Shown here one piece after another: positions 1 through 56,533 of a stretch of DNA of 56,533 nt. Within the stretch, counting starts at the first letter, position 1. Every line of letters starts with the position of its first letter. This DNA is from Bacteroidaceae bacterium (GTDB lineage: Bacteria; Bacteroidota; Bacteroidia; Bacteroidales; Bacteroidaceae), in the NCBI GenBank assembly GCA_017965425.1, contig JAGCPY010000074.1, positions 1 through 56,533 of the forward strand. The letters are read 5' to 3'. The notes below the pieces were generated by a model. It made no database searches, was not told where the DNA came from, and saw only the letters and a program-made list of their open reading frames with translations. The position numbers were made by a program, and so were the translations under genes.

Positions 1-296
1 AAATGGGCAGAGGGTGAAGCGGAAACAAAAACACCTTTCACTTCATCATCGTTCAATATCATGTCAAGCGAGGTGGTTGCTTTCACATGAGGAAACTTCC
101 GTTCTATCAGCCTGGCCTTCCGTTCCGACGTGACGCAGATGTATTTCAGCGGTACGCCGAGGTAGTGGAGCACGGGATAAATATTGGTGAGCGAATGCTG
201 GCCCATGCCAATGAAGGCATATGAACATTGGTACGTTTGGGCAAGGAAACGCTCGGTGCGGAGGCGTTTGTAGCGGTCTATCAATTGCTGTATCAT
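1..296 (-). CDS. Gfo/Idh/MocA-family oxidoreductase, N-terminal part (cut by window edge)
   Basis: About 98 N-terminal residues are visible; the rest lies beyond the left edge. The start ATG (296-294) overlaps the stop of the upstream radical SAM gene as ATGA, so the two are translationally coupled. The visible part shows a Rossmann-type start (FIGMGQHS), then a second strand ending YICVTSE and the stretch GVFVSASPSAH, which matches the NAD(P)-binding half of the Gfo/Idh/MocA dehydrogenases that act on sugars and related polyols. The usual GxGxxG is loose here. Substrate cannot be told. By coupling it belongs to the transcript that starts at the sigma-like promoter module at 1364-1404. Confidence 0.6.
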   Translation of the reverse strand, partial: MIQQLIDRYKRLRTERFLAQTYQCSYAFIGMGQHSLTNIYPVLHYLGVPLKYICVTSERKARLIERKFPHVKATTSLDMILNDDEVKGVFVSASPSAH

Positions 297-1348
297 AATT
301 TCTTGGAGTATTGGTGATATGTTGTGCGCGAGTCTTCTGTCCACTGATATGGGCCGTAAAACTTCTCTATGAGTCGTTTGGGCAGAAGTCGCTCGAAGTT
401 ACGTAGCAATATGATGTCATACTTGCGATGGAAGTTGATCCAGCAGTCGTTGCAGTTCTTCGAGTAGTGGCACTGCGTCTGGCAGGAAGTCACACCGTTG
501 AAAATCTCGTCGAGCGTTTGGCGGTGGATGTTGCCAAGAGTGACGTCAAGATTCTGACAGAGCGGCACGTCACCGTTAGTGTGGATGACGAGGCTGCTCG
601 TAATGCTCTGGCAGCGCAAGCGCAAATACCCATTGCGCCATTGGTCATAGAGTGCCACAAAATCGAAGTTCTCTTGCGTATCATGGATGCTCATGGGAAT
701 CTGACTGATGAAGTCCGAGGCCGTCAGCAGTTCGCTCGTCGTGTCGAAGAAGGCCATTGTCCCATAGATGCCGATGCGCACGTCCACACCATATTGCTTG
801 GCAATGTCAATCACAAAAGCCATATCGTCGAAGTTGTTCCACGGCGACAGACAGAACATCAGCGACAGCGACACCTCGTCCTTCAGTGCCTCCACCACCT
901 GAATCACGCGGTCGTAGCCGTCACGCCCTCGCATCAGTTGGTAAGTCTCGCGGTCACCGTCGAGAGAGACATACAGGTGCCAGGGCTGATAGAGTCGGAC
1001 GACATCAATAACACGACGGGGCGCGAGACAATTAGAAAGCAGTGTGTAGTTCGGGTGATGCTCATGGAACCATGCCATGATTTCTGCCGCCTGTGGGTGC
1101 AGGATAAACTCGCCACCCTCCAGTCCTACGGTTGTCCGTTTGGTGACGCACTTGCTTTGCATAATTCGACGGATGTCATCGAGCGATAGATGTTCCACTT
1201 TTTTCTGCCAGATATTGCAGTGCTTGCAGCGCGACTGGCAGGCGGTCGTCGAGTAAATCATCAGTTGTGACAGCCGCTTGTGTCGTGGCCGAATGATGTT
1301 GTTCAGATAGAGGTAACCATTGTAGGCATAATCGTAAATCGTGTACAT
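293..1348 (-). CDS. Radical SAM protein with SPASM-like C-terminal cysteine cluster
   Basis: A 351-residue cytoplasmic enzyme. The radical SAM motif CxxxCxxC is present as CQSRCKHC at about residues 38-45 and would bind the 4Fe-4S cluster that cleaves S-adenosylmethionine. A GLEGGEF segment follows, which fits the family's GGE motif. A second cysteine set near the C-terminus (C..CQTQCHYSKNCNDC, about 288-302) resembles a SPASM/twitch auxiliary cluster domain. Such enzymes modify peptides or sugars; the substrate is unknown. The stop overlaps the start of a Gfo/Idh/MocA oxidoreductase, so the pair probably acts in one pathway. The leader is short and overlaps an inverted repeat and a promoter module shared with the lipoprotein and the sigma-barrel gene upstream. 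Confidence 0.8.
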   Translation of the reverse strand: MYTIYDYAYNGYLYLNNIIRPRHKRLSQLMIYSTTACQSRCKHCNIWQKKVEHLSLDDIRRIMQSKCVTKRTTVGLEGGEFILHPQAAEIMAWFHEHHPNYTLLSNCLAPRRVIDVVRLYQPWHLYVSLDGDRETYQLMRGRDGYDRVIQVVEALKDEVSLSLMFCLSPWNNFDDMAFVIDIAKQYGVDVRIGIYGTMAFFDTTSELLTASDFISQIPMSIHDTQENFDFVALYDQWRNGYLRLRCQSITSSLVIHTNGDVPLCQNLDVTLGNIHRQTLDEIFNGVTSCQTQCHYSKNCNDCWINFHRKYDIILLRNFERLLPKRLIEKFYGPYQWTEDSRTTYHQYSKKL

Positions 1349-1352
1349 AAAA

Positions 1353-1396
1353 ATTCGTTGCAGTTTCTACTTATAAAGTCTGAAACTGCAACGAAT
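1353..1396 (-). terminator. 15-bp perfect inverted repeat with T-run before the radical SAM gene
   Basis: Arms 1353-1367 and 1382-1396 are perfect reverse complements with a 14-nt loop. On the minus strand the second arm is followed by TTTTT, directly before the ATG at 1348. This has the form of an intrinsic terminator for read-through from the lipoprotein gene. The repeat also surrounds the -10-like part of the promoter module at 1364-1404, so it could instead be an operator. Confidence 0.6.
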
Positions 1397-1404
1397 GACT
1401 GCAC
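1364..1404 (-). promoter_or_regulatory. Sigma-like promoter module, copy 3 (radical SAM gene)
   Basis: On the minus strand this reads GTGCAGTC, 15 nt, then AGACTTTATAAGTAGAAA. It matches the modules before the lipoprotein and sigma-barrel genes in 8 of 8 upstream bases and 13 of 18 downstream bases, with the same spacing. It ends about 16 nt before the radical SAM start codon. It is the weakest of the three copies. Confidence 0.55.
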
Positions 1405-1415
1405 AGAGTGAGTGA

Positions 1416-1970
1416 TTATTTCCTCAATTTACCTATGCTTTCCAGATAGCTTGTGAACGTCTCCCATTGTGCTGCATTCTTCTCACGATTGGCTTTCACC
1501 TCGTCAGTATCGGCGAACTGAAGAGGATAGCAGTCCTGCAGATAATAGTGGCCTTGATTGGGATCAGTAATCACATCATAATGCAAGACAAGGTTAGTGA
1601 ATGTCCTGCTGTCCCAATCACCAACGAAACTGCTGACCACGAACAGGTCATAGTCACCCAAATGAAACTCTATTTCGTGGAAGGGCTGCATACGCTTGTA
1701 GAGCGGTTCGTCCATGTCCTTGAATTTGATTTCTCGGGTGGTCACATTGAACCATTCGATATCATCTTCTGTGAAGAGCATATTCTGCGCATCAGCAACA
1801 GAGCGCGTTTCGGGCTGGCCTACGCCACAGGCATAGAGCGTGTTTTCTACTGGATCAGTCGTAAAAGGCTTTTCCGTTTCGTTGTCATTGCTGCTGCAAG
1901 CAGTAATTGTAACGCCGGCAATAGCTATAGCCAGCATCCATGTGAGAGTGGTGAAATGTTTCATATTCAT
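1416..1970 (-). CDS. Small lipoprotein of unknown function
   Basis: A 184-residue protein with a short hydrophobic signal and a lipobox, ITAC-SSN, cleaved before Cys25, so it should be lipid-anchored in the cell envelope. The mature part begins with an acidic stretch (NDNETEKPF) and has no motif I recognise; it is rich in aromatic and acidic residues (HEIEFHLGDYDLFVV). The gene lies 62 bp downstream of the sigma-barrel gene on the same strand, and its own upstream region carries the same 41-nt module. It could be a target, ligand or partner of the sigma-barrel protein. No enzyme role can be claimed. Confidence 0.75.
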   Translation of the reverse strand: MNMKHFTTLTWMLAIAIAGVTITACSSNDNETEKPFTTDPVENTLYACGVGQPETRSVADAQNMLFTEDDIEWFNVTTREIKFKDMDEPLYKRMQPFHEIEFHLGDYDLFVVSSFVGDWDSRTFTNLVLHYDVITDPNQGHYYLQDCYPLQFADTDEVKANREKNAAQWETFTSYLESIGKLRK

Positions 1971-1989
1971 TTTTTATAATAACGGCTGT

Positions 1990-2030
1990 TCTCTATTATT
2001 ATTGTCCGTCGGATTATGAAAAGACTGCAC
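1990..2030 (-). promoter_or_regulatory. Sigma-like promoter module, copy 2 (lipoprotein gene)
   Basis: On the minus strand: GTGCAGTCTTTT (2030-2019), an 11-nt spacer, then GGACAATAATAATAGAGA (2007-1990). It is identical in length and spacing to the module before the sigma-barrel gene: 12 of 12 and 16 of 18 bases match, while the spacer differs. Selection on the outer parts but not on the spacer is what a two-box promoter would show. Confidence 0.7.
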
Positions 2031-2032
2031 GG

Positions 2033-3754
2033 CTACCATGTAAATCTGATGCCCAGCGGCAAGGAGAAGGTGAACGGATGCTCCGTGCGGTAGGTTTCAA
2101 TGTCAGTCTTCATCGGGATGAAGTACTGCAGGCTTGGCTCTACGAAGAAACCGACGTAGGGCGTCAGGTGGTATTGCAGACCAAGACCGAAGGTCGTAGA
2201 GAACTGCCCCGGTGCACGGAAGTCAGTTTGGTCGCTGGCCTCGTACTGGCCATTCACATAGAAGTCTGAATGGAGAGTGGAACGGACGGGGATTTCGGTC
2301 GTCAGACCGAGACTGCCATAGACGCCCCATCGTTTTCCGTCATACATATTATATATACCCTTCAGGGGGATGCCAAGGTAGTGGATGGTCTGCTGCTCGT
2401 TGATGGTGTTACCATTTGCACCCATCTCAAACTCAGACCTCAGCTGGCTGTAGCTAAGTCCGGTTTCCAGTCCGAAGCGATCATTCAGCTTGTATTTCAA
2501 TGCCAACGAGCATGTGAAAGGCATTCGGTGGTGGCTCGTGCGCAGAATCTTGTCCTCACCAGGTCTGTTGGCATTGTTCAGTGCGATGCGCATGATAACG
2601 CTACGAGTTTGGTTGCTAACGGCATCAGGATGATTTGCCAGATAGACCGCATAGTCCGTCCAGTTGTCAATACTGGTCGGGATTATCGGACTTGGGGATG
2701 GCCCAGGCAGAGACTGAGCAGTTGACGGTGTCGGCTTATAACTGAACGGCTGATTATAACGGTTCTGTTCATCAAGTTGCCCTGCGTATGCCAGCTGTAA
2801 CGACCACTTCTTATCGTTATCAGTGCCGATGATTGACTTGTCGTGTCGCAGGTCGGTGATGTCGTAATGCGGTATCTCCACCTTGCGTATAGTTTTTGTC
2901 GTGTCGGTCGTAATGGTGTCAGGAATCGTCTGGTCCTGGACTATTATATTAGATAAGGTGTCAGACGTGACAGGATCTAAAGCCTGAGCGATGACCGATT
3001 GCAGGGTGTCAGGGGCATTGACAGTGGTACGATGCACTGGCAAATGAACAATCACAGGCTTCTGCGGCTGCTCCGTTTGAGAATCTTTCGTCGATTCTTT
3101 GGGTGTCTCTTTCTGCTTCGCCACAATTGGCTTTTCATCCTTGACCGCAGTATCTCCTTTCCTGAGTAGGAAGAACGTAACAGGAACAAGTAGCAACAGA
3201 AGCCCGGCAACCCAATACTGCTTCATCATCTTGCGCAGCATCTTCTTCGCCCGTGCCAGTTGCGACGATGACGAATGTGGCTCGATGCCCAGCATGGCGG
3301 CAATCTCCTTGTGCGTCATACCCTCGAACACCGACAATCGAAATACCTGCCCATAACCAGCTGGCAGTCTGTCTATCATTCTTACCACCTCGCTTAATGG
3401 CACACCTCTCACGTCCCTTTCCTCGTCCTCAGCGACCATCAATCCCACCTCGCTCGTCTCTTCAAGCGAAACCGTTGGCAATGCCTCCAAATGCTCCTTG
3501 CATTTCGATGCCACGTTCCTTGTGATGGCCATCATCCATTGCTCGGCACGTCGCACATCGCGCAGCCTGTCGAACGAAGTGAAGATAATCACGAAAGCAT
3601 CGTGCAACACATCCTCCACCGTCTGCTCGTCGCTGATATAGCGTCGGCACACGCCCCTCATCCGTTGGGCGTATGCCTTATACAGTTCTCCGAGGGCATC
3701 TGCATCCCCCTGTCTGCATCGTTCTATCAGCCTTGTTATCTCCATCGTAAGCAT
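2033..3754 (-). CDS. ECF sigma factor fused to membrane helix, periplasmic linker and outer-membrane beta-barrel
   Basis: One 573-residue reading frame. Residues about 5-90 are sigma-70 region 2 (CRQGDADALGELYKAY, then EQWMMAITRNVAS); about 120-176 are region 4 with the helix-turn-helix MTHKEIAAMLGIEPHSSSSQ. Residues 181-198 are a membrane helix (WVAGLLLLLVPVTFFLL). About 200-313 are a Lys/Thr/Pro/Asp-rich linker with no predicted fold. About 316-573 alternate like beta-strands, are rich in aromatic residues and end GIRFTW, the terminal aromatic expected of BAM-inserted barrels. The sigma part would sit in the cytoplasm and the barrel in the outer membrane. Bacteroides Dma anti-sigma factors span both membranes in a similar way, but here the sigma factor itself does. 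No separate anti-sigma gene is nearby. ATG at 3745 is an alternative start. Confidence 0.85.
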   Translation of the reverse strand: MLTMEITRLIERCRQGDADALGELYKAYAQRMRGVCRRYISDEQTVEDVLHDAFVIIFTSFDRLRDVRRAEQWMMAITRNVASKCKEHLEALPTVSLEETSEVGLMVAEDEERDVRGVPLSEVVRMIDRLPAGYGQVFRLSVFEGMTHKEIAAMLGIEPHSSSSQLARAKKMLRKMMKQYWVAGLLLLLVPVTFFLLRKGDTAVKDEKPIVAKQKETPKESTKDSQTEQPQKPVIVHLPVHRTTVNAPDTLQSVIAQALDPVTSDTLSNIIVQDQTIPDTITTDTTKTIRKVEIPHYDITDLRHDKSIIGTDNDKKWSLQLAYAGQLDEQNRYNQPFSYKPTPSTAQSLPGPSPSPIIPTSIDNWTDYAVYLANHPDAVSNQTRSVIMRIALNNANRPGEDKILRTSHHRMPFTCSLALKYKLNDRFGLETGLSYSQLRSEFEMGANGNTINEQQTIHYLGIPLKGIYNMYDGKRWGVYGSLGLTTEIPVRSTLHSDFYVNGQYEASDQTDFRAPGQFSTTFGLGLQYHLTPYVGFFVEPSLQYFIPMKTDIETYRTEHPFTFSLPLGIRFTW

Positions 3755-3758
3755 AACA

Positions 3759-3799
3759 TCTCTATTTATATTGTCCTACAACAGAGTAAAAGACTGCAC
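3759..3799 (-). promoter_or_regulatory. Sigma-like promoter module, copy 1 (sigma-barrel gene)
   Basis: On the minus strand: GTGCAGTCTTTT (3799-3788), 11 nt, then GGACAATATAAATAGAGA (3776-3759), ending only 5-14 nt before the two candidate start codons. GTGCAGTC and GGACAATA are 15 nt apart, within the range of ECF -35/-10 spacings. Its presence before its own sigma gene and two more genes suggests autoregulation. Confidence 0.7.
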
Positions 3800-3834
3800 A
3801 GGAAGAACACTTTTTTTACCGAATACGAATAATA

Positions 3835-4557
3835 CTACAATAATCTATACAGGGTGAATGGTAAATTCTTATTGATGATGGCGAGAAAGTGCCAACGCTT
3901 TGTGACGTATACTTTGGATTTCTTCTTGCGAATAGCGGAAATAATCTGATGGGCAACCTTCTCGACGGGCATCACCCAAAACAGGCCATCACCTTTAGCC
4001 ATTACTGTATCAACGAGACCTGGACGAATGTCAGTAACTGTTATGCTACCACCGCTCTTATAAGCTTTCTTACGCAAAGCTTCCATGTAGTTAATCTGGT
4101 AGGCTTTAGTCGCACTATAGGCAGGTGCCATTGGTTCGCCACGTAATTCGCCAACAGAAGTGACTGCTACGAGGTGACCATGACCTTGCTGCTCGAAGAT
4201 GTGGTAGAGTGTATCAATGACAAATGTTCAGCCTCTTACGTTTGTATCAATCGCAGGACATTCCAAAGCATAGTCAAGTGAGGGATTGAGATCGCCAGTA
4301 CCAGAGCATACGATGGCGAGGTCAATGTGTTCCAACTTTGCGCAAAGCGTGTGAATGGCCTGCTCGATTTCTTCTTGTCTGGTAATGTCCGCCGTGGCTG
4401 AGAATGTCGTGTCGGGATGCTCTTGGAGCAGTTCGTCAAGCAGATATGTCCGTCGGCCAACGATGCCCATGCAGTTGCCCTCAGCAGCGTACTTTTCAAA
4501 AAGCGCCCTTCCTATGCCTGAAGTTGCTCCAATGATAATGATGGTTTTCTTGTTCAT
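3835..4557 (-). pseudogene. Short-chain dehydrogenase/reductase interrupted by an in-frame TGA
   Basis: Read through, the frame gives a 240-residue SDR. It has the cofactor motif GATSGIGRA near the N-terminus, a serine in VAVTSVGELRG and the active-site YSATK, and it ends with a hydrophobic tail as in Bacteroidetes SDRs. A single TGA at 4230-4228, after TNVRG, splits it; the frame on both sides is the same and no bases are lost. Homologues usually have an aromatic residue here, so TGG to TGA is the simplest change. The C-terminal half keeps an ATG at 4131 but would lack the cofactor fold. It may be a real nonsense mutation or a base-call error. Confidence 0.75.
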
Positions 4558-4566
4558 TGTTTTTGC

Positions 4567-6102
4567 TTACGATTTAATCCTGTTCTCAATCCATTTCCTT
4601 ATCTCCTTCCCAAACACCTCTTCTGCATAATCTAAAAGAAGGGTTGTAGAGATTATTTCACGTTCAGCCACACCTTGCATGAAGTCGAAGAACTTTTCTT
4701 CGCCTACTTTCTGTGAAAGGTCATATAGCAACAAGGCACCTTTATTATATAGGGCATCGTAAGCTTCAGGAGCATCACGATCAACCTCGTAGATGGGGCA
4801 AGCATGGCGGGCATTTTCGCGGCAGGCTTCTAGATAACAGTCGAAAACGTGCTTGTCAAAATGGCACTTGATGTACCACAGCATGCTGAACTCAGCAAAG
4901 CCTTCGTTGAGCCAGTCTTCCCAACTAAATGTCGGCGCCTTGTTCCACCAGAAATGACCCATTTCGTGGCCAATGGCGGTTTTGAAGTGCTCGTTGAAGC
5001 GTTTCGTCGCATAGGCAATGAAATTTTTGCGGCTGATACCACCACCACGACGTGGCACAACAAGGAATTTCATGTAGTCGTTGCTGGGATTGGTTTTGAA
5101 CAAGCGGGTATAGAATTGCAGTGCCTCTCTGCATGCGACCAACGCAGAGTCGGCATCTGCATCGGCGAAGTCGGTATAGACTACTTCGAATGTACGTCCA
5201 TCACTGGTCATCTTCTTCGATTTGAGTGTTGGCGAGGCCACAATCTGAAGGTCGAAACCTCCCCACGGTTGCAACATTTCCCACTTGTCATCCTTGTATT
5301 TTACAATGCCCGAGCCGCTGACCGTGTAGCCTTCGTTGATGGAAACAGAGACGTTTGCCGTGAAGTCGCGGCTATCGCTGTTGACAGGGAACCATGCTAC
5401 GTAATAGCCCAGTTGCACCCAGTCTTTTTCCATCGAACTCATCCAAATGTCAAGGCTGTCGAGGTTGCAGGTATAGTCGAAGGTGATGCTGCAAATGCCC
5501 TTTTTCTTTGGCACGGTAAGGCGAAGCGGTGCTCCTTGTCGGATGTAGGTGTTAGATGATTTGGCATTAGTGTCGAACGAATATGTCAATTCCTTATTCT
5601 TGCTGCGGATGTGATTGATGGTCGAGTTATTCCAGAGCGTGAAATCAATGCTCTTGCTGTCCTTGAAATCAATCTGTGCCGTTAAAGTCACGGCGAGGGT
5701 CTTTTTCTCCACGTCAATGTCCAATAGAATGTCGTATCGCTTAACGATTGGGGCGTTGGTGTCCTCCACGACCGCTTTCCTGGGATAAATAATTTTCCTC
5801 TTGTCCTCAGTTTCATGCTTGTAAGTACGCATAGAGTCCATAAAGGCCGTCCATCGTGCATCGTTGTGAAGTGCTCTGTAGTCTTCTTCTGTTAAGAAAG
5901 TTGTGTAAGCATATGCATATTGCCTGCCGAACTTCTCTCTGAACAGATTGAGATAGTAAAAGGTACTGTCAGTATCACCAGCCGCCAGTGCCTTGTCAGC
6001 TGCTAACCAATAATCATTGGCCGTTTGTGCCAGTGCGAATGTCGCTGCAGACAGCATGACCAGCATGAGCAGGAATCGTCTGTAGTGTATTTGATGTCTC
6101 AT
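4567..6102 (-). CDS. M1-like zinc metallopeptidase, secreted
   Basis: A 511-residue protein from the ATG at 6102, chosen because it opens a clean signal peptide (MRHQIHYRRFLLMLVMLSAA, cleavage near ALAQ). A longer frame upstream would run into the Rhs fragment. The zinc site HEMGH (about residue 378) is followed by NEGFAEF, giving the HExxH-x18-E layout of the gluzincin M1 peptidases. The usual GAMEN-type substrate motif is not obvious; GGGISRKNF occupies a similar place. It is shorter than full M1 aminopeptidases, so it may be a periplasmic peptidase with a reduced C-terminus. It is followed after 9 bp by the SDR pseudogene. Confidence 0.75.
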   Translation of the reverse strand: MRHQIHYRRFLLMLVMLSAATFALAQTANDYWLAADKALAAGDTDSTFYYLNLFREKFGRQYAYAYTTFLTEEDYRALHNDARWTAFMDSMRTYKHETEDKRKIIYPRKAVVEDTNAPIVKRYDILLDIDVEKKTLAVTLTAQIDFKDSKSIDFTLWNNSTINHIRSKNKELTYSFDTNAKSSNTYIRQGAPLRLTVPKKKGICSITFDYTCNLDSLDIWMSSMEKDWVQLGYYVAWFPVNSDSRDFTANVSVSINEGYTVSGSGIVKYKDDKWEMLQPWGGFDLQIVASPTLKSKKMTSDGRTFEVVYTDFADADADSALVACREALQFYTRLFKTNPSNDYMKFLVVPRRGGGISRKNFIAYATKRFNEHFKTAIGHEMGHFWWNKAPTFSWEDWLNEGFAEFSMLWYIKCHFDKHVFDCYLEACRENARHACPIYEVDRDAPEAYDALYNKGALLLYDLSQKVGEEKFFDFMQGVAEREIISTTLLLDYAEEVFGKEIRKWIENRIKS

Positions 6103-6121
6103 TATTCTGATAGTACATGTT

Positions 6122-6697
6122 TTATTGGGGAAGGGTAATCCTGAAGTGGGTGGCGGCCAGATAGCCGCCGTCAAAGTGATAATCGCATTCACGGGAAGAG
6201 ATGGTGCTGTTGGAGGACAACACCTTGACCTTCATGTTCTCCACATAATCCACCGAATCTACCGACATCGTCTGCGCTGCCGTCAGGTTCAGTGTCTCGC
6301 CATAGCCTACCGAAAGGCCATCCACCGCCGTGGTGTGTTTCTCACGCAGCTTCCGCCCGTCGGTGGCATAGACGTACTCCGTCACGTTGCCGTTGGTGAA
6401 CTGCACGCGGGTGGGATGCCCCAGGAGGTCGTAGTCGATGAGTGCGATGCCCTTGTTCTTGTCCTGGGTGAGGTCACCCGCAGCGTTGTAGTCATACTCC
6501 GTCGTACTGCCCGCACCGTCAACGAACTCGAACGAGCCGTCATAGACCACCGGGGTGACATAGTCCTGAACGGCCGCAAGGCGGTTGCCCGTGTAGCTGT
6601 AGGTCAGCTGGTCCATGTTGCCGAATCCCGTGTAGGTGTTACCCGTGCGGGTGAGGGACGTGATGGCGCTGTTGCGGTTGTAGGTGATGGTTCCCAT
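6122..6697 (-). pseudogene. Orphan fragment of Rhs repeat/core region
   Basis: A 191-residue piece running from ITYNRNSAITSLTRTGN to HFRITLP is nearly identical, also at the DNA level, to an internal part of the large Rhs protein encoded at 9751-13059. Homology begins near 6688 and stops near 6127, where the frame ends in ITLPQ. It lacks a signal peptide, the conserved core end (YDYGARRYDP) and any toxin tip. It is best read as the remnant of a displaced rhs 3' end left by recombination between repeats. Whether it is translated is unknown; it could serve as recombination donor. Confidence 0.8.
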
Positions 6698-6734
6698 GTG
6701 AGTATGTTATATATAACTCATATTGTTACGACAA

Positions 6735-7376
6735 TTATTTTTTTACGAGAAAGAACAGAAGGATAAAGGCAATGAATACATCTAATAATACAATGGTTAT
6801 GAAATTTTTATCGATGAATTTACGAATGGAGCCAACTATTAAGTCTTGAATATCTCTGTGATACAATCCGACCTTCGATAGAACATTTTGTTCAAATGAC
6901 CTTTGAATGGCTTCCATCCTTTCTTTTGAGGGTTTAGGACCACAGTCTTTGTCTGATAGTTGATAAAAATGATATCCGTCACAATAATCATCAACATTGG
7001 GAAACTGGTCCAGATCTGCAACCTGTTTGATAGTCACTATATTTTTACCATAGGCCCTCAAGCCCACAATTTCGAGATAACAATTCACGTCTTTCAGATA
7101 CAAGAAAGACGATAGAATATAGTCACCATAATAACTTAAGGAGGTATAACTATATAGATAATTCTCTTTAATAGAATCAGGCTGATACAATAAAGAGGTA
7201 TCTCCTTTGGCTAAGTCCTCTAATTTATCCCTTAGTTCCACTTGGTCCATGTCAGGAGTTACATAAGCGTATCGACGCGGAGAGGGACCATAAAGCCACA
7301 AGAATATGAAGAAAAACGTCCAACCGATAACCACAAAAAGGGATAATACGACAACTCGTACAGATTTTGGTTTCAT
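6735..7376 (-). CDS. Two-helix membrane protein in the Rhs locus, possible immunity protein
   Basis: A 213-residue protein with one hydrophobic helix near the N-terminus (VVVLSLFVVIGWTFFFIFLW) and one at the C-terminus (FITIVLLDVFIAFILLFFLV). The region between, about 150 residues, is therefore most likely periplasmic. No family is recognised. Its start overlaps the stop of the ankyrin gene by 4 bp (7373-7376), so it is translationally coupled to it. The base composition is clearly more AT-rich than the Rhs parts, as is usual for exchanged toxin/immunity cargo. It could be a second immunity protein or a partner of the ankyrin protein; this is inferred from position only. Confidence 0.6.
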   Translation of the reverse strand: MKPKSVRVVVLSLFVVIGWTFFFIFLWLYGPSPRRYAYVTPDMDQVELRDKLEDLAKGDTSLLYQPDSIKENYLYSYTSLSYYGDYILSSFLYLKDVNCYLEIVGLRAYGKNIVTIKQVADLDQFPNVDDYCDGYHFYQLSDKDCGPKPSKERMEAIQRSFEQNVLSKVGLYHRDIQDLIVGSIRKFIDKNFITIVLLDVFIAFILLFFLVKK

Positions 7377-8203
7377 TGTCCACCTCCTTTCTCCGTATGG
7401 TTAAAATAGAAGTTAAGGACTTCTTGTTTCAGGGAATCCTCTTTGGGAGTTTGATATTTAGAATCCCGTAAAAGGTCAAATAAAGTACACTTCTTTCGTC
7501 TGTGACACCCCAGCATCTCAACCTGTGGAAAAGAGAAGTCTAAATCGGCTCCACATGAAATAACCAAATAATGCACCAATTCTATTTCTTTACGTTCTAT
7601 TGCATCCCGCAATAAATTGTAATTGTCACATACAAGATTCACATCCGTACGTTCATCTGCCATTAATCTCTTAACATATGGGTAATGCCCGATACGTGCA
7701 GCAGCGACTATTGGTAGATACGAGCGTCGCTCAAAAGGATCTTGTGTTAACAGATTCGGATCTGCTCCGGCATCGAGAAGTTCCGAAATCATGGATATTA
7801 TATCACACGTATCTCCCCAAGTTTCCCAATCTGGCCGTACTGCAGCAAAAACCAAGGGTGTTGTGCCTCTTTGAGAGACATAATTAGGATTAGCCCCATT
7901 CTCTAATAAGGCTTTAAAGGCATGTGGCTTATAGTTTTGTATCGTATATTGGAGTAGGGAGCAACCAAAGAACCTATCAGGAGTATCCACGTCTATCTCT
8001 GGATGCTCCTGCAGATATTGCACTATTTTGACAGAATCATCAGCTTTAACCAATCTGGAGAGTTCCTCAACGGCAGTGTCGTTAAAAACTTTACGTTGAT
8101 AAAGCGTAGGCTGATGTTGCAAAGAATCCCACATATCATAGATTGCAGGTGACGCAATCCACCATAAGAACCACAAAGCTATATATGATATGAAATGCCT
8201 CAT
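7373..8203 (-). CDS. Ankyrin-repeat protein with N-terminal membrane signal, probable immunity protein
   Basis: A 276-residue protein. Residues 5-25 are hydrophobic (ISYIALWFLWWIASPAIY) and act as a signal anchor or signal peptide. Ankyrin repeats follow: SLLQYTIQN.. ALLENGANPNYVSQRGTTPL, then LLDAGADPNLL and LPIVAAARIGHYPYVKRLM. The repeats should face the periplasm. The gene starts 3 bp after the stop of the protein that carries the lipase tip and overlaps the next gene. Genes placed directly after an Rhs tip are normally cognate immunity genes, and ankyrin proteins have been linked to lipase effectors, so it probably blocks that lipase. The low GC of the gene fits horizontal exchange. Confidence 0.7.
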   Translation of the reverse strand: MRHFISYIALWFLWWIASPAIYDMWDSLQHQPTLYQRKVFNDTAVEELSRLVKADDSVKIVQYLQEHPEIDVDTPDRFFGCSLLQYTIQNYKPHAFKALLENGANPNYVSQRGTTPLVFAAVRPDWETWGDTCDIISMISELLDAGADPNLLTQDPFERRSYLPIVAAARIGHYPYVKRLMADERTDVNLVCDNYNLLRDAIERKEIELVHYLVISCGADLDFSFPQVEMLGCHRRKKCTLFDLLRDSKYQTPKEDSLKQEVLNFYFNHTEKGGGQ

Positions 8204-8206
8204 TTT

Positions 8207-9754
8207 TTATTCATCTTTCAAGAGTGTACTAATCAATTTAAGATAAGTCATAGTATGATAGGCTGCGCTTATGGCAGGCCTTGAGACACATGGGAATATA
8301 CTTAATGGTACAGATGGTAAATATGATATGCGTCCCTCTGCCCTTAGTCCTATTAATGCCTGGCTGTTATTTAAAAATTCGTTATGGACCACATAGGCGG
8401 TGATATCTGCTTTATTATTAAGTTGTAAAGCTTGTTTTGTTTGCGCACTTAAACCTGCTGCATTAAATGTAATAGCTGGATCACCTGTTTTCAGGGCGTT
8501 GGCACTGGCTAAACCGCCACCTAAAGAATGACCCAAATAAGTCAATTCTTGGTCTCCTAATATAGACTTTATTTGTACTGCCGTTTCCACAGATTGTCTA
8601 TATTGTTCTGAATCCCCTGTTAATTGCTTAAAATCTTGTTTCCAATCTTCTAAGGATGTTAGATCCGTTCCAGCTGTGGCATAAACATATTCTGAAAAGC
8701 CGCCATTTTCATTCTTCCGTCCGTATATTGCAGATTTGAATCCATTGCTGTTAGGGAGAGTCAAGCCCCAGTCTTCAGGATCAATCCAGGTCCAATCTCC
8801 TGGTAAATCTTTTTTACCTGGATCATAAACGTCATCCGCCATTGCTAAAGCTTCTATCCTTCTAGGTCGCATCCCAGCCAAATCCACATACCTCACTGGG
8901 TTCCCCGCACAATAGAGATACGGATTCAAGTGAGGATAATCTTCGCAGAGCGGATCCACCTGCGTGAACAGCCCGATGGCAGGGTCATAGCGGCGGGCAC
9001 CGTAGTCGTACCAGAAGAGGCCGTGCATACGGTCCAGCTCCTTCTTCAAGTGTGAAGCGTCGCCGAGCGCCGAGCGCCCATTGTACCCGAACTTCTGATA
9101 GCCCTGGTGTGTGTTGTTGTTACCCCGTGGGCCGTCGTAATATATTTTTAAATATCGCTCTTCCGATTTTAGGAAGACTGTGTCATTGAGAAGATAAATA
9201 TCATCAACACTAAAAATGTTTCTACGTTTTAAATCTGTACTATATATCAGGGATATCTTGTCTTTATCCATTTGCCAAACTTCTATCATCTTTGTTCCAT
9301 CTGTAGCATCTCCCTCAACGCATAAGATCTTATCTTCATAAAATAAGGGTTCACCAGCTAAACTGTCAATCTCTCCTGTTTTAGGGTTAATCATATAGAA
9401 TTGCTCATAATTCCAATATAGATATCCCTTAATAATAATCCAAGATTTATAAGAACCCTCAACAAAATATTCCTCCTCATTTTCAATTTTGGAATCCTTA
9501 AATTTATACGTTTTGTTCGCGCATTTAACTTTAATAGTCCTATTCTTTTTAGCAATCGGAGCAGATGACTCATATGATGAATAGACATTTTTTTGCCTAA
9601 TAAAACGAAGTGAGTCTGTCTCAAGAATCTGAACGGGATAATCTGGATATGCCTTTACGGGCATCTCTATCCATTTCAAACTATCAATGCTGGCAGATAA
9701 TCCTATTTGATAGAATAAAATAAAGAGTCCAATAACAAAGAGGAATCTTTTCAT
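8207..9754 (-). CDS. Chimera: signal-peptide protein (possible immunity) fused to displaced Rhs core and lipase toxin tip
   Basis: A 515-residue protein in three parts. Residues 1 to about 205 start with a signal peptide (MKRFLFVIGLFILFYQIGLSA) and form an AT-rich, all-beta-looking domain of unknown family. Residues about 206-291 are Rhs core, including WYDYGARRYDPAIG and NPYLYCAGNPVRYVDLAG, which end the core. Residues about 292-515 are a new tip with the nucleophile elbow GHSLGGG (Ser near 408) and a late His (HTMTYL, near 500), as in class 3 lipases. The DNA homology to the Rhs gene at 9751-13059 begins abruptly near 9140. The start overlaps the stop of that gene by 4 bp, the place where its immunity gene should be. 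Confidence 0.75.
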   Translation of the reverse strand: MKRFLFVIGLFILFYQIGLSASIDSLKWIEMPVKAYPDYPVQILETDSLRFIRQKNVYSSYESSAPIAKKNRTIKVKCANKTYKFKDSKIENEEEYFVEGSYKSWIIIKGYLYWNYEQFYMINPKTGEIDSLAGEPLFYEDKILCVEGDATDGTKMIEVWQMDKDKISLIYSTDLKRRNIFSVDDIYLLNDTVFLKSEERYLKIYYDGPRGNNNTHQGYQKFGYNGRSALGDASHLKKELDRMHGLFWYDYGARRYDPAIGLFTQVDPLCEDYPHLNPYLYCAGNPVRYVDLAGMRPRRIEALAMADDVYDPGKKDLPGDWTWIDPEDWGLTLPNSNGFKSAIYGRKNENGGFSEYVYATAGTDLTSLEDWKQDFKQLTGDSEQYRQSVETAVQIKSILGDQELTYLGHSLGGGLASANALKTGDPAITFNAAGLSAQTKQALQLNNKADITAYVVHNEFLNNSQALIGLRAEGRISYLPSVPLSIFPCVSRPAISAAYHTMTYLKLISTLLKDE

Positions 9755-12700
9755 TTTCGTTTCAAGATAAGTTTAAAAGATTTAACTCCTGTTAACTTTG
9801 AATTAAACTGATCCCAGCCATTATTAATAGCTCTACCGTGAGCATCGTATTTGCTTGGGACAATCAAAAGACACCCTGTTGAAACAGCTCCAGATAATTT
9901 CCCTTTTTTAAATATTTTTCCAGCCTTTCCATTATTATTGGATCTGTGAATATATACACCATCCTTTTGTGTTGAGCTAAATGGACTAATTGGACTAGGA
10001 TTTATTCCATCAAGGCAATCTACAGGATTCGCATTATTAATTGCCCAATGGGAACTCAAAGGTCCTTTTTTCCCAATTTCTTTATGATTTACCGTATATT
10101 CGCCATCCGCGATTGCCCCAAATGTCTTGAAATCAGAAGACATAGTAAAACCATCAAACTCCGTAATGTCATCTGCGCCATCCCTGCCATATAGTGTTGC
10201 TTTTGCTAATACAGCGCCATCTCCGAATAAGTTATCGTTTGTACCCAGTCTCTCATTTCGACTGCCATTGAATAGTAAGACAACTTCACCCAAATACCTA
10301 CCGTCTATTCTTTCTTTATCTAGTTCTTCTTGACTCCTGTACTCTGTCCATCGTATAGAACCATATAATGTTTGATACCACGCTCTTCCATCCGGATCCA
10401 CATAGTTCACCGGATTCCCCGCACAATAGAGATACGGATTCAGGTGGGGGTACTGCTCGCAGAGCGGATCCACCTGCGTGAACATACCCACGGCGGGATC
10501 GTAGCGGCGGGCACCGTAGTCGTACCAGTCCAGGCCGTGGATGCGGTCCAGCTCCTTGCCGTTGTACTTGAAAGGCTGGAAGCCCTGGTTCGTGCAGGCA
10601 TCTCCCCACGGCCCGCCGTAGGCATAGTAGTCGTTCGTCTGCTCTACCGTGCCGCTGCCGTTCACCACCACGTGGTTGTTGCCCTGATGGTCACGCAGGT
10701 AATAGTAGAAAGCTTCATAGTCACCTTCCACGGGATTGCTGAGGGGAAGGGTAATCCTGAAGTGGGTGGCGGCCAGATAGCCGCCGTCAAAGTGATAATC
10801 GCATTCACGGGAAGAGATGGTGTTGTTGGAGGACAACACCTTGACCTTCATGTTCTCCACATAATCCACCGAATCTACCGACATTATCTGCGCCGGAGTC
10901 AGTTCCAACGTCTGGCCATAGTTTACCGAAAGTCCATCCACCGCCGTGGAATGCTTCTCGCGCAGCTTCCGCCCGTCGGCAGCATAGACGTACTCCGTCA
11001 CGTTACCGTTGGTGAGCTGGATGCGCGTGGGATGCCCCAGAAGGTCGTAGTTGATGAGTGCGATGCCCTTGTTCTTGTCCTGTGTGAGGTCGCCGGCAGC
11101 GTTGTATTCATACTCCGTGGTTGCTATGCTTCCATTTACGAATTCAAAAGAGCCATCGTAGATGTTTGACGAAGCCAGGTCATCAATGGCCTTCAGGCGG
11201 TTGCCCGTGTAGGAGTAGGTGAGCTGATCTATGTTGCCATAGCCCGCCAGGCTGTTGCCCGTGCGGGTGAGCGAAGTGATGGCACTGTTACGGTTGTAGG
11301 CGATGGTCTCGGAGTTGAGGTAGCCTAACGGGCTGATATTATAGTTCCCGTAAGTTGCCGCGGTGAGACGGTTGCGCACATCGTAGTTGAACAGATATCC
11401 GTGGCCGTTTGTTCCCGTCTTCCATTGCATGGTGCTGATGTTGCCGTTATAGCTGGGAGTGCCCACACCCGTCTCATAATAGAGGTTCTGGGAGAAGAGG
11501 TCTGTCGCCGTGGCGGTGTTGGATGACAGGATGGAGGTGAGCCAGCCGTGGAGGTTGTAGCCAAAGGTGGTGCTGAACCGGCCGCCGTGCTGTTCCTCCT
11601 TCTGGATGCGTCCCAGCTGGTCGTATGTTAGCTTCCGCACCTGCACTGTTGTATCGTTGTTGTAGGTGAGTGAGGTCATCTGCAGCTGCCCCGACGTTGC
11701 CTTATAGGTGTTGGCCTCGCTGAAATGGAAGGTGAGTCCGCCAGTGGTGAGTGTGTTCTCTACGGTCAGGGGCTTGTCGGTGAAGTCATAGGTTGTGACC
11801 GTCCGGAGGAAACCGCCATCAAGGGTGGTCTGGCGCTGGTCGGTGAGGTTCCCCTTGGCATCGTAGTAGTTGACGCTCAACAACCGCCTGCCGTCGGAGG
11901 TGGCTGTGATGACACCCGTGGGCAGGGAGGTGGCACAGACGGGATTGGAAAGGGTGAAATCGTTATTGCCGATGAGGGCGGCACAGGCCGTGGTGGAGAG
12001 GAAGCTGTAGTCGTCGTAATAGTAGATGGCCTCGACCACGGGATTCTGGAGCGTGAAGCCGTTGCGGACGTAATAGCCTGAACCGCAGACCTGATAGAAG
12101 CCTGAAGCGCTGGTGCGGGAGACATAGGCGGGAGCCGTGGACGACTGCGGGTAGTTGGACGTATTGCCTTGCACACAGAGGCGTCCCAGCCGGTCATAAA
12201 GGTAGAAACGCGAACGGTTGACAGGAGTCACCCGCCGGTCTCTCTCTGCTATCAGACGGCCTTCAGAGTCATATCTATATAAAGTGGGTACGTTGCTGCC
12301 GGGTTCGTACTTGCCTGTCATGCGTCCGTGCGCGTCGTATGTATAACGGTAGCGATAATAGTTGGATGCCGACTGCTGGAACATCGGCTGAAGGACGAAA
12401 TACAGCAGGCCGTCACTGCCATAGACGTAGTAGGTGTCGTCGTTGTTGCCGCGTCGTTCCAACACCACCCGCCCCATCAAGTCCTTATAGGTCGTCACCG
12501 TGATGCCGTCCTCGTCTGTCTGCACTTCGCCCGTCAGTTCTCCTTCAGGATAATAGCCGCTGTATGTCGCAGTGCTGCTTCCCGCCGTGTATCTCTTGAC
12601 GGAATTGGCCGCATTGGTGACGTAGCTGATACTCTTGCCCTTGTCCGTCCAATTCTGACCGGGTGTGGAGATGAAGGTAGGACGGTCGAGGGCATCGTAT

Positions 12701-13059
12701 GTGGTCTGGCTGTAACAGCGCGTATCATCATAGGTCTGGTTGAGGAAATTGGAGTTTTTCGTCATGCCCTTGAAGACTGGATTCATGCCCCCCACAGCTG
12801 GCAGGGTGATGACATCTTCACGTCCGGCTGCATCGTAGGTCTGCAAGGTGTGAAGATACTGGCCCATATAGTGCTGACCTCCCGTGGCAAGCTCCGAGGG
12901 TCGTCCCAGTCCGTCGTAGTACTGAACTGCCTTGATTTCTTGGCTGCTGGTCGCGTTAAGCATGGTTTCGGTCATGACATAGTTCTTGGTCGCTGTCTGG
13001 GCGAGACCAGAAAAGTTTCCCAGTAACAGGATGGGAATGATATATGAATAACGTTTCAT
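9751..13059 (-). CDS. Rhs/YD-repeat polymorphic toxin with L,D-transpeptidase-like tip
   Basis: A 1102-residue secreted protein. It has a signal peptide (ending SGLAQ) and an N-terminal part like the DUF6443 domain found before Rhs repeats in Bacteroidetes (VQYYDGLGRPSELAT). Many YD repeats follow (YDALDRPT, YDSEGRLIAERD, YDQLGRIQ, YDLLGHPTR), then the Rhs core ending near residue 888 (DYGARRYDPAVG, NPYLYCAGNPVNYVDPDGR). The last ~210 residues are a variable tip containing GVYIHRS (His near 1036) and VSTGCLL (Cys near 1063). This His..SxGC order is that of YkuD/Tlde1-like peptidoglycan enzymes. The YD shell probably encloses the tip. The downstream gene overlaps by 4 bp and starts with a signal peptide, suiting immunity to a periplasmic toxin. 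Confidence 0.85.
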   Translation of the reverse strand: MKRYSYIIPILLLGNFSGLAQTATKNYVMTETMLNATSSQEIKAVQYYDGLGRPSELATGGQHYMGQYLHTLQTYDAAGREDVITLPAVGGMNPVFKGMTKNSNFLNQTYDDTRCYSQTTYDALDRPTFISTPGQNWTDKGKSISYVTNAANSVKRYTAGSSTATYSGYYPEGELTGEVQTDEDGITVTTYKDLMGRVVLERRGNNDDTYYVYGSDGLLYFVLQPMFQQSASNYYRYRYTYDAHGRMTGKYEPGSNVPTLYRYDSEGRLIAERDRRVTPVNRSRFYLYDRLGRLCVQGNTSNYPQSSTAPAYVSRTSASGFYQVCGSGYYVRNGFTLQNPVVEAIYYYDDYSFLSTTACAALIGNNDFTLSNPVCATSLPTGVITATSDGRRLLSVNYYDAKGNLTDQRQTTLDGGFLRTVTTYDFTDKPLTVENTLTTGGLTFHFSEANTYKATSGQLQMTSLTYNNDTTVQVRKLTYDQLGRIQKEEQHGGRFSTTFGYNLHGWLTSILSSNTATATDLFSQNLYYETGVGTPSYNGNISTMQWKTGTNGHGYLFNYDVRNRLTAATYGNYNISPLGYLNSETIAYNRNSAITSLTRTGNSLAGYGNIDQLTYSYTGNRLKAIDDLASSNIYDGSFEFVNGSIATTEYEYNAAGDLTQDKNKGIALINYDLLGHPTRIQLTNGNVTEYVYAADGRKLREKHSTAVDGLSVNYGQTLELTPAQIMSVDSVDYVENMKVKVLSSNNTISSRECDYHFDGGYLAATHFRITLPLSNPVEGDYEAFYYYLRDHQGNNHVVVNGSGTVEQTNDYYAYGGPWGDACTNQGFQPFKYNGKELDRIHGLDWYDYGARRYDPAVGMFTQVDPLCEQYPHLNPYLYCAGNPVNYVDPDGRAWYQTLYGSIRWTEYRSQEELDKERIDGRYLGEVVLLFNGSRNERLGTNDNLFGDGAVLAKATLYGRDGADDITEFDGFTMSSDFKTFGAIADGEYTVNHKEIGKKGPLSSHWAINNANPVDCLDGINPSPISPFSSTQKDGVYIHRSNNNGKAGKIFKKGKLSGAVSTGCLLIVPSKYDAHGRAINNGWDQFNSKLTGVKSFKLILKRK

Positions 13060-13074
13060 GATAGCCTTTTATTG

Positions 13075-15966
13075 TTAGTTGCCAGTGGAATAGTGATAGG
13101 AAAAACGTTGAAGGGTATTGCCGTTGGCATCCTGGATTTCCGTGAGGCGTCCGAGACTGTCGTAGCTGTAGTAAGTGACCAGGCCGTTGCCTGTGGCAGA
13201 GGACACGACACGGCCTTTCTGATCATAGACATAAGTGGTCGCCCGCACTTCGGGAAAGCTGAAGATGCTCTGACTGCCGACTCCCAAGACAAGGTCGGGT
13301 GTCTGTGCCTGCGTGTTCGGTGTAACCTGCGAAGCGGTAGAGGATGGACAAGTGAGGGATGCCAGGAGCCTGTCCTTACTGGTATTCCAATACATGGTCG
13401 TCATGTGTTCGCCCTTGCGGGTGAAGGTGAGGGGGTGGCCCTTGCTGGAGTAGGTGTGGTAAGTGACAAGGGTGTCAACGGGGCCGCTTTCCAATTGGGT
13501 GGTCTCGTATTTGGGAAGATATTTGTTGCTGAAAAGGGCGTACTGTGTCGCTTCCGTCTGCATCAGTGACCCGTTATAGCTGGTTGAAGTGGAAACGAGC
13601 GGGATGAAGTATTTGTAGGCCGCGAGACTCTGGTAGGTATATTGCTTCTCCATCCTGCTGTCGGCACGTGCGATGGTTTCCCTTGTGCATTTACGGAAAC
13701 GGGGTGGCTGCAGGTTGCCGATGGAATCCGAGTATTCAGTCATCATGTAAATGAGCGTGTCCTTGGTCAGTCCGTTGCTTTGCTGCGTTTCCGTATAGAC
13801 TCTTTTCAGGTCATATTTGGGATAATAAAGTGTATAGCAACCTTCATTGCCCCCCATATTAAAATTCTTGTCGAAACCATAAACCAGCTGTCGGTTATAG
13901 GCAGCACCATCTGTACGGTATTCATAGCGGATGGTCTTACAGATGTTGTTCTCGGAGTCCTTGATAAATTCTGCCATCAGTTTCCCTCTCATGAAATCAC
14001 GCCTGCTGTATGGTTCCATGATATCACCAACTCCTATTTCGTTTTGGTAAGGCATGATACCGTTAGATGGAGGTGCATAGCCGACATTGGCAAAGTTGCT
14101 GTAGTTATAGAGGTGGTTGCCGACATCTTCGACGGTTTCTGTCACCATTGAATAGCCGACGCAGGTTCTCAGAGTGGTAGCCAAGGGTATGACCGGATCA
14201 GGGTTGCCGCTATCCAGCGTTCTTCCCCATGCAATCAGATAATAGGTGTCGTCGTCTGGGTCGGCAAAGTACTGGCCGCTGGACAGTCCCGTAGATGGAT
14301 TGGTATAGGTGAAGAGTCTTTGTCGTAATGGCGTTTGGCTTCCAGCGTCATAGTCTTTGATGGATTTTACTCGCAGTCCACATGCAGTCCCTGGACGGTG
14401 GACGGTGTCTGTCCTGTTAAGGTGCATGGCCACGGAATAGTCATTCAGCTCATATTCAAAAGTGCTTCTTCCGCCTGTCGGGTAGGTGATTGTCGTCAAC
14501 ATCCCCTTCTTGGCGTATGTTTCGTTGGGAATCCATGAACCTGTTGGACCATTGTAGTTTCCCCAACTGTCATGTTGAGTTGTCAGATAGTCTGATGGAA
14601 CAGATGCATAGCTATTGTAATCGAATGTATAGGTGCTGAGCGTGTCTGTACCTGTTTTCGTCAGGAGCGAAGACAGATGATAACGTCCTGAATTATCGTA
14701 ATTGAAGATATAGGATACGTCTGCCTGAGATAAACCCATTCGGATATTGACTGAGGACAAACGCTTGATATCCATGGCGGAAAGCGGATCTAATGGGCAC
14801 AGCTGGTTGGTGGCACTATAGAATCTGGCGTGTTGGTCCTGAGCGTTCTGCAGGTAGTAAAAAGGAAGTGGGGTTACATCCATATTTGCCCCGCCTTGAA
14901 GTAAGGAAAGCGCTGTATTGCCAGAGTAAAGCGAGGGATACAGATTCCTAGATGCCTGTCCGGCAGTATAGGGCCGTGTCATGGAAAATGAAGCCTGCCA
15001 ACCTTGACGTGTAATAATGTCTGTCAGATATACCGGCAGGTTCAGGGTCGCCGAATAACCCGATGTCGTGGTACTGGGAGGGAACATCTGCACGAGATAC
15101 TTTCCACGTTCATAGTTAAACTCATACAACAGATTACCCAGCCGATCCTCGATACGGGTCAGATACCAACTGGAGGCCACCCAGGGAACCATATCTTGAT
15201 TTTGAACCGTACAATAGAGATCCATGGTGTATTCGATGGAAAGCGTGTCTCCCCCGAAGATATACTTATTACCGTCATCATCATACAAGGTGAACCCCTT
15301 GATGGTCTTCGGCTGTATTCCACCTGTTGAGAAATGTTGGAAAACAGGAAGGATGTAGTTGGCCTGATTGTTGACGTCGAACTCGACAACGAGGTTGTCA
15401 TCGCTGCTCACCTTCCACTCGCCGTCATTGCCAAGGAAGAAACGTCCCGTTTTACCGAGAAAATTGAAATAGAAAATATCAGGGGCATAGTCCTTGTGAC
15501 CGTAGTTGCTAGGGTTCAAGACCATTGTTGAGTCAAAATTACCGTTGCAATCGACAAGGTCGGAATAAGCATGGAAATAGTTCACATAATTGAATTCTCC
15601 ATGATGTGGAAAGCTCATTTCGTCACAGAAGTTACGTTGTACTCTTGTAATACAGCCGCCGGCGTTCAACGTCCAGCCCGCCCCTACCCAGCCGGGCAGT
15701 TTGTTCATCGGCAGGCCAGAGGTGTCATAGGTGAGGTTGATGTCCAGAGTGACTCCTCGTTCCGTGAAGGAGTGGATGGGTATGGTGATGTTGGCGCGGC
15801 CTGTATAATATGACATCGGGATGTCACCGAAACGGCCGATGTCAGCAGCTTGGGGAGTAGGTACTTTTCCCAAATTGGTAATAGGACTCTGCGATGCAAG
15901 TCGGCTACAAGGCATGAAACTTACGAGGAGCAAGATGGCAAAAGGTTTCCTTAAAAGACGCTTCAT
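13075..15966 (-). CDS. Large Rhs-type YD-repeat partner protein, secreted
   Basis: A 963-residue protein with a signal peptide (MKRLLRKPFAILLLVSF..) and a start resembling SpvB/RhsA-type N-termini (LGKVPTPQAADIGRFGDIPM, TIPIHSFTERG, LPGWVGAGWTLNAGGCITR). The middle alternates strand-like segments, and the C-terminus has YD repeats (YSYDSLGRLTEIQDANGN). It has no Rhs core end and no toxin tip, so it is not itself a toxin. It is 15 bp upstream of the tip-bearing Rhs gene and was probably made with it, perhaps forming part of the same shell or its carrier. No T9SS sorting domain is visible at its end, which is YHYSTGN. Confidence 0.8.
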   Translation of the reverse strand: MKRLLRKPFAILLLVSFMPCSRLASQSPITNLGKVPTPQAADIGRFGDIPMSYYTGRANITIPIHSFTERGVTLDINLTYDTSGLPMNKLPGWVGAGWTLNAGGCITRVQRNFCDEMSFPHHGEFNYVNYFHAYSDLVDCNGNFDSTMVLNPSNYGHKDYAPDIFYFNFLGKTGRFFLGNDGEWKVSSDDNLVVEFDVNNQANYILPVFQHFSTGGIQPKTIKGFTLYDDDGNKYIFGGDTLSIEYTMDLYCTVQNQDMVPWVASSWYLTRIEDRLGNLLYEFNYERGKYLVQMFPPSTTTSGYSATLNLPVYLTDIITRQGWQASFSMTRPYTAGQASRNLYPSLYSGNTALSLLQGGANMDVTPLPFYYLQNAQDQHARFYSATNQLCPLDPLSAMDIKRLSSVNIRMGLSQADVSYIFNYDNSGRYHLSSLLTKTGTDTLSTYTFDYNSYASVPSDYLTTQHDSWGNYNGPTGSWIPNETYAKKGMLTTITYPTGGRSTFEYELNDYSVAMHLNRTDTVHRPGTACGLRVKSIKDYDAGSQTPLRQRLFTYTNPSTGLSSGQYFADPDDDTYYLIAWGRTLDSGNPDPVIPLATTLRTCVGYSMVTETVEDVGNHLYNYSNFANVGYAPPSNGIMPYQNEIGVGDIMEPYSRRDFMRGKLMAEFIKDSENNICKTIRYEYRTDGAAYNRQLVYGFDKNFNMGGNEGCYTLYYPKYDLKRVYTETQQSNGLTKDTLIYMMTEYSDSIGNLQPPRFRKCTRETIARADSRMEKQYTYQSLAAYKYFIPLVSTSTSYNGSLMQTEATQYALFSNKYLPKYETTQLESGPVDTLVTYHTYSSKGHPLTFTRKGEHMTTMYWNTSKDRLLASLTCPSSTASQVTPNTQAQTPDLVLGVGSQSIFSFPEVRATTYVYDQKGRVVSSATGNGLVTYYSYDSLGRLTEIQDANGNTLQRFSYHYSTGN

Positions 15967-15978
15967 GTTCAGGTTTTG

Positions 15979-17058
15979 CTATTTCAACTCAAGTTTTTCA
16001 TTAAAAATCTGTCCGTTGACATTTAGATAGAGGACGTAGAGGCCGTCCCTGAGACCGCCACGATCGATGCTGATCATACCCGTGCTTTGTGCTTCGCCAT
16101 GAGAGGTCTTTCGTTGATAGACCAGTCCCATGCGGTCACAGACAATGGCGTGTATAGTGGCATCGGCATCCAGCGAATAGTTGACTTTGATGGCGTTGGC
16201 CTCAACCGAAATCGTATAGAGGATGACGGGAGGCTGCTCTTTCTTCTGTAGTTCCAAAGATTCGAGGGCAAGAATCTGTCGGTTGACGGAGTCTTCAAGT
16301 TCCAATAGGTCGGATGGCAGGGTACAGTAGGCTGCTTGTTGGCATGAGACGGGATCCAAGTCATTGAAGATGGTAACGGATATTGTTTCATACAAAGGGT
16401 AGCGATAACCACGGGCATACCACTGGTACCTTTCTTCAATACGCTGTTTCAAATTGTCTGAAGCAGCGACGGTGTCCGTCGGGAGATACTGGCTGATGGC
16501 AGAAGACAGGACCCGATGTATTCGCAATACATGACGGATGGTGTCACCGTTAGCGGTATAGATGGTACCCGAAGCATCCGCCTCGGATTCTGTCATGCCG
16601 TGTGTTTCCAGTATGTACTTTTTGCAATACGTTCCGATTCCCTGGAAGGGTTGTGAGAAATAAGCCCCATAGGAACAGGGGTAGGAAAACAAAGTTACAG
16701 GAACTTGGTAATCCATCGTCTTCAGGGATGTCTCATAGCCCAGCATCTTCAAAGAATCATTCGAGACGCGGTATTTGTGCACGATGGCGGGTTCCATTCC
16801 ATAAAGGAAAGTTGAGTCTGAGTTACAGCGGAACCTGATGGCGTGTTTGTTCTCCAGATATTCGAGGTCACTAAAATCCCAGATCTGATTCTCACCGGCA
16901 TTCCCCGCAGGGAAGTAGTCAACTTCCCTGAGGCAGAGCGAATCTCCAGCATGAGGCAGATTGGCCGCTGCATTTAGTTGGGGTAATATGTCCTGAGCCT
17001 GCATAGTTACACAAGCCCCAAGCGAAAGAAGAAGAAGGGACGTATAATACACTTTCAT
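15979..17058 (-). CDS. Secreted protein with T9SS type A-like C-terminal sorting domain
   Basis: A 359-residue protein with a signal peptide (MKVYYTSLLLLSLGACVTMQA). The N-terminal 250 residues show no known family. The last ~85 residues (VNYSLDADATIHAIVCDRMG.., then GLRDGLYVLYLNVNGQIF, ending EKLELK) have the strand order and G-L/V-Y-V pattern of type A sorting domains that route cargo through the type IX system. PorQ at 25765 supports a T9SS in this genome. The gene precedes the two Rhs genes by 12 bp and seems to be in the same operon, so it may form a surface anchor or export partner for them. This last point is inference. Confidence 0.65.
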   Translation of the reverse strand: MKVYYTSLLLLSLGACVTMQAQDILPQLNAAANLPHAGDSLCLREVDYFPAGNAGENQIWDFSDLEYLENKHAIRFRCNSDSTFLYGMEPAIVHKYRVSNDSLKMLGYETSLKTMDYQVPVTLFSYPCSYGAYFSQPFQGIGTYCKKYILETHGMTESEADASGTIYTANGDTIRHVLRIHRVLSSAISQYLPTDTVAASDNLKQRIEERYQWYARGYRYPLYETISVTIFNDLDPVSCQQAAYCTLPSDLLELEDSVNRQILALESLELQKKEQPPVILYTISVEANAIKVNYSLDADATIHAIVCDRMGLVYQRKTSHGEAQSTGMISIDRGGLRDGLYVLYLNVNGQIFNEKLELK

Positions 17059-17094
17059 ATTAGTAATAGATAATTGTTTCAGAGAAACCGAGCA

Positions 17095-17448
17095 TTATAG
17101 CTCGATTTCTCCGATGAATGTGATGCTGCCACTGATGACCTCAATGGTGTAAGTTCCACTGAGGGTCGTGGGCAGTTGGATGTCACCCTCGATGGCGACA
17201 TAGGTGGAGAACACTACTTCGTCGTTCTCATCCAGAAGCTGGATGGTGGTACCAGCAGTGTTGTCTGCGGCTATCAAGGTGTAACCATTTAAATAGAGGA
17301 CAGGTTCAACTGCAGGCGTGCGTGGATGTAATCCATCAGAAGGCTGAGTGCGAACAACTCTTGTAAAAGAAACAATAGTGCCAGTAGGATCGGCACACAC
17401 TGATGTGGCAAAAAATAATGCCAACAAGAAAAACATTTTGCGTTTCAT
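17095..17448 (-). CDS. Small secreted DUF3244-like protein
   Basis: A 117-residue protein with a signal peptide (MKRKMFFLLALFFATSVCA) and a compact all-beta domain ending TTLSGTYTIEVISGSITFIG. The length, strand pattern and C-terminal half resemble the DUF3244 family of short exported Bacteroidales proteins, whose fold looks like a T9SS sorting domain without cargo. It is the first gene after the TPR regulator (113-bp gap) and precedes the sorting-domain protein and both Rhs genes. Its function is not known. Confidence 0.65.
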   Translation of the reverse strand: MKRKMFFLLALFFATSVCADPTGTIVSFTRVVRTQPSDGLHPRTPAVEPVLYLNGYTLIAADNTAGTTIQLLDENDEVVFSTYVAIEGDIQLPTTLSGTYTIEVISGSITFIGEIEL

Positions 17449-17561
17449 ACTTTACGACTTTTTGTAAAACGCCGCAAAGGTAAGAGCTCTTTCTGTTTTC
17501 CTCCAAATTTTAGGATGCTACAAAGTTCACATCAAATTCACATTGATTCACATCTCCTTCA

Positions 17562-19241
17562 CTATCGAATCTTCTTTAGGCTTTGTATCAATGTGTTAGA
17601 ATCGGATTTTCCAAACAGCTTGATGTTGACACTTTTCTTCACATTAGAGATACGAGAGGGGGATGTTCCCACTAAATTGGCGGTGTCCGTACTCCTAAAA
17701 TCAAGTCGCATCAAGAGGCAGACTTGAAACTCCTGACAGGTCAGCTGACCTTCTTCTGTAATGCGTGCATAGAAAAGGGGCAAGCATTGGCGAATAGTTT
17801 CTTGCAATACACACCATTCCTCTTCTGTAGCCTTACGAGGCTGAATTGTTTCAACCTTTGAACCCTTTCGAACCGTTCGGGCTTCTGCAATCTGATGGAA
17901 CAATCTGACAATATCACTATTGAGCAAAGCAGATGATTTCTCTGAGGACTTCAAACATGAGAACTCGCGTTCGTACTCGGATAGTTTACTCTGAAGTTGC
18001 CTATACTCTTGTTCTTTAGCTCGCATGAGCAGAACCGTTTCAGTTGCCGTACTCAGATGTTGCCTCAAAACAGAGAGCTCTTGTTCTTTGCATGATGCAT
18101 CTTGCATAGCACGCATATACTTATCCAACAGGTTTTTTATTTCCCAATCCCGTTTTCTCTGCTTGGCTTTGTAGCGTTGAACAAGGACAAAGATGACAAG
18201 TGAGAAACCAACAATTGTTACAAATAAAAAATGTCGAATCTGATGTGTTTTGTGTTCTTGGAGTAATACGGCTTTCTCTTGTCTGCGATAATCATACATG
18301 GCTGTTGCTTGAACGACGGCATCCGTTGTAGTTTCATCCAAATAGTCAACCAAGGCATCCTCATAGAGTGTACTATATTTGATAATGGAATCGATGTTTT
18401 TTCTTTTATCGTACACAGCTAACAAGCCTCGATAACCGTCTATAACATGGGCTTCAAAGGTCAGGATACGACGAAAATATATCTCAGCCGAATCCAGATT
18501 ATGGAGTCCAAGAAAATACATTCCCTTGACATAATAATACCGTTCACGAGAAGGCGCGATATTGCCTTCTTCGTCAAATAATCCTGAATCTGTCTCATAA
18601 ATACCCATCAAGCTATCTGCTTTATCGTATTGACATGCATCCACGGCAATCTCTATTGCGGAGGCATATACTTGGGCGGCCTCTCGGAAGTACCCGTATT
18701 TCAAGTAAACGGTTCTTGCATCATCAATATTCCGAAGTACAGACAGCGTGTCTCCGAGTGCCATGTATGCAGAGTTCTTTAATAGGAAGCCTCTCAGATA
18801 GTTGAGGGTGTCGTTCGCAAGCTGGGCGAACCTACAGAATTTCTCACTGGACTCCAACTGTTTTTCCGTCAGATACTGCCGATAATAGACATCTGCCATC
18901 TGCCCATAAACCCTGAAAAGGGTGGCGTAGTCGCAATCCGTGGCAGTGGTGTCGGCGCAGGCGACGGCATCCTCCCAGGTGATGATGGCGAGAGGTGCTT
19001 CGTTCATGTCGCGATAGGCGCAGCCGAGGAGGTAGTGGGCAAGAAGGCGTTCGTTGGCTGTGCCGTGGCGGTCGTAGTAGGCTACGGCTTCACGCAGAAG
19101 GGAGTCGGTGGTGAAGGGCACATAATTCAGGTTCTGCTCCTTGGCATCATGGATAATCTGCTCCATTCTCTCTCGCTGGCCAGTGCAACAGGTGAAGAGA
19201 AGCAGCAGGCAGAGATGGCAGATACAGAAGGTCTTTTCCAT
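17562..19241 (-). CDS. Membrane-anchored TPR regulator with cytoplasmic DNA-binding domain
   Basis: A 559-residue protein. The ATG at 19241 is preferred over a GTG two codons earlier because it opens the lipobox signal MEKTFCICHLCLLLLFTCC. Residues about 25-320 contain TPR-like helices (LLAHYLLGCAYRDMNEAPLA, VYGQMADVYYRQYL, YYYVKGMYFLGLHNLDSAEI). One membrane helix follows at about 335-354 (FLFVTIVGFSLVIFVLV), then a coiled coil to about 430 and a C-terminal winged or helix-turn-helix domain (CQEFQVCLLMRLDFRSTDTA, GTSPSRISNVKKSV). The TPR part would sense something in the periplasm and the C-terminus bind DNA. It lies directly upstream of the Rhs operon on the same strand and is its likely regulator. 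Confidence 0.75.
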   Translation of the reverse strand: MEKTFCICHLCLLLLFTCCTGQRERMEQIIHDAKEQNLNYVPFTTDSLLREAVAYYDRHGTANERLLAHYLLGCAYRDMNEAPLAIITWEDAVACADTTATDCDYATLFRVYGQMADVYYRQYLTEKQLESSEKFCRFAQLANDTLNYLRGFLLKNSAYMALGDTLSVLRNIDDARTVYLKYGYFREAAQVYASAIEIAVDACQYDKADSLMGIYETDSGLFDEEGNIAPSRERYYYVKGMYFLGLHNLDSAEIYFRRILTFEAHVIDGYRGLLAVYDKRKNIDSIIKYSTLYEDALVDYLDETTTDAVVQATAMYDYRRQEKAVLLQEHKTHQIRHFLFVTIVGFSLVIFVLVQRYKAKQRKRDWEIKNLLDKYMRAMQDASCKEQELSVLRQHLSTATETVLLMRAKEQEYRQLQSKLSEYEREFSCLKSSEKSSALLNSDIVRLFHQIAEARTVRKGSKVETIQPRKATEEEWCVLQETIRQCLPLFYARITEEGQLTCQEFQVCLLMRLDFRSTDTANLVGTSPSRISNVKKSVNIKLFGKSDSNTLIQSLKKIR

Positions 19242-19266
19242 ACGCACGGCTTATTCAAATCCGATG

Positions 19267-19274
19267 CAAAGGTA
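19267..19274 (-). promoter_or_regulatory. TAnnTTTG -7 box before the TPR regulator
   Basis: The minus strand reads TACCTTTG 25 bp before the start codon, matching the Bacteroidetes housekeeping -7 box. No clear TTTG is seen at the -33 distance. Confidence 0.55.
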
Positions 19275-19353
19275 ATGACATTACAGGTGGCTCACAAATC
19301 CGAGTACGACAAAGTTGACCGCCCCAGAAGGCTTTTATGCTTTTTTAAGTTAG

Positions 19354-19497
19354 GGATGGCAATATTTTCATGGCATCGTACAAAGTGTATTGGCCGCCAT
19401 TATTCTCGCCGTTGGCATTTGGCTGTTGATTTCTGTTGTCAGCGAGTTCTCTATTGGTGATCTGCAAATTGAATTTCACAGGAAGTGGGCTTATTAG
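19354..19497 (+). other. Open stretch coding a membrane-helix-like remnant
   Basis: The gap 19242-19639 holds no normal gene. On the plus strand an open stretch of 47 codons between two stops would read ..VLAAIILAVGIWLLISVVSE.., a convincing membrane helix followed by a short polar tail. There is no ATG; only a TTG lies near the front. It may be the remnant of a small membrane protein gene, a microprotein with an unusual start, or chance. Confidence 0.3.
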
Positions 19498-19550
19498 AAA
19501 GAACAACGGGATAGTATCTGTTGAATTTTCCTATAGCAAGAGGGTGAAAA

Positions 19551-19634
19551 AATGAACTTATGTTCGTGGCTCTTCTCACTTATCTTCTACATCCAAAGAA
19601 CATAGGTAAAAAAGGTCACGAACATAAGTTCATT
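19551..19634 (-). terminator. Long-stem hairpin after the Lrp gene
   Basis: Perfect 18-bp arms (19551-19568 and 19617-19634) with a 48-nt loop; G-T and C-G pairs extend the inner end. It begins 5 bp after the Lrp stop, and on the minus strand the stem is followed by TTTTTT. It therefore probably ends the Lrp transcript. The long loop is unusual for a terminator, so it could also be a small repeat element. Confidence 0.55.
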
Positions 19635-19639
19635 GGGAA

Positions 19640-20113
19640 TCACTGTCGGGCTGGCACAGGAATGGGCATCTGGCGGTTGAATGCCTCGTGGAAGCTGATA
19701 ATGGAATCTGTTCTTTGCAGCCCCAATGGACGGATTTTGTTCTTGAGGATTTCCATCAAGTGGGCATTGTTGTGGGCATAGAGCTTCAGGAAAAGGTCGA
19801 AGCCACCCGTTGTGACATGACATTCCACGACTTCGGGAATCTTGGTAATCTCTTCCAGCACGCGGTCGAAATCTGAAGTCTCTTTCAGGTAGATGCCTAC
19901 GTAGGCGCAGGTGTCGTAGCCTACTTGTCCGGGGTCGATGATAAACTGTGAGCCTTTGAGTACGCCGATCTTGATGAGACGCTGAATGCGCTGGTGGATG
20001 GCGGCACCGCTGACTCCGCATTGGCGTGCGACCTCCAGGAAAGGTTTGCGTGCATCTCCTGCTATCAGATCTAAAATCTTATAATCGAGTTCGTCGATGT
20101 TGTTGTGCATCAT
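19640..20113 (-). CDS. Lrp/AsnC-family transcriptional regulator
   Basis: A 157-residue protein from the ATG at 20113 (MMHNNIDELDYKIL); a longer frame upstream overlaps the exbD terminator and is rejected. The N-terminal helix-turn-helix is clear (FLEVARQCGVSGAAIHQRIQ, then LIKIGVLKGSQFIID), followed by the RAM ligand-binding domain (TCAYVGIYLK.., VVECHVTTGGFDLFLKLYA). Members sense amino acids and act as octamers or dimers on promoters. It stands alone between two terminators. The ligand cannot be read from sequence. Confidence 0.85.
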   Translation of the reverse strand: MMHNNIDELDYKILDLIAGDARKPFLEVARQCGVSGAAIHQRIQRLIKIGVLKGSQFIIDPGQVGYDTCAYVGIYLKETSDFDRVLEEITKIPEVVECHVTTGGFDLFLKLYAHNNAHLMEILKNKIRPLGLQRTDSIISFHEAFNRQMPIPVPARQ

Positions 20114-20143
20114 GATTTGATTAGTTGATGAAAAGTAAAACAA

Positions 20144-20176
20144 AAGCGGTGCTCCCTGTTCGGGACCACCGCTTTC
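20144..20176 (-). terminator. Intrinsic terminator after the exb operon
   Basis: A 9-bp perfect stem AAAGCGGTG/CACCGCTTT with an inner TCCC/GGGA stem, followed on the minus strand by TGTTTTACTTTT. It lies 24 bp after the last exbD stop and separates this operon from the Lrp gene. Confidence 0.8.
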
Positions 20177-20199
20177 TATGGTTGTTCCTGAACCCGGCA

Positions 20200-20652
20200 T
20201 CAATTACGACGTGTGGCCGAGTAGTTAATTTTCAAAGCCCAGGATTTACGCAACACTTCCTTGATGTCGGTGATGATACCCATCTGGGTGTGTTGGTCAA
20301 TCTTCATGGACATAACTTGCGAGGCAGGGTCGGACATGGTGGTACGCTCCTGTGCCACGAAATCCATCACTTCACGTGGTTCTGCATAACGGTCATTCAG
20401 CTGAATACGTGTGCTGCTACCCATCTGTGCGCGAAGCTGGTCGGTGGGAGGCCCAACGTAGATGAACGACACGCATGACTTCTTCTCCAGCTTTTCGAGC
20501 TCCGTTCCAGAAGGAACCGTGAACTTCACCTTCAGCGTTACTTCGCGCATGGTGGTCACGATCATGAAGAAGAACAGGATGGTGAAGATCAAGTCAGGGA
20601 GAGATGATGTGTTCATCTCAGGCATTTCTCTTTTTTCCTTGTTTCTTGCCAT
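20200..20652 (-). CDS. exbD: ExbD/TolR-family biopolymer transport protein (second copy)
   Basis: A 150-residue protein with one membrane helix (LPDLIFTILFFFMIVTTM) preceded by a charged N-terminus. The Asp in LPD at the start of the helix is the conserved residue that carries protons in ExbD/TolR. The periplasmic part is short and ends in basic residues. It starts 2 bp after the first exbD, and the pair follows exbB in one operon. With ExbB it turns the proton gradient into force on TonB for outer-membrane uptake. Bacteroidales often carry two unequal ExbD proteins. Confidence 0.85.
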   Translation of the reverse strand: MARNKEKREMPEMNTSSLPDLIFTILFFFMIVTTMREVTLKVKFTVPSGTELEKLEKKSCVSFIYVGPPTDQLRAQMGSSTRIQLNDRYAEPREVMDFVAQERTTMSDPASQVMSMKIDQHTQMGIITDIKEVLRKSWALKINYSATRRN

Positions 20653-20654
20653 GA

Positions 20655-21242
20655 TTAGTTTCCTCCATAGTTTTTAGGTTCGGCCTCAGAAATCTTCTGG
20701 GGATAATAGGTGCGGATGGCCACCTGCTCATCTTCATTGCAGCGGGCATAGGGATGACCGAACTTGGCGATGGCCAAGTCGTCACGCAGCTCATTGTAGG
20801 CCGCGACGAGCTCGTTCTGCACAAGGAAGTAGATGTTATAAGGTGTGCCACGGTCTGTTTGTACGGAGATGACGTGCTTGTCGGTCACATAGCACGTTCC
20901 GAGCAAATCAATCTGCTTGGCATGAAGTTCAGGCAGTTTGGGATTGTTGTTCTTATTCTGGATGAACTCCTTAGCACGTGCACGGAGCTGGTTGATGTCG
21001 ATGAAGTCGTGATTGACCATCAAGTTTCCGGCAGCGTTTAGGCGCACGTTGAGCACATTGCGTTCCTTCACATCAATCTGAGCATCTTCCTGATTGGGCT
21101 CTGGCGGCTGGGGAAGGCGGCGTGCCAAACCCATGTCGGTGTCCATTGAAGTCGTCACCAGGAAGAAAATGAGCAGAATGAAAGAGATGTCCGCAGTAGA
21201 ACTCGAGTTCAGCCCAGGCACTTTCTTTTTCTTTCTTGCCAT
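20655..21242 (-). CDS. exbD: ExbD/TolR-family biopolymer transport protein (first copy)
   Basis: A 195-residue protein. The N-terminus MARKKKKVPGLNSSSTADIS is followed by a helix FILLIFFLVTTSMDTD; the Asp in TADIS is the conserved proton-binding residue. The periplasmic domain is longer than in the second copy and includes NVLNVRLNAAGNLMVNHDFI, a TolR-like strand pattern. It shares the transcript with exbB and the 165-residue membrane protein upstream and with the second exbD 2 bp downstream. The two ExbD copies probably form mixed dimers or serve different TonB proteins; this is inference. Confidence 0.85.
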   Translation of the reverse strand: MARKKKKVPGLNSSSTADISFILLIFFLVTTSMDTDMGLARRLPQPPEPNQEDAQIDVKERNVLNVRLNAAGNLMVNHDFIDINQLRARAKEFIQNKNNNPKLPELHAKQIDLLGTCYVTDKHVISVQTDRGTPYNIYFLVQNELVAAYNELRDDLAIAKFGHPYARCNEDEQVAIRTYYPQKISEAEPKNYGGN

Positions 21243-21252
21243 AATTGGTTTA

Positions 21253-21374
21253 AAGTTTAATGTTTAAAGTTTTCTTGTGGAATGTTTAAAGTCTAAAGAA
21301 TAATGCTTGTTTCATGCGAGGTGTAAACCTGCTCTTGTTCCTTCATTAAACTTTAAACTTTAAACATTAAACTT
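21253..21374. repeat. AT-rich 19-bp inverted repeat inside the exb operon
   Basis: Arms 21253-21271 and 21356-21374 are perfect reverse complements (AAGTTTAATGTTTAAAGTT), separated by 84 bp. AATGTTTAAAGT also occurs a second time near 21280. It fills the 138-bp gap between the 165-residue membrane protein and exbD and could be an mRNA processing or stabilising structure, or a mobile repeat. Confidence 0.6.
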
Positions 21375-21380
21375 AGGGGT

Positions 21381-21878
21381 TTATTCTTTCGGCGTAGCGC
21401 TCTTGGTGAGCCAGCCACTCATGCTGATGACAACAGCCACGACGGCCACGATGGCGAGGATGTAGATGGCGATGAGCCACATGTCAACGACCGTGACCAT
21501 GCCGGCAGAGGTCGTCACGCCAGACACTGTCGTGTAGGCTTCTTCACCCATGCCGCTGACGACACCAATGATGAGGGCCACGATGACGGTTCCCCAAGTG
21601 AAGAGGGTCACTTTGCCACCTGCAATACCCGTGGTGTTAGCCCCTCCATTGCCAGAATTGATCGTTGCGCCACGGACAAGGCTCCAGATGGTAAGACATG
21701 CTGTAACAGCAAACAGTGCATACATCAGAATCAGGATGAGATCCGTCAGCGCAGGAGATACGTGCACACCGTCGAAGTCCATGTTGTTGTAGTCCACCAA
21801 GAAGAACAAGGCGAAGCAGACAACACCGATTCCGATGCATGTGTACAGCGCAATATTAGACAGCTTTTCGAGTTTCAT
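21381..21878 (-). CDS. Four-helix membrane protein in the exb operon
   Basis: A 165-residue protein with about four hydrophobic helices (LYTCIGIGVVCFALFFLV, LTDLILILMYALFAVTACL, FTWGTVIVALIIGVVSG, MWLIAIYILAIVAVVAVVIS). No family name is recognised. The gene is between exbB (49-bp gap) and exbD and looks co-transcribed with them. Proteins of this kind appear at the same place in other Bacteroidales, so it may be an accessory subunit of the ExbB/ExbD motor. That role is inferred from position. Confidence 0.7.
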   Translation of the reverse strand: MKLEKLSNIALYTCIGIGVVCFALFFLVDYNNMDFDGVHVSPALTDLILILMYALFAVTACLTIWSLVRGATINSGNGGANTTGIAGGKVTLFTWGTVIVALIIGVVSGMGEEAYTTVSGVTTSAGMVTVVDMWLIAIYILAIVAVVAVVISMSGWLTKSATPKE

Positions 21879-21927
21879 AATTACAATGAATTACATTTGT
21901 TTTCGGTGTTAGAATCTCGCTCCTAAA

Positions 21928-22776
21928 TTATTTCTTGCACTTCGGAGACTTGACGCACATGTCAAGAAGGCTCATGGCAGCTTCTTCCATGTTGTTGTTC
22001 AGAGCTTCAACGCGGCTGAGAACGTAGTTGTAGAACACCTGAAGAATCAAGGCAACCACGATACCGAAGATGGTCGTGATAAGGGCGACCTTCATACCAC
22101 CGGCAACAACGGTCGGGCTGATATCACCAGCACGTTCGATGTCGTCGAAGGCCTGAACCATACCAATCACCGTTCCGAGGAAGCCGAGTGACGGAGCCAT
22201 GGCGATGAACAGGGTGATCCAAGAGCAGTTCTCTTCGAGGTAAGCACCTTGCACTTCGGCCTCGATGTTAATGCTGCGCTCGATGGTGGCGATGTCGTTC
22301 TGGTCGGTGCTGTTGAGGTTCAGCATGGCCTTCTTTGAAATCTGAGCAACTGGGCCGCGTGTGCCTTTGCAGAAGTCGATGGCCTCTTCAATCTTGCCAG
22401 CTTCCACTTTGCCACGGAGGGTCTTCATGAACTTCTGGGTATTCACCTGAGCCAGGGTCAGATAGATAACGCGCTCGATGCAGAATGCCAAACCGAGGAC
22501 GAGAGCGACGGCAACGAGGCTCATGAAGCCGGCATCACCTTCGATGAACTTTGTCTTCAGGGTCTTGTGCAGACCTTCTTCCTCTTCGACGGGTGCCACA
22601 GCCTCTTCGATAGCGGGGGCATTTTCTGCAAGGCTGTCAACGGCAGCCTCTGCGGAGTCAACGACTTGCTCGGTAGCAGCAGCCTCGTCAGCCACTTCGT
22701 CCTGAGCCATTACGGAAGGTGTCATGCCGAACGTGCAGGCAGCCACCATTGCAACAATTGCAAAATACTTTTTCAT
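21928..22776 (-). CDS. exbB: ExbB/TolQ/MotA-family proton channel protein
   Basis: A 282-residue protein with an N-terminal signal-like helix (MKKYFAIVAMVAACTFGM) and then about 50 acidic, Ala-rich residues. This periplasmic extension is common in Bacteroidales ExbB. The three core helices follow: MSLVAVALVLGLAFCIERVI, ITLFIAMAPSLGFLGTVIGM and MKVALITTIFGIVVALILQV. The APSLGFLGTVIGMVQAF segment is the family signature. It forms the pentameric channel around the ExbD dimer and drives TonB. It is first in an operon with a small membrane protein and two exbD genes, behind a TAnnTTTG promoter. Confidence 0.9.
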   Translation of the reverse strand: MKKYFAIVAMVAACTFGMTPSVMAQDEVADEAAATEQVVDSAEAAVDSLAENAPAIEEAVAPVEEEEGLHKTLKTKFIEGDAGFMSLVAVALVLGLAFCIERVIYLTLAQVNTQKFMKTLRGKVEAGKIEEAIDFCKGTRGPVAQISKKAMLNLNSTDQNDIATIERSINIEAEVQGAYLEENCSWITLFIAMAPSLGFLGTVIGMVQAFDDIERAGDISPTVVAGGMKVALITTIFGIVVALILQVFYNYVLSRVEALNNNMEEAAMSLLDMCVKSPKCKK

Positions 22777-22843
22777 TTTGTTTTTGGTTTAATGATGAAT
22801 GAATTTGTTATTTTATTTGTATAGGATTCGCGTAAAATCGCTA

Positions 22844-22851
22844 CAAAAATA
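22844..22851 (-). promoter_or_regulatory. TAnnTTTG -7 box before exbB
   Basis: The minus strand reads TATTTTTG 67 bp before the exbB start, in a very AT-rich leader. No clear -33 TTTG is present. Confidence 0.5.
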
Positions 22852-22939
22852 TCCTTTTTTTTGCTTATTCTCGCTATTTTCCCTTAAAAAGTTTGCATCG
22901 GAGGGCATTTTTCTTCAGTTTTCTTGTCAAAAGAGCGCT

Positions 22940-23743
22940 TTATTGGACTTTAGGGAAGGTTTTTCGTGCATTTGAAGAGGTGATTTCGGCCACTTTTGCG
23001 ACATCGGTGTCATAGATTTCAGCAAGACGTTTCACGACTTCGATTATGAAGGCCGATTCGTTGCGTTTTCCGCGATGGGGAACAGGGGCCAGATAGGGAG
23101 AATCTGTCTCCAGGACGATGCGCGTTAGTGGGACGACCGAACGAAGCACTTCGGGGAGGGGGCTTTTCTTAAAAGTGACGATGCCGCCGATGCCGAGCAT
23201 GAAGTCGTCGAAGCCGAGCAATTCCTCAGCCTCGTCCGCCGTTCCACCGAAGCAGTGGAATACGCCGGAAAGATGATGGCCAGACGGTTGATGATGGACG
23301 ATTTGTTCTTTGAGGATGTCCACCATCTCGCGATGGGCCGAACGTGTGTGGATCATGAGTGGCAGCTCATACTTCATGGCCCATTGGACTTGACGGGCAA
23401 AGGCTTCTTGTTGTTCGTGGAAGAGTGAACGATCCCAATAGTAGTCGAGGCCGATTTCTCCTATTGCAATGAAGGGATGGTCGGGCTGTTCCAAGAGTGT
23501 TTCCATCTGTGGCAGCACTTCTTGCCATGTCGTGCCAAGGTCTTCGGGATGCAACCCAATCATGGGATAGAGAAAGCCGGGGTGTCTGTCTGTCAAGGCC
23601 AGCATCGGTGCGATGCTTTGGGCATTGATGTTGGGAAGGAATATCTTGTCAACACCCGCTGCACGTGCGCGTTCAAGCACTTCGTCAATGTCTTCTGCAA
23701 ATTCCTCACCGTAGAGGTGGCTGTGTGTGTCGATGCAGTTCAT
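22940..23743 (-). CDS. tatD: TatD-family metal-dependent hydrolase
   Basis: A 267-residue TIM-barrel protein with all family metal ligands: DTHSHLYG (HxH) at residues 5-12, GEIGLDYYW with the bridging Glu near 97, MIHTRSAHRE, FHCFGGTADE and ETDSPYLAP near 214. These proteins are Mg-dependent DNases or tRNA/proofreading-type hydrolases in the cytoplasm. The start overlaps the stop of the polyprenyl synthase gene by 4 bp, so the two are translationally coupled. The name tatD reflects the family and does not imply a Tat role. Confidence 0.9.
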   Translation of the reverse strand: MNCIDTHSHLYGEEFAEDIDEVLERARAAGVDKIFLPNINAQSIAPMLALTDRHPGFLYPMIGLHPEDLGTTWQEVLPQMETLLEQPDHPFIAIGEIGLDYYWDRSLFHEQQEAFARQVQWAMKYELPLMIHTRSAHREMVDILKEQIVHHQPSGHHLSGVFHCFGGTADEAEELLGFDDFMLGIGGIVTFKKSPLPEVLRSVVPLTRIVLETDSPYLAPVPHRGKRNESAFIIEVVKRLAEIYDTDVAKVAEITSSNARKTFPKVQ

Positions 23744-24717
23744 GACTGACGGCCAAGGAGTGAATAAGCGAATTGGCGTAGCTGTTGCTTGCGCTCGTCA
23801 GGTAAGGCAACGGCGTTGAGGCTTTCGATGGCTTCTGTGAAGTAGCTGTTGATCTTGGCTTCGGTCATGGCACGGATGCCCACTTGGTCGTACAGCGCTG
23901 TGACGGCCTTCACCTTTTCTTCTGGGTCGAAAAGTTCACGGGTGATCCAGCTTTCGAGTTCTGTCTTTTGCATGGGTGATGCACACCGCAGGGCGTTGAT
24001 GAGCAGGAAGGTCTTCTTGTTGCACAAGATGTCGCCACCGATCTTCTTGCCGAAAGTCTTAAAGTCGCCATACACGTCGAGCAGGTCATCTTGAAGCTGG
24101 AAGCTCAGCCCAAGCCGTTCGCCGAACCGATAGAGCTGGTTGGCGTCGTCGTCGCTGGCTCCTGCCTGAATGGCGCCCAGCTTCAAGGCACAAGCCAGCA
24201 AGACGGAGGTCTTCAGACGTATCATCTCGATATATTCTTCTTCGCGGACGTCGAGCCGTGTTTCAAAATCCATGTCCATTTGTTGCCCTTCATCGATTTC
24301 GGTGGCGGTCTGTCCGAAGAGCTCCAAGACGGCTGCGAGGTGTTCGGGTTGGCATCCTGTCATGAGGCGGAAGGCCATGACCAGCATGTTGTCACCTGAA
24401 AGGATGGCCGTGTTGTCGTTCCATACTTTATGCACCGTAGGTTTACCTCGACGGACGTCGGCATGGTCCATGACATCGTCGTGTAAAAGCGTGAAGTTAT
24501 GGAAGACTTCAATTCCGAGGGCTGTGCTCATGGCCTTCTCGAGGTCGTCGCGATACAGGTTGTAGGCCATCAACAGCAGCACGGGCCGAAGGCGCTTGCC
24601 ACCCAATGAGAGGGCGTACTTGATGGGTTCGTAGAGTGTGGCGGGCTGCCGGTCGAGGGGCATTTCCTCCAAAGCCTTTGTCAAGAGGCAGAGGATTTCG
24701 GGTACTGATTTTGTCAT
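23740..24717 (-). CDS. Polyprenyl (prenyl diphosphate) synthase
   Basis: A 325-residue enzyme from the ATG at 24717; the 15 residues upstream would overlap the tonB terminator side and are not family-like. It has both aspartate-rich motifs: LLHDDVMDHADVRRGKP (first DDxxD) and FQLQDDLLDVYGDF (second), plus KRLRPVLLLMAYNLY. It condenses isopentenyl diphosphate onto allylic diphosphates for quinone or lipid-carrier side chains. The residues before the first motif do not let me fix the chain length. It is coupled to tatD by a 4-bp overlap. IspH, from the same isoprenoid route, is encoded 2.8 kb away. Confidence 0.9.
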   Translation of the reverse strand: MTKSVPEILCLLTKALEEMPLDRQPATLYEPIKYALSLGGKRLRPVLLLMAYNLYRDDLEKAMSTALGIEVFHNFTLLHDDVMDHADVRRGKPTVHKVWNDNTAILSGDNMLVMAFRLMTGCQPEHLAAVLELFGQTATEIDEGQQMDMDFETRLDVREEEYIEMIRLKTSVLLACALKLGAIQAGASDDDANQLYRFGERLGLSFQLQDDLLDVYGDFKTFGKKIGGDILCNKKTFLLINALRCASPMQKTELESWITRELFDPEEKVKAVTALYDQVGIRAMTEAKINSYFTEAIESLNAVALPDERKQQLRQFAYSLLGRQS

Positions 24718-24751
24718 GGTGATGGATGTCTGAGGTGGGGTGGGGGACAAA

Positions 24752-24780
24752 AGAGGCTGCACGTGTTTGGCGCAGCCTCT
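24752..24780 (-). terminator. Intrinsic terminator after tonB
   Basis: Perfect 9-bp stem AGAGGCTGC/GCAGCCTCT with an 11-nt loop, followed on the minus strand by TTTTG. It is 35 bp after the tonB stop. Confidence 0.8.
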
Positions 24781-24815
24781 CTATATTATATATATAATAA
24801 GGTGTAGTCTCTGCT

Positions 24816-25529
24816 TTAGCTGAGCTTGAACATCACCGGGAGGTTGAAGCGGCTGCGCACGGTCTTGTTACCCTGACGGGCTGGCTTCCACTTCGGCATC
24901 TCCTTGACGACGCGTTCAGCTTCCTTGGAGAGCGAGGGGTCTGGTGAACGGAGCACCTTCACATCGACAATGGAACCGTCGCGGTTGACCACGAACTGCA
25001 CGAACACACGGCCTTGGATGCCTTGTTCAGCGGCAATGGAAGGATACTTGATGTGTTTCGAGAGCCACTCGTAGCAGGCTTGGTCGCCGCCGGGGAACTG
25101 TGCATTTTCCTCCACGACCTCAAAGATGCGGTCGTCGTCACTTTCCTCGCGCACGGGGCCAACGGGTGCGGCTACGACGGCAGTGGGTGCACCATCGCCC
25201 GTTGCGGTGGAGATGGCTTGGTTCACTTCCTCTGACGTTTGGACTTCCTCTTCTGCCAATTCCGTCTCATCGTCCACGATGTTCAGGATCTCGGCCACTT
25301 TGGGAGCGGCGGCAGGTGGAGGCGCCATCTGTTCCTTCTGTGTCGTGATGGGGATCATGTCCTCTTCGAAAGCACTCTCGTAGATGGGCTCCAGCTCATC
25401 GTACTTAATCTCGTGTGTCGTGTACTCAAAGGCCACGAACATCAGCGCAAGAACCAACACATAGCCCAGCAACAGACTTGTGCCACGTTGGTTGCGCAAC
25501 TCTTCGGTCATAGATTTTGTTTCTTCCAT
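24816..25529 (-). CDS. tonB: TonB-family energy transducer
   Basis: A 237-residue protein with one membrane helix near the N-terminus (LLLGYVLVLALMFVAFEYTT), an acidic and Ala/Pro-containing spacer to about residue 135, and a TonB C-terminal domain (YPSIAAEQGIQGRVFVQFVV, then DGSIVDVKVLRSPDPSLSKE, and PKWKPARQGNKTVRSRFNLP). It transmits energy from ExbB/ExbD to TonB-dependent outer-membrane receptors. The exb operon lies about 2 kb further down the same strand with its own promoter. The spacer is short and not strongly Pro-Lys repeated, as in many Bacteroidetes TonB proteins. Confidence 0.9.
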   Translation of the reverse strand: MEETKSMTEELRNQRGTSLLLGYVLVLALMFVAFEYTTHEIKYDELEPIYESAFEEDMIPITTQKEQMAPPPAAAPKVAEILNIVDDETELAEEEVQTSEEVNQAISTATGDGAPTAVVAAPVGPVREESDDDRIFEVVEENAQFPGGDQACYEWLSKHIKYPSIAAEQGIQGRVFVQFVVNRDGSIVDVKVLRSPDPSLSKEAERVVKEMPKWKPARQGNKTVRSRFNLPVMFKLS

Positions 25530-25604
25530 GATGGTATCTTAATTTTCTTCTATTTATAGCTGTTCTTAGAGGCTTAAAGGGGCAGAAATGCCGCCTTAGC
25601 GGGA

Positions 25605-25612
25605 CAAAAGTA
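25605..25612 (-). promoter_or_regulatory. TAnnTTTG -7 box before tonB
   Basis: The minus strand reads TACTTTTG 75 bp before the tonB start, in the 235-bp region shared with the divergent porQ. Confidence 0.5.
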
Positions 25613-25740
25613 ACACAATTTTTCGACACGCCGTCCGCTTTCCCCCCTTTTTTTTTCGTCTGAGGGCTTTTTTTTGTAAAAAAGTGGCCTCTTGCACCTC
25701 AAAACGTCCTTTTCTTACGTTATAATAAGGAAATAATGTG

Positions 25741-25748
25741 TAACTTTG
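25741..25748 (+). promoter_or_regulatory. TAnnTTTG -7 box before porQ
   Basis: TAACTTTG lies 16 bp before the porQ ATG, so the transcript would have a very short leader. Confidence 0.55.
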
Positions 25749-25764
25749 TGCGCAAATTTGAACT

Positions 25765-26751
25765 ATGTACCGCAGGCTTCTGTTCTTTGCCTTTTTCTTC
25801 TCTGTTCTTGGGCACGTTGATGTACGTGCGCAGAGCGAGAGTACGTCTGTATTCCATTTCCTGACCCTACCCACGTCGGCTCACGCGATGGCGTTGGGCG
25901 GACTCAATTTCACCATACCTGACGACGATGCCTCATTATTCTTCCAGAATCCTGCGTTGACGTCCAACGTCAGCGACCGCAGCATCAACTTCAGCTTTCT
26001 TTCTTACATGCGTGGAAGCAAGGCCGGCAATGTCTCCTGGGTCAGCGCGGCTGGCGACCGAGGTACATGGTTTGTGGGAGCGCAGTTTGTCGGTTATGGC
26101 TCCATGAAGGAAATGTCTGTCGATGGCGTGGAGATGGGCGACTTCTCGGCTTTGGACATGGCCGTCACGGGCGGTTATTCTTATACGCTCACCGATCATC
26201 TGGCAGGGGGTGCCACGGGCAAGTTCGTCTATTCCAAGTATGGCCCCTTCACTTCGGTGGCATTGGCCGTGGACCTTGGATTGAACTATTACGACGAAGA
26301 CAAAGGCCTTTCGTTGTCTGCCGTGGCGGCGAACCTGGGTTGGCAGGTGAAGGCTTTTGGCGACCGCCGTGAGCGCATCCCTTTCGACTTGCGTCTTGGC
26401 TTCTCCAAAGAATTGGCAAATGCTCCCATCCGCTTTTCCGTGTCTATGGTTGACCTGACGCGCTGGAAAGCCTCGGATTATTATGCTCCTGGCGGCTCCA
26501 TCAAGAGTGGTGCCATCTTCATGAACCATTTCCTCGTGGGCGTGGATATTCTGCCCTCCGACCTGTTCTATCTCTCTGCGGGCTACAACTTCCGCCGGGC
26601 GCGTGAGTTGAAGGCTGCCGGTGGCAGCCACGGGGCAGGACTCTCTTTCGGTGCCGGATTGAACTTGAAGCGTTTCAGGCTGGGGCTTGCCTATGCCAAG
26701 TATCACCTTTCCGTGCCCAGCTTCATGCTGACAGCACAATATTCCTTATAA
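25765..26751 (+). CDS. porQ: Type IX secretion system outer-membrane protein PorQ
   Basis: A 328-residue protein with a signal peptide ending VRAQ and then the characteristic start [20 protein letters not shown], continuing [13 protein letters not shown]. The rest is strand-rich, with repeated aromatic positions as in an outer-membrane barrel ([18 protein letters not shown], ending TAQYSL). PorQ works with PorU, PorV and PorZ in the attachment complex that processes T9SS cargo. The next gene, cmk, 7 bp downstream, is its usual neighbour in Bacteroidetes. The presence of porQ suggests that the genome runs a T9SS, relevant to the sorting-domain protein in the Rhs operon. Confidence 0.85.
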
Positions 26752-26758
26752 CATTCTT

Positions 26759-27478
26759 ATGAAGAAGATTACCATTGCCATTGACGGCCACAGCTCTTGC
26801 GGCAAGAGCACGATGGCCAAAGACCTGGCCCGTGAAGTGGGCTATATCTACATTGACAGCGGTGCCATGTACCGTTGCTGCACCCTCTTTGCGATGGAGC
26901 AAGGGCTTGTCAACGCCGACGGCACCATTCAGGCCGACGTGCTTGAACGGCGGATGCAGGAGATTCAGGTGTCTTTCCGCCTGAATCCAGAGACGGGACG
27001 CCCCGACGCCTACCTCAACGGCAAGAACGTCGAGAAACTCATACGTACGATGGAAGTCTCGTCGCACGTCAGCCCCGTGGCTGCCCTGCCTTTCGTGCGC
27101 GCCGCCATGACGGCACAGCAACAGGCGATGGGGCGCGAGGGCGGCATTGTCATGGATGGGCGCGACATAGGAACAGCGGTGTTCCCAGACGCCGAGCTGA
27201 AGATCTTTGTCACTGCCTCCGATGAGATCCGTGCCCAACGTCGCTACGATGAACTCGTGGCGAAGGGAGAAACTTGCGATTTCCAGCAGATCCTTGAAAA
27301 CCTGCGCGAGCGCGACCACATCGACTCCACCCGTTCCGTGGCCCCGCTGCGGCAGGCTGAAGACGCCCTTGTGCTCGACAATAGCCACATGACCATTCCC
27401 GAACAGAAACAGTGGCTTTTGGAGAGGTTCAAGGAAAGGACCCTCTCCCCTGCCTCTCCCTTGCAGGGAAAGGAGTAG
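26759..27478 (+). CDS. cmk: (d)CMP kinase with repeat-derived C-terminal tail
   Basis: A 239-residue enzyme that phosphorylates CMP and dCMP with ATP. The P-loop [11 protein letters not shown] is at residues 9-19, [10 protein letters not shown] follows, then the nucleotide-binding [16 protein letters not shown] and the lid RAQRRYDEL. The natural end seems to be near LLERFKER. The last dozen residues ([12 protein letters not shown]) come from a CT-rich palindromic repeat that runs over the stop codon (27443-27475). The gene follows porQ by 7 bp and precedes ispH by 29 bp on the same strand. Confidence 0.9.
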
Positions 27479-27582
27479 TTACCTGTTAAGATAGACAATC
27501 CTTCATCATGTTGTTGAAAGAAACGAAACAACCAACGGAAGTGACCACTCCCCTCCTTGAAAGGGAATGGCAGGGGGGTGGG
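27443..27582. repeat. Pair of inverted CT/AG-rich palindromes at the cmk/ispH junction
   Basis: A unit at 27443-27475 (CTCTCCCCTGCC..) and a related unit in opposite orientation at 27548-27582 (CTCCCCTCCTTG.. GGCAGGGGGG) lie on either side of the short gap. The first codes the end of Cmk, the second residues about 14-25 of IspH. Each can fold on itself. Confidence 0.6.
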
Positions 27583-28464
27583 TCTCCGTCCATTGAAATC
27601 GACAATGGTTCCGGCTTCTGCTTCGGCGTCACCCGTGCCATCGACAAGGCCGAGGAGGAGCTACAGAAAGGCCAACCACTCTATTGCCTGGGCGACATCG
27701 TCCACAATGGGCGGGAGGTGGAGCGTCTGGGGAACTTAGGACTCGTCACCATCGACCACGAGGCGTTTGCCCGACTGCATGACGCCAACGTCCTGCTGCG
27801 TGCACATGGCGAGCCGCCTGCCACTTACCGACAGGCCTCGGCCAATCACATTCACCTCATCGACGCCACCTGTCCCGTCGTTCTCCATTTGCAGGAGCGC
27901 ATCAAACGTGAATACGATAACGACCCAGGGCATGAGAAGCAAATCGTCATCTTTGGAAAGAAAGGTCATGCCGAAGTGCTGGGACTTGTCGGGCAGACAG
28001 AGGGAACGGCCATCGTGATAGAGAATTATGAGGATGTCGTCCGTCTCGACTTCACCCGAGATATTAGCCTCTACAGCCAGACGACCAAGTCGCTCGAAGG
28101 TTTCCGCCAGATTGTGGAATACATACAGCAGCACATTGCCCCCACAGCCAGCTTCACCTACGCCGATACCATTTGCCGGCAGGTGGCCAACCGAATGCCT
28201 CACATCCGCGAATTTGCCGCCCGCCACGATGTCGTCCTCTTCGTCTGCGGCCACAAGAGTTCCAACGGGCGGGTGCTCTACAATGAATGCAAGAGCGTCA
28301 ACCCACGTTCCTACATGATTGATTCTCCAGCCGAGATACAGGAATCGTTCATCGCTAACGATGCCCATGCGCCAGCCTTTTCCATCGGCATCTGCGGAGC
28401 CACCTCCACCCCCAAATGGCTCATGGAGCAGTGCAAGGTGCGCGTGGAGCAGATGATGTGTTGA
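27508..28464 (+). CDS. ispH: 4-hydroxy-3-methylbut-2-enyl diphosphate reductase
   Basis: A 318-residue enzyme making IPP and DMAPP, the last step of the MEP isoprenoid pathway. The three cluster cysteines are in GFCFGV (near residue 38), DATCPVV and FSIGICGATSTP; LRAHGEPP carries the substrate-binding His. The family normally starts about 8-10 residues before GFCFGV. Here about 28 extra residues (MLLKETKQPTEVTTPLLERE..) precede it, partly made by a palindromic repeat, and no other ATG is available. The stop codon lies inside the first 22-bp repeat unit of the array at 28457. It is convergent with gpmI. Confidence 0.9.
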   Translation: MLLKETKQPTEVTTPLLEREWQGGGSPSIEIDNGSGFCFGVTRAIDKAEEELQKGQPLYCLGDIVHNGREVERLGNLGLVTIDHEAFARLHDANVLLRAHGEPPATYRQASANHIHLIDATCPVVLHLQERIKREYDNDPGHEKQIVIFGKKGHAEVLGLVGQTEGTAIVIENYEDVVRLDFTRDISLYSQTTKSLEGFRQIVEYIQQHIAPTASFTYADTICRQVANRMPHIREFAARHDVVLFVCGHKSSNGRVLYNECKSVNPRSYMIDSPAEIQESFIANDAHAPAFSIGICGATSTPKWLMEQCKVRVEQMMC

Positions 28465-28566
28465 CCTTCCCGCTGAAGCGTGTACACCTTCTGCATGAAA
28501 CGTGTACACCTTCCCTCCATAACGTGCACACCTTCCGAACGTCACGTGCATACGTTCGGAAGGTGT
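28457..28566. repeat. 22-bp GTGTAC-centred repeat array, locus A
   Basis: Units begin at 28457, 28479, 28501, 28523 and 28545, exactly 22 bp apart. The common core is CGTGTACACCTTC, followed by about 9 variable bases. The first unit overlaps the ispH stop. The array fills the gap between the convergent ispH and gpmI genes. Similar units occur at 38214-38310 and 45065-45130. Confidence 0.75.
28528..28566 (+). terminator. 15-bp hairpin ending the ispH transcript
   Basis: Perfect arms 28528-28542 and 28552-28566 with a 9-nt loop, followed by TGTTGTTTTCTTTG on the plus strand. It is formed by the last units of the 22-bp array and probably terminates ispH; a weaker function for gpmI in the other direction is possible. 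Confidence 0.7.
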
Positions 28567-28613
28567 GTTGTTTTCTTTGTTGGATAGATGGTCGGACGTG
28601 ACGTCCAGCGTCC

Positions 28614-30134
28614 TCAATCCTTGATGAGGCAACGTCCCGTCATGGCCTTCGGCTGCTCCAGTCCCATGATGTGCAGGATGCTGGGAGCAACGTCGGCGAG
28701 GATGCCGTCCTCGACCTTGGCGTTCTTGTTCTCCGTGACATAGATGAAGGGCACGGGGTTCAGCGAGTGGGCCGTGTTGGGCGTGCCGTCTGGATTGATG
28801 GCGTTGTCGGCATTACCGTGATCGGCGATGATGATGACCTCATAGTCGCCAGTGGCTTTGGCTGCCTCGACAACCTCGTTGACGCACTGATCCACCGCCT
28901 TGACGGCCACCTCGATGGCTTCATACACGCCGGTGTGACCGACCATGTCTCCATTGGCGAAGTTCACGACGATGAAGTCATATTTGTCTTCCTTGATGGC
29001 TGCCACGAGTTTATCTTTGACCTCGAAGGCACTCATCTCGGGCTTCAGGTCGTAGGTGGCAACCTTTGGCGAGGCCACTAGAATGCGGTCTTCTCCGTCA
29101 TAAGGAGCTTCGCGTCCGCCATTGAAGAAGAAGGTGACGTGTGCATATTTCTCGGTTTCGGCAGTGTGGAGCTGCTTGAGTCCCTTGCGTGAGACATATT
29201 CGCCGAGCGTATCTTCGACGTTCTCTTTCGGGAAGAGGATGTGAACACCTTTGAACGAAGCGTCGTATGGCGTCATGCAGTAGTACTGGAGTCCGGGGAT
29301 GCGCATCATGCCTTGGTCGGGCATGTCCTGCTGGGTGAGCACGATGGTCAGCTCCTTGGCGCGGTCGTTGCGGTAGTTGAAGAAGATGATGACATCGCCT
29401 TCCTTAATTGTTCCGTCAACGTTGGCGTTGTTGATGGGCTTGATGAACTCGTCCGTCACGCCGTCGGCATAGGAAAGTTCCATCGCTTCGGCCATGTCCT
29501 TGGCCTGATATCCTTTGCCGGTGATGAGCAGGTCGTAGGCAATCTTCACGCGTTCCCAGCGTTTGTCGCGGTCCATCGCATAGAAGCGTCCGATGATGCT
29601 GGCAATATGTGCGCCCGTCTCGTTGCACTTCTCCTGCAACTCACGAATGAAGCCTACGCCCGATTTGGGGTCGGTGTCGCGCCCATCCATAAAGCAGTGG
29701 ACATAGGTCTCGCGTACCTTATATTCTTTAGAGATTTCGCAGAGCTTGAACAGGTGTTCGAGCGAGCTGTGGACGCCACCGTTGCTGGTGAGCCCCATGA
29801 AATGCACGGCCTTGCCTTCGCGCACAGCATACTCGAAGGCACTCTTTACCTCCGGGTTCTGGAGAATGCTGTTGTCGCGGCAAGCGCGGTTAATTTTCAC
29901 AAGATCCTGATACACGATTCGTCCGCCACCAATGTTCAGGTGACCGACTTCAGAGTTACCCATCTGTCCGTCAGGTAAACCCACGTTCTCGCCCGAGGCA
30001 AGCAGTTGGCTGTGGGGGTAGTTCGCGTTCAGGTAATCCATGTAAGGCGTGGGAGTCTGAGAGATCACGTCTCCCTTGCCTTTGTTGCCGATGCCCCAAC
30101 CGTCGAGGATCATCAGCAGAGCTTTCTTTGCCAT
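28614..30134 (-). CDS. gpmI: 2,3-bisphosphoglycerate-independent phosphoglycerate mutase
   Basis: A 506-residue glycolytic enzyme that interconverts 3- and 2-phosphoglycerate through a phospho-serine on Ser of [15 protein letters not shown] (near residue 62). It opens with [10 protein letters not shown], whose Asp binds Mn, and ends with the second metal set in [14 protein letters not shown] and [12 protein letters not shown]. The insert domain has [14 protein letters not shown] and [11 protein letters not shown]. Length and motifs are complete. It is a single gene, convergent with ispH across the 22-bp repeat array; the outer-membrane protein gene upstream is 66 bp away. Confidence 0.95.
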
Positions 30135-30200
30135 AGATAGAAATATTTAAGAATTGATGTAAACTGTGATATGTCCGTATGAATCTTGTCGCACGCCTTT

Positions 30201-31283
30201 TCAGAAGCGGCGTGTCAGGCGCAGGTTGAGGATGGGAAAGACCTTGAAGGCCTTGATGGCCTTTACATAGTCGCCGACGCTGCCGCGCACATTGGTCACG
30301 TCATGGGTGAGGTCGGTGCCGTCGTGGGTAATCACTTGAGGCGTGCCGCCCCAGAAGAGGACACCGGCGTCGAAGCCAATGTGGTAACGGTCGTCATTCC
30401 GCAGCAAGCGACCGTCGTAGCCCACACCCAGATAAGGGCGGAACACGTTGACTTTCATCTCTGCCTTCACCATGCAGTCGGCATCGGGCGTCATGATGTA
30501 AGGGTCGCCCGCGTGGTGCTTGACGTCTCCAGCTGCGTGGATGACCTCGCCTTCCATAGCGTATTGTTCGTTGCCGTCCTTGTCGATAAAGGGTGTAAAA
30601 TCTTCCGTCGCGATTACGTCCTCTGTGTAATAAATATCGTGCGTGTAGTCACCCACGTGAAAACCCATGAGGCCATATTTCTTGAACTGGGGCAGGTAGA
30701 TGTCGTTGCCGTTGAAGTTAAGGACTGGCTCATCGTTGACAGCCTTTTCATACATCTGGTTGTAGATATTCACGCCAACGAGGGAGGCCATGTCCTCGGT
30801 GATGTTGTAGGACTTGGCAATCCGCTTAGGGCCAAGATAGAAACCGGCTGTGATGTGCCAATGTTTGTTGTCGGGGATTGGGAAGAAGTCCATCAGGAAC
30901 TTGAACTGATTGAACTTGGGCTCACCGTACATGTGGACTGTTTCGTCCACGCTGATGCCCGTGAGTTGTTGTAAACGTTCTTGCAGCTTACTGAAACGCT
31001 CGTGGCTGTCTTTCGCGTCGCCCACTTGCACCTCGAAAGACATCTTGGGCTTGAAGTGGGGCATATAGGTGAAGCCTGTCCGCACGCCCATCCACTTGGT
31101 GATGCTGGTGCCGAGATCCAAACCGATGCCCGCCGACCCGGCCGTCAGGGTGACATCCAGGTAGCGGAAAGCTTCTCGTTGTGGTGTAAGATCAATGGAG
31201 GGAGGCGTAATAGCTCGCGTGTCCTGCGCTTTCACAATCGAGGCGAAAGCGACAAACAGGGAAAAGAGAAGCGTCTTTTTCAT
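30201..31283 (-). CDS. Predicted outer-membrane beta-barrel protein
   Basis: A 360-residue protein with a signal peptide (MKKTLLFSLFVAFASIVKAQ). The rest has the strand pattern of a barrel (YLDVTLTAGSAGIGLDLG, GVRTGFTYMPHF, WHITAGFYLG, FRPYLGVGYDGRL, YHIGFDAGVLFWGG) and ends NLRLTRRF, a terminal Phe as in BAM substrates. A loop region near 250-290 is rich in His and Asp. The exact family is not recognised. It lies between tadA and gpmI on the same strand. Confidence 0.7.
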   Translation of the reverse strand: MKKTLLFSLFVAFASIVKAQDTRAITPPSIDLTPQREAFRYLDVTLTAGSAGIGLDLGTSITKWMGVRTGFTYMPHFKPKMSFEVQVGDAKDSHERFSKLQERLQQLTGISVDETVHMYGEPKFNQFKFLMDFFPIPDNKHWHITAGFYLGPKRIAKSYNITEDMASLVGVNIYNQMYEKAVNDEPVLNFNGNDIYLPQFKKYGLMGFHVGDYTHDIYYTEDVIATEDFTPFIDKDGNEQYAMEGEVIHAAGDVKHHAGDPYIMTPDADCMVKAEMKVNVFRPYLGVGYDGRLLRNDDRYHIGFDAGVLFWGGTPQVITHDGTDLTHDVTNVRGSVGDYVKAIKAFKVFPILNLRLTRRF

Positions 31284-31336
31284 AGGGTCAGTTCATAAGA
31301 CGGGAGTAATCTGGGGGCAAAGGTAGGCAAAAATTC

Positions 31337-31807
31337 TCAATGGAGACGCTTTTTCTGAAAGAAATCGCGCATAAGGGCCACACATTCATCTGCCAGCACC
31401 CCCCGCTGTACCTCCGTGCGTGGATGCAATGCCTTCGGAGCGAAACGGCTATAGCCTCGCTTTTCGTCGTCTGCCCCATACACCAGACGGGCAATCTGAC
31501 TCCAGCCAATGGCTCCCGCGCACATCACGCACGGTTCTACGGTGACGTAGAGAGTGCAATCCGTTAGGTACTTGCCGCCTAAAGCCGATGCGGCGGCGGT
31601 GATGGCCTGCATCTCGGCATGAGCGGTGACGTCGGTGAGCATCTCTGTCAGGTTGTGCCCACGGGCGATGACCTGCCCCCGGCAGACAATGACGGCTCCG
31701 ATGGGAACTTCTTCCTGATTCCTGGCTGCACGGGCTTCCAGGAGTGCCTGGCGCATGAACATCTCGTCAATCTGGGTTTGGGTCTTCTGTTCAAAAGTGT
31801 TGGCCAT
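31337..31807 (-). CDS. tadA: tRNA-specific adenosine deaminase
   Basis: A 156-residue zinc deaminase. The first metal motif is HAEMQAI (His and the catalytic Glu, near residue 83), the second VTVEPCVMCAGAIGWSQI (PCxxC). The N-terminal FMRQALLEARAARNQEEVPI and GHNLTEMLTDVTAHAE match TadA, which converts A34 to inosine in tRNA-Arg. The C-terminus ends in RDFFQKKRLH, also TadA-like. It is 53 bp upstream of the outer-membrane protein gene on the same strand and divergent from parA. Confidence 0.9.
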   Translation of the reverse strand: MANTFEQKTQTQIDEMFMRQALLEARAARNQEEVPIGAVIVCRGQVIARGHNLTEMLTDVTAHAEMQAITAAASALGGKYLTDCTLYVTVEPCVMCAGAIGWSQIARLVYGADDEKRGYSRFAPKALHPRTEVQRGVLADECVALMRDFFQKKRLH

Positions 31808-31907
31808 AACTTTCAGCGTATATGGATTTGCGGCGCGAAGGTAATAAGAAATCGGCGGATTTTGTGATAAAAAGGATTAAAAGTGCAGAAATCTCATCGG
31901 AAATGTC

Positions 31908-31915
31908 TATCTTTG
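31908..31915 (+). promoter_or_regulatory. TAnnTTTG -7 box before parA
   Basis: TATCTTTG lies 98 bp before parA. Between it and the start a GCGGC/GCCGC hairpin (31943-31964) is followed by TTTTTC, a terminator-like leader structure that might act as an attenuator. Confidence 0.55.
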
Positions 31916-32012
31916 CACCCTCTCCCTAATTGACAAGGACGGGCGGCCCTGTGTCCTGCGCCGCTTTTTCTTGTTGGGAACATAGAAACAACATATAGCT
32001 AATCAAAGAATA

Positions 32013-32777
32013 ATGAATAAAATCATAGCTTTAGCCAACCAGAAAGGAGGAGTCGGGAAGACGACCACAAGCATGAACCTGGCGGCCTCTTTGGCAACGC
32101 TGGAAAAGCGCGTGCTGCTGGTGGATGCTGACCCCCAGGCCAACGCGTCCAGCGGTTTGGGCGTGGACGTGAAGGAAGTAGAGACCAGCGTCTATGACTG
32201 CCTCATCAATGGGGCAGACGTCCACGATGCCATCTTTGAGACCGACGTTCCCGGGCTGGACATCATACCGAGCCACATTGACCTCGTGGGAGCGGAAATT
32301 GAAATGCTGAACCTCCAGAACCGTGAACAGATCATGCGCCAGCTCTTGCGCCCCCTGCTGACAGAGTATGACTTCATCCTCATCGACTGTTCACCTTCCC
32401 TGGGACTCATCACCGTCAATGCCCTCACGGCGGCTGACTCTGTTATCATTCCTGTGCAGTGTGAATACTTCGCGCTTGAAGGCATTTCGAAACTGCTCAA
32501 CACCATTAAGATTATCAAACAGAAGCTCAACCCGAAGCTTGAAATCGAAGGCTTCCTGCTGACCATGTATGACTCACGCCTGCGTTTGGCCAATCAGATT
32601 AAGGATGAAGTGCAACGCCACTTCCAGGAACTCGTCTTCAAGACCCTGATTAGCCGTAACGTGAAACTCTCCGAGGCGCCAAGCCACGGACTGCCAGCCA
32701 TCCTCTACGATGCCGACAGTGTTGGCGCACGAAACCACCTGGCCTTGGCACAGGAAATCATTGACAAGAACCAATAA
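32013..32777 (+). CDS. parA: Chromosome partitioning ATPase ParA
   Basis: A 254-residue deviant Walker ATPase. The P-loop QKGGVGKTTTSMNLA sits at residues 9-23, followed by LLVDADPQANASSGL (Walker A' region) and FILIDCSPSLGLI (Walker B). The C-terminal VKLSEAPSHGLPAILYD is typical of chromosomal Soj/ParA. It binds DNA non-specifically in the ATP state and, with ParB, moves the origin region. It starts a five-gene run parA-parB-DUF5683-transglycosylase-relA that is widely kept together in Bacteroidetes. Confidence 0.95.
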   Translation: MNKIIALANQKGGVGKTTTSMNLAASLATLEKRVLLVDADPQANASSGLGVDVKEVETSVYDCLINGADVHDAIFETDVPGLDIIPSHIDLVGAEIEMLNLQNREQIMRQLLRPLLTEYDFILIDCSPSLGLITVNALTAADSVIIPVQCEYFALEGISKLLNTIKIIKQKLNPKLEIEGFLLTMYDSRLRLANQIKDEVQRHFQELVFKTLISRNVKLSEAPSHGLPAILYDADSVGARNHLALAQEIIDKNQ

Positions 32778-32781
32778 GAAT

Positions 32782-33675
32782 ATGGCCGCACACAAGAAAT
32801 ACCCTGCACTCGGACGCGGACTCGACGCGCTCATCCAGACAGAAGAAGTGAAGACTGAGGGCTCGTCGAGCATCAGTGAGATTCCTCTCGACCACATCCA
32901 TCCCAACCCGAATCAACCCCGGAGGGAGTTCGACGCTGAAGCGTTGCAGGAACTCGCAGACAGCATCCGCGAAATCGGCATCATCCAACCCGTCACACTT
33001 CGAAAGATGGACGATGGAACGTATGAGATTATCGCTGGTGAGCGACGTTGGCGCGCTTCACAGATGGCAGGTCTGGAGAGCGTCCCGGCTTATATCCGCA
33101 CCGCCGACGACGAGAACATGATGGAGATGGCGCTTATCGAGAACATCCAGCGTCAAGACCTCAATGCCGTGGAGATTGCCCTTGCCTATCAGCACCTGCT
33201 GGAGCAATACGAGTTGACGCAAGACCGGCTGAGCGAACGTGTAGGCAAGAAACGTGCCACCATCACTAATTATCTGCGCCTGCTCAAGCTTCCAGCCACC
33301 ATACAGATGGCTCTTCAGAACAGGGAACTTGACATGGGACACGCCCGTGCTTTACTCTCACTGGACAACCCTGCACTCCAACTGAAAGTGTTCTCTGAAA
33401 TTAAGCGCAATCACCTCAGCGTGCGAAAGGTCGAAGAGATGGTGAAGCGCCTCACCGAGGGCGAGACCGTCACCTCTGGCAGCCAGAAACTCCGCCCGCG
33501 CAAGGCACAGATATCAAAGGAATACGCCACTCTGCGTGACAGCCTCTCAGACTACTTCCAAACGCGCGTGCAATTCACCTGCTCAGACAAGGGCAAAGGC
33601 AAGATTACCATTCCCTTCACCGGCGAGGCGGAGCTGGAACGTATTGTGGCCTTGTTGGACAAACTGCGACATTGA
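32782..33675 (+). CDS. parB: Chromosome partitioning protein ParB
   Basis: A 297-residue protein from the ATG at 32782, 4 bp after the parA stop; the longer frame upstream lies within parA and is rejected. It begins KKYPALGRGLDALIQ, the arginine-finger region that stimulates ParA. The CTPase/ParB box follows (HPNPNQPRREFDAEALQEL, GERRWRAS), then the helix-turn-helix (DRLSERVGKKRATITNYLRL) and a C-terminal dimer domain. It should bind parS centromere sites; I found no clear parS 16-mer in this window. Confidence 0.95.
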   Translation: MAAHKKYPALGRGLDALIQTEEVKTEGSSSISEIPLDHIHPNPNQPRREFDAEALQELADSIREIGIIQPVTLRKMDDGTYEIIAGERRWRASQMAGLESVPAYIRTADDENMMEMALIENIQRQDLNAVEIALAYQHLLEQYELTQDRLSERVGKKRATITNYLRLLKLPATIQMALQNRELDMGHARALLSLDNPALQLKVFSEIKRNHLSVRKVEEMVKRLTEGETVTSGSQKLRPRKAQISKEYATLRDSLSDYFQTRVQFTCSDKGKGKITIPFTGEAELERIVALLDKLRH

Positions 33676-33705
33676 ACGGAACAAAGAACCAACAGCAAGG
33701 GTGTT

Positions 33706-34461
33706 TTGACTGGCGTCATATATATATATAATAAGGTGTTCTGGCTAATGGCTTTGCTGTGGCTGCCCTTGACGGTGACGGCGCAGGAGGTGGTGGCAGA
33801 CACGCTGCGGCAGGACACTTTGCAGCAGCAGGGTCTCATCTCTGAGACGAAAGCTCTTGAGCCAACAGTGAAAAGGGATTCACTCATCGTGATGCCCCAA
33901 CGCCTTGACTCACTCTTGGCCAAAGCCCAGGACGTGCTGAGGCCTCAGTATCGCCCCGACCCCACCCGTGCCCTCTGGCTCTCGCTGGTGTTCCCTGGCG
34001 CGGGACAGGTTTACAACCATAAGTACTGGAAATTACCTGTCATCTATGGCGGATTCCTGGGTTGTGCCTATGCGCTGTCCTGGAATAACCAGATGTTAAG
34101 AGATTACACTCAAGCGTATCTTGATATTATGGATGACGACCCCAACACAAAGTCCTACGAGAAAATGCTGCCCATGAACTACAACATCCAAGGGCGTGAA
34201 GCGCAATTTAAGGAAATCTTCAAGAATAAAAAGAACTACTTCCGCAAGTATCGCGACATGAGCATCTTCGCCTTTGTGGGTGTCTATCTGATTTCAGTCA
34301 TTGACGCCTATGTGGATGCAGAATTGTCGAGTTTCGACATCAGCGATGACCTTTCTCTGCACCTGTCACCGGCAGTGTTCTCAAACGACATGGGGCGAAC
34401 GTCTGTCTGTTCGATGGCCAGGGATAAAGGCGTGGGAGTCGCTCTCAGTTTAGAATTTTAA
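33706..34461 (+). CDS. DUF5683-family membrane protein
   Basis: Up to 251 residues. The 33706 start is a TTG followed by a TATATATA stretch coding IYIYN; GTG at 33736 or ATG at 33748 are alternatives, all giving a hydrophobic N-terminus ending VTAQ. The DUF5683 part is clear: WLSLVFPGAGQVYNHKYWKL, then GGFLGCAYALSWNNQ and the late helix FAFVGVYLISVIDAYVDAEL. The mid region has basic-rich KNKKNYFRKYRDM. The protein is probably an envelope protein with periplasmic parts. It is always found between parB and the transglycosylase in this cluster; its function is unknown. Confidence 0.8.
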   Translation: MTGVIYIYNKVFWLMALLWLPLTVTAQEVVADTLRQDTLQQQGLISETKALEPTVKRDSLIVMPQRLDSLLAKAQDVLRPQYRPDPTRALWLSLVFPGAGQVYNHKYWKLPVIYGGFLGCAYALSWNNQMLRDYTQAYLDIMDDDPNTKSYEKMLPMNYNIQGREAQFKEIFKNKKNYFRKYRDMSIFAFVGVYLISVIDAYVDAELSSFDISDDLSLHLSPAVFSNDMGRTSVCSMARDKGVGVALSLEF

Positions 34462-34472
34462 GAAGGAACATA

Positions 34473-35759
34473 ATGAATTTGACATATAGACACATCTTAT
34501 TTTGGTCACTGACAGCCTTCTGTTGTTTTATGCACTGTCATGAAGCATGGGCTCAAGAAACTGTTGACGGTTTGACCGAAACCGATATACCCATGCCCGA
34601 CGCTCTGGAGACGGAATTGGACAGCCTCCTGAAAGAGTGGAATAACAAGAGTTACCTCATTCCTGAAGGCGATTGTGAGGCAGGCGGCGTCAATCCCGAG
34701 TTCGACCGAGAAACCTATATTCATCGTCTTCAACGCCTGCCGAACGTTATCGAAATGCCTTACAACGATGTCGTACGCAAGTTCATCGACCAATATACAG
34801 GCCGTTTGCGTCGTTCGGTCAGCATCATTTTGGGTTCCAGCAACTTTTACACACCCTTGTTTGAAGAGGCGTTGGAGGCCTACCAATTACCTTTGGAACT
34901 GAAGTACCTGCCCGTCATCGAGTCGGCTTTGAACCCGACTGCTGTCAGCCGTGCCGGAGCCGTGGGACTCTGGCAGTTCATGATTACGACGGGTAAACAA
35001 TATGGATTGGAAGTGACCAGCCTTATTGACGAGCGTCGAGACCCCATTAAGGCCAGTTATGCAGCCGCTCACTATCTGAAGGATCTCTATGACATCTTTG
35101 GGGATTGGACGTTGGTGATTGCCGCTTACAACTGTGGCCCCAATAATGTACGCAAGGCCATTGCCAGGGCTGGCGGTGTGATGGACTACTGGCAGATCTA
35201 TCCTTATTTGCCGGCAGAGACTCGGGGCTATGTGCCAGCCTTTATCGCCGCCAACTACGTAATGAACTATTACTGCGAACACAACATCTGCCCCGCCAGT
35301 GCACAGCTGCCGGCCTCGACGGACACCGCCGTAGTGACGCGCAATTTGCATTTCGACCAGATTGTGGCTTGCTGCAATGTAAAAGCAGAAGAGGTGGAGG
35401 CCCTGAACCCTCAATACAAGACTCCGCTCATCCCTGGTGACAGTCACGTCTGCACGTTGCGTCTGCCCACGACAGCGATGGCGGCTTTCGCTCAGTTGGG
35501 TGACAGCGTTTATAACTATCATTCCACCGAATTGCTCACGAGCCGGCGCGAGGTGGAGATTGCGCAAGGACAGTACTCTTCAGGCGGGCGAGGCCGTCGC
35601 GGACGAGGAGCTGCCGGAGGGCGCACCGTGACTGTTCGCAGGGGCGATACCATTGGTGCCATTGCCCGTCGAAACGGAACCACTGTGGCACGTATCCGAA
35701 GTCTTAACGGCATCCACGGCAATAACATCCGTGCCGGACAGAGGCTGAGAGTCAAGTGA
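34473..35759 (+). CDS. Membrane-bound lytic transglycosylase with LysM domain (MltD-like)
   Basis: A 428-residue periplasmic enzyme with a signal peptide (FWSLTAFCCFMHCHEAWAQ). The SLT domain contains LPVIESALNPTAVSRAGAVG with the catalytic Glu near residue 151, LWQFM, and VIAAYNCGPNNVRKAI. One LysM repeat at the C-terminus (VRRGDTIGAIARRNGTTVA, then LNGIHGNNIRAGQRL) binds peptidoglycan; a GRGRRGRGAAGG linker precedes it. It cleaves glycan strands to make anhydro-muropeptides. It is 11 bp downstream of the DUF5683 gene. Confidence 0.9.
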   Translation: MNLTYRHILFWSLTAFCCFMHCHEAWAQETVDGLTETDIPMPDALETELDSLLKEWNNKSYLIPEGDCEAGGVNPEFDRETYIHRLQRLPNVIEMPYNDVVRKFIDQYTGRLRRSVSIILGSSNFYTPLFEEALEAYQLPLELKYLPVIESALNPTAVSRAGAVGLWQFMITTGKQYGLEVTSLIDERRDPIKASYAAAHYLKDLYDIFGDWTLVIAAYNCGPNNVRKAIARAGGVMDYWQIYPYLPAETRGYVPAFIAANYVMNYYCEHNICPASAQLPASTDTAVVTRNLHFDQIVACCNVKAEEVEALNPQYKTPLIPGDSHVCTLRLPTTAMAAFAQLGDSVYNYHSTELLTSRREVEIAQGQYSSGGRGRRGRGAAGGRTVTVRRGDTIGAIARRNGTTVARIRSLNGIHGNNIRAGQRLRVK

Positions 35760-35827
35760 AGACCAACCCACAACAGGCCTACCCTCTTGCCCTTAACCTT
35801 GAGGGTGGAGATCATATATCAAACGCT

Positions 35828-38176
35828 ATGGAAGAGAAAGATGACAACCAGCTACAGGTAACGCCTCCCATCCTTGATCCTGAGGAGCAGAAGGGCGAGT
35901 CTGCCAGCCAGGAAGGTGAAGCCATCCTGACGGACGACGAAATGGTCAACCATGCTTTCCAGCACTTGCTTGACACTTACCTTGCATCCCCTCACCGTAA
36001 GAAGACCGACATTATCACGAAGGCTTTCAACTTCGCACGCAAGGCTCATGAAGGCGTGCGTCGTCTGTCGGGTGAGCCCTACATCATGCACCCTTTGGCC
36101 GTGGCTCAGATTGTCTGTGGCGAGATAGGCCTGGGCAGTACCAGTATTTGTGCTGCCCTGTTGCACGATGTGGTGGAAGATACTGACTATACCGTCGAAG
36201 ACATTGCCAACGTCTTCGGCGAGAAGATAGCGCAGATTGTCGATGGACTGACCAAGATTTCGGGTGGCATTTTCGGTGACAAGGCTTCTGCACAGACAGA
36301 GTCGTTCAAGAAGCTGTTGCTGACGATGAGCGACGACATTCGTGTCATCCTCATCAAAATAAGCGACCGCCTCCACAATATGCGCACGCTGGGTTCACAG
36401 CTGCCGCACAAGCAGTACAAGATTGCGGGTGAGACGCTTTACATCTATGCGCCGCTGGCTCACCGTCTGGGCCTTAATCTCATCAAAGAAGAGTTGGAAG
36501 ACCTCAGCTTCCGCTATGAGCAGCCCGAGGCGCACGCCCAGATCTGTCAACAGCTGGAGGTGATTCGTCCGCATCTGGACGAGGCCTTCCGCACATTTAT
36601 CCTTCCGATTCGTCAGCGGCTGGACGAACTGAATTTCAGCTATGACATCAAGGCTCGCATCAAAAGACCTTACAGCATTTGGTCCAAGATGCAGCACAAG
36701 CATGTCAAGTTCGAGGAAATCTATGATATTCTGGCTGTCCGCATCATCTTCGACCCCCATCAGCCGGACAGCGAGATAGCCGACTGTTTTCAGATATACG
36801 CTGCCTGCACCAGCATTTACCGTGCCCATCCAGAGCGCTTTCGTGACTGGCTGTCGCAGCCCAAGTCCAACGGCTATCAGGCATTGCACACGACGCTCAT
36901 GAGTAAGGGCGGACGGTGGATAGAACTTCAGATTCGCTCACGACGAATGGACGACATGGCCGAACGCGGCTTTGCCGCCCATTGGAAGTATAAAGAGGGT
37001 GAGAAGGACACGACGGCCAGCGAGACCGAACTGGACAAATGGCTGGCGACCATCAAGGAAATCCTCGATGATCCACAGCCGTCCGACATGGACTTCCTCT
37101 CCACAATCAAGCTCAACCTCTACTCTTCGGAAATCCTGGTGATTACGCCCAAGGGCGAGTTCAAGACCATGCCTGCGGGCTGTACCGCCTTGGACTTCGC
37201 CTTCAGCATTCATACCGTGCTGGGCACTCACTGTATGGGTGCGAAGGTCAACCACCAGCTCGTACCCATCAGTCATCAGCTCAAGAGCGGCGATCAAGTG
37301 GAGATACTGACGTCCAACGCCGTACGTGTGGAGCCATCGTGGATTCAGTATGCCACCACGGCCAAGGCACGGGGAAAGATAGAGGCTTTGTTGCGCAGGC
37401 AACGGCGTGAACAGCAGAAAGAGGGCGAAGACCTCCTGGCCGATTGGTGCTTGAAGCACGACCTCGAACAGAACAGCCTCTTGCTTGATCGCCTTTGTGC
37501 GCGTCACGAGATGAAGACGCGCGAGGAACTGTACACGGCCATCGGTGCCGGCAATGTCTTCCTGACCGACGATGACGCGGAGGCTATCCTGCACGCTCCC
37601 AAGTCCAAGCAGCGAGGGAGGGGGGACAAGTGGACACGCTACATCCCCTTCTACAATCGTCGTCCCAAGAATGCAAAGGACGATGCTGTGGCCAAGGAAA
37701 CAACTGCCGAACCTATGGTCTTCGACCGCAAGAAGCCTGTTTATCTGACCGAGGAGAACTTGCCGAAGTTCACCATGTGTCCTGAGTGTCACCCCATCCC
37801 GGGCGACGAGGTGATGGGTTACATCGACGCGCAGAACCGGCTGATTATTCACAAACGTCAGTGTCCGATTGCCGACAAGCTCAAGAGCGTTGACGGCAAT
37901 AAGATTGTAGCGGCGTTCTGGGACACGCACAAGCAAATGCACTTCTCGGCCACCGTCCACATCGAGGGCATCGATCGTGTGGGCATTCTGCGCTGCCTGA
38001 CAGACGTGCTGACCCAGCAGTTCAATGTCAACGTCCGCCGCCTCACCATCGATACGATGGATGGTATATTCAAGGGAGACATAGAGCTTAGCGTCCACGA
38101 TGCCGAGGACACGGAAACCATCATGAAGAACTTGCGGAAAATCGAGGGATTGGAAGAGGTGAACCGCATCTCGTGA
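35828..38176 (+). CDS. Bifunctional (p)ppGpp synthetase/hydrolase (RelA/SpoT)
   Basis: About 782 residues from the ATG at 35828; a GTG at 35756 overlapping the previous stop would add 24 unlikely residues. The HD hydrolase domain is intact: YIMHPLAVAQIV, LLHDVVEDTDYT with the HD pair. The synthetase domain has EIYDILAVRIIF and GYQALHTTLM. A TGS domain (GEFKTMPAGCTALDFAFSIH), a zinc-finger-like CPECHPIPGDEVMGY and a C-terminal ACT domain (GIDRVGILRCLTDVL) follow. It makes and breaks the stringent-response alarmone. It is last in the par cluster and ends near the 22-bp repeat array. Confidence 0.9.
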   Translation: MEEKDDNQLQVTPPILDPEEQKGESASQEGEAILTDDEMVNHAFQHLLDTYLASPHRKKTDIITKAFNFARKAHEGVRRLSGEPYIMHPLAVAQIVCGEIGLGSTSICAALLHDVVEDTDYTVEDIANVFGEKIAQIVDGLTKISGGIFGDKASAQTESFKKLLLTMSDDIRVILIKISDRLHNMRTLGSQLPHKQYKIAGETLYIYAPLAHRLGLNLIKEELEDLSFRYEQPEAHAQICQQLEVIRPHLDEAFRTFILPIRQRLDELNFSYDIKARIKRPYSIWSKMQHKHVKFEEIYDILAVRIIFDPHQPDSEIADCFQIYAACTSIYRAHPERFRDWLSQPKSNGYQALHTTLMSKGGRWIELQIRSRRMDDMAERGFAAHWKYKEGEKDTTASETELDKWLATIKEILDDPQPSDMDFLSTIKLNLYSSEILVITPKGEFKTMPAGCTALDFAFSIHTVLGTHCMGAKVNHQLVPISHQLKSGDQVEILTSNAVRVEPSWIQYATTAKARGKIEALLRRQRREQQKEGEDLLADWCLKHDLEQNSLLLDRLCARHEMKTREELYTAIGAGNVFLTDDDAEAILHAPKSKQRGRGDKWTRYIPFYNRRPKNAKDDAVAKETTAEPMVFDRKKPVYLTEENLPKFTMCPECHPIPGDEVMGYIDAQNRLIIHKRQCPIADKLKSVDGNKIVAAFWDTHKQMHFSATVHIEGIDRVGILRCLTDVLTQQFNVNVRRLTIDTMDGIFKGDIELSVHDAEDTETIMKNLRKIEGLEEVNRIS

Positions 38177-38213
38177 ACACAGGAATCCCCGAGGCTGAAA
38201 ACCGCCAGACAAG

Positions 38214-38310
38214 AACGTGTACACCTTCCGTTGTGAAGGTGTACACGTTTTGCTTGTAATGTGTACACGTTTTGCCGTTCACGTCTGGACGTTCAGGCGG
38301 GTACGTTCAG
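38214..38310. repeat. 22-bp-type GTGTACAC repeats and hairpins, locus B
   Basis: Between the convergent relA and merR genes. Arms 38214-38228 and 38235-38249 form a perfect 15-bp hairpin (AACGTGTACACCTTC) with a 6-nt loop. A third GTGTACACGTTTTGC follows, and a second hairpin (38281-38291 with 38302-38312, one mismatch) completes the array. The hairpins probably terminate both transcripts. Confidence 0.7.
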
Positions 38311-38324
38311 ACGTGTCGTGGGGC

Positions 38325-38672
38325 CTAGACAAGGGCGTCGATTTCCTTCTTAATATCTACGAGCTGTTGGCGCACGTTCATGAGGCGACTCAGTAAGTCG
38401 CTGCTGTTGCGGGCTCCTTCGCGGTTGCGCTGAATGAGTTCGCGTGCAGCCGCCAGTTTCATGTTGCGGACTTTCACAAGGTCGTTGACCAGACGGATTT
38501 CCTCTATATCTTCCTTCGTGTACTGCCGCACGTTGTTCCCGCTCTTTTTGGGCCGGATGTTCGGGAACTCTTTCTCCCAGTAGCGAAGGAGTGAAGCTGG
38601 CAGCGAGAACATCTCGCTCACCTCGGCGATAGAGTAAAACTGTTTCAAGTCCTTGTTCATGTTCAATGCCAT
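38325..38672 (-). CDS. MerR-family transcriptional regulator
   Basis: A 115-residue protein. The MerR winged helix is clear: YSIAEVSEMFSLPASLLRYW, then EKEFPNIRPKKSGNNVRQYT and KEDIEEIRLVNDLVKVRNM. A short coiled coil (LLSRLMNVRQQLVDIKKEID) for dimerisation follows. There is no long effector domain and no cysteine set for metal binding. ATG at 38660 is an alternative start. It is divergent from the acyltransferase gene and could control it; no operator was identified. Confidence 0.85.
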   Translation of the reverse strand: MALNMNKDLKQFYSIAEVSEMFSLPASLLRYWEKEFPNIRPKKSGNNVRQYTKEDIEEIRLVNDLVKVRNMKLAAARELIQRNREGARNSSDLLSRLMNVRQQLVDIKKEIDALV

Positions 38673-38772
38673 AAACGTCTTCTTATTGGTTATTACGGGT
38701 GCAAAGATAACGATTTTTGTGGATGGACGTGCGACTTTTCAGGTTTTTCTTGCACCGGAGCGCCGTTTTTAC

Positions 38773-38780
38773 TATTTTTG
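38773..38780 (+). promoter_or_regulatory. TAnnTTTG -7 box before the acyltransferase gene
   Basis: TATTTTTG lies 56 bp before the ATG at 38837, with a TTG about 22 bp further up. It also supports that start over frames beginning at 38717. Confidence 0.5.
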
Positions 38781-38836
38781 CGCCACCAAGGGGCTTTCCG
38801 TCCCTGATTGTCACCCGTTATCGGCCTCTTCCTCAA

Positions 38837-39946
38837 ATGTTCACCGACAGCAAACCACACTATCTGATTCTCGACGGCTTGCGTGGCGTGGCCGCCCTCG
38901 TCGTCATCCTGTTTCACGTCTTCGAGTGCTTCGACTGGTCGCCAGCCCCCAAGGGCTATCTGGCCGTCGATTTCTTCTTTGTCCTTTCTGGCTTCGTCAT
39001 TGGTTATGCCTACGACAACCGCTGGGGGCGTGACCTCACCACAGGGGGCTTCTTCCGCCGGCGACTCATCCGTCTGCACCCGATGGTGGTGGCGGGAGCC
39101 GTTGTGGGTGCTGTCTGCTTCATGCTTCAGGGTGCTGTCCAATGGGACGGCACGTCCGTGGCCACTTCGATGGTGATGCTGGCCTTGCTGGCAGGGATGT
39201 TTCTGGTGCCGCTGTCCGCTGGTGCGGCTGCCGATGTGCGCGGCAATGGCGAGATGTTTCCGCTGAACGGCCCCAGCTGGTCGCTCTTTTTCGAATACGT
39301 TGGAAATGTGCTCTACGCCCTGTTGCTGCGTCGTCTTCCGACGCGGTGGCTGGGAGCGTTGGCCGTTGTCACGGGCGGTATGCTCGTTCATGTGGCATGG
39401 TGTAATGGTGGGCTCGTGGCCGGTTGGACGATGGCAGACGGCGGCTTTTGGGGAGGGCTGGTGAGAATGCTCTTTCCCTATACTGTCGGCATGTGGATGG
39501 CACGTTGCTTCCGCCCGATGAAACTGCGGGGCACGTTCTGGTGGTGCGGCCTGTGTGTCGTCGTCGTGGCCTGCCTTCCGCTGTTGCTGGGCGAACAGAC
39601 AGGCGTCGCAGGCGTGGCGTATGACCTTCTGTGTGTGATGGTGGTGTTCCCGCTGTTGGTATGGACAGGTGCTTCGGAATTGCACGTCGGCCCTGGCACC
39701 CGGCGCGTCAGCCGCTTCCTGGGCGAACTGTCATACCCGCTTTATGCCATCCACTATCCTTTCATGTACCTTTTCTATGCCAAGATAGGTTTCGACGGCG
39801 TACTCGTCCCCATAGCCCGCCTGTCCGACGTGTGGGTGACGGCGCTCCTGCTGCCCTTCTTCTGCATCCTGACAGCCTACATCTTTCTGCGCTTCTACGA
39901 CCGTCCTGTACGCCGTTGGCTGAGTGGGGACAAACCTTCGGCATAA
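38837..39946 (+). CDS. Acyltransferase 3 family membrane protein
   Basis: A 369-residue integral membrane protein from the ATG at 38837. It begins HYLILDGLRGVAALVVILFH, the usual first helix with the catalytic His, followed by KGYLAVDFFFVLSGFVIGYA. About ten helices follow, and FLGELSYPLYAIHYPFMYLF is the family's late signature. Such proteins move acetyl or other acyl groups onto surface sugars (OatA/NodX type). Which glycan is acylated is unknown. It stands alone between merR (divergent) and alaS. Confidence 0.85.
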   Translation: MFTDSKPHYLILDGLRGVAALVVILFHVFECFDWSPAPKGYLAVDFFFVLSGFVIGYAYDNRWGRDLTTGGFFRRRLIRLHPMVVAGAVVGAVCFMLQGAVQWDGTSVATSMVMLALLAGMFLVPLSAGAAADVRGNGEMFPLNGPSWSLFFEYVGNVLYALLLRRLPTRWLGALAVVTGGMLVHVAWCNGGLVAGWTMADGGFWGGLVRMLFPYTVGMWMARCFRPMKLRGTFWWCGLCVVVVACLPLLLGEQTGVAGVAYDLLCVMVVFPLLVWTGASELHVGPGTRRVSRFLGELSYPLYAIHYPFMYLFYAKIGFDGVLVPIARLSDVWVTALLLPFFCILTAYIFLRFYDRPVRRWLSGDKPSA

Positions 39947-40010
39947 GAAAAACAGAGGACAAGGTGAAAGAAAAGATAAAAGAATGTACGCGCGCGTGAA
40001 CTTTTTTTCG

Positions 40011-40018
40011 TACCTTTG
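40011..40018 (+). promoter_or_regulatory. TAnnTTTG -7 box before alaS
   Basis: TACCTTTG lies 74 bp before alaS. No clear TTTG is seen at the -33 distance. Confidence 0.55.
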
Positions 40019-40092
40019 CGCCCGATTAGGGAAACATCTCTTTATCTCACGCACTTAACCGCAGAATTTTAATCATTCAACCCCAATACATA

Positions 40093-42711
40093 ATGCGCAC
40101 AGCAAACGAAATCCGCGAGAGCTTCAAACAGTTCTTCGCCCAGAAGGGACACACCATCGTGCCCTCAGCTCCAATGGTCGTCAAGGACGACCCCACATTG
40201 ATGTTCACTAACGCTGGTATGAACCAGTGGAAAGATATTATCCTTGGCACCAAAGACCCAGAGCCGCGCCGCCGTGCCGACTCGCAGAAGTGCCTCCGTG
40301 TCAGTGGAAAACACAACGACCTCGAAGAGGTGGGGCACGATACGTACCACCATACGATGTTCGAGATGTTGGGCAACTGGTCCTTCGGCGATTACTTCAA
40401 GGAGGGTGCCATTGACATGGCATGGGAATATCTTGTGGACGTGATTGGTCTCAACCCCAATGATCTTTATGTGACCGTCTTCGAGGGTTCCCCCGAGGAG
40501 GGAATAGCCCGCGACGATGAGGCCGCTACGTTCTGGGCCAAGCATGTGCCCGCCGACCACATCATCAATGGCAATAAGCACGATAACTTTTGGGAGATGG
40601 GCGACACAGGGCCTTGCGGTCCCTGCTCGGAGATTCACCTTGACAGCCGCACGCCAGAAGAAAAGGCCGCTGTCCCAGGTCGGGAACTCGTCAACAAGGA
40701 TGACCCGCAGGTCATCGAGATTTGGAACATCGTGTTCATGCAGTTCGAGCGCAAGGCCGACGGCAAACTCGTTCCCCTTGGCATGAATGTCATCGACACG
40801 GGCATGGGCTTCGAGCGACTGGTGCGCGCTTTGCAGGGCAAGCACTCCAACTATGACACCGACGTGTTCCAGCCCATTATCCGTGCCATCGAACAGCTTT
40901 CCGGCAAGCAATACGGGAAGAGCGAGGACGTGGATGTGGCCATGCGCGTCATCGCCGACCATATTCGCGCCGTGGCGTTCTCGATTGCCGATGGCCAGCT
41001 GCCTGGTAACGCCAAGGCTGGCTATGTCATTCGCCGCATCCTGCGTCGCGCCGTTCGCTACGCCTATACGTTCTTGGGGCAGAAGCGCCCGTTCATGCAC
41101 TTGCTGTTGCCTACGCTCACCGAGGAAATGGGCGGTGCCTATCCCGAACTCGTGGCGCAGAAAGACCTCATTGACAAGGTGATGAAAGAAGAAGAAGAGA
41201 GTTTCTTGCGCACGCTTGAGACGGGTATTAAGCTGCTCGATCGCGTGATGGCCGATACGAAGGCTGCCGCAAAGACCGAAATCAGCGGCACCGAAGCCTT
41301 TACGCTCTTCGATACATACGGTTTCCCTCTCGACCTCACGGAACTCATCTGCCGCGAGAACGGCCTGACCGTCGATGAGGCAGGCTTCAACGTCGAGATG
41401 CAAAAACAAAAGGAACGCGCGCGCAATGCCGCAGCGGTCGAAACCGATGACTGGCAGACCCTTGCCGATGGAGAGAGCGTGCCAGTGTGTCTTGATTATA
41501 CCGAGCACGACTGTCGCATCCTACGCTATCGTAAAGTCGTGCAGAAGAAGCAGACCTACTATCAGATTGTTCTCGACAAGACACCGTTCTACGCAGAAAT
41601 GGGCGGACAGGTCGGCGACCAAGGCGTCATCGTCAGTGAGTTCGAGACCATCGACATCATTGATACAAAGAGCGAGAATGGCCTGACCGTACACATCGCC
41701 AAGAAACTGCCCGAGCATCCCGAGGCTCCCTTTATGGCTTGTGTCGATACGGATAAACGTCATGCCAGCGAGGCCAATCACAGCGCCACCCACCTTCTTG
41801 ACCAGGCTCTCCGCGAGGTTCTCGGTACGCACGTCGAGCAAAAGGGATCGCTCGTCTCACCTGAAGGCCTGCGCTTCGACTTCAGCCATTTCCAGAAGGT
41901 AACGTCTGAGGAACTGCGTCAAGTGGAGCGCATCGTGAACGCACGCATTAGGGAGAACATTCCCTTGACGGATCATCGTAACGTGCCCATCGAAAAGGCC
42001 AAGGAACTCGGAGCCATAGCCCTCTTCGGCGAGAAATATGGCGACCACGTGCGCGTGGTGCAGTTCGGGCAGAGCGTAGAATTTTGCGGTGGCTGCCACG
42101 TGAAAGCCACTGGACAGATTGGCATGTTCAAGATTGTCGGCGAGAGTAGTGTCGCGGCTGGCATCCGGCGCATAGAAGCCGTTACAGGTGCCAAGGTGGA
42201 GGAAGCACTCTATTTGTTGCAGGATACGATGGAAGCTTTGCGTCAGATGTTCAACGGCGTGCCCGACTTGAAGGGAGCTATTGAGAAGTTGGTCAGCGAG
42301 AATGCCGACATGAAGAAGCAGGCAGAAGCTTTCGTCCACGAGAAGGCTCAGCAGTATAAGCAAGAGCTTTTGCGTTCCAGCGTGGAGCGCAACGGCGTAT
42401 GCCTCCTCAGTGGACGCACACTGCTCCCGGCGGATGCCGTGAAGGACATAGCCTTCCAGCTCCGTGCCGAGGTCGGAAATGCCCTTGTGTGCATCGGTTC
42501 TGTTAACGACGGCAAACCCATGTTGACCTGCGCCGCCAGCGACCAGCTCGTGCAGGAGCAGGGTGTAAATGTGGGCAAGGTCATCCGTGAAGCTGCCAAG
42601 CTGATGCAAGGCGGTGGCGGCGGACAGCCTCACTTCGCAACGGCAGGTGGCAAGAACGTCGATGGCCTCAGCGCTGCCATTGATAAGTTCGTTGAAATGG
42701 CTTTGGCTTAA
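40093..42711 (+). CDS. alaS: Alanine-tRNA ligase
   Basis: A 872-residue class II synthetase. The catalytic part has [16 protein letters not shown] and the ATP-binding [15 protein letters not shown], then [17 protein letters not shown]. The editing domain has [20 protein letters not shown] (HxxxH), GGQVGDQG, and the zinc Cys/His of [15 protein letters not shown]. The C-Ala domain ends [16 protein letters not shown]. All parts are present and in order, and length is normal. It stands alone with its own promoter. Confidence 0.97.
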
Positions 42712-42763
42712 TATTCCGAAAACGTGGGAGAAGATACTTTTTTCCAACTTTTTTCCGACATAT

Positions 42764-42794
42764 TTTGGTGGTAACAGAATTCTTTGTACCTTTG
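42764..42794 (+). promoter_or_regulatory. Full TTTG-N19-TAnnTTTG promoter before the nucleotidyltransferase
   Basis: TTTG at 42764-42767 and TACCTTTG at 42787-42794 are exactly 19 bp apart, the consensus Bacteroidetes spacing, and end 34 bp before the ATG. This is the best housekeeping promoter in the window. Confidence 0.75.
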
Positions 42795-42828
42795 CGGCAC
42801 AATAACCCATCATAAACTTCATCAAGCA

Positions 42829-43743
42829 ATGAAACCAACACTATTCCTTCTTGCTGCCGGCATGGGCAGCCGCTACGGTGGACTGAAGCAGCTTGACGCG
42901 CTTGGCCCCAATGGCGAAACCATTATGGACTACTCCATTTACGATGCCATTCAGGCTGGCTTCGGCAAAATCGTCTGGGTGATTCGCCGTGACTTCGAAG
43001 AGCAGTTCCGCACGCAGATCCTGAAAAAATATGAAGGCCAGATTCCCTGTGAGCTCTGCTTCCAGGCTTTGGACGATCTTCCTGCAGGCTTCAAGGTTCC
43101 CGAAGGTCGCGTCAAGCCTTGGGGCACGAATCACGCTGTGCTGATGGGCAAGGACGTAATCAAGGAGCCCTTCTGCGTCATCAATTGCGACGATTTCTAT
43201 AACCGCGATGCCTTCATGACTATTGGCAAGTTCCTCGCCGACCTTCCCGATGGCTCGAAGGGCAGGTATGCGATGGTGGGCTTCCGCGTAGGCAACACGC
43301 TTTCCGAGAATGGCAGTGTGGCTCGCGGCGTATGCAGCAAGGATGCCGAAGGTAACTTGAAAGACATCGTGGAGCGTACAGAGATTGAGACCATCGACGG
43401 TGTCATCTCCTACAAGGACGAAAACGGTCAGTGGCAACCCGTAGGCGGTGAGAACGTCCCCGTTTCGATGAATATGTGGGGCTTTACACCCGATTACTTC
43501 CAATACAGTGAGGAATACTTCAAGGAGTTCCTCTCCGATCCGAAGAACATGGCAAACCTCAAGGCCGAGTTCTTCATCCCTCTGATGGTTGACAAACTTA
43601 TCAATGAAGGGACTGCTACGGTGAAGGTGCTCGACACGACCTCGAAGTGGTTCGGCGTCACTTACGCTGCCGACCGTCCAGGCACGGTGGAGCGCATCAA
43701 ACAGCTCGTTGATGAGGGTGTTTATCCCTCTCCGCTATTTTAA
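42829..43743 (+). CDS. NTP-transferase (sugar nucleotidyltransferase-like)
   Basis: A 304-residue protein from the ATG at 42829, fixed by the promoter just upstream. It begins LFLLAAGMGSRYGGLKQLDA, the nucleotide-binding loop of the NTP_transferase fold, with CVINCDDFYNRDAF as the metal-binding Asp site and NVPVSMNMWGFTPDYF further on. Such enzymes join NTPs to sugar 1-phosphates or choline-type phosphates. Substrate is not predictable: a longer-than-usual C-terminal part (TSKWFGVTYAADRPGTVERI) is conserved in Bacteroidales relatives. It is a single gene followed by a strong terminator. Confidence 0.8.
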   Translation: MKPTLFLLAAGMGSRYGGLKQLDALGPNGETIMDYSIYDAIQAGFGKIVWVIRRDFEEQFRTQILKKYEGQIPCELCFQALDDLPAGFKVPEGRVKPWGTNHAVLMGKDVIKEPFCVINCDDFYNRDAFMTIGKFLADLPDGSKGRYAMVGFRVGNTLSENGSVARGVCSKDAEGNLKDIVERTEIETIDGVISYKDENGQWQPVGGENVPVSMNMWGFTPDYFQYSEEYFKEFLSDPKNMANLKAEFFIPLMVDKLINEGTATVKVLDTTSKWFGVTYAADRPGTVERIKQLVDEGVYPSPLF

Positions 43744-43842
43744 GAATCGGTATACTTCTCGTCTCTATTATGTTTAAGTACCTTAAACAGCCATGAAACG
43801 TTTCCGGCCTTTTGGCTGGGAAATATGAATATCGATTTTTAT

Positions 43843-43870
43843 CCCCCGCTTGCAGTGATGCACGCGGGGG
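43843..43870 (+). terminator. Intrinsic terminator after the nucleotidyltransferase
   Basis: Stem CCCCCGC/GCGGGGG with an inner TGCA/TGCA stem, followed by GGTTTTGTTG. A smaller GTTTAAG/CTTAAAC hairpin lies 65 bp upstream. Confidence 0.8.
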
Positions 43871-43910
43871 GGTTTTGTTGTCTGGGGCAAGAAGATGTCG
43901 GGGATGAACC

Positions 43911-44846
43911 TCAGTCGTTGAAAGCACCGCAGTGGGGGCATCGGCCTTTATGTTGTAGGGGGCTATGGCACTGTCCGCAGAGGTAGTGGGGACGGTCGTA
44001 GTGCCAGTAGCGATAGAAGGCGAGGAGGATGTAGGCAATGCCTGCGGGGAAGAAGAGCTTTGTCTGTGCCAAGACATGTAAGAAGGCGTAGAGAAGGCCA
44101 CCTGCTCCCAAGAGGGTGCACAGGTAGAGGACTGCGCGGTCGGGACGGAGCAACTGAAAGGCCTCATTCGCCGCGGCGATGGCCAGGAGAAACAAGGCCC
44201 ATATCGCACAGAGGAACGCGCCGACGAGCGGCGGTTGACTGAAGGGGTTAAGGGTTGGATGGAAGTAGAAGAACTGCCAAGCCTGGGGCTGTGTGCGCTG
44301 AAGGATGACGTAGAGAATGACAGCAAGTGCAAGGGTGGTCATGAAGAGGGTGGGATAGGCGCTTGGAATGTCGTGGACGTGCACGACCATCGGTTCTTGT
44401 CGGCGCAGCAATTGGACCATGAGGGCCATGAGACCCAGGATGAAGGACATGGTAATGAGTACCCACTGGTAAGTCTTGAAGAGTCGGACGGCTTGGCTAA
44501 TGGGGTCGTCGGGACTGGCCGCCGCGAGGAAGTCGCGCTCGTGGGTCCATCCCATCGTGAGTTGATCCCTTGCGACCTTCACCCATACACTATCGACGCA
44601 ATCCTCTGGGATGACAGTGACGGCAGCGACGACGATGCGGTTGTCGTGGACAATCCATAGGCTGTCGCTGGTTTCGGCCACACCCTGACACCAGTGCATG
44701 GGACGGTCTTCCTGGAGTAAGAGGCTGTCGGCGTGGACGACAAGGTTGTCGCCTACGTGGTATGGACGTGTTCCAAGGTTGACGTCACGCGTGTGGCAGG
44801 CGGTCAACAGGAGCAGGGTGACGAGCAGTAGCAGGATGTGTCTCAT
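43911..44846 (-). CDS. Lipoprotein with membrane helices and C-terminal zinc ribbon
   Basis: A 311-residue protein from the ATG at 44846, which opens a lipobox signal (MRHILLLLVTLLLLTACHT); the frame upstream belongs to the U32 gene region. A periplasmic part of about 110 residues is followed by about six membrane helices (VLITMSFILGLMALMVQLL, LVGAFLCAIWALFLLAIAAA, ..). The last residues YLCGQCHSPLQHKGRCPHCG form a four-cysteine zinc ribbon, likely cytoplasmic. Both a lipid anchor and many helices in one protein are unusual. It follows the U32 gene by 10 bp. Function is unknown. Confidence 0.65.
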   Translation of the reverse strand: MRHILLLLVTLLLLTACHTRDVNLGTRPYHVGDNLVVHADSLLLQEDRPMHWCQGVAETSDSLWIVHDNRIVVAAVTVIPEDCVDSVWVKVARDQLTMGWTHERDFLAAASPDDPISQAVRLFKTYQWVLITMSFILGLMALMVQLLRRQEPMVVHVHDIPSAYPTLFMTTLALAVILYVILQRTQPQAWQFFYFHPTLNPFSQPPLVGAFLCAIWALFLLAIAAANEAFQLLRPDRAVLYLCTLLGAGGLLYAFLHVLAQTKLFFPAGIAYILLAFYRYWHYDRPHYLCGQCHSPLQHKGRCPHCGAFND

Positions 44847-44856
44847 GCGGAATGAT

Positions 44857-46677
44857 TTAGGACATGGACGGGGCAAGGACGAGCATTTCGCAGTCTTTGC
44901 AGTTGAACTGGAGGGGGAAGCTCCGACCGTCGGCAAGAACGAGGCTCAGGGGTTCTTTCAGTGGAGGTCGTTTGCCTGTCGGGTCTTTGAGGCAGTGGCC
45001 GAGGGCATGGCGAATGCAGTAGCGGCACGTCATGAGTGGAGGCCACGTATGGACATGAGGGGCTGAAGGCGTACACGTGAAGGCGGGAAGATGTACTCGC
45101 TCCGTGCTGAAGGTGTACTCGTGCAGCGCATCGGTTATTTGCCTTCGCCAGTCAGCGAGTACGGAGGACGGCAGGAACCAATTGTCGGTGAGGTGGATAT
45201 CAACATCCAGCTCAGTGGCAGTGAACACAGTGTCGCCGAGGCGGATGAGCTGTCGACGGAGGTTGTCAGCCTGCGGAGTGCGTGCCTTCTCGTGGGGATG
45301 GGCGAAGAAACGGGTTACGGAGCGATGGTCCTCGCTTGTCAGGGTGAGACGGAAGCCTTGGACGGGAACGTCAGTGCCGTCATCGGTGGATGTGGTGTCT
45401 TCGATGCTCCATCGGACTGCTATTCGCCGCTCGGCAGTGGGACGTGAGAGCTGTCGCTCGAAAGCAGCGTCGAAGTTGCGGTAGAGGTGTGCTCCTTTGC
45501 GGAGACTGCTGAGTGCCGTGGGCGTAGCGGGATAGAGGCGGCCTTGTGTATCTACGCGGTTGACGCGGAAACCCACCAGGCGACCGTCGGGTGTGAAATA
45601 GCAGAGACCGTCGCCATTGGCAAAGGTGACAGTGCCGGAGACAGCAAAAGAGGATGGTTGGATGTCTTTGACGGTGCCGACAGGTTCACCGATGGATTTG
45701 GGTGTGGCATGGCAGGCCATGTCGGATGTCCGACCGTGGAGAAAGTAGTCGGTGAAGCCCCGGTTAAAGCTCTTTTGAGGCTGGGGGGTAAACGTGAAGA
45801 CGGATGTGCCCTGACTGGCACGGTGGAACTCGTCAGGGCGTCTGGTTAAGATGGCATCAATGCGTTGGCGGTAGTAGGCAGTTATGTTCTTGACATAGGC
45901 GACGTCTTTCAGGCGACCTTCGATCTTGAAGCTGGTGACACCGGCATCCATGAGGGCTTCGAGGTCGGCGGAACGGTTCATGTCGCGTAAGGAAAGGAGG
46001 TGGCGCTGGTGTTCGATGATGTGGCCTTCTGCATCGATAAGGTCGAATGGCAGGCGGCAGAACTGAGCGCATTCGCCACGGTTGGCGCTGCGTCCGAAGC
46101 AGTATTCACTGGCATAGCAACGTCCGCTATAGCTGACACAGAGTGCGCCATGAACGAAGACTTCAAGGGGCATTTGAGGGACGGCTTCGTGAATGGCCCG
46201 GATGTTGTCGAGAGAAAGCTCGCGGGCAAGAACTGTTTGACGGTAGCCTGCTTCGAGGCGACGGCGGATGTCGTCTGCTGTGCGGTTGTCCATCTGCGTG
46301 GACGAATGCAGTGGAATGGGGGAGAAGAGGTTGTTTGGGCTCTCTTCAGAAAACGCTTCGGAAGGGATGAGGGGGCGGATGCGTGGGTCTTGTGTAATGA
46401 GGGCATCGACGTGAATGGCGGCAAGGTCATCAATGAGGGCTTGGGCCGCAGACAGTTCGTCGTCGTGGAGGAGGGTGTTGAGGGTGACGTAGATGCGGAC
46501 GCCGAAGGGATGGGCAAAATCTACGAGACGGGCAATGTCTTCCAATGCGTTGCCGGCTGCGGCACGAGCCCCGAAACGAGGTGCGCCAATGTAAATTGCA
46601 TCCGCCCCATGACGAACAGCCTCGATTCCGCATTGGAGGTCACGGGCAGGAGAGAGGAGCTCGATGGGACGGGACAT
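44857..46677 (-). CDS. U32-family protein (RlhA-like, 23S rRNA hydroxylation)
   Basis: A 606-residue protein from the ATG at 46677 (MSRPIELLSPARDLQCGIEA). The U32 signature is EVFVHGALCVSYSGRCYAS near residue 170. A C-terminal domain follows the TIM-like part, as in the long RlhA/YdcP group that hydroxylates 23S rRNA; TrhP, which acts on tRNA, is the shorter relative. The end has CRYCIRHALGHC and FNCKDCEML, possible iron-sulphur ligands. Residues about 516-537 are coded by three 22-bp repeat units, each read in another frame (HEYTF, RVHLP, TCTPS). It is downstream of metA and upstream of the zinc-ribbon lipoprotein. Confidence 0.8.
   Translation of the reverse strand: MSRPIELLSPARDLQCGIEAVRHGADAIYIGAPRFGARAAAGNALEDIARLVDFAHPFGVRIYVTLNTLLHDDELSAAQALIDDLAAIHVDALITQDPRIRPLIPSEAFSEESPNNLFSPIPLHSSTQMDNRTADDIRRRLEAGYRQTVLARELSLDNIRAIHEAVPQMPLEVFVHGALCVSYSGRCYASEYCFGRSANRGECAQFCRLPFDLIDAEGHIIEHQRHLLSLRDMNRSADLEALMDAGVTSFKIEGRLKDVAYVKNITAYYRQRIDAILTRRPDEFHRASQGTSVFTFTPQPQKSFNRGFTDYFLHGRTSDMACHATPKSIGEPVGTVKDIQPSSFAVSGTVTFANGDGLCYFTPDGRLVGFRVNRVDTQGRLYPATPTALSSLRKGAHLYRNFDAAFERQLSRPTAERRIAVRWSIEDTTSTDDGTDVPVQGFRLTLTSEDHRSVTRFFAHPHEKARTPQADNLRRQLIRLGDTVFTATELDVDIHLTDNWFLPSSVLADWRRQITDALHEYTFSTERVHLPAFTCTPSAPHVHTWPPLMTCRYCIRHALGHCLKDPTGKRPPLKEPLSLVLADGRSFPLQFNCKDCEMLVLAPSMS
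45065..45130. repeat. 22-bp GTGTAC repeat array inside the U32 gene, locus C
   Basis: Three units start at 45065, 45087 and 45109, exactly 22 bp apart (GAAGGCGTACACG, GAAGATGTACTCG, GAAGGTGTACTCG). They are the same repeat as at 28457 and 38214 but lie within a coding sequence. Since 22 is not a multiple of three, each is translated in a different frame. Confidence 0.75.
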
Positions 46678-46740
46678 AGCTTGAAGGCTGATGCGTCGAA
46701 GTCGTGGCAAAACCGCGACAGACGTAAGGAGTTCAGGGAA

Positions 46741-47673
46741 TTAGTGAATGGTAGAGATGTCGTAGGGGGTCTCTTGGTAAACGTAATAGTTGAGCCAGTT
46801 GGTGAAAAGCAGGTTCGCGTGTGCGCGCCAGCTCACAAGGGGACCTTGTTTAGGGTCATCGGACTTGTAATAATGTCGTGGCATTTCAATAGGCAACTCT
46901 TTGGAAAGGTCACGGCGGTATTCGGTGTCGAGTGTGAATGGAGAGTACTCGGCATGGCCGGTGATGAAGAACTCGCGGCCTTCACGCGCCATGACAATGC
47001 TGACACCGGACTCTTCGCTCTCGGCAATAATGGTCAGCGGGGAGGTCTGCGCGTCATGAATGGCTTCGATATCCTCTCGACGGATTTCGGTATGGCGGCT
47101 ATGCGGCATCTGAAAGACATCATCAAAGCCTCGGAAGATGGGGAGGCTTGGACAGAGGGGCTTTTGCGGGAAGATGCCGAACATCTTTTTCGCCAGCGGA
47201 TGCTTGGGGACACCATAATGGTAATAGAGTCCTGCCTGAGCGGCCCAGCAGATATAGAGCGTGGAAGTGACGTGCGTGCGCGCCCATGAAAAGATGTCCT
47301 TCATCTCATCCCAATAGGTGACCTGCTCGAAGTCAAGGTGCTCGACGGGAGCGCCAGTGATGATCATGCCGTCGAATTTTTCGTGGCGCAACACGTCGAA
47401 GTCGCGGTAGAAGGCGCGCATGTGCTCTATGGGCGTATTCTTGCTCGTGTGGCTCTTAATCTTCATAAAGAAAAGCTCCAGCTGCAAGGGCGTGTTGGAG
47501 AGGACGCGGATGAGGTCGGTTTCGGTAGTAATCTTGATGGGCATAAGATTCAGCACCACGATGCGCAGGGGTCTGATGTCCTGCGCCGTGGCGCGTGAAG
47601 CTCCCATGACGAAGATATTTTCCTGCTTGAGCAGGTCGATGGCCGGTAACCGGTCAGGGAGTGTGAGTGGCAT
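46741..47673 (-). CDS. metA: Homoserine O-acyltransferase (MetA), predicted acetyl-CoA specific
   Basis: A 310-residue enzyme of methionine synthesis. The nucleophile Cys142 is in LYICWAAQAGLYYHYG; the catalytic His and Glu are in FFITGHAEYSPF (240 and 242). Residue 111 is Glu, in TGAPVEHLDFEQV. In MetA enzymes Glu at this place favours acetyl-CoA and Gly favours succinyl-CoA, so the product is more likely O-acetylhomoserine despite the common name homoserine O-succinyltransferase. The start lies 1 bp after the stop of the M13 peptidase gene. It is followed by the U32 gene. Confidence 0.9.
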   Translation of the reverse strand: MPLTLPDRLPAIDLLKQENIFVMGASRATAQDIRPLRIVVLNLMPIKITTETDLIRVLSNTPLQLELFFMKIKSHTSKNTPIEHMRAFYRDFDVLRHEKFDGMIITGAPVEHLDFEQVTYWDEMKDIFSWARTHVTSTLYICWAAQAGLYYHYGVPKHPLAKKMFGIFPQKPLCPSLPIFRGFDDVFQMPHSRHTEIRREDIEAIHDAQTSPLTIIAESEESGVSIVMAREGREFFITGHAEYSPFTLDTEYRRDLSKELPIEMPRHYYKSDDPKQGPLVSWRAHANLLFTNWLNYYVYQETPYDISTIH

Positions 47674-47674
47674 G

Positions 47675-49705
47675 TTACCAGATAGTTACGCGGTCTTCTT
47701 TAGGAACGAACATGGGATCGTTCTCGGTAATATGGAAAGCGTCGTACCAAGCATCGATATGTGGAAGGGCACCGTTGACGCGCCAACGACCGAGTGCATG
47801 TGGGTCGCTCTTGGTGCGCTTGCGGATTTCCTCATCGCGAATGTTGGCGGCCCAGACACCTGCATAAGCCAGGAAGAAACGTTGTTCTGGCGTGAAACCA
47901 TCCTTTTCCGTGAGCGGGTTATTGGCTGTGGCGTTCTTGAAAGCTTGGAAAGAGACCATGAGTCCGCCGTGGTCGGCCAGGTTCTCACCCAAAGTGAGCT
48001 GCCCGTTTCCACACAGGCCTGGAAGGACTTCGATATTCGAGAAATAGTCGCGCATGACATGTGTGCGCTCTTCGAAACGTGCACGGTCTTCTGCCGTCCA
48101 CCATTGACGGAGGTTTCCGTCCTTATCGAACTTGGAACCCTGGTCATCAAATCCGTGTGTCATCTCATGACCGATGACAACGCCAATGGCACCGTAGTTG
48201 AAAGCATCGTCAGCATTCATGTCAAAGAACGGTGGTTGCAGGATGCCGGCGGGGAAACAGATTTCGTTGGTTGTGGGATTATAATAGGCGTTGACGGTCT
48301 GCGGTGTCATGTACCATTCTGTATTATCTACGGGCTTGTTGAGCTTGCGTGCAATCTCGTCACAGTTGTTCCAAAAGGCAATAGCTTTGGTGTTTTGCCA
48401 GTAGTTGTGCCCAATTTCCAGGGTCGAGTAGTCTTTCCATTGGTCAGGATAGCCAACCTTTACGATGAAGGCGTCCAGTTTCTCGTGGGCAACAGCTTTG
48501 GTGCTGTCGCTCATCCATTCCTGCGCATCGATGCGCTGTCCAAGGGCAACCTGCAGATTGCGTACAAGCTCAATCATACGCTCCTTGGCTTTGGCGGGGA
48601 AGTACTTCTCAACGTAAAGCTGTCCGACGGCCTCGCCCAGAGCACCTTCTGTAGCATTGACAGCCCGCTTCCAGCGTGGGCGGTCTTCTTGGCGACCGCT
48701 CATAGTGCGTCCGTAGAAGTCGAAGGCAATGGCGCGTGTATCATCGTCGAGCCGGCTTGCAGCCTCGTTGATGAGCTGCCAGCTGATATAGTCTTTCAGT
48801 ACATTGATGTCGGTCTGGTTCCAAACACCTTCCACTTCGTGGATGAATTCCGGCTGTCCGACACTTACTTCCTTGATGCCCTTGGCTCCGAAGATGCTGA
48901 AATACTGTCGCCAGTCGATGCCAGGATAGGACAGCAGGAGTGAGTCATAGCTCATCTTGTTGTAGTTCTTCTCGTCGTCGCGCAATTCTGTCATGGAGCG
49001 TGAAGCGCGTGCCAGCCGCGTCTCGAGGTCAAAAATTCCTTGCATACGGCTTTCCACATTACCTTCCCCAGCCACTTGGCAACGCGTGAGCAACTTGGCG
49101 ATGAGTCGTTTGTAAGCATCGCGGATGGCGGTCGTGGCAGAATCGGTATCGAGGTAATACTCTCGCTGTCCCATGCCGAGGCCGCTCTGCATAATCTGCA
49201 AGAGGTTCATGTGACTGTTCTTGATGTCGGCGTTGATGTAGAAGCCGAATAATCCTCCCACGCCTTGTGCTTGCAGTTCTGCATAGAGGCGCCACAGCTC
49301 GTCTTTGTCATAGATGCCAGCAATGCGCTGTAAATCTTCACGGATGGGCTCTATTCCCTGTGCGTTAAGACTGGCGCTGTCCATCACGCTGTTGTACATC
49401 TGTGCAATCTTGTCGGCGATGCTGCCTGGTTCATTTTGCTGTGCAGCGACGTTTTCGATGAGTTCGCGTAATTGCTTAGTATTGTTCTCACCAAGTTGGT
49501 CAAAACTGCCGAAACGCGCATACTCGCCTGTAAGTGGATGGCTGTCTGCCCATCCGCCCGTAGCGAAACGGTAGAAATCGGTGCCGGCTACAGCCGTCGT
49601 GTCGAGGTTGGCGGGGTCGATACCCGTCGTCAGATTGGCTTGCTTTCCCCCGCAAGCTGTGAGGAGAGTGATTGCCATGAGTGGAAGTGTTGCTTTGAGT
49701 TTCAT
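47675..49705 (-). CDS. M13-family (neprilysin-like) zinc metallopeptidase, lipoprotein
   Basis: A 676-residue protein from the ATG at 49705, which opens a lipobox signal (MKLKATLPLMAITLLTACGG); the longer upstream frame is made by a repeat element. The N-terminal M13 domain is present (ARFGSFDQLGENNTKQLREL). The zinc site is VIGHEMTHGFDDQGSKFD, the third ligand in LGENLADHGG, and NAYYNP matches the substrate-binding NAYY. It is likely attached to the periplasmic or outer face and degrades peptides. A 216-bp inverted-repeat element ends 55 bp upstream of its start and may carry or disturb its promoter. Confidence 0.9.
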   Translation of the reverse strand: MKLKATLPLMAITLLTACGGKQANLTTGIDPANLDTTAVAGTDFYRFATGGWADSHPLTGEYARFGSFDQLGENNTKQLRELIENVAAQQNEPGSIADKIAQMYNSVMDSASLNAQGIEPIREDLQRIAGIYDKDELWRLYAELQAQGVGGLFGFYINADIKNSHMNLLQIMQSGLGMGQREYYLDTDSATTAIRDAYKRLIAKLLTRCQVAGEGNVESRMQGIFDLETRLARASRSMTELRDDEKNYNKMSYDSLLLSYPGIDWRQYFSIFGAKGIKEVSVGQPEFIHEVEGVWNQTDINVLKDYISWQLINEAASRLDDDTRAIAFDFYGRTMSGRQEDRPRWKRAVNATEGALGEAVGQLYVEKYFPAKAKERMIELVRNLQVALGQRIDAQEWMSDSTKAVAHEKLDAFIVKVGYPDQWKDYSTLEIGHNYWQNTKAIAFWNNCDEIARKLNKPVDNTEWYMTPQTVNAYYNPTTNEICFPAGILQPPFFDMNADDAFNYGAIGVVIGHEMTHGFDDQGSKFDKDGNLRQWWTAEDRARFEERTHVMRDYFSNIEVLPGLCGNGQLTLGENLADHGGLMVSFQAFKNATANNPLTEKDGFTPEQRFFLAYAGVWAANIRDEEIRKRTKSDPHALGRWRVNGALPHIDAWYDAFHITENDPMFVPKEDRVTIW

Positions 49706-49760
49706 ATTGTTTAAGAGTTGAATGGTTCTTAGGTATCTTATTGAGATAAATGAGAATAAT

Positions 49761-49976
49761 GAGTCCACTTGAAAAAGTCCTGCGCTCGGCCCAAAGGGAC
49801 GCTCCATGCTTGGAGAAAGGACTGTAAGCACTCAGCCCAGGGCAGCAAGCAGCGCCGAAACGCCCCAACGGGGCAGAAAGCACTCAGCCCAGGGCAGCGC
49901 ACTGGGTCATAATCAACCGGTTTCATTACGCCCTGAAAGGGCAAAAGCATTAATTTTGACTTTTTCAAGTGGACTC
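49761..49976. mobile_element. 216-bp MITE-like element with 19-bp terminal inverted repeats and 8-bp target duplication
   Basis: The ends 49761-49779 (GAGTCCACTTGAAAAAGTC) and 49958-49976 are perfect reverse complements. Both flanks carry AGAATAAT (49753-49760 and 49977-49984), an 8-bp target-site duplication. There is no coding sequence inside; it holds several small hairpins (GCCCCAACGGGGC, GCCCTGAAAGGGC) and one 45-bp unit that is tripled in the related element at 54357. It lies between the ABC-F gene and the M13 peptidase gene. It must be moved by an enzyme encoded elsewhere. Confidence 0.8.
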
Positions 49977-49989
49977 AGAATAATGGATG

Positions 49990-51921
49990 TTATAAAGCCG
50001 AGATCGCTTCGGAGGCTTCGAGCCAGTTGGCTTCGGCGGTTTCAAGCTTGGCTTTGAGGCGGGCGTGACGCTCATAGAGAGAGGTGTCTGCGGCACCTTC
50101 GGGTGTGGACATTTTGTCTTCGAGCAGATGGATGGCTGCTTCAAGTTCAGCGATTTCAGCCTCTGCATCAGCAATGGTTCGCTCCAACTTCTTGCGCTGC
50201 CTGGCAGCCGCTTTCTGCTCTTCCCAGGAAGCAGCAGCCCCCCCTACGGCCCCCGAGGGGGCTTCTGTTGTCTTGCTGGAAGGAGAGGATGGTATAGTTC
50301 CCCCCTCGGGGGGTGAAAGGGGGGCTTTATTCAACCAGTCATAGATGCCGCCGAGATGCTCTCGAACCCGTCCGCCTCCAAAGGCATAGACTTTCTGGAC
50401 GAGTCCATCAAGGAACTCGCGGTCGTGGCTGACGACGATGACGGTGCCGTCAAATGCGTCAATGGCTTCCTTCAGGACATCCTTTGAACGAAGATCAAGG
50501 TGGTTGGTAGGTTCATCAAGGATGAGGAAGTTGACAGGTTGCAGGAGCAGGCGTATCATCGCCAGTCGGCTACGTTCGCCACCGCTAAGTACCTTGACTT
50601 TCTTGTCGATGTCCTCCCCGCCAAACATGAAGGCACCGAGAATGTCACGAATACGTGTCCTCATGTCGCCCGTTGCCACACGGTCTATCGTGTCGAAGAC
50701 TGTCTGTTCGGGGTCCAGCAACTGTGCTTGATTCTGTGCGAAGTAGCCGATTTGTGCATTGTGGCCTACTTTTAGGGTGCCCTCGAATGGAATCTCTCCT
50801 AAGATGCACTTCACCAGTGTTGACTTTCCTTCGCCATTGCGTCCGACGAAGGCGACTTTCTCGCCTCGACGGATGGTGAGGTTGACGTGGGAAATGACAG
50901 GGGAGCGGCTGTAACTCTTGGACAGCTCCTCGACGATCAGTGGAAAATCTCCAGAACGTTGGCAGGGAGGAAACTTCAGGTGCAGGGCGCTGTTATCTAC
51001 TTCGTCCACCTCAATGGGGATAATACGTGCCAATTGTTTGATGCGTTCCTGCACTTGCACGGCTTTAGTAGGCTTATAGCGGAAACGCTCGATGAAATCC
51101 TTCAAGTCCGCTATGTCTTTCTGCTGGTTTTCGTACGCCCTCAGTTGTTGTTCTCGTCGTTCGGCTCGCAGTGTAACATATTCGTCGTACTTCACCTTGT
51201 AGTCCCAGATGCGTCCACAGGTAATCTCGATGGTGCGTGTCGTCACGTTGTTCATGAAGGCGCGGTCGTGCGACACGATGATGACGGCTCCAGCCCGCTG
51301 CTGGAGGTATTGTTCCAACCACTGTATGCTCTGGATGTCAAGGTGGTTGGTGGGCTCGTCGAGCAAAAGCACGTCAGGTCGCCGAAGAAGCAGTTTTGCC
51401 ATTTCAATGCGCATCCTCCATCCGCCGGACATCTCTCGGGTAGGGCGATTGAAATCGGTGCGTTCAAAGCCTAAGCCCTGAAGCGTCCTCTCCACTTCGG
51501 CGCGGAAATTGAGCCCTCCCATCATCTGAAAGCGTTCTTCTGCATGAGTGTATCGCTCCACCAACTGCATGTAATCTTCCGTCTCATAATCCCTGCGTTC
51601 GCCCATTTCAGTCTGCATCTGTTCGATCGAGTCCTGCAACTCTCGGATGTGGTCAAAAGCCAGCATCGCCTCTTCAATGACCGTTCGTTCACCTGCAAGT
51701 TCCATCACCTGCGGAAGATAGCCCACGGTGGTTCCTCTTGCAGACGTCACCGATCCGGCTGTGGGCGCCTGCTGCCCTGCGATAATCTTCATGAGCGTAC
51801 TCTTCCCGGCTCCGTTCTTGCCCGTGAGTGCTATCCGGTCACGGTCATTAATCACGAAGCTCACGTCCGTGAAAAGCGGCTTGGCACTAAATTCAATACA
51901 AAGATGCTCGACGGAAATCAT
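49990..51921 (-). CDS. ABC-F ATPase (ribosome-associated type)
   Basis: A 643-residue cytoplasmic protein from the ATG at 51921, which fits the promoter 24 bp upstream. It has two ABC modules: Walker A GKNGAGKST and GRNGEGKST, signatures MSGGWRMRIEMAK and LSGGERSRLAMIR, Walker B VLLLDEPTNHLDIQS and FLILDEPTNHLDLRS. The ABC-F interdomain linker (DLKDFIERFRYKPTKAVQVQ) lies between. There are no membrane helices. ABC-F proteins act at the ribosomal E site. Near residues 530-563 a palindromic repeat adds KAPLSPPEGG.. EAPSGAVGG before the C-terminal coiled coil. Confidence 0.9.
   Translation of the reverse strand: MISVEHLCIEFSAKPLFTDVSFVINDRDRIALTGKNGAGKSTLMKIIAGQQAPTAGSVTSARGTTVGYLPQVMELAGERTVIEEAMLAFDHIRELQDSIEQMQTEMGERRDYETEDYMQLVERYTHAEERFQMMGGLNFRAEVERTLQGLGFERTDFNRPTREMSGGWRMRIEMAKLLLRRPDVLLLDEPTNHLDIQSIQWLEQYLQQRAGAVIIVSHDRAFMNNVTTRTIEITCGRIWDYKVKYDEYVTLRAERREQQLRAYENQQKDIADLKDFIERFRYKPTKAVQVQERIKQLARIIPIEVDEVDNSALHLKFPPCQRSGDFPLIVEELSKSYSRSPVISHVNLTIRRGEKVAFVGRNGEGKSTLVKCILGEIPFEGTLKVGHNAQIGYFAQNQAQLLDPEQTVFDTIDRVATGDMRTRIRDILGAFMFGGEDIDKKVKVLSGGERSRLAMIRLLLQPVNFLILDEPTNHLDLRSKDVLKEAIDAFDGTVIVVSHDREFLDGLVQKVYAFGGGRVREHLGGIYDWLNKAPLSPPEGGTIPSSPSSKTTEAPSGAVGGAAASWEEQKAAARQRKKLERTIADAEAEIAELEAAIHLLEDKMSTPEGAADTSLYERHARLKAKLETAEANWLEASEAISAL
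50231..50330. repeat. Palindromic C/G-rich repeat inside the ABC-F gene
   Basis: Two C-rich/G-rich palindromes (CCCCCGAGGGGG near 50250 and CCCCCCTCGGGGGG near 50300) frame about 50 bp. The layout resembles intergenic palindromic repeats, but here it is read in frame and gives a Pro/Gly/Ser-rich insert ahead of the C-terminal coiled coil. Confidence 0.6.
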
Positions 51922-51944
51922 GCTTGCTCTTTCTTTTGCGGGTG

Positions 51945-51976
51945 CAAAGTTACAGCTTTTCGCCTGCTTGTGCAAA
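51945..51976 (-). promoter_or_regulatory. TTTG-N20-TAnnTTTG promoter before the ABC-F gene
   Basis: On the minus strand TTTG (51976-51973) and TAACTTTG (51952-51945) are 20 bp apart, close to the consensus 19. The -7 box is 24 bp from the start codon at 51921. Confidence 0.65.
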
Positions 51977-52012
51977 AAAAAACAGGGGAAAAGAGGCGCT
52001 TCGTTCATCCAA

Positions 52013-52459
52013 TCATCTCGTCCTTGAACTTTGATGAATACAATAAGTGACAACCCCCCAAATCATGTTGGTCTGCTCCCTCGTGATGGTGATGCGTTCA
52101 TAGGCTTCGTTATGAGGCACCAGGCGGACAATGCCCTCCTCAAGCTCTGACAAGTCCAGCTCCTTAATCGTGAAGCCGCCATCTACCCACGCAATCACCA
52201 CATCCCCGTCCTGCGGTTCCAACGACCTGTCGATGATGACGATGTCGCCGGGATGGAAGCCGGCATCAATCATGGAATCACCCTTCACACGGGCATAGAA
52301 AGTGGCTTCACGATGACGCACCAACTCTTTGTTGAGGTCAATCGACGCTTCCTCATAGTCGGTGGCCGGCGACGGAAAGCCCGCGCGTATGCCCTCAGGA
52401 AAGTAAGGAAGTCCCACCTCCTCACCCATCTCTACCGTCAGGATTTGTATTTCGTTCAT
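52013..52459 (-). CDS. umuD: UmuD/LexA-like S24 self-cleaving protein
   Basis: A 148-residue protein from the ATG at 52459 (MNEIQILTVEM). It has the cleavage site AGFPSPATDY (Ala-Gly bond), the catalytic Ser in KGDSMIDAGFHPGD and the Lys in GGFTIKELDL. There is no N-terminal DNA-binding domain, so it is UmuD rather than LexA. After RecA-aided cleavage it would serve the Y-family polymerase UmuC. Here it is encoded divergently from umuC, 120 bp apart, not in the usual umuDC order. It ends 92 bp before the ABC-F start on the same strand. Confidence 0.85.
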   Translation of the reverse strand: MNEIQILTVEMGEEVGLPYFPEGIRAGFPSPATDYEEASIDLNKELVRHREATFYARVKGDSMIDAGFHPGDIVIIDRSLEPQDGDVVIAWVDGGFTIKELDLSELEEGIVRLVPHNEAYERITITREQTNMIWGVVTYCIHQSSRTR

Positions 52460-52481
52460 GATGAACAACGTTTTCAGCGTG

Positions 52482-52489
52482 CAAAAGTA
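52482..52489 (-). promoter_or_regulatory. TAnnTTTG -7 box before umuD
   Basis: The minus strand reads TACTTTTG 23 bp before the umuD start. It lies in the 120-bp region shared with umuC, where an SOS operator might be expected; none was recognised. Confidence 0.5.
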
Positions 52490-52563
52490 CATAAAAACAG
52501 GGAAATCTTACGCGTTTGCGCCAAATTATGACAAAATGCAACGGCTTTTCACTTGCTTTTCCC

Positions 52564-52571
52564 TATTTTTG
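52564..52571 (+). promoter_or_regulatory. TAnnTTTG -7 box before umuC
   Basis: TATTTTTG lies only 8 bp before the ATG at 52580, so the umuC transcript would be nearly leaderless. Confidence 0.5.
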
Positions 52572-52579
52572 TCACCGAA

Positions 52580-54169
52580 ATGATATACGCACTCGTGGAT
52601 TGTGACAACTGCTACGTCTCTTGCGAACGGGTCTTCAATCCCGCCCTCGAGGGCAAGCCCGTCGTCGTTCTCTCAAACAACGACGGCTGCGTCGTCGCCC
52701 GCAGCCAGGAGGCCAAGGCACTGGGCATACCCGAAGGCTTGCCCTTTTTCCAGCTGGCAGAACGGTTCCCCGGAGAAGAGATTCATGCCTTCAGCAGCAA
52801 CTACACACTCTATGCCGACATGTCACGCCGCGTGATGAGCATCCTCCGCCAGAGCGCCCCGGAGATCTTCGTCTATAGCATCGACGAGGCCTTCCTCATG
52901 CTCGACCAGTCGCCCTCCATCCATCCATCCTTCAAACAACAGGAAGAGCCCCCACTGTGCGCGGCGGTTTCCCCGCCGCGTCCCATCCATCCAGCCTTCA
53001 AACAACAGGAAGAGCCCCTACTGTGCGCGGCGGTTTCCCCGCCGCGTCCCATGCAGACAGACTTCAAACAACAGGAAGAGCCCCTACTGTGCGCGGCGGT
53101 TTCCCCGCCGCGTCCCATGCAAACAGCCTTCAAACAATGGGAAGAGCCCCCACTGTGCGCGGCGGTTTCCCCGCCGCGTCCCATGCAAACAGACTTCAAA
53201 CAATGGGGAGAAGCCCTTGCGGCGAAAGTGCGCAAGTGGACAGGCATGCCCGTCAGCATCGGCATCGCCCGCACAAAGACCCTCGCCAAGGTAGCCAGCA
53301 AGTTCGCAAAGCGCTACCCAGCTTACAAGAAATGTTGCTTCATCGAGACAGAAGACCAACGGCAGAAAGCGCTCTCACTCCTACCCGTCGAAGACGTGTG
53401 GGGCATCGGTCCCCGCCATGCCGCACGGCTCAAAGCAGCGGGCGTGAACACCGCGCTTGACTTCACGCATATTCCCGCGCAGAGCGTACGGCGCTCCATG
53501 ACCGTCACAGGCTTGCGCACCTGGATGGAACTCCACGGACGCGACTGCATAGCGCTCGACAACCTGCCTCGCAAACACACCATCTGCACAAGCCGCAGCT
53601 TCCCCAAGACGATGGCCTCCAACGAGTCGCTCGCCACCAACGTGGCTGGCTTCGCAGCCCGTTGTGCACAGAAACTCCGAGCCCAACATAGCATCGCACA
53701 ATTCGTCACCGCGTTCATCTCCACCAACCCCTTCCGCCAGGACCTCGACCAGATCTCCCTCGCCCGCACCGTCAGCTTACCCGCACCCGCCTCTTCCGAC
53801 CCCGAGATCATACATGCTGCCCTCACCGCATTGCAAGCCTGCCTCAACGCAGCCTCTTCTCACCACGATCATTCCACCTACCAATGGAAGCGCGCCGGCG
53901 TCATCGTCAGCGGCATCATCCCTGACTCAGAACTGCAAACCAGCTTCTTCGACATTCCGCCCGTCCTGAAACAGAAGCTGACACGGCTCTCAGAGGTAGC
54001 AGATGCCATCAACCGCAAGCATGGCGAAGAAACCATACAAGTCGCACGCGCATTACGGGCCACCGACCCTGAAACGGGCAAAGCACTGACATTCCGCAAC
54101 AGCATACTCCACGACCACCGCTCACCCTTCTATACCACAGACATTCGAGACATCATGGAGGTCAAGTAA
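52580..54169 (+). CDS. umuC: Y-family DNA polymerase UmuC with an 88-residue in-frame tandem repeat
   Basis: A 529-residue polymerase from the ATG at 52580. [20 protein letters not shown] gives the first metal site, [14 protein letters not shown] the finger, and [10 protein letters not shown] (near residue 100) the catalytic SIDE. Residues 118-205 are four 22-residue units ([20 protein letters not shown]..), after which the normal palm resumes with [15 protein letters not shown] and [32 protein letters not shown] is the thumb HhH. The little finger and UmuC C-terminal part follow. Without the repeat it would be 441 residues, near the family size. It does translesion synthesis with UmuD'. Confidence 0.9.
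52931..53194 (+). repeat. Four 66-bp tandem units inside umuC
   Basis: Units start at 52931, 52997, 53063 and 53129, with the native sequence resuming at 53195 from the same TTCAAACAA start. Each contains the 8-bp hairpin CGCGGCGG/CCGCCGCG. The units differ at a few bases, so they are not a recent assembly error of one unit. 66 is a multiple of three, so copy-number change keeps frame. Confidence 0.9.
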
Positions 54170-54356
54170 ACCTGAATCCTTTTACAGCATGAACTCGTTA
54201 ATCAACCCTGTATGCTCTTCTCTGCCACCTCCACACCGACAAGCGCGATAAATGACGTTTACTCTTCCACCACATCACCCTCGTTCTCGACCCACCCAAT
54301 AGCATTTCGGGAACGCCGTTTCCTCCAACTTGAAGGAATCTAACGTTTTTAACCTT

Positions 54357-54662
54357 GAGTCCACTTGAAAAAGTCCTGCACTCAGCCCAAAGGGACGCTC
54401 CTTGCTTGGAGAAAGGACTGTAAGCCCATAGCCCAAGGCAGCAAGCAGCGCCGAAACGCCCCAACGGGGCAGAAAGCACTCAGCCCAGGGCAGCACCGAA
54501 ACGCCCCAACGGGGCAGAAAGCACTCAGCCCAGGGCAGCGCCGAAACGCCCCAACGGGGCAGAAAGCACTCAGCCCAGGGCAGCGCCCTGGGTCATAATC
54601 AACCGGTTTCATTACGCCCTGAAAGGGCAAAAGCATTCATTTTGACTTTTTCAAGTGGACTC
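54357..54662. mobile_element. 306-bp MITE-like element with three 45-bp internal repeats
   Basis: Same 19-bp terminal inverted repeats as the element at 49761 (54357-54375 and 54644-54662) and nearly identical inside. The difference in length, 90 bp, equals two extra copies of the 45-bp unit (CAGCGCCGAAACGCCCCAAC..). No target duplication is visible (flanks TTAACCTT and ATATCATC). It lies in the 1-kb gap after umuC. The 187 bp before it (54170-54356) show no gene that I can support. Confidence 0.8.
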
Positions 54663-54723
54663 ATATCATCCATCAACACCTTTAGATTTGCGCCATTTTC
54701 ACTAATAGCCATCAAGAAATTCT

Positions 54724-55009
54724 TTAAACGTTTATTATTATCTTGTTCTTTTGAGGTTGTATGGTTGTTCGTTTGAAAGTGACCCATATGAATGTCGCAT
54801 TTTGGCTGAACTCAGGTTCAGGGGGGCTTCACGACAAGCATCAACCATACGGCCTACACCACTGTCCCAATTTTCCAAGAATGTGGGTTTGAAGAGCACG
54901 TCGGAAATGCTTGGGTTCTGTGGGAAGTTTTCAATCTCCACATGGTCATCATAGATGGAGATCCCAACGTGAGGGTTTCATGTCCTTGTATGATTGCATT
55001 AACATCCTC
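54724..55009 (-). pseudogene. Remnant of an AAA_4/AlbA_2-type ATP-binding regulator, C-terminal part
   Basis: Three frame pieces on the minus strand join to a familiar C-terminal pattern: VNAIIQG (near 55000), then GISIYDDHVEIENFPQNP and ENWDSGVGRMVDACREA, then after a frame change EPEFSQNATFIWVTFKRT up to a stop at 54724. The frame change lies at a run of six G (near 54828-54833). The N-terminal two thirds are missing. Such proteins (RecG-like putative regulators) are common in Bacteroidales. It is degenerate and not expected to work. Confidence 0.6.
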
Positions 55010-55167
55010 TATTTTTATGATGACTTATAATTGACAATGTGCTTGTAAAGGCACTCATATAATCAAAAATAAAGCATTTGTTTACCGTTTCGCGCGATCT
55101 TAAGCAAATGATGCTTAAAACAAAACTGTGGCATAACAAAAAGAAACGATTTGTGTTGAGAAATGAC

Positions 55168-55175
55168 TACCTTTG
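55168..55175 (+). promoter_or_regulatory. TAnnTTTG -7 box before the Crp-like regulator
   Basis: TACCTTTG lies 18 bp before the ATG at 55194. It overlaps the upstream ATG at 55173, which rules that start out. The region 55010-55167 upstream holds no gene I can support. Confidence 0.55.
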
Positions 55176-55193
55176 CCAACAAATTCGACGACA

Positions 55194-55769
55194 ATGGAAC
55201 AGAAATTCAACAATAACCGATTGGATTTGCAGGTGCTACGGGGGTTCTGCGAACGAGAGGGTGAGGAAATCGCTTACCGCAAGGGTCACCAACTGGAGCG
55301 TGAGGGTGAACCTGCACAGTGGTTCGCTTTTGTCACTGAAGGATGTTTCAAATATGTAAAATATGGCATAAGCGACGACAGGGCACATATCACGTGGTTC
55401 TCGTTTGAGGGCGAGTTCGTATGTGACTACCCTACATTTTTCTATGGCCGTCCGTCACAGGCTACGATTGAGGCAATGGCGCCCAGTCGCGTACTGAGGG
55501 CTACCGGCCAGCAACTGGAACTATTCTTCAATCAAAACATGGAAACGATGAAACTACGAGCCAAGATTGGCGAGCACATCCTCAGCCAATTCCGCTCACG
55601 CTATCTTGACCTCCATTGTACTACGCCCCGTGAACGCTACGAGATGTTGCTGCAACGCTGTCCTGGTATCATGGAGTTTCTTGACTTACAAGACATCGCC
55701 TCGTTCTTAAACGTCCATCCCAATACTGTCAGCAAAATACGGCGTGACATAACATTTGGCGACAGGTAA
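55194..55769 (+). CDS. Crp/Fnr-family transcriptional regulator
   Basis: A 191-residue protein from the ATG at 55194 (MEQKFNNNRLDLQVL). The N-terminal cyclic-nucleotide-binding-like barrel has AYRKGHQLEREGEPAQWFAF and EGCFKYVKYG. The C-terminal helix-turn-helix is FLDLQDIASFLNVHPNTVSK, followed by IRRDI. The barrel lacks a clear cAMP-binding RxS motif, and there is no Fnr cysteine set, so the ligand is unknown. The gene stands alone, followed by a hairpin at 55815. Confidence 0.8.
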   Translation: MEQKFNNNRLDLQVLRGFCEREGEEIAYRKGHQLEREGEPAQWFAFVTEGCFKYVKYGISDDRAHITWFSFEGEFVCDYPTFFYGRPSQATIEAMAPSRVLRATGQQLELFFNQNMETMKLRAKIGEHILSQFRSRYLDLHCTTPRERYEMLLQRCPGIMEFLDLQDIASFLNVHPNTVSKIRRDITFGDR

Positions 55770-55814
55770 TAGTCTATAACAGATAGAAACTCTCAACCTA
55801 AGTTGAGACATTTA

Positions 55815-55848
55815 CCCTTGGCATTTATATAATAGATTTAGCCAAGGG
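55815..55848 (+). terminator. Intrinsic terminator after the Crp-like gene
   Basis: Perfect 8-bp stem CCCTTGGC/GCCAAGGG with an 18-nt loop, followed by GGCTATTTTTATG. A smaller TCTCAAC/GTTGAGA hairpin lies just before (55791-55808). Confidence 0.7.
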
Positions 55849-55907
55849 GCTATTTTTATGCTTTTTTGTAACTTTACGGCCCAAACAAGCAAAAATAACA
55901 TCTGAAA

Positions 55908-56444
55908 ATGGAACTAAGACATTGGACGCAAGCAGACGCAATGGAACTGACAAGCCTTTGTAATGCAGTTGACAGGCATCACCTTTCAGACCGTCTGCCC
56001 TATCCTTATACGGAAAAGGATGCGAAAGAATGGTTGAAGATGGTTACCGATAATTATACAATTACCGGTATCTATCGAGCTATTGTATATGATGGGAAAC
56101 TCATAGGCAGCATATCGGTTGAGAAGAAAGATGATGATGCAGAAATCGGTTATATGCTTCTCAATGAATATTCAAACAAAGGGATTGGCACAGAAGCAGT
56201 CAGACAAGTATGTTCCATTGCATTCAAGGTCTTATCGCTTGAACATATAACGGCCAATGTCTTTCCACAAAACATTGCTTCAATTCGAGTACTACTGAAG
56301 AATGACTTCTATTATAAAGGTACTATACCAAATGCCGTCATAAAGGATGGCTATGTTTATGACTTGCTCATTTACGGATTGACAAAAGAGACAATAAAAC
56401 GGCGCAGGGGGAAAAGTCCGTGGATAAGCCCCCATGCCACCTAA
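55908..56444 (+). CDS. GNAT-family N-acetyltransferase (RimL-like), possibly with altered C-terminus
   Basis: A 178-residue enzyme. It begins MELRHWTQADAMELTSLC, with ISVEKKDDDAEIGYMLLNEY and the acetyl-CoA loop NKGIGTEAVRQV, then ITANVFPQNIASIRVLLKND as in RimJ/RimL-type acetyltransferases. The natural end should be about DLLIYGLTKE. The last residues (RRRGKSPWISPHAT) appear to run into the end of an insertion sequence whose transposase tail overlaps on the other strand. Substrate is unknown. Confidence 0.8.
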   Translation: MELRHWTQADAMELTSLCNAVDRHHLSDRLPYPYTEKDAKEWLKMVTDNYTITGIYRAIVYDGKLIGSISVEKKDDDAEIGYMLLNEYSNKGIGTEAVRQVCSIAFKVLSLEHITANVFPQNIASIRVLLKNDFYYKGTIPNAVIKDGYVYDLLIYGLTKETIKRRRGKSPWISPHAT

Positions 56445-56533
56445 CCAAATATCTTAGCGCAACGGAACATGAAGAAGGGCAGGTCATTGACCCCATGCAC
56501 CTGTGCTCTTAAGCCCTTCACCTTTGAATTGAA
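56441..56533 (-). CDS. Transposase, C-terminal 30 residues (cut by window edge)
   Basis: The minus strand from the right edge reads FNSKVKGLRAQVHGVNDLPF, then FMFRCAKIFG and a stop at 56443-56441. This resembles the C-terminal tail of DDE transposases of insertion sequences (SKVK..RA.GF..F..F.. pattern, ISL3-like). The 40 bp after its stop contain GGGGAAAAGTCCGTGGAT, which may be the IS end. Most of the gene lies outside the window. Confidence 0.55.
   Translation of the reverse strand, partial: FNSKVKGLRAQVHGVNDLPFFMFRCAKIFG

Follow-up and report, generated by a model that had tools for sequence, protein, structure and literature searches.

We propose that three promoters in a 56,533-nucleotide stretch of a Bacteroidaceae genome (contig JAGCPY010000074.1 of assembly GCA_017965425.1; this whole stretch is referred to here as the window) belong to an ECF sigma factor that is tethered, within one chain, to an outer-membrane β-barrel. 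Its release would switch on a small regulon confined to the locus, and one of the promoters may in addition form part of a hairpin that locks the message of the gene behind it. We put the probability of this reading as a whole at about 0.75. The source organism is a Prevotella-like bacterium, whose genome of 3,728,598 bases is 95.39% complete. The features of the locus are as follows.

3..299, minus strand: start of a Gfo/Idh/MocA-like oxidoreductase gene, overlapping the radical SAM gene and cut by the contig end
293..1348, minus strand: radical SAM/SPASM enzyme, 351 aa (PF04055, PF13186), start codon at 1346-1348
1353..1367, minus strand: right hairpin arm, with its end 4 nt ahead of the radical SAM start codon
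1364..1404, minus strand: promoter copy 3 (radical SAM gene), within the hairpin; from the looser consensus scan and relatives
1382..1396, minus strand: left hairpin arm, which is the promoter spacer; complementary to the right arm
1416..1970, minus strand: lipoprotein, 184 aa, fold without match; homologue in L080 (another fused-sigma clade, same cluster)
1990..2030, minus strand: promoter copy 2 (lipoprotein gene); from the exact two-box pattern, the consensus scan and relatives
2033..3754, minus strand: gene for the fused sigma/transmembrane/tether/outer-membrane barrel protein, 573 aa (Pfam, hydropathy, structure model)
2036..2545, minus strand: outer-membrane β-barrel, about residues 404-573 (PF13568 and PF13505 above cut-off)
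3164..3214, minus strand: transmembrane helix, about residues 181-197, beginning directly behind sigma region 4 (hydropathy)
3236..3685, minus strand: ECF sigma domain, with region 2 at residues 24-82 and region 4 at residues 122-173 (PF04542, PF08281)
3759..3799, minus strand: promoter copy 1 (self promoter of the sigma-barrel gene), -35 at 3792-3799 and -10 GGACAATA at 3769-3776

A previous reading of this DNA from its sequence alone had described three copies of a promoter module, and both their coordinates and their match counts were reproduced. Copies 1 and 2 agree at all of their first 12 bases and at 16 of the final 18, and copy 3 matches copy 1 at 8/8 and 13/18 bases, with three base differences falling within the scanned boxes. 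The 41-nt module continues past the -10 element with a long conserved tail, TAGAGA. An inverted repeat, CTAT..ATAG, can be read across the -10 element and this tail. The window contains two instances of the exact two-box pattern, which is present in none of 100 dinucleotide shuffles; a scan of the whole genome with the leading G of the pattern omitted gave two matches at 0 mismatches (both at the locus), none at one mismatch and two at two. With up to three mismatches, the genome holds 88 matches in total versus 70 for the reversed pattern. Because this level is near background, copy 3 is not distinct by itself, and the case for it rests on comparison. That copy 3 is a chance match was rejected on the basis of the relatives' loci and the consensus scan, not of the genome background.

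The consensus RTGCAGTCWTT-N11..13-GACWWTA, which was composed after inspection of the relatives, has exactly three matches in the source genome, all of them at the locus. Across 61 genomes of the genus, the source genome included, it was found 20 times in 12 genomes, each time adjoining a homologue of the sigma-barrel fusion, and its reversed form was found 0 times in the same 61. The -35 element RTGCAGTCWTT by itself has 12 sites in the genome; nine are outside the window, six of these being inside open reading frames of at least 100 aa and three (L117, L126 and L128) lacking such a -10 element. An E. coli-type promoter consensus matched positions 1-4600 12 times versus 5.9 times in shuffles, a result that we set aside because Bacteroidetes promoters differ from this consensus. 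The sequence-only reading had asked for a genome scan and named as its undoing a repeat scattered without regard to where genes begin; the matches proved to be local and to precede genes, and such a repeat is not borne out. Its hope of further sites before envelope genes was disappointed, since the consensus scan yielded no more in this genome. We regard it as almost certain, from these scans and the comparisons below, that the 41-nt module is a real promoter module.

At E <= 1e-20, 166 of the 301 family genomes searched contain a match to the sigma-barrel protein, a count that includes sigma-only and barrel-only matches. Among named records, 26 loci were found, including one, L076, that is a 21% match to the sigma part only; the closest are Prevotella and Prevotellaceae MAGs. 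Several of the closest MAGs are of rumen origin, judging by their isolate names. In the closest clade, the module is present at the same positions as in the window. For the main clade as a whole, loci were counted with exact duplicates removed and close relatives kept, and a site could differ by at most one mismatch from one of several accepted -10 forms, a list widened after the relatives were inspected. By this measure the module precedes the sigma-barrel gene at 39 of 40 evaluable loci (the miss is L073), follows it within 150 nt at 31 of 35 (the misses are L029, L037, L038 and L063) and precedes the radical SAM gene at all 30 loci that have this gene in view. At five of those 31 loci (L032, L034, L035, L050 and L062), the module behind the sigma-barrel gene is already the radical SAM promoter.

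With regard to the putative cargo genes, the lipoprotein has no match in Pfam or among PDB sequences, its best NCBIfam score lies far below cut-off, and a fold search returned nothing below E 1 (best E, 1.2). The oxidoreductase homologue in L051 contains PF01408, and for the window fragment, a search of NCBIfam at E 1e-5 gave no match. Many loci from other clades have, next behind the fusion, a gene for a methyltransferase or again one for a radical SAM enzyme, the latter often with an oxidoreductase gene after it; these types were called from the N-terminal sequence, and Pfam, run on eight proteins, confirmed the type for 7/7 enzymes. A lipoprotein gene follows the fusion in L097, and in L029, L048, L090 and others no such gene could be read directly after the fusion. 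The same cargo types recur across clades with different -10 classes. From the genome scans, it is highly likely that the regulon is local to the locus.

At more distant fused loci, the -35 element stays near RTGCAGTCTTT, but the -10 element changes from GGAC to TATC or xCTC, and self and cargo promoters usually have this new form in common. From 52 loci examined, 12 with one promoter missing were omitted from the pair test, including L031, whose start was set wrongly, and L033, which has a stop inside the gene. Among the 40 remaining self/cargo pairs, the four-base -10 cores, picked among three offsets, are identical in 26. Over 16 lineages whose sigma domains are less than 70% identical, 47 of 64 core bases match between self and cargo promoters, versus 37.4 on average in permutations (p = 0.0033), and an 8-mer test on the same lineages gave a p value below 5e-5. 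In these lineages, the two -35 elements are 92% alike and the spacers 27% alike; with spacers so different, a recently duplicated promoter is unlikely.

In most lineages, the -10 class moreover tracks the loop of sigma region 2: GGAC is found with [R/K]AE.W, TATC with [R/K]F..W and xCTC with KLEGW. The region-4 helix and the -35 element, for their part, hardly vary. There are exceptions. Self and cargo promoters have different cores in L085, L087, L090 and L099, and cores that are one base apart in L050 and L101; the offset rule gives low scores for L080 and L102; and L098-L101 break the loop rule, as they have an L-type loop yet mostly TATC-type promoters. With these loci excepted, the sigma gene and its putative targets have in common a two-box promoter that co-varies with the sigma factor, as is characteristic of an autoregulated ECF regulon. 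It is therefore very probable, on placement and co-variation together, that the module is read by the fused sigma factor. The earlier proposal that the linked sigma-barrel protein reads an ECF-type promoter is thereby supported, and the autoregulated regulon that went with it, comprising the lipoprotein, the radical SAM enzyme and the oxidoreductase, fits what was tested by sequence. Three points had been missed there, namely, that the fusion is of a known, Dma3-like kind, that copy 3 lies in a conserved hairpin and that the -10 element co-varies with the sigma factor.

The sigma domain scores above cut-off for PF04542, PF08281 and PF07638, with no region-3 family listed, and its profile matches among PDB sequences include the ECF sigma factors AlgU, SigH, SigW and SigE. 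An AlphaFold model of the protein has a mean pLDDT of 51, with the barrel fairly confident (about 70-88 for residues 361-530 and low beyond 551) and the rest poor; a single helix spans residues 164-199 in the low-confidence sigma/transmembrane part. The transmembrane call is taken from hydropathy, and the tether was judged from low pLDDT alone. Foldseek matched sigma-E and AlgU at E <0.001, and small barrels of the OmpA, Ail and OmpX type weakly, at E 0.007-0.09. A transmembrane segment follows region 4 directly, by hydropathy, in 26 of 27 readable fused proteins; L031, with its wrongly set start, was unreadable, L099 has none above the cut, and L098 and L104 have an extra hydrophobic segment upstream, where the start was possibly set too early. 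In 23 split pairs, all from one family, the partner of the sigma factor has 41-80 residues ahead of its transmembrane helix. A cytosolic anti-sigma domain of the Dma type is absent in the window protein, in which region 4 runs into the membrane segment. In a tree of sigma domains, fused (51) and split (23) forms separate at 100/99, and a tree of 62 rows agrees; this is compatible with a single fusion event, the tree being unrooted and drawn from one family.

In its transmembrane helix, long tether and C-terminal barrel, as judged by hydropathy, PF13568 and the barrel model, the window protein resembles the Dma proteins (PMC13088901, PMC13114119), and with a sigma domain at the head of such a chain, it is by architecture Dma3-like. 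Dma3 of Bacteroides thetaiotaomicron (bt_2778-2779) likewise has its sigma domain at the N terminus of the chain, and beyond this, according to PMC13088901, very little is known of it. The sigma-barrel fusion architecture is thus already published. Das1/Dma1, Das2/Dma2 and EcfO/Reo, in contrast, are each two separate genes with a cytosolic anti-sigma domain, a stretch that is absent from the fused proteins; the Das sigma factors are called ECF21 (PMC13088901). In those systems, loss of the anti-sigma factor by deletion raises expression of the sigma factor's own operon, as seen with das2, and of NigD-type lipoproteins in the cases of Das1 and EcfO (PMC13088901, PMC13114119), and the window regulon would similarly include a lipoprotein. 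IutY (ECF243) and SCO4117 (ECF52) also combine a sigma factor and a membrane regulator in one chain, and an outer-membrane barrel does not figure in the descriptions of them and their kin that we draw on from PMC8999054.

On this basis, we envisage that region 4 would contact the -35 element RTGCAGTC[T/A]TT and region 2 the -10 element GGAC[A/T][A/T]TA. The sigma domain would form the cytoplasmic head of a chain that crosses the inner membrane right after region 4 and ends in the outer-membrane barrel. The chain has no separate anti-sigma domain, and tethering itself may hold the sigma factor inactive until a signal at the barrel or the outer membrane brings about cleavage, with a site-2 protease as one candidate for this step. 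The genome has a gene for such a protease, as do 14/14 control genomes, so its presence does not discriminate. Once freed, the sigma factor would direct transcription of the gene that encodes it, of the lipoprotein gene and of the paired radical SAM and oxidoreductase genes. That it is inactive while tethered and released by cleavage seems to us the somewhat better bet.

The third promoter lies within a predicted hairpin. In 30 nonduplicate main-clade rows, a compact hairpin is present in 25, the arms are split by an insertion in three (L039, L040 and L065), and the hairpin is lost in two, L031, where the right arm is truncated, and L074. An alignment of 16 rows has 98.2% of its cells paired, a value reached in 0 of 500 shuffles and compared with at most 45% in slid controls, and the covariation score was likewise equalled in 0 of 500 shuffles. 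Two-sided changes, some of them shared by descent, occur at three of 14 pairs (59 of 500 shuffles reach three) and in 10 cells (0 of 500 shuffles). A read-through RNA is predicted to fold at -34.6 kcal/mol (z, -6.4), versus -1.9 kcal/mol for one beginning near the expected start.

Complementarity between the -35/spacer region and the translation start, at z < -2, was found for 29 of 42 enzyme promoters versus 2 of 55 self and lipoprotein promoters. For radical SAM promoters, the figure is 23 of 27 scored (17/18 in the main clade and 6/9 elsewhere; two further promoters were too short to score, and z-scores of related loci are nonindependent), and for methyltransferase promoters it is 6/15, leaving 9/15 without a significant hairpin. 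The controls, which were hand-picked from loci with a settled start, gave 1/38 for self promoters and 1/17 for lipoprotein promoters. The hairpin is nonsignificant in L080 and L082, and L092 just misses the cut (z, -1.99). Other lineages have a similar hairpin geometry with different arm sequences, and the -10 element is either flanked by the two arms or part of the inner stem. Of the 14 folds shown, 11 have some or all of the start codon paired (it is unpaired in L084, L085 and L087), so in predicted folds, the upstream RNA can cover the start codon region. A scan of positions 1-6000 against Rfam at gathering scores gave no match.

Since the promoter is inside the hairpin, messages that read through from upstream would hide the radical SAM start codon, and a message begun at the promoter would, from the position of the latter, lack the left arm and be translated. 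The cargo would then be produced only when the sigma factor is free, and basal transcription of the sensor gene would be possible without leakage of the enzyme. A comparable placement of the promoter is known from the fold-back protection of the IS10 transposase and phage T4 gene e, in which only RNA begun upstream has the left arm that hides the start. Copy 3 resembles these by analogy; they belong to a transposon and a phage, whereas here the arrangement recurs at enzyme genes on the chromosome, within a sigma regulon, and its arm sequences vary. We give even odds to the hairpin being such a read-through lock, built into sigma-fused Dma regulons, in which the enzyme promoter doubles as the left arm over the gene's own start codon and whose structure and placement are kept while its arm sequences turn over between lineages.

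The hairpin might instead be an ordinary terminator of the upstream gene that shares its DNA with the promoter. The window stem is indeed followed by UUUUU, and a terminator, too, would insulate the gene. However, a run of at least 5 T at the stem end is found in only 6 of 16 aligned rows, the arms extend to the start codon region, and a terminator scan did not report this stem, though its loop limit of 8 would make it miss it. We consider this explanation possible but doubtful. Somewhat less likely is an alternative that concerns the sigma factor, namely, that it acts uncleaved at the membrane. Membrane-bound one-component activators work from the membrane without cleavage, and the junction between sigma and transmembrane segment requires no partner protein. 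Against this, region 4 abuts the membrane, which should hamper binding of polymerase and the -35 element, and IutY, which is fused to its anti-sigma factor, is freed through Prc/RseP proteolysis according to the account in PMC8999054.

The inverted repeat at promoter 3 could also act as DNA, as the operator of a dimeric repressor or as a cruciform; a palindrome would give the same compensatory changes, and the -10 element lies between the arms. The distance between the arms, however, ranges from 14 to about 20 nt and exceeds 60 nt in L039, L040 and L065, and the arm sequences vary between lineages, making this improbable. Finally, the conserved tail and the -10/tail inverted repeat could be taken to mean that the module is another regulator's binding site or a dispersed repeat rather than the promoter of the linked sigma factor, but this is very improbable given that, in most lineages, the -10 element shifts with the region-2 loop and the -35 element stays with region 4, and that the consensus is found nowhere else in the genome.

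In summary, for the sigma-fused Dma type, of which, according to a 2026 paper, very little is known, a promoter read by the tethered sigma factor would supply two predictions that can be tested directly in Bacteroidales, a promoter code and a regulon (lipoprotein, radical SAM enzyme with a Gfo/Idh oxidoreductase, or methyltransferase). The family supplies naturally matched sets of -10 elements and sigma loops. It also suggests a route by which a sigma/anti-sigma pair may have become one chain, through loss of the anti-sigma domain and reliance on tethering. The hairpin promoter, if true, would be a compact means against leaky expression.

In the window, a short-chain dehydrogenase-like gene (3835-4557, minus strand) is divided into two ORFs, at 4228-4557 and 3835-4131. 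Its counterpart at the homologous fusion locus L057 is a single ORF of 248 amino acids located upstream of the sigma-barrel fusion gene, and the two-ORF state may reflect a frameshift or an assembly error. A stretch at 6122-9754, also on the minus strand, contains ORFs that, judged by eye, resemble fragments of RHS/YD-repeat proteins, with small proteins adjoining them. Among the related loci, L033 and L066, which are identical in sequence, have a fusion gene with one internal stop codon (TAG), and this gene is a broken or an erroneous copy.

Two RTGCAGTCWTT sites elsewhere in the genome (L126 and L128, on contigs C78 and C88), both truncated by contig ends, have GTGCAGTCTTTCTGCGTAACGAGAAAAA in common; this sequence is not the sigma-barrel promoter and is perhaps a repeat element. 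In many of the promoters, both those of the fusion gene itself and those of the cargo genes behind matching promoters, the -10 element is one half of a small inverted repeat whose other half lies in the conserved tail; the repeat reads CTAT..ATAG or TCTAT..ATAGA, as at 3759-3776 in the window. At L022 and L055, the radical SAM promoter behind the lipoprotein gene is altered from its -10 element on; a different ORF comes after it, and no radical SAM start was found there within the stretch covered. The radical SAM genes examined start with ATGTAY, and the methyltransferase cargo genes start mostly with ATGCAR; either start could base-pair with UGCA in the -35 element.
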